NCBI GenBank assembly: GCA_030151135.1
Contig: JASLEQ010000512.1
Span: 1-6,359 of the forward strand
DNA length: 6,359 bases
Reading direction: 5' to 3'
DNA from: Candidatus Sulfotelmatobacter sp.
GTDB lineage: Bacteria > Acidobacteriota > Terriglobia > Terriglobales > SbA1
The position numbers were made by a program, and so were the translations under genes. Under the pieces are notes generated by a model. The model searched no databases. It was not told where the DNA came from and worked only from the letters and a program-made list of their open reading frames with translations. Below, piece by piece: positions 1-6,359 of the stretch; position 1 is the first letter of the stretch; every line of letters begins with the position of its first letter.

Positions 1-732
1 CCCACGTTCTCGCAAGACGGCAAATGGGTCGCATACGTCTCTTACCCGGACAGAACTCTGTGGCGAAGCCATCCTGATGGTTCCAACCGAGTGCAGCTCA
101 CTTATTCACCGGTGCGAGTCGGGTTCGAGCGAATTTCTCCCGACGGAACTCGTGTCGCCTTTAGTGATTGGGGTGGCGATACTTATCTGGTCAGTATGGA
201 TGGCGGAACGCCAAAGAAGCTGGCGAGCAAAAGTACCGCGCCAGATTGGTCGTTCGATGGAAATCTATTGGTGACTAGCACGTACGAAAACGATTCTTTC
301 TTTCAGCAATTCATTGACTTGCGAGATGGCAGTGTCAAGCCCGTTCCCGATTCCAGGGGCGCAATCGGCGGTTGGTTCACGGGTCCGGATACGTTTATTG
401 CCGTCAATGGCGATCAATCAAAGTTTATACGTTTTGACCTCAAGACCGGCAGGTGGTCTGATGTAGTGACGAATCCCGATAAGTTTGTGAACTGGGAAAC
501 TTCGCCCGACCGGAAATATTTTTACTATTCCACAGGTGGCAATGACCCCATGGTTTATCGCTTGCGACTGTCTGATAACCGCGTGGAACGTGTTTTCAGC
601 GTTAAGGACTTTCATGGGGTCGGTGATACGGATGCCGGCCCGGGACTGAGCGTGACCGCTGATGGTTCAGTGTTGGTCACTCGGAATCTGGGCACGCAGG
701 AGGTCTACGCGATTTCCGTCAAATGGCCTTAA
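1..732 (+). CDS. WD40-like (PD40/TolB-type) beta-propeller protein, C-terminal part only
   Basis: The reading frame is open from the first base of the window, so the start lies upstream; 243 codons are present before TAA at 730-732. Repeated short motifs of the TolB/PD40 propeller type are visible: FSQDGKWVAYVS (visible residues 3-14), ISPDGTRVAFSDW (45-57), DWSFDGNLLVTS (about 82-93) and TSPDRKYFYYST (about 167-178), followed by VTADGSVLVTRNLGTQEVYA near the end. Each is a blade of the 'SPDG+.(I/V)A(F/Y)' form. The ending GTQEVYAxxVKWP resembles the C-termini of acidobacterial proteins in which a TolB-like propeller follows an N-terminal winged-helix DNA-binding or kinase domain; that N-terminal domain is outside the window, so the full architecture is inference. 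Such propellers usually mediate protein or ligand binding rather than catalysis. The gene converges on mqnA with a 12-bp gap, and I see no clear terminator hairpin between them. Confidence 0.85.
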   Translation, partial: PTFSQDGKWVAYVSYPDRTLWRSHPDGSNRVQLTYSPVRVGFERISPDGTRVAFSDWGGDTYLVSMDGGTPKKLASKSTAPDWSFDGNLLVTSTYENDSFFQQFIDLRDGSVKPVPDSRGAIGGWFTGPDTFIAVNGDQSKFIRFDLKTGRWSDVVTNPDKFVNWETSPDRKYFYYSTGGNDPMVYRLRLSDNRVERVFSVKDFHGVGDTDAGPGLSVTADGSVLVTRNLGTQEVYAISVKWP

Positions 733-744
733 GTCGTGATCGTC

Positions 745-1581
745 CTATCTGGCGACCACATTGGTGTTTGACGCAAAATGAAGAGGATATGACCCGCCAA
801 GCACGCTGATTTCGGCTGCGTATCGATAAAAGAGCTGCAATCCTGCGAGACAGCCCGAATCGAGCTGGTAATGAATGTTTTCTGTCAGATATGTGTGTAC
901 ATCGGCCTGAGTGAGACCAAGCCGCGGCCCCCATTCCCGCTCAATTTCCTGTAGGTTTTTCGCCTCGAGTCCATGGTCGCGCGACTCGCGGAAGATCGAA
1001 GCCAGGTCCAGGTTCGGATCGGCTTCTTTAATCGCCTGGGCTCGAACCGCCCAGAAGGCAAAGACGAACGGCTTGCCGGTATAGCGAATCCACTCCTCGG
1101 CGAGATCAAGGGTGTGATATTTCCTGCGATCGACCTGGAGCGCCGGATCTCCGATCAACAATCCTGCGTCGCATTCTTCCAGCATCTTTTCGATATGCGG
1201 CTCCATGGAAACGAACTCTCTTCCGCCGCCGAGCCATTTTTCAAAAAGAATTTTCGTGAGCGCAACCGAAGTCATGGACGAGGTGTCGAGCGCGACAGTG
1301 CGAACTAACTCGACTGGAATTTGGCTCACCAGCAGTATGGAGCGCACTGCCCGGCGCGAAGCGATCGCAACATCCGGCAGGATTCTCAAATCGGGAATTT
1401 GTGCGTAGGCGGCTGCCGGGATGATTCCTAAGTCCGCACTACCATCCGCCAAGGCTCGCGCGCACAGAGAGGGTAAAGTGTAGGAAATATCGAAGCTTTG
1501 GCCCACTTCGGCGTGTTCAAAATCCCACATCAAAGGGGCGGTATTCAGATAAGAGATTGCGGAAATTCGAAGACGTCTCAT
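745..1581 (-). CDS. mqnA: Chorismate dehydratase MqnA (futalosine menaquinone pathway)
   Basis: A 278-residue protein, the normal size for MqnA. MqnA removes water from chorismate to give 3-[(1-carboxyvinyl)oxy]benzoate, the first step of the cytoplasmic futalosine route to menaquinone. Family hallmarks seen in order: ISAISYLNTAPL at residues 6-17, DLGIIPAAAY at 50-59, SRRAVRSILLVS at 75-86, LDTSSMTS at 98-105 and GLLIGDPAL at 140-148, typical of the periplasmic-binding-protein-like two-lobed fold of MqnA/MqnD. The start ATG (1579-1581 on the reverse strand) places the conserved strand at the extreme N-terminus as in the family; the upstream purine-rich GGAAAAG is only a modest ribosome binding site. 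No other mqn gene lies in the window, so the rest of the pathway must be elsewhere. It is divergent from dprA and convergent with the propeller gene. MqnD is the main alternative, but the length and the ISYLNTAPL/DLGIIP signatures favour MqnA. Confidence 0.93.
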   Translation of the reverse strand: MRRLRISAISYLNTAPLMWDFEHAEVGQSFDISYTLPSLCARALADGSADLGIIPAAAYAQIPDLRILPDVAIASRRAVRSILLVSQIPVELVRTVALDTSSMTSVALTKILFEKWLGGGREFVSMEPHIEKMLEECDAGLLIGDPALQVDRRKYHTLDLAEEWIRYTGKPFVFAFWAVRAQAIKEADPNLDLASIFRESRDHGLEAKNLQEIEREWGPRLGLTQADVHTYLTENIHYQLDSGCLAGLQLFYRYAAEISVLGGSYPLHFASNTNVVAR

Positions 1582-1623
1582 TACTTTTCCACAATCTTAA
1601 CAAAGACCTTGTGACATGTGACC

Positions 1624-1653
1624 TTGACAGGGTTCGCCGCAGAAAACTACAGT
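1624..1653 (+). promoter_or_regulatory. Probable sigma70-type promoter of dprA
   Basis: A perfect -35 box TTGACA (1624-1629) is followed after 18 bases by TACAGT (1648-1653), a 4/6 match to TATAAT. Transcription would start near 1660, just before the Shine-Dalgarno GGAG (1661-1664), giving a leader of only about 14 bases. The box lies in the 92-bp divergent spacer with mqnA. The -35 box overlaps the second copy of a direct repeat GACCTTG (1605-1611 and 1620-1626), which could be an operator. Confidence 0.5.
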
Positions 1654-1673
1654 CCGCGTCGGAGTCATATATT

Positions 1674-2834
1674 GTGGACAAAACTGCGGTAATCACCCCC
1701 GCCACGCACGCTCTTGAATGGCTTGCCATGTCGTTAACACCTGGCCTTGGCCCGACCAGCGTCCGAAAATTGGTGCAGCACTTCGGATCTCCTGAAGCTG
1801 TCTTGAGGGCATCATTGACCGAACTCGAGGGAGCGGGAATTCAGGCGGTCTCGGCACAAGCACTGGCAACTGGAAAATCGGCGGAGTTGGCGCGTGAAGA
1901 ACTGGCGCGCGCCGCGGATGCGGGCGTCACCGTGGTCGCAATGGACGATCCGCTTTACCCGAGACGCCTGAAGGAAATCTACGATCCTCCGGTCATTCTT
2001 TATGTGCGCGGAGATGCGGGCCTACTCGATAAACCAGGCATTGCTGTTGTCGGAACTCGCCATCCGACGCCCTACGGTTCCGGTATGGCAGAACGGCTGG
2101 GCTGTGACCTCGCTGCCCAGGGTCTGGTGATTATCAGCGGGATGGCTCGCGGCGTCGATACAGCAGGCCATCGCGGTGCCATCGCGGCGAAAGGCAAGAC
2201 CGTCGCGGTGTTTGGCACCGGTGTGGACGTCATCTATCCCAAGGAGAACTCGCGGCTTTCAGAGCAGATTCTGGCCTGCGGTGGCGCATTGATCTCCGAA
2301 TTTGCTCTAGGTACCTTTGCTGCTCCGCAGAATTTCCCGATACGCAACCGGATTCTCAGCGGAATGTCGGTTGGAGTCCTGGTCGTCGAAGCCGCCGAAT
2401 ATTCCGGCACGCGCATTACAGCGCGCCTCGCGCTAGAGCAGAACCGTGATGTTTTCGCAGTGCCCGGTAACGTTACGAATAAAAATTCCTGGGGGCCGAA
2501 CACCCTCATCAAACAAGGCGCAAAACTGGTTGCAACCTGGGAAGACGTTTGGGAAGATCTCCCTACAGAAGTACGACTTGCGCTGACCCCTCCGGTGTCC
2601 CCTGAATCCGCAGACCCTTCCACGGCATCTCTATTTCCGGACGACGGACTTCCTCCTCACGAGCGGCGCATCCTGAGCCTGCTGAAAGCCGACGAAGCGA
2701 CTCACATCGACCAGATCGTGGAAAAGCTGGAAGCGGAGCTTTCCTCTTCAGAAATCTTCGCCGCCCTCTTCGAGCTGGAGCTCAACGGCAAAGTAAGACA
2801 GATGCCGGGCAAGAATTTTGTGAAGAGCTTCTAG
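1674..2834 (+). CDS. dprA: DNA processing protein DprA (Smf), RecA loader for incoming ssDNA
   Basis: A cytoplasmic protein that binds single-stranded DNA taken up during transformation and loads RecA on it. The GTG at 1674 is chosen as start: GGAG lies 9 bases upstream, and the conserved N-terminal helix (ALEWLAMSLTPGLGP) begins 11 residues in. An ATG at 1557 in the same frame would overlap mqnA and add 39 unconserved residues. From GTG the protein is 386 residues. Order of domains: an N-terminal SAM/HhH-like helical part (about 13-60), then the Rossmann-fold DprA domain with VGTR (126-129), SGMARGVD (155-162) and NFPIRNRI (220-227), GVLVVEA, a SGT-containing ssDNA-binding segment and LIKQGA. 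A C-terminal winged-helix domain follows (about 327-386, starting PPHERRILSLL). All key motifs look intact. The last codons (AGC TTC TAG) merge into the left 7-base repeat array, so the extreme C-terminus may have been shaped by that insertion. Confidence 0.95.
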   Translation: MDKTAVITPATHALEWLAMSLTPGLGPTSVRKLVQHFGSPEAVLRASLTELEGAGIQAVSAQALATGKSAELAREELARAADAGVTVVAMDDPLYPRRLKEIYDPPVILYVRGDAGLLDKPGIAVVGTRHPTPYGSGMAERLGCDLAAQGLVIISGMARGVDTAGHRGAIAAKGKTVAVFGTGVDVIYPKENSRLSEQILACGGALISEFALGTFAAPQNFPIRNRILSGMSVGVLVVEAAEYSGTRITARLALEQNRDVFAVPGNVTNKNSWGPNTLIKQGAKLVATWEDVWEDLPTEVRLALTPPVSPESADPSTASLFPDDGLPPHERRILSLLKADEATHIDQIVEKLEAELSSSEIFAALFELELNGKVRQMPGKNFVKSF

Positions 2835-2867
2835 CCACTGGCTTTTGGCTCTTAGCTCTTGGCTGGA
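2826..2867. repeat. Left 7-base tandem repeat array (RGCTNTT) of the four-helix-bundle element
   Basis: Six consecutive 7-base units in strict phase, starting inside the last codons of dprA: AGCTTCT (2826), AGCCACT (2833), GGCTTTT (2840), GGCTCTT (2847), AGCTCTT (2854) and the diverged GGCTGGA (2861). The consensus is RGCTNTT. The block 2840-2864 is the inverted complement of 3277-3301 with 22 of 25 positions matching. The dprA stop TAG (2832-2834) lies across the boundary of the first two units. Confidence 0.85.
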
Positions 2868-2906
2868 GAACGTTGAGACCGAGCTCGTAATGTAAGGAGA
2901 AGTCCA

Positions 2907-3299
2907 ATGAGGGACTACAGGGATTTGCGAGTGTGGGACGAAGCACATCGATTGACTCTAGCCATCTACCAGGCGACTGCATCATTTCCGAAGGAGGAAC
3001 GATTCGGTTTGACGAGTCAAATCCGACGAGCATCAGCGTCCATAGCCGCGAATCTTGCAGAAGGATGCGGCCGTCGTTCTGATGAGGAAATGAGCAGATT
3101 CGTCCAGATCGCGATGGGTTCAGGTTCCGAACTCTCGTATCATCTGATGCTAGCGCGGGATCTGAAATTTCTGCCGCAAGAGCAATATGCCGATCTTAAC
3201 CCGCGTGTGGAGCGTGTGATGAAAATGCTATCGGCGTTAGCAAGCAAGGTGAGAAGAGGAGCGGTCGTTGGTCTTGAGCCAACAGCTAAAAGCCAATAG
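2907..3299 (+). CDS. Four helix bundle protein (S23 / 23S rRNA intervening-sequence family)
   Basis: A 130-residue protein that I recognise by the family pattern: YRDLRVWDEAHRL at residues 4-16, FPKEERFGLTSQIRRASASI at 27-46, NLAEGCGR at 49-56, and a late helix IAMGSGSELSYHLMLARDL at 68-86. The family (four-helix bundle, first known from ORFs inside 23S rRNA intervening sequences) is related in fold to Avd, the accessory protein of diversity-generating retroelements; its biochemical role is not established, and nucleic-acid binding is only suggested. The start is supported by a strong AAGGAG (2894-2899) 7 bases before ATG. Residues 124-130 (EPTAKSQ) and the stop TAG are encoded by the right heptad array, so the tail is repeat-derived and is not part of the bundle. 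No reverse transcriptase or template/variable repeats are present, so this is not a DGR. Function unknown. Confidence 0.93.
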   Translation: MRDYRDLRVWDEAHRLTLAIYQATASFPKEERFGLTSQIRRASASIAANLAEGCGRRSDEEMSRFVQIAMGSGSELSYHLMLARDLKFLPQEQYADLNPRVERVMKMLSALASKVRRGAVVGLEPTAKSQ

Positions 3300-3318
3300 C
3301 CAATAGCTGACAGCTTGT
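3277..3318. repeat. Right 7-base tandem repeat array (AGCYAAN), inverted relative to the left array
   Basis: Six phased units: AGCCAAC (3277), AGCTAAA (3284), AGCCAAT (3291), AGCCAAT (3298), AGCTGAC (3305) and AGCTTGT (3312). On the reverse strand they read NTTRGCT, matching the left array. Even the R position (A or G) agrees unit by unit across the pairs I could align. The array contains the last seven codons and stop of the four-helix-bundle gene and ends 71 bases before the likely topA start. Confidence 0.85.
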
Positions 3319-3389
3319 GGCGGTAACTTGTCCCTTTCCGCCCATTCGTGCTAGCGTCGAAACGAAAGACGCACAGAACTGAGGATCCA

Positions 3390-5903
3390 TTGTCAAAAGG
3401 TTTAGTCATTGTCGAGTCGCCGACCAAGGCGAAAACGATCGAAAAGTATCTGGGCAAAGGCTTCACGGTCGAAGCCTCGTTCGGGCATGTGAGAGATCTG
3501 CCCAAGAGCACTCTCGGTGTCGACATTAATAACGATTTCGAGACGGACTACATTGTCATTCCTGGCAAAGAGAAAGTCGTTGCCAAACTAAAAAAGCTGG
3601 CGGCATCTGCCGACAACATTTATCTGGCGCCTGATCCGGACCGCGAAGGCGAAGCCATCGCCGCGCATCTTGCCTTTGAACTCGACGAGAACGGCTCCAA
3701 AAACAAGAAGGCCAAAAAAGCGAAAAAGGGTGAGCCTGAGGCTCCGCCGCGCATTCAGCGTGTGACCTTCAATGAAATCACCAAGCGCGCCGTGCAGGCC
3801 GCTTTCGAACATCCGCGTGCCATCGACCAGAACCTCGTCGACGCGCAGCAGGCCCGCCGCGTTCTCGACCGCTTGGTCGGTTATCAAGTCTCTCCTCTTT
3901 TATGGGATAAAGTTCGTCGTGGCCTTTCCGCCGGACGCGTGCAGACCGTCGCCCTCCGCCTGATCGTCGAGCGCGAACGCGAGATCAAGGCATTCGAGAA
4001 AAAAGAATTCTGGACGATCGATGCTCACCTCGCCGCGAATAAGCCACCCGCATTCGACGCTCGGTTCCTCGGCAAAGGCGAAGAGAAGATCGAGATCCCG
4101 AATGGCGAAGAGGCCGAAAAGATCCGTGTCGCGCTGGAAAAAGCCGACTGGATCGTGCGCTCGGTCGAGAAAAAAGAGCGCAGACGCAATGCTGCCGCGC
4201 CATTCACCACAAGTAAGCTGCAGCAGGATGCCTCCCGCAAGCTGCGTTTCAGCGTGAAGCGCACGATGATGATCGCGCAGCGTCTCTACGAAGGCGTGGA
4301 ATTGGGCGAAGAAGGCTCCGTCGGTCTCATTACTTATATGCGTACCGACTCGACGCGGGTCGCGCCCGAAGCCATTGCGGAAGTTCGGGAATACGTTGGA
4401 AAAGAGTATGGCCCAAACTATCTGCCGGAGTCGCCAAACACTTTCAAAGAAAAGAAGGATGCGCAGGGTGCGCACGAAGCAATTCGTCCCACTTCAGCGA
4501 TGCGCCATCCGGATCAGATGAAGCAGTATTTGAAAGAAGACGAATTCAAGGTTTACAAGCTGATTTGGCAGCGCTTCGTCGCCTCGCAGATCAACCCGGC
4601 CGTCTTCGATCAGACTACGGTCGACATTGATGCGAAGAGCGGAAATGAGACTTTCTGGTTCCGCGTCACCGGATCGGTTCTGAAATTCGACGGCTTCCTC
4701 AGGGTCTACGAAGAGTCCAAGGAAGGCAAGGACGAAGAAGACGAAGAACTGAAGCACAAGCTACCCGCGCTCGAAGCCGGACAGAAGTTATCGCTCAAGG
4801 AACTGAAACCCGAGCAACATTTCACCGAGCCTCCTCCGCGCTACAACGAAGCCTCGCTGGTCAAAGAACTGGAAGAGCGGGGTATTGGGCGGCCGTCGAC
4901 CTATGCCGCAATTCTTGGCACGATTCAGGAGCGACAGTACGTGCAGAAGATCGGCGGCAAGTTTGTTCCGACGGAAATCGGTCTGGTCGTCACCGACTTA
5001 TTAGTGGAAAACTTCCGCGACATTTTCGATGTGCAGTACACCGCGCGCCTCGAAGAGGAGCTGGACGAAATCGAAGAAGGTAAAGAGAAGTGGCAGGACG
5101 CGATGTCGGACTTCTGGAAGAAATTCCAGAAGGATCTCAAATATGCCGAAAAGCATATGGAGAACATCAAGCGGATGGAGAAGCCCACCGACGAGAAGTG
5201 CGAAAAGTGTGGCGCTCCGCTGGTGATCAAATGGGGCAAGCATGGTTCGTTCTACGCCTGCAGCACCTACGACAAAGATGATCCAAATACCTGCACCTTC
5301 ACCAAAGAAAATCCCATCAACCTGCCCGATCTCGATTCGGCCGACGAACAGGCGACGGGAGCCCAGGAAGAATACTGCGAGAACTGTGGCCGCGTGATGG
5401 TCCTGAAGCGCGGTCGTTTCGGCCAGTTCATGGCCTGCACCGGCTACCCCGACTGCAAAACCACGCGGCGCCTCGATCAAGGCAAGAAAGTCCCCGACAT
5501 CCCGCTGGATGAACTTTGCCCCAAGTGCGGACGCAACATGATGATCCGTCACGGACGCTACGGAGAGTTCACGACGTGCAGCGGATATCCCGAGTGCAAG
5601 TACGTGAAGCAGAATTACATCGGCGTAAAGTGTCCCGACTGCAAAGACGGCGATCTCGTCGAAAAGCGCGCGCGCAAGGGCAACACGTTTTATGGATGCT
5701 CGAATTATCCGAAGTGCAAATTTACGTCCGCGGGCAAGCCGATCGCAGAAAAATGCCCGAGCTGCGGTAGTGAATATCTGGTGGAAAAGAATTTGAAAGC
5801 GGGCCCGGTGATCGCCTGTCCCAACAAAGAATGCGATTACGAACGAGCCGCGCCGCCACCGCCACCGACGAGCACAGAAGCGGCGGCTGGCACCAACGCG
5901 TAA
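3390..5903 (+). CDS. topA: DNA topoisomerase I (type IA) TopA
   Basis: Relaxes negatively supercoiled DNA by cutting one strand through a 5'-phosphotyrosine link. I choose TTG at 3390: GAGGA lies just upstream and the protein then begins LSKGLVIVESP, placing the Toprim glutamate at residue 9 as in E. coli; an in-frame GTG at 3348 would add 14 unconserved residues. Length 837. Seen in order: Toprim domain with E9 and DPDREGE (D82, D84, E86); LSAGRVQTVALRL; the active site ITYMRTDS with catalytic Tyr316 and Arg318; RPSTYA in the later core. Five cysteine-rich zinc ribbons start at C604, C663, C710, C748 and C789, each with a CxxC and a second cysteine pair. A lysine-rich stretch (ENGSKNKKAKKAKKGEP) interrupts the Toprim domain shortly after the DxD motif, and the C-terminus is a Pro/Ala tail. 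An intrinsic terminator follows. All catalytic residues look intact. Confidence 0.97.
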   Translation: MSKGLVIVESPTKAKTIEKYLGKGFTVEASFGHVRDLPKSTLGVDINNDFETDYIVIPGKEKVVAKLKKLAASADNIYLAPDPDREGEAIAAHLAFELDENGSKNKKAKKAKKGEPEAPPRIQRVTFNEITKRAVQAAFEHPRAIDQNLVDAQQARRVLDRLVGYQVSPLLWDKVRRGLSAGRVQTVALRLIVEREREIKAFEKKEFWTIDAHLAANKPPAFDARFLGKGEEKIEIPNGEEAEKIRVALEKADWIVRSVEKKERRRNAAAPFTTSKLQQDASRKLRFSVKRTMMIAQRLYEGVELGEEGSVGLITYMRTDSTRVAPEAIAEVREYVGKEYGPNYLPESPNTFKEKKDAQGAHEAIRPTSAMRHPDQMKQYLKEDEFKVYKLIWQRFVASQINPAVFDQTTVDIDAKSGNETFWFRVTGSVLKFDGFLRVYEESKEGKDEEDEELKHKLPALEAGQKLSLKELKPEQHFTEPPPRYNEASLVKELEERGIGRPSTYAAILGTIQERQYVQKIGGKFVPTEIGLVVTDLLVENFRDIFDVQYTARLEEELDEIEEGKEKWQDAMSDFWKKFQKDLKYAEKHMENIKRMEKPTDEKCEKCGAPLVIKWGKHGSFYACSTYDKDDPNTCTFTKENPINLPDLDSADEQATGAQEEYCENCGRVMVLKRGRFGQFMACTGYPDCKTTRRLDQGKKVPDIPLDELCPKCGRNMMIRHGRYGEFTTCSGYPECKYVKQNYIGVKCPDCKDGDLVEKRARKGNTFYGCSNYPKCKFTSAGKPIAEKCPSCGSEYLVEKNLKAGPVIACPNKECDYERAAPPPPPTSTEAAAGTNA

Positions 5904-5905
5904 AA

Positions 5906-5947
5906 AGCTTCGAGCTTCGAGCTATGACCAATGAGCCGCGAGCGAAC
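5906..5947. repeat. Second heptad array, left arm (AGCYNNG)
   Basis: Six 7-base units in phase begin two bases after the topA stop: AGCTTCG (5906), AGCTTCG (5913), AGCTATG (5920), ACCAATG (5927), AGCCGCG (5934) and AGCGAAC (5941). The AGC core and 7-base period match the arrays around the four-helix-bundle gene, although the three spacer bases differ. The last two units also form the left arm of the topA terminator, so part of the regularity there may serve that stem. Confidence 0.6.
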
Positions 5948-5980
5948 GTGACTTTCTTCGCGTTCCTCGCGGCTTTTCTT
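5934..5980 (+). terminator. Intrinsic (Rho-independent) terminator of topA
   Basis: AGCCGCGAG (5934-5942) pairs perfectly with CTCGCGGCT (5966-5974). The stem continues inward after one bulged C with GAACG (5944-5948) against CGTTC (5961-5965). The loop is about 12 bases, and the right arm runs directly into a T-rich tract TTTTCTT (5974-5980). It lies 30 bases after the topA stop in the right orientation. Confidence 0.75.
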
Positions 5981-5999
5981 CGCGACCTCAGCGGTCTAA

Positions 6000-6023
6000 G
6001 ATTGCGATCCAAAGATGGCAATC
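6000..6023. other. Short hairpin
   Basis: GATTGC (6000-6005) pairs with GCAATC (6018-6023). After a G/G mismatch, ATC (6007-6009) pairs with GAT (6014-6016), closing a 4-base CAAA loop. No T tract follows, so it is not an intrinsic terminator. Role unknown; it may be part of a structured element between the two heptad arrays. Confidence 0.4.
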
Positions 6024-6050
6024 GTAATTAGTCGCGAGGAGTAGTAAGAG

Positions 6051-6099
6051 GTGAGCGAAAAACCAGAGACGCCTGCCGTCGCTCACACGGTTTTCAGGC
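6051..6099. other. Two mutually exclusive hairpins
   Basis: GTGAGCGA (6051-6058) is a perfect inverted match to TCGCTCAC (6079-6086). An alternative fold pairs GCCTGCCGT (6071-6079) with ACGG (6087-6090) plus CAGGC (6095-6099), bulging TTTT. The folds share base 6079, and the loop of the second holds most of the right arm of the first, so they compete. A switch-like role is possible but unproven. Confidence 0.35.
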
Positions 6100-6149
6100 C
6101 CTGCTCGCGCCTGCCATGCCCAATTTTTTGAATTCCCTCATTGCGCAAA

Positions 6150-6191
6150 GGCTCATCGCGCACTGGTCACCGCTCATTGCTCATCGCTAGC
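6150..6191. repeat. Second heptad array, right arm (NGCTCAT), inverted relative to 5906-5947
   Basis: Phased units: GGCTCAT (6150), CGCGCAC (6157), TGGTCAC (6164), CGCTCAT (6171), TGCTCAT (6178) and CGCTAGC (6185); a further CCCTCAT at 6135 is one base out of phase. On the reverse strand the array reads AGCNNTG. Bases 6158-6174 are complementary to 5920-5936 at 13 of 17 positions, including the odd unit with ACC instead of AGC present in both arms. The last units overlap the -35 region of the next gene. Confidence 0.6.
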
Positions 6192-6206
6192 GCCTCCCGT
6201 TACAAT
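6177..6206 (+). promoter_or_regulatory. Possible promoter of the downstream gene
   Basis: TTGCTC (6177-6182, 3/6 to TTGACA), an 18-base spacer, then TACAAT (6201-6206, 5/6 to TATAAT). Transcription would start near 6213, leaving a leader of about 18 bases before the ATG, mostly ribosome binding site. The -35 element lies inside the right heptad array, so the repeat element may contribute part of this promoter. Confidence 0.45.
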
Positions 6207-6230
6207 GCACTCCACTTCCGGAGGAAATGA

Positions 6231-6359
6231 ATGGCCAAGAAAGCAACCGTCGCTGACGCACAACTGATCGCCCAACTCTACGATCTTCGGCGCGAAGCCG
6301 AAATGCGCAAGGCGCGCCACTGGTGGGGCATGGACTTCTTCCCGCAGAGCGCCGACGAC
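6231..6359 (+). CDS. Unrecognised protein, N-terminal 43 residues only
   Basis: The frame runs open to the end of the window. The start is well supported: GGAGGA (6220-6225) lies 5 bases before ATG at 6231. Another ATG at 6227 is in a different frame that stops after nine codons. The visible part begins MAKKATVADAQLIAQLYDLR, continues as a highly charged helix (RREAEMRKAR) and then an aromatic segment (HWWGMDFFPQSADD). There is no signal peptide or membrane segment. I recall similar N-termini among uncharacterised acidobacterial proteins but cannot name a family or function. It is separated from topA by a terminator and has its own likely promoter, so it is probably an independent unit. Confidence 0.8.
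   Translation, partial: MAKKATVADAQLIAQLYDLRREAEMRKARHWWGMDFFPQSADD

Follow-up and report, generated by a model that had tools for sequence, protein, structure and literature searches.

Matched heptad arrays around a free-standing S23 gene: a probable relative of the rRNA intervening sequences in Acidobacteriota

Between dprA and topA of Candidatus Sulfotelmatobacter sp., a gene for an S23 four-helix-bundle protein stands between two arrays of 7-base repeats in inverse orientation. We consider it reasonably probable that this segment (2826-3318) represents a small mobile element, whose S23 protein would bind the element's own hairpin and mark it for copying or insertion. Arm-matched heptad arrays around an S23 gene are a real and general architecture, and the element is probably a free-standing relative of the intervening sequences (IVS) of rRNA genes, with a protein of Avd-like fold that probably recognizes its own heptad hairpin. 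The window, by which we mean the whole stretch of 6,359 nucleotides that was analysed, has the following features.

745-1581, minus strand: an ordinary menaquinone biosynthesis gene (PF02621), upstream of dprA and opposite to it in strand
1557-2834, plus strand: dprA, the upstream host gene (PF02481 and TIGR00732 above cut-offs)
2826-2867, plus strand: left array, AGCTTCT AGCCACT GGCTTTT GGCTCTT AGCTCTT GGCTGGA, in phase 7
2868-2906, plus strand: spacer with a Shine-Dalgarno-like AAGGAG ahead of the ATG (direct reading; putative function)
2907-3299, plus strand: S23 / 23S_rRNA_IVP four-helix-bundle gene, 130 aa (PF05635 and TIGR02436)
3277-3318, plus strand: right array, AGCCAAC AGCTAAA AGCCAAT AGCCAAT AGCTGAC AGCTTGT, inverse of the left array
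3319-3389, plus strand: host stretch ahead of topA, recognizable by eye in relatives with and without the element
3390-5903, plus strand: topA, the downstream host gene (PF01131, TIGR01051)

The S23 locus between dprA and topA

The genes dprA, S23 and topA all lie on the plus strand, and the S23 segment of ~490 bp sits at the dprA stop codon. Judged by its topA relatives, the window belongs among Acidobacteriota of the Terriglobia/Candidatus Sulfotelmatobacter kind. The last codons of dprA and its stop (2834) fall within the first left heptad, and S23 ends inside the right array, which encodes its last codons (stop at 3297-3299). The initial annotation had described the gene as enclosed by the arrays; there is indeed one on each side, but they are not wholly outside the genes. 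It had also described six in-phase units per side, following RGCTNTT on the left and AGCYAAN on the right. Six RGCY tetrads do occur in exact 7-base phase at both 2826-2864 and 3277-3315, but the longer patterns fit only three of the six left units (GGCTTTT, GGCTCTT, AGCTCTT) and four of the six right ones. The complementarity reported for 2840-2864 and 3277-3301 was reproduced (22 of 25 positions pair; 5, 12 and 19 do not), as was the agreement between the arms in purine choice (G,G,A,G). This is more than chance low complexity, as had been argued: the flank-to-flank complementarity score of the locus is 24, a value reached by none of 1000 dinucleotide shuffles (maximum 16), and 316 same-geometry control positions in the rest of the window score at most 12. 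A predicted RNA fold of 2815-3330 pairs both arms (z -3.27, with none of 100 shuffles equally stable), and an Rfam scan of the window gave no family at gathering score.

Further heptads lie downstream in the window. Directly 3' of topA (5906-5944) there is a short run of AGCTTCG AGCTTCG AGCTATG followed by looser units; for the short stretch after this run the ORF list shows no S23 gene. The next intergenic region (6151-6188) has a run of GCTCATC type, 5.4 copies at 67% match, and similar GCTCATT runs are present in contig C16 of genome G001.

The protein scores above the curated cut-offs of PF05635 (E 8.5e-38, 129.3 bits against 33.8) and TIGR02436 (E 7.9e-36, 122.6 bits against 24) and has a predicted four-helix fold, the two properties that define S23 membership. 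The predicted model (pLDDT 90.9) matches the ring-forming XCC0516 (2gsc, TM 0.87) and BT_0352 (2rld), and the Xanthomonas S23 protein is described as a homopentamer of four-helix bundles (PMC4990558). In profile scans only S23-type families match, with no nuclease, recombinase or Y1 transposase domain, and the close structural matches include no DDE, DEDD, serine or tyrosine transposase fold. Avd is the partner of reverse transcriptase in diversity-generating retroelements. The model resembles Avd (4dwl) and the Avd subunits of a retroelement reverse-transcriptase complex (8ub7) at TM ~0.7 (Foldseek E 0.01-0.07), but the DivGenRetAVD profile matches the window protein only weakly (E 1.5e-5, 25.3 bits against a cut-off of 80) and no reverse transcriptase adjoins it: the scanned window genes include none, and the neighbours are dprA and topA. 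A relationship between PF05635 and Avd is pointed out in the text of PMC10053308.

Matched arrays at other S23 genes

PF05635 is present in 31 of 60 Acidobacteriota genomes, with up to 13 matches per genome. The initial annotation had proposed a search of the flanks of S23 homologues for 7-base arrays, and the outcome does not refute its reading. At 48 of 65 S23 sites the complementarity between 300-bp flanks is above 20, the 99th percentile for 5556 random positions from the same loci, and at 17 it is not; these sites, 25 loci and 40 fetched places, are a subset of the PF05635 matches after removal of six loci cut by contig ends, and those from related genomes are not independent. Control medians are 10 for 600 mismatched partners and 11 for random positions. 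Both flanks are periodic at 52 of the 65 sites (a single random stretch passes in 5.9% of cases). Of the 56 periodic flanks on each side, 36 upstream and 39 downstream have 7 as their best period, and period 8 comes next. ParE genes of the same genomes, 26 usable loci of 30, score 18 at most, with none above 20 and none with both flanks periodic.

The same architecture is found outside Acidobacteriota. All 14 plasmid places fetched from 20 records with an S23 relative have arm-matched short-period repeats, scoring 17-40 with 12 above 20, in a set without a separate control and in which two places (L243 and L244) are one element on two plasmids; 13 of the 14 are cyanobacterial and one is from Azospirillum. 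On viral contigs, a scan with a single sequence found no relative and an alignment query then yielded 52 loci, of which 49 entered the set and 42 remained after removal of six duplicates and one locus cut by a contig end. Scores exceed 20 at 25 of these 42 and reach at least 17 at 34, compared with a 99th percentile of 17.6 and a maximum of 22 at 219 control positions; one score above 20 (L268) is not a repeat, the near-copies L288-L290 and L297 with L299 are counted, and the viral assignment may err. Phage records gave no S23 match. Contigs of metagenome-assembled genomes may be misassembled at repeats, and the plasmid comparisons rest on complete records.

The repeat unit differs by locus. 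Different S23 genes of a single genome (G010) carry different units, and the arms of each tend to agree. Since each locus has its own unit, the heptad of the window is not a fixed mark of the S23 family. Gene and repeats together appear to act as one small mobile element, found in several bacterial phyla with repeats that differ but match.

Insertion, turnover and the link between unit and protein

Plasmids with and without the element allow its ends to be compared. In plasmid C of Trichormus variabilis (L242), an insertion of 428 bp consists of left heptads, S23 gene and right heptads, and its empty counterparts on plasmids of Nostoc linckia (L249) and Tolypothrix (L250) have flanks ~98% alike. 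Scytonema NIES-4073 (L253) has this insertion again, shorter by 14 bp or two units. Nostoc ATCC 53789 (L241) carries an insertion of 417 bp relative to plasmid pB of Nostoc C052 (L256). The elements L236, L241 and L242, at three different loci, share 78-83% DNA identity, and in an alignment by eye their similarity stops at the outer array edges. None of the empty sites L249, L250 and L256 contains heptads, and these three clean sites rule out simple repeats that pre-existed at the place of insertion. The alignments show arrays and gene arriving together at heptad-free sites, and that the two are mobile as one unit is well supported by these sequence comparisons.

The junctions vary. GTAA(T) at both ends of the L242 insertion is the only clear target duplication, of 4-5 bp; TTCTA at L241 is ambiguous as such, since the right-end TTCTAG recurs in L236. 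At L236, L237 and L243, ~12-33 bp of target are gone relative to empty relatives, as judged by eye. At the L246 site the relative carries a different insert, and the comparison of L235 with L255 has an unclear right junction. In the window and at L236, L237, L241, L242, L243, L244 and L246, an upstream gene of the same direction has its stop codon within ~20 bp of the left end; by eye this makes at least 8 of 15, with L243 and L244 being one insertion and L238 lacking annotation. Plasmid insertions occupy unrelated operons, and L234, L235 and L245 lie antisense between genes.

At dprA-topA itself, 70 relatives could be compared: the S23 gene is full in 47, partial in four and absent from 19, and well-supported branches require at least eight changes of state. 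Arms match their own partners at a mean of 21.6, compared with 13.9 when permuted (highest of 5000 permutations 16.3), although at only 12 of 47 loci does no other arm match better than the own partner. S23 identity is nearly independent of topA identity (r=0.15; 741 pairs, 39 loci). Among the 35 loci with usable units, assigned by an RGCY rule that leaves out 12 of 47 loci, L042, L047 and L076 among them, because their RGCY units are too few or their proteins short, 32 fall into three S23 types:

Type A: 11 loci including the window, unit RGCT-NTT
Type B: 12 loci, unit RGCT-NTC
Type C: 9 loci, unit RGCT-NCT or -NCG

Unit class follows S23 identity (Mantel r=0.69, 0/5000 permutations) and not topA identity (r=-0.06), so whole elements seem to have swapped at one fixed site. 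Matching of own arms goes beyond type in A (29/5000 permutations) and C (5/5000); in type B, own arms match no better than those of other loci (4817/5000).

The initial annotation had also pointed to gene-less relatives as a place to look for arrays. Three of the 19 (L019, L026, L064) hold an array of at least four units, which does not refute the reading either, and L019 and L026 contain gene remnants. S23-matching stretches well above five shuffles each are retained in six of the 19 (L013, L019, L023, L026, L036, L055), with another seven having too little sequence left and six being ambiguous; absence of the gene at this site is at least partly the result of loss. The comparison of relatives shows that element types at dprA-topA replaced one another and were lost repeatedly. 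Of the two readings offered at the outset, a selfish or a domesticated element, the selfish one with a defined repeat boundary is supported by the heptad-free empty sites, the turnover at dprA-topA and the recurrence of this architecture in many unrelated places; a domesticated dprA-topA gene finds no support and was rejected, given the many losses and replacements.

A second Acidobacteriota locus, represented by L189, L194, L198 and L202, has similar outer flanks and S23 genes that are 60-66% identical but carry different units; turnover is therefore not confined to dprA-topA. Inverted heptad hairpins without an S23 gene also lie ~2.4-3.5 kb downstream of topA, enclosing ~75-120 bp (L002 12041-12180, L007 10922-11084, L010 10848-11034, L015 10886-11034), and are possibly gene-less derivatives of the element. 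Gene-less arrays near dprA-topA match the resident S23 type only partly (4/8 for A, 6/10 for C, 0/8 for B).

Away from dprA-topA, among 57 distinct loci with one site each, S23 identity again predicts unit similarity (r=0.21, 0/5000; 0.29 before pairs from the same locus were removed). Arms are similar in 3-4% of pairs with proteins below 50% identity, in 8% at 50-60% and, among the 14 pairs with at least 60% identity, in about two thirds. There are exceptions: the S23 proteins of L141 and L139, at different loci, are 78% identical and their arms unlike, and the cyanobacterial L233 and L234 have proteins closest to type B and units closer to type A, so any protein-unit code is loose. These comparisons show that array unit and S23 protein type go together, and from this correlation we infer that the protein recognizes its own heptads. 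Mismatches between arms lean toward wobble-compatible ones at dprA-topA (75 against 51, p=0.04) and show no such lean elsewhere (104 against 114, p=0.54); G-U wobble was dropped as proof of RNA pairing because of this inconsistency.

A possible mechanism, its alternatives and related systems

The proposed element would consist of the left heptad array, the S23 gene and the inverse right array, inserted at the dprA stop codon. An S23 ring would bind the matched arms of its own element when these pair into a hairpin, either in the RNA transcript or in single-stranded DNA. It would thereby mark the element for copying or insertion, directing a host enzyme to it. The joining enzyme would be supplied from outside, as the element recognizably encodes none. 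Reading or copying of both arms through one shared hairpin would keep them matched.

A different division of labour, which we regard as unlikely though deserving of real weight, would make S23 a cargo or regulator of a mobile element and leave movement to a conventional transposase elsewhere, for example of Y1/REP type, acting on anything between matched heptad arms without S23 recognizing the unit. Y1/REP-type transposases act on hairpins, the profile and structure searches found no catalytic domain in S23, and gene-less heptad hairpins exist, such as L002, L007, L010 and L015. S23 counts across the 60 genomes, which are not phylogenetically independent, also track Y1_Tnp (PF01797; Spearman 0.55, or 0.50 with genome size removed) more than RVT_1 (0.34, or 0.24) or the ParE control (0.33, or 0.24). 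A reverse transcriptase found no support as partner, its correlation with S23 being no higher than that of the ParE control. The weight of the Y1 correlation is reduced by the association of the ParE control itself with S23 (odds ratio 4.0, p=0.02) and by six of the 31 S23-positive genomes that have no Y1_Tnp match, including one with seven S23 matches (G012), although in drafts such absence is weak evidence. A target duplication is not an expected trace of Y1 transposons, and one was observed; a mover indifferent to the unit also sits poorly with protein and unit co-varying across unrelated loci.

The stable predicted fold of the arms also fits a role in RNA processing without mobility, in which the arm hairpin of a dprA-S23-topA transcript would be cut by RNase III and bound by S23, as autoregulation kept for the benefit of the host. 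The Coxiella IVS stem is cut by RNase III (PMC4990558), and the mismatches at dprA-topA lean toward wobble-compatible ones. This lean is absent from the other loci, the element has been lost or replaced repeatedly at dprA-topA, and on plasmids it hits unrelated operons and in some cases lies antisense between genes, so that we think RNA processing improbable as a replacement for mobility; it may hold in addition. Least credible of all is that the heptads are ordinary dispersed simple repeats with S23 genes among them, or arms produced at each site by slippage of host sequence. Contig C16 (L213-L227, 296 kb) of the related genome G001 does have 13 period-7 arrays of score at least 15, compared with 2, 0, 1 and 0 for periods 6, 8, 9 and 10, and 12 of the 13 lie away from its S23 gene; the 3' end of dprA itself supplies the first unit. 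The empty sites contradict this reading, matched arms are mostly missing from random positions and from ParE genes, and the units track the S23 protein, not the host.

Among the closest known systems are the IVS of Leptospira, Coxiella and others, which share with this type of element the protein family, complementary ends that form a stem around the S23 ORF, and a length of ~430 bp. The Coxiella IVS has 428 nt with complementary ends and an S23 ORF, preceded by two or three GACAGAT heptamers and a degenerate one that vary among strains (PMC4990558), and rRNA insertions of CPR bacteria can encode 23S_rRNA_IVP (PMC11270868). The window element differs in standing between protein-coding genes and not inside a 16S or 23S rRNA gene, so that excision from rRNA is inapplicable, and S23 elements as described here have matched heptads on both sides with a unit that varies by locus. 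The IVS with S23 genes would be members of the same family that landed in rRNA genes.

REP/REPIN systems resemble the S23 elements in having small inverted repeat pairs around a gene whose type goes with the repeat, and in having gene-less hairpins. In the RAYT system a Y1 transposase gene is flanked by repeats that are single palindromes, whereas the S23 gene has no Y1 transposase domain and its repeats are arrays of 7-mers. Terminal inverted repeats, as of a classical insertion sequence, are present here, though imperfect and made of tandem units, but a transposase of its own (DDE, DEDD, serine or tyrosine) is not recognizable in the element. The TAACTGA arrays of Beggiatoaceae, Cyanobacteria and Bacteroidetes are likewise short tandem heptamers between genes in several phyla; in PMC4679880 they are scattered, of unexplained origin and without an evident transfer mechanism. 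A word search of its main text finds neither "four helix" nor "S23" nor "intervening sequence", and the parts compared here describe no matched inverted arms around a gene.

S23 genes are also met in cas loci, where 18 23S_rRNA_IVP genes, some of them between cmr2 and cmr3, have been grouped with CRISPR-Cas-associated functions (PMC3936711). In our plasmid set, L237 likewise lies between cmr2 and cmr3, and L233 and L246 between cas6 and cas4. The cmr2-cmr3 gene is present in PCC 7003 and absent from Picosynechococcus PCC 7002, and all three look like insertions, not Cas components. Matched heptad arms around free-standing S23 genes are absent from the IVS, CPR, cas-locus and TAACTGA reports in the parts compared here, and searches of the open-access literature, a scope that leaves aside most subscription papers and all bioRxiv preprints, brought up no paper recognizable as describing them.

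The S23 family is widespread and owes its name to its fold alone. More than 25 years after rRNA IVS were discovered, both what they do and where they come from were still called unclear (PMC4990558). As a tentative and broader reading, which we hold as possible without favouring it, S23 would define a new, recombinase-free class of mobile element, in which a four-helix-bundle ring protein reads a diversifiable 7-base code within the inverted arms of its element and recruits a host enzyme to copy the hairpin. Such elements would have spread among Acidobacteriota, Cyanobacteriota and others, and their visible traces would be the rRNA IVS and many dispersed bacterial heptamer arrays. Should free-standing mobile elements with a matched heptad code have S23 as their core gene, the binding of heptads and the identity of the mover become directly testable, some of the dispersed heptamer arrays of bacterial genomes could be explained, and the S23 genes in CRISPR-Cas operons would be insertions rather than Cas components.
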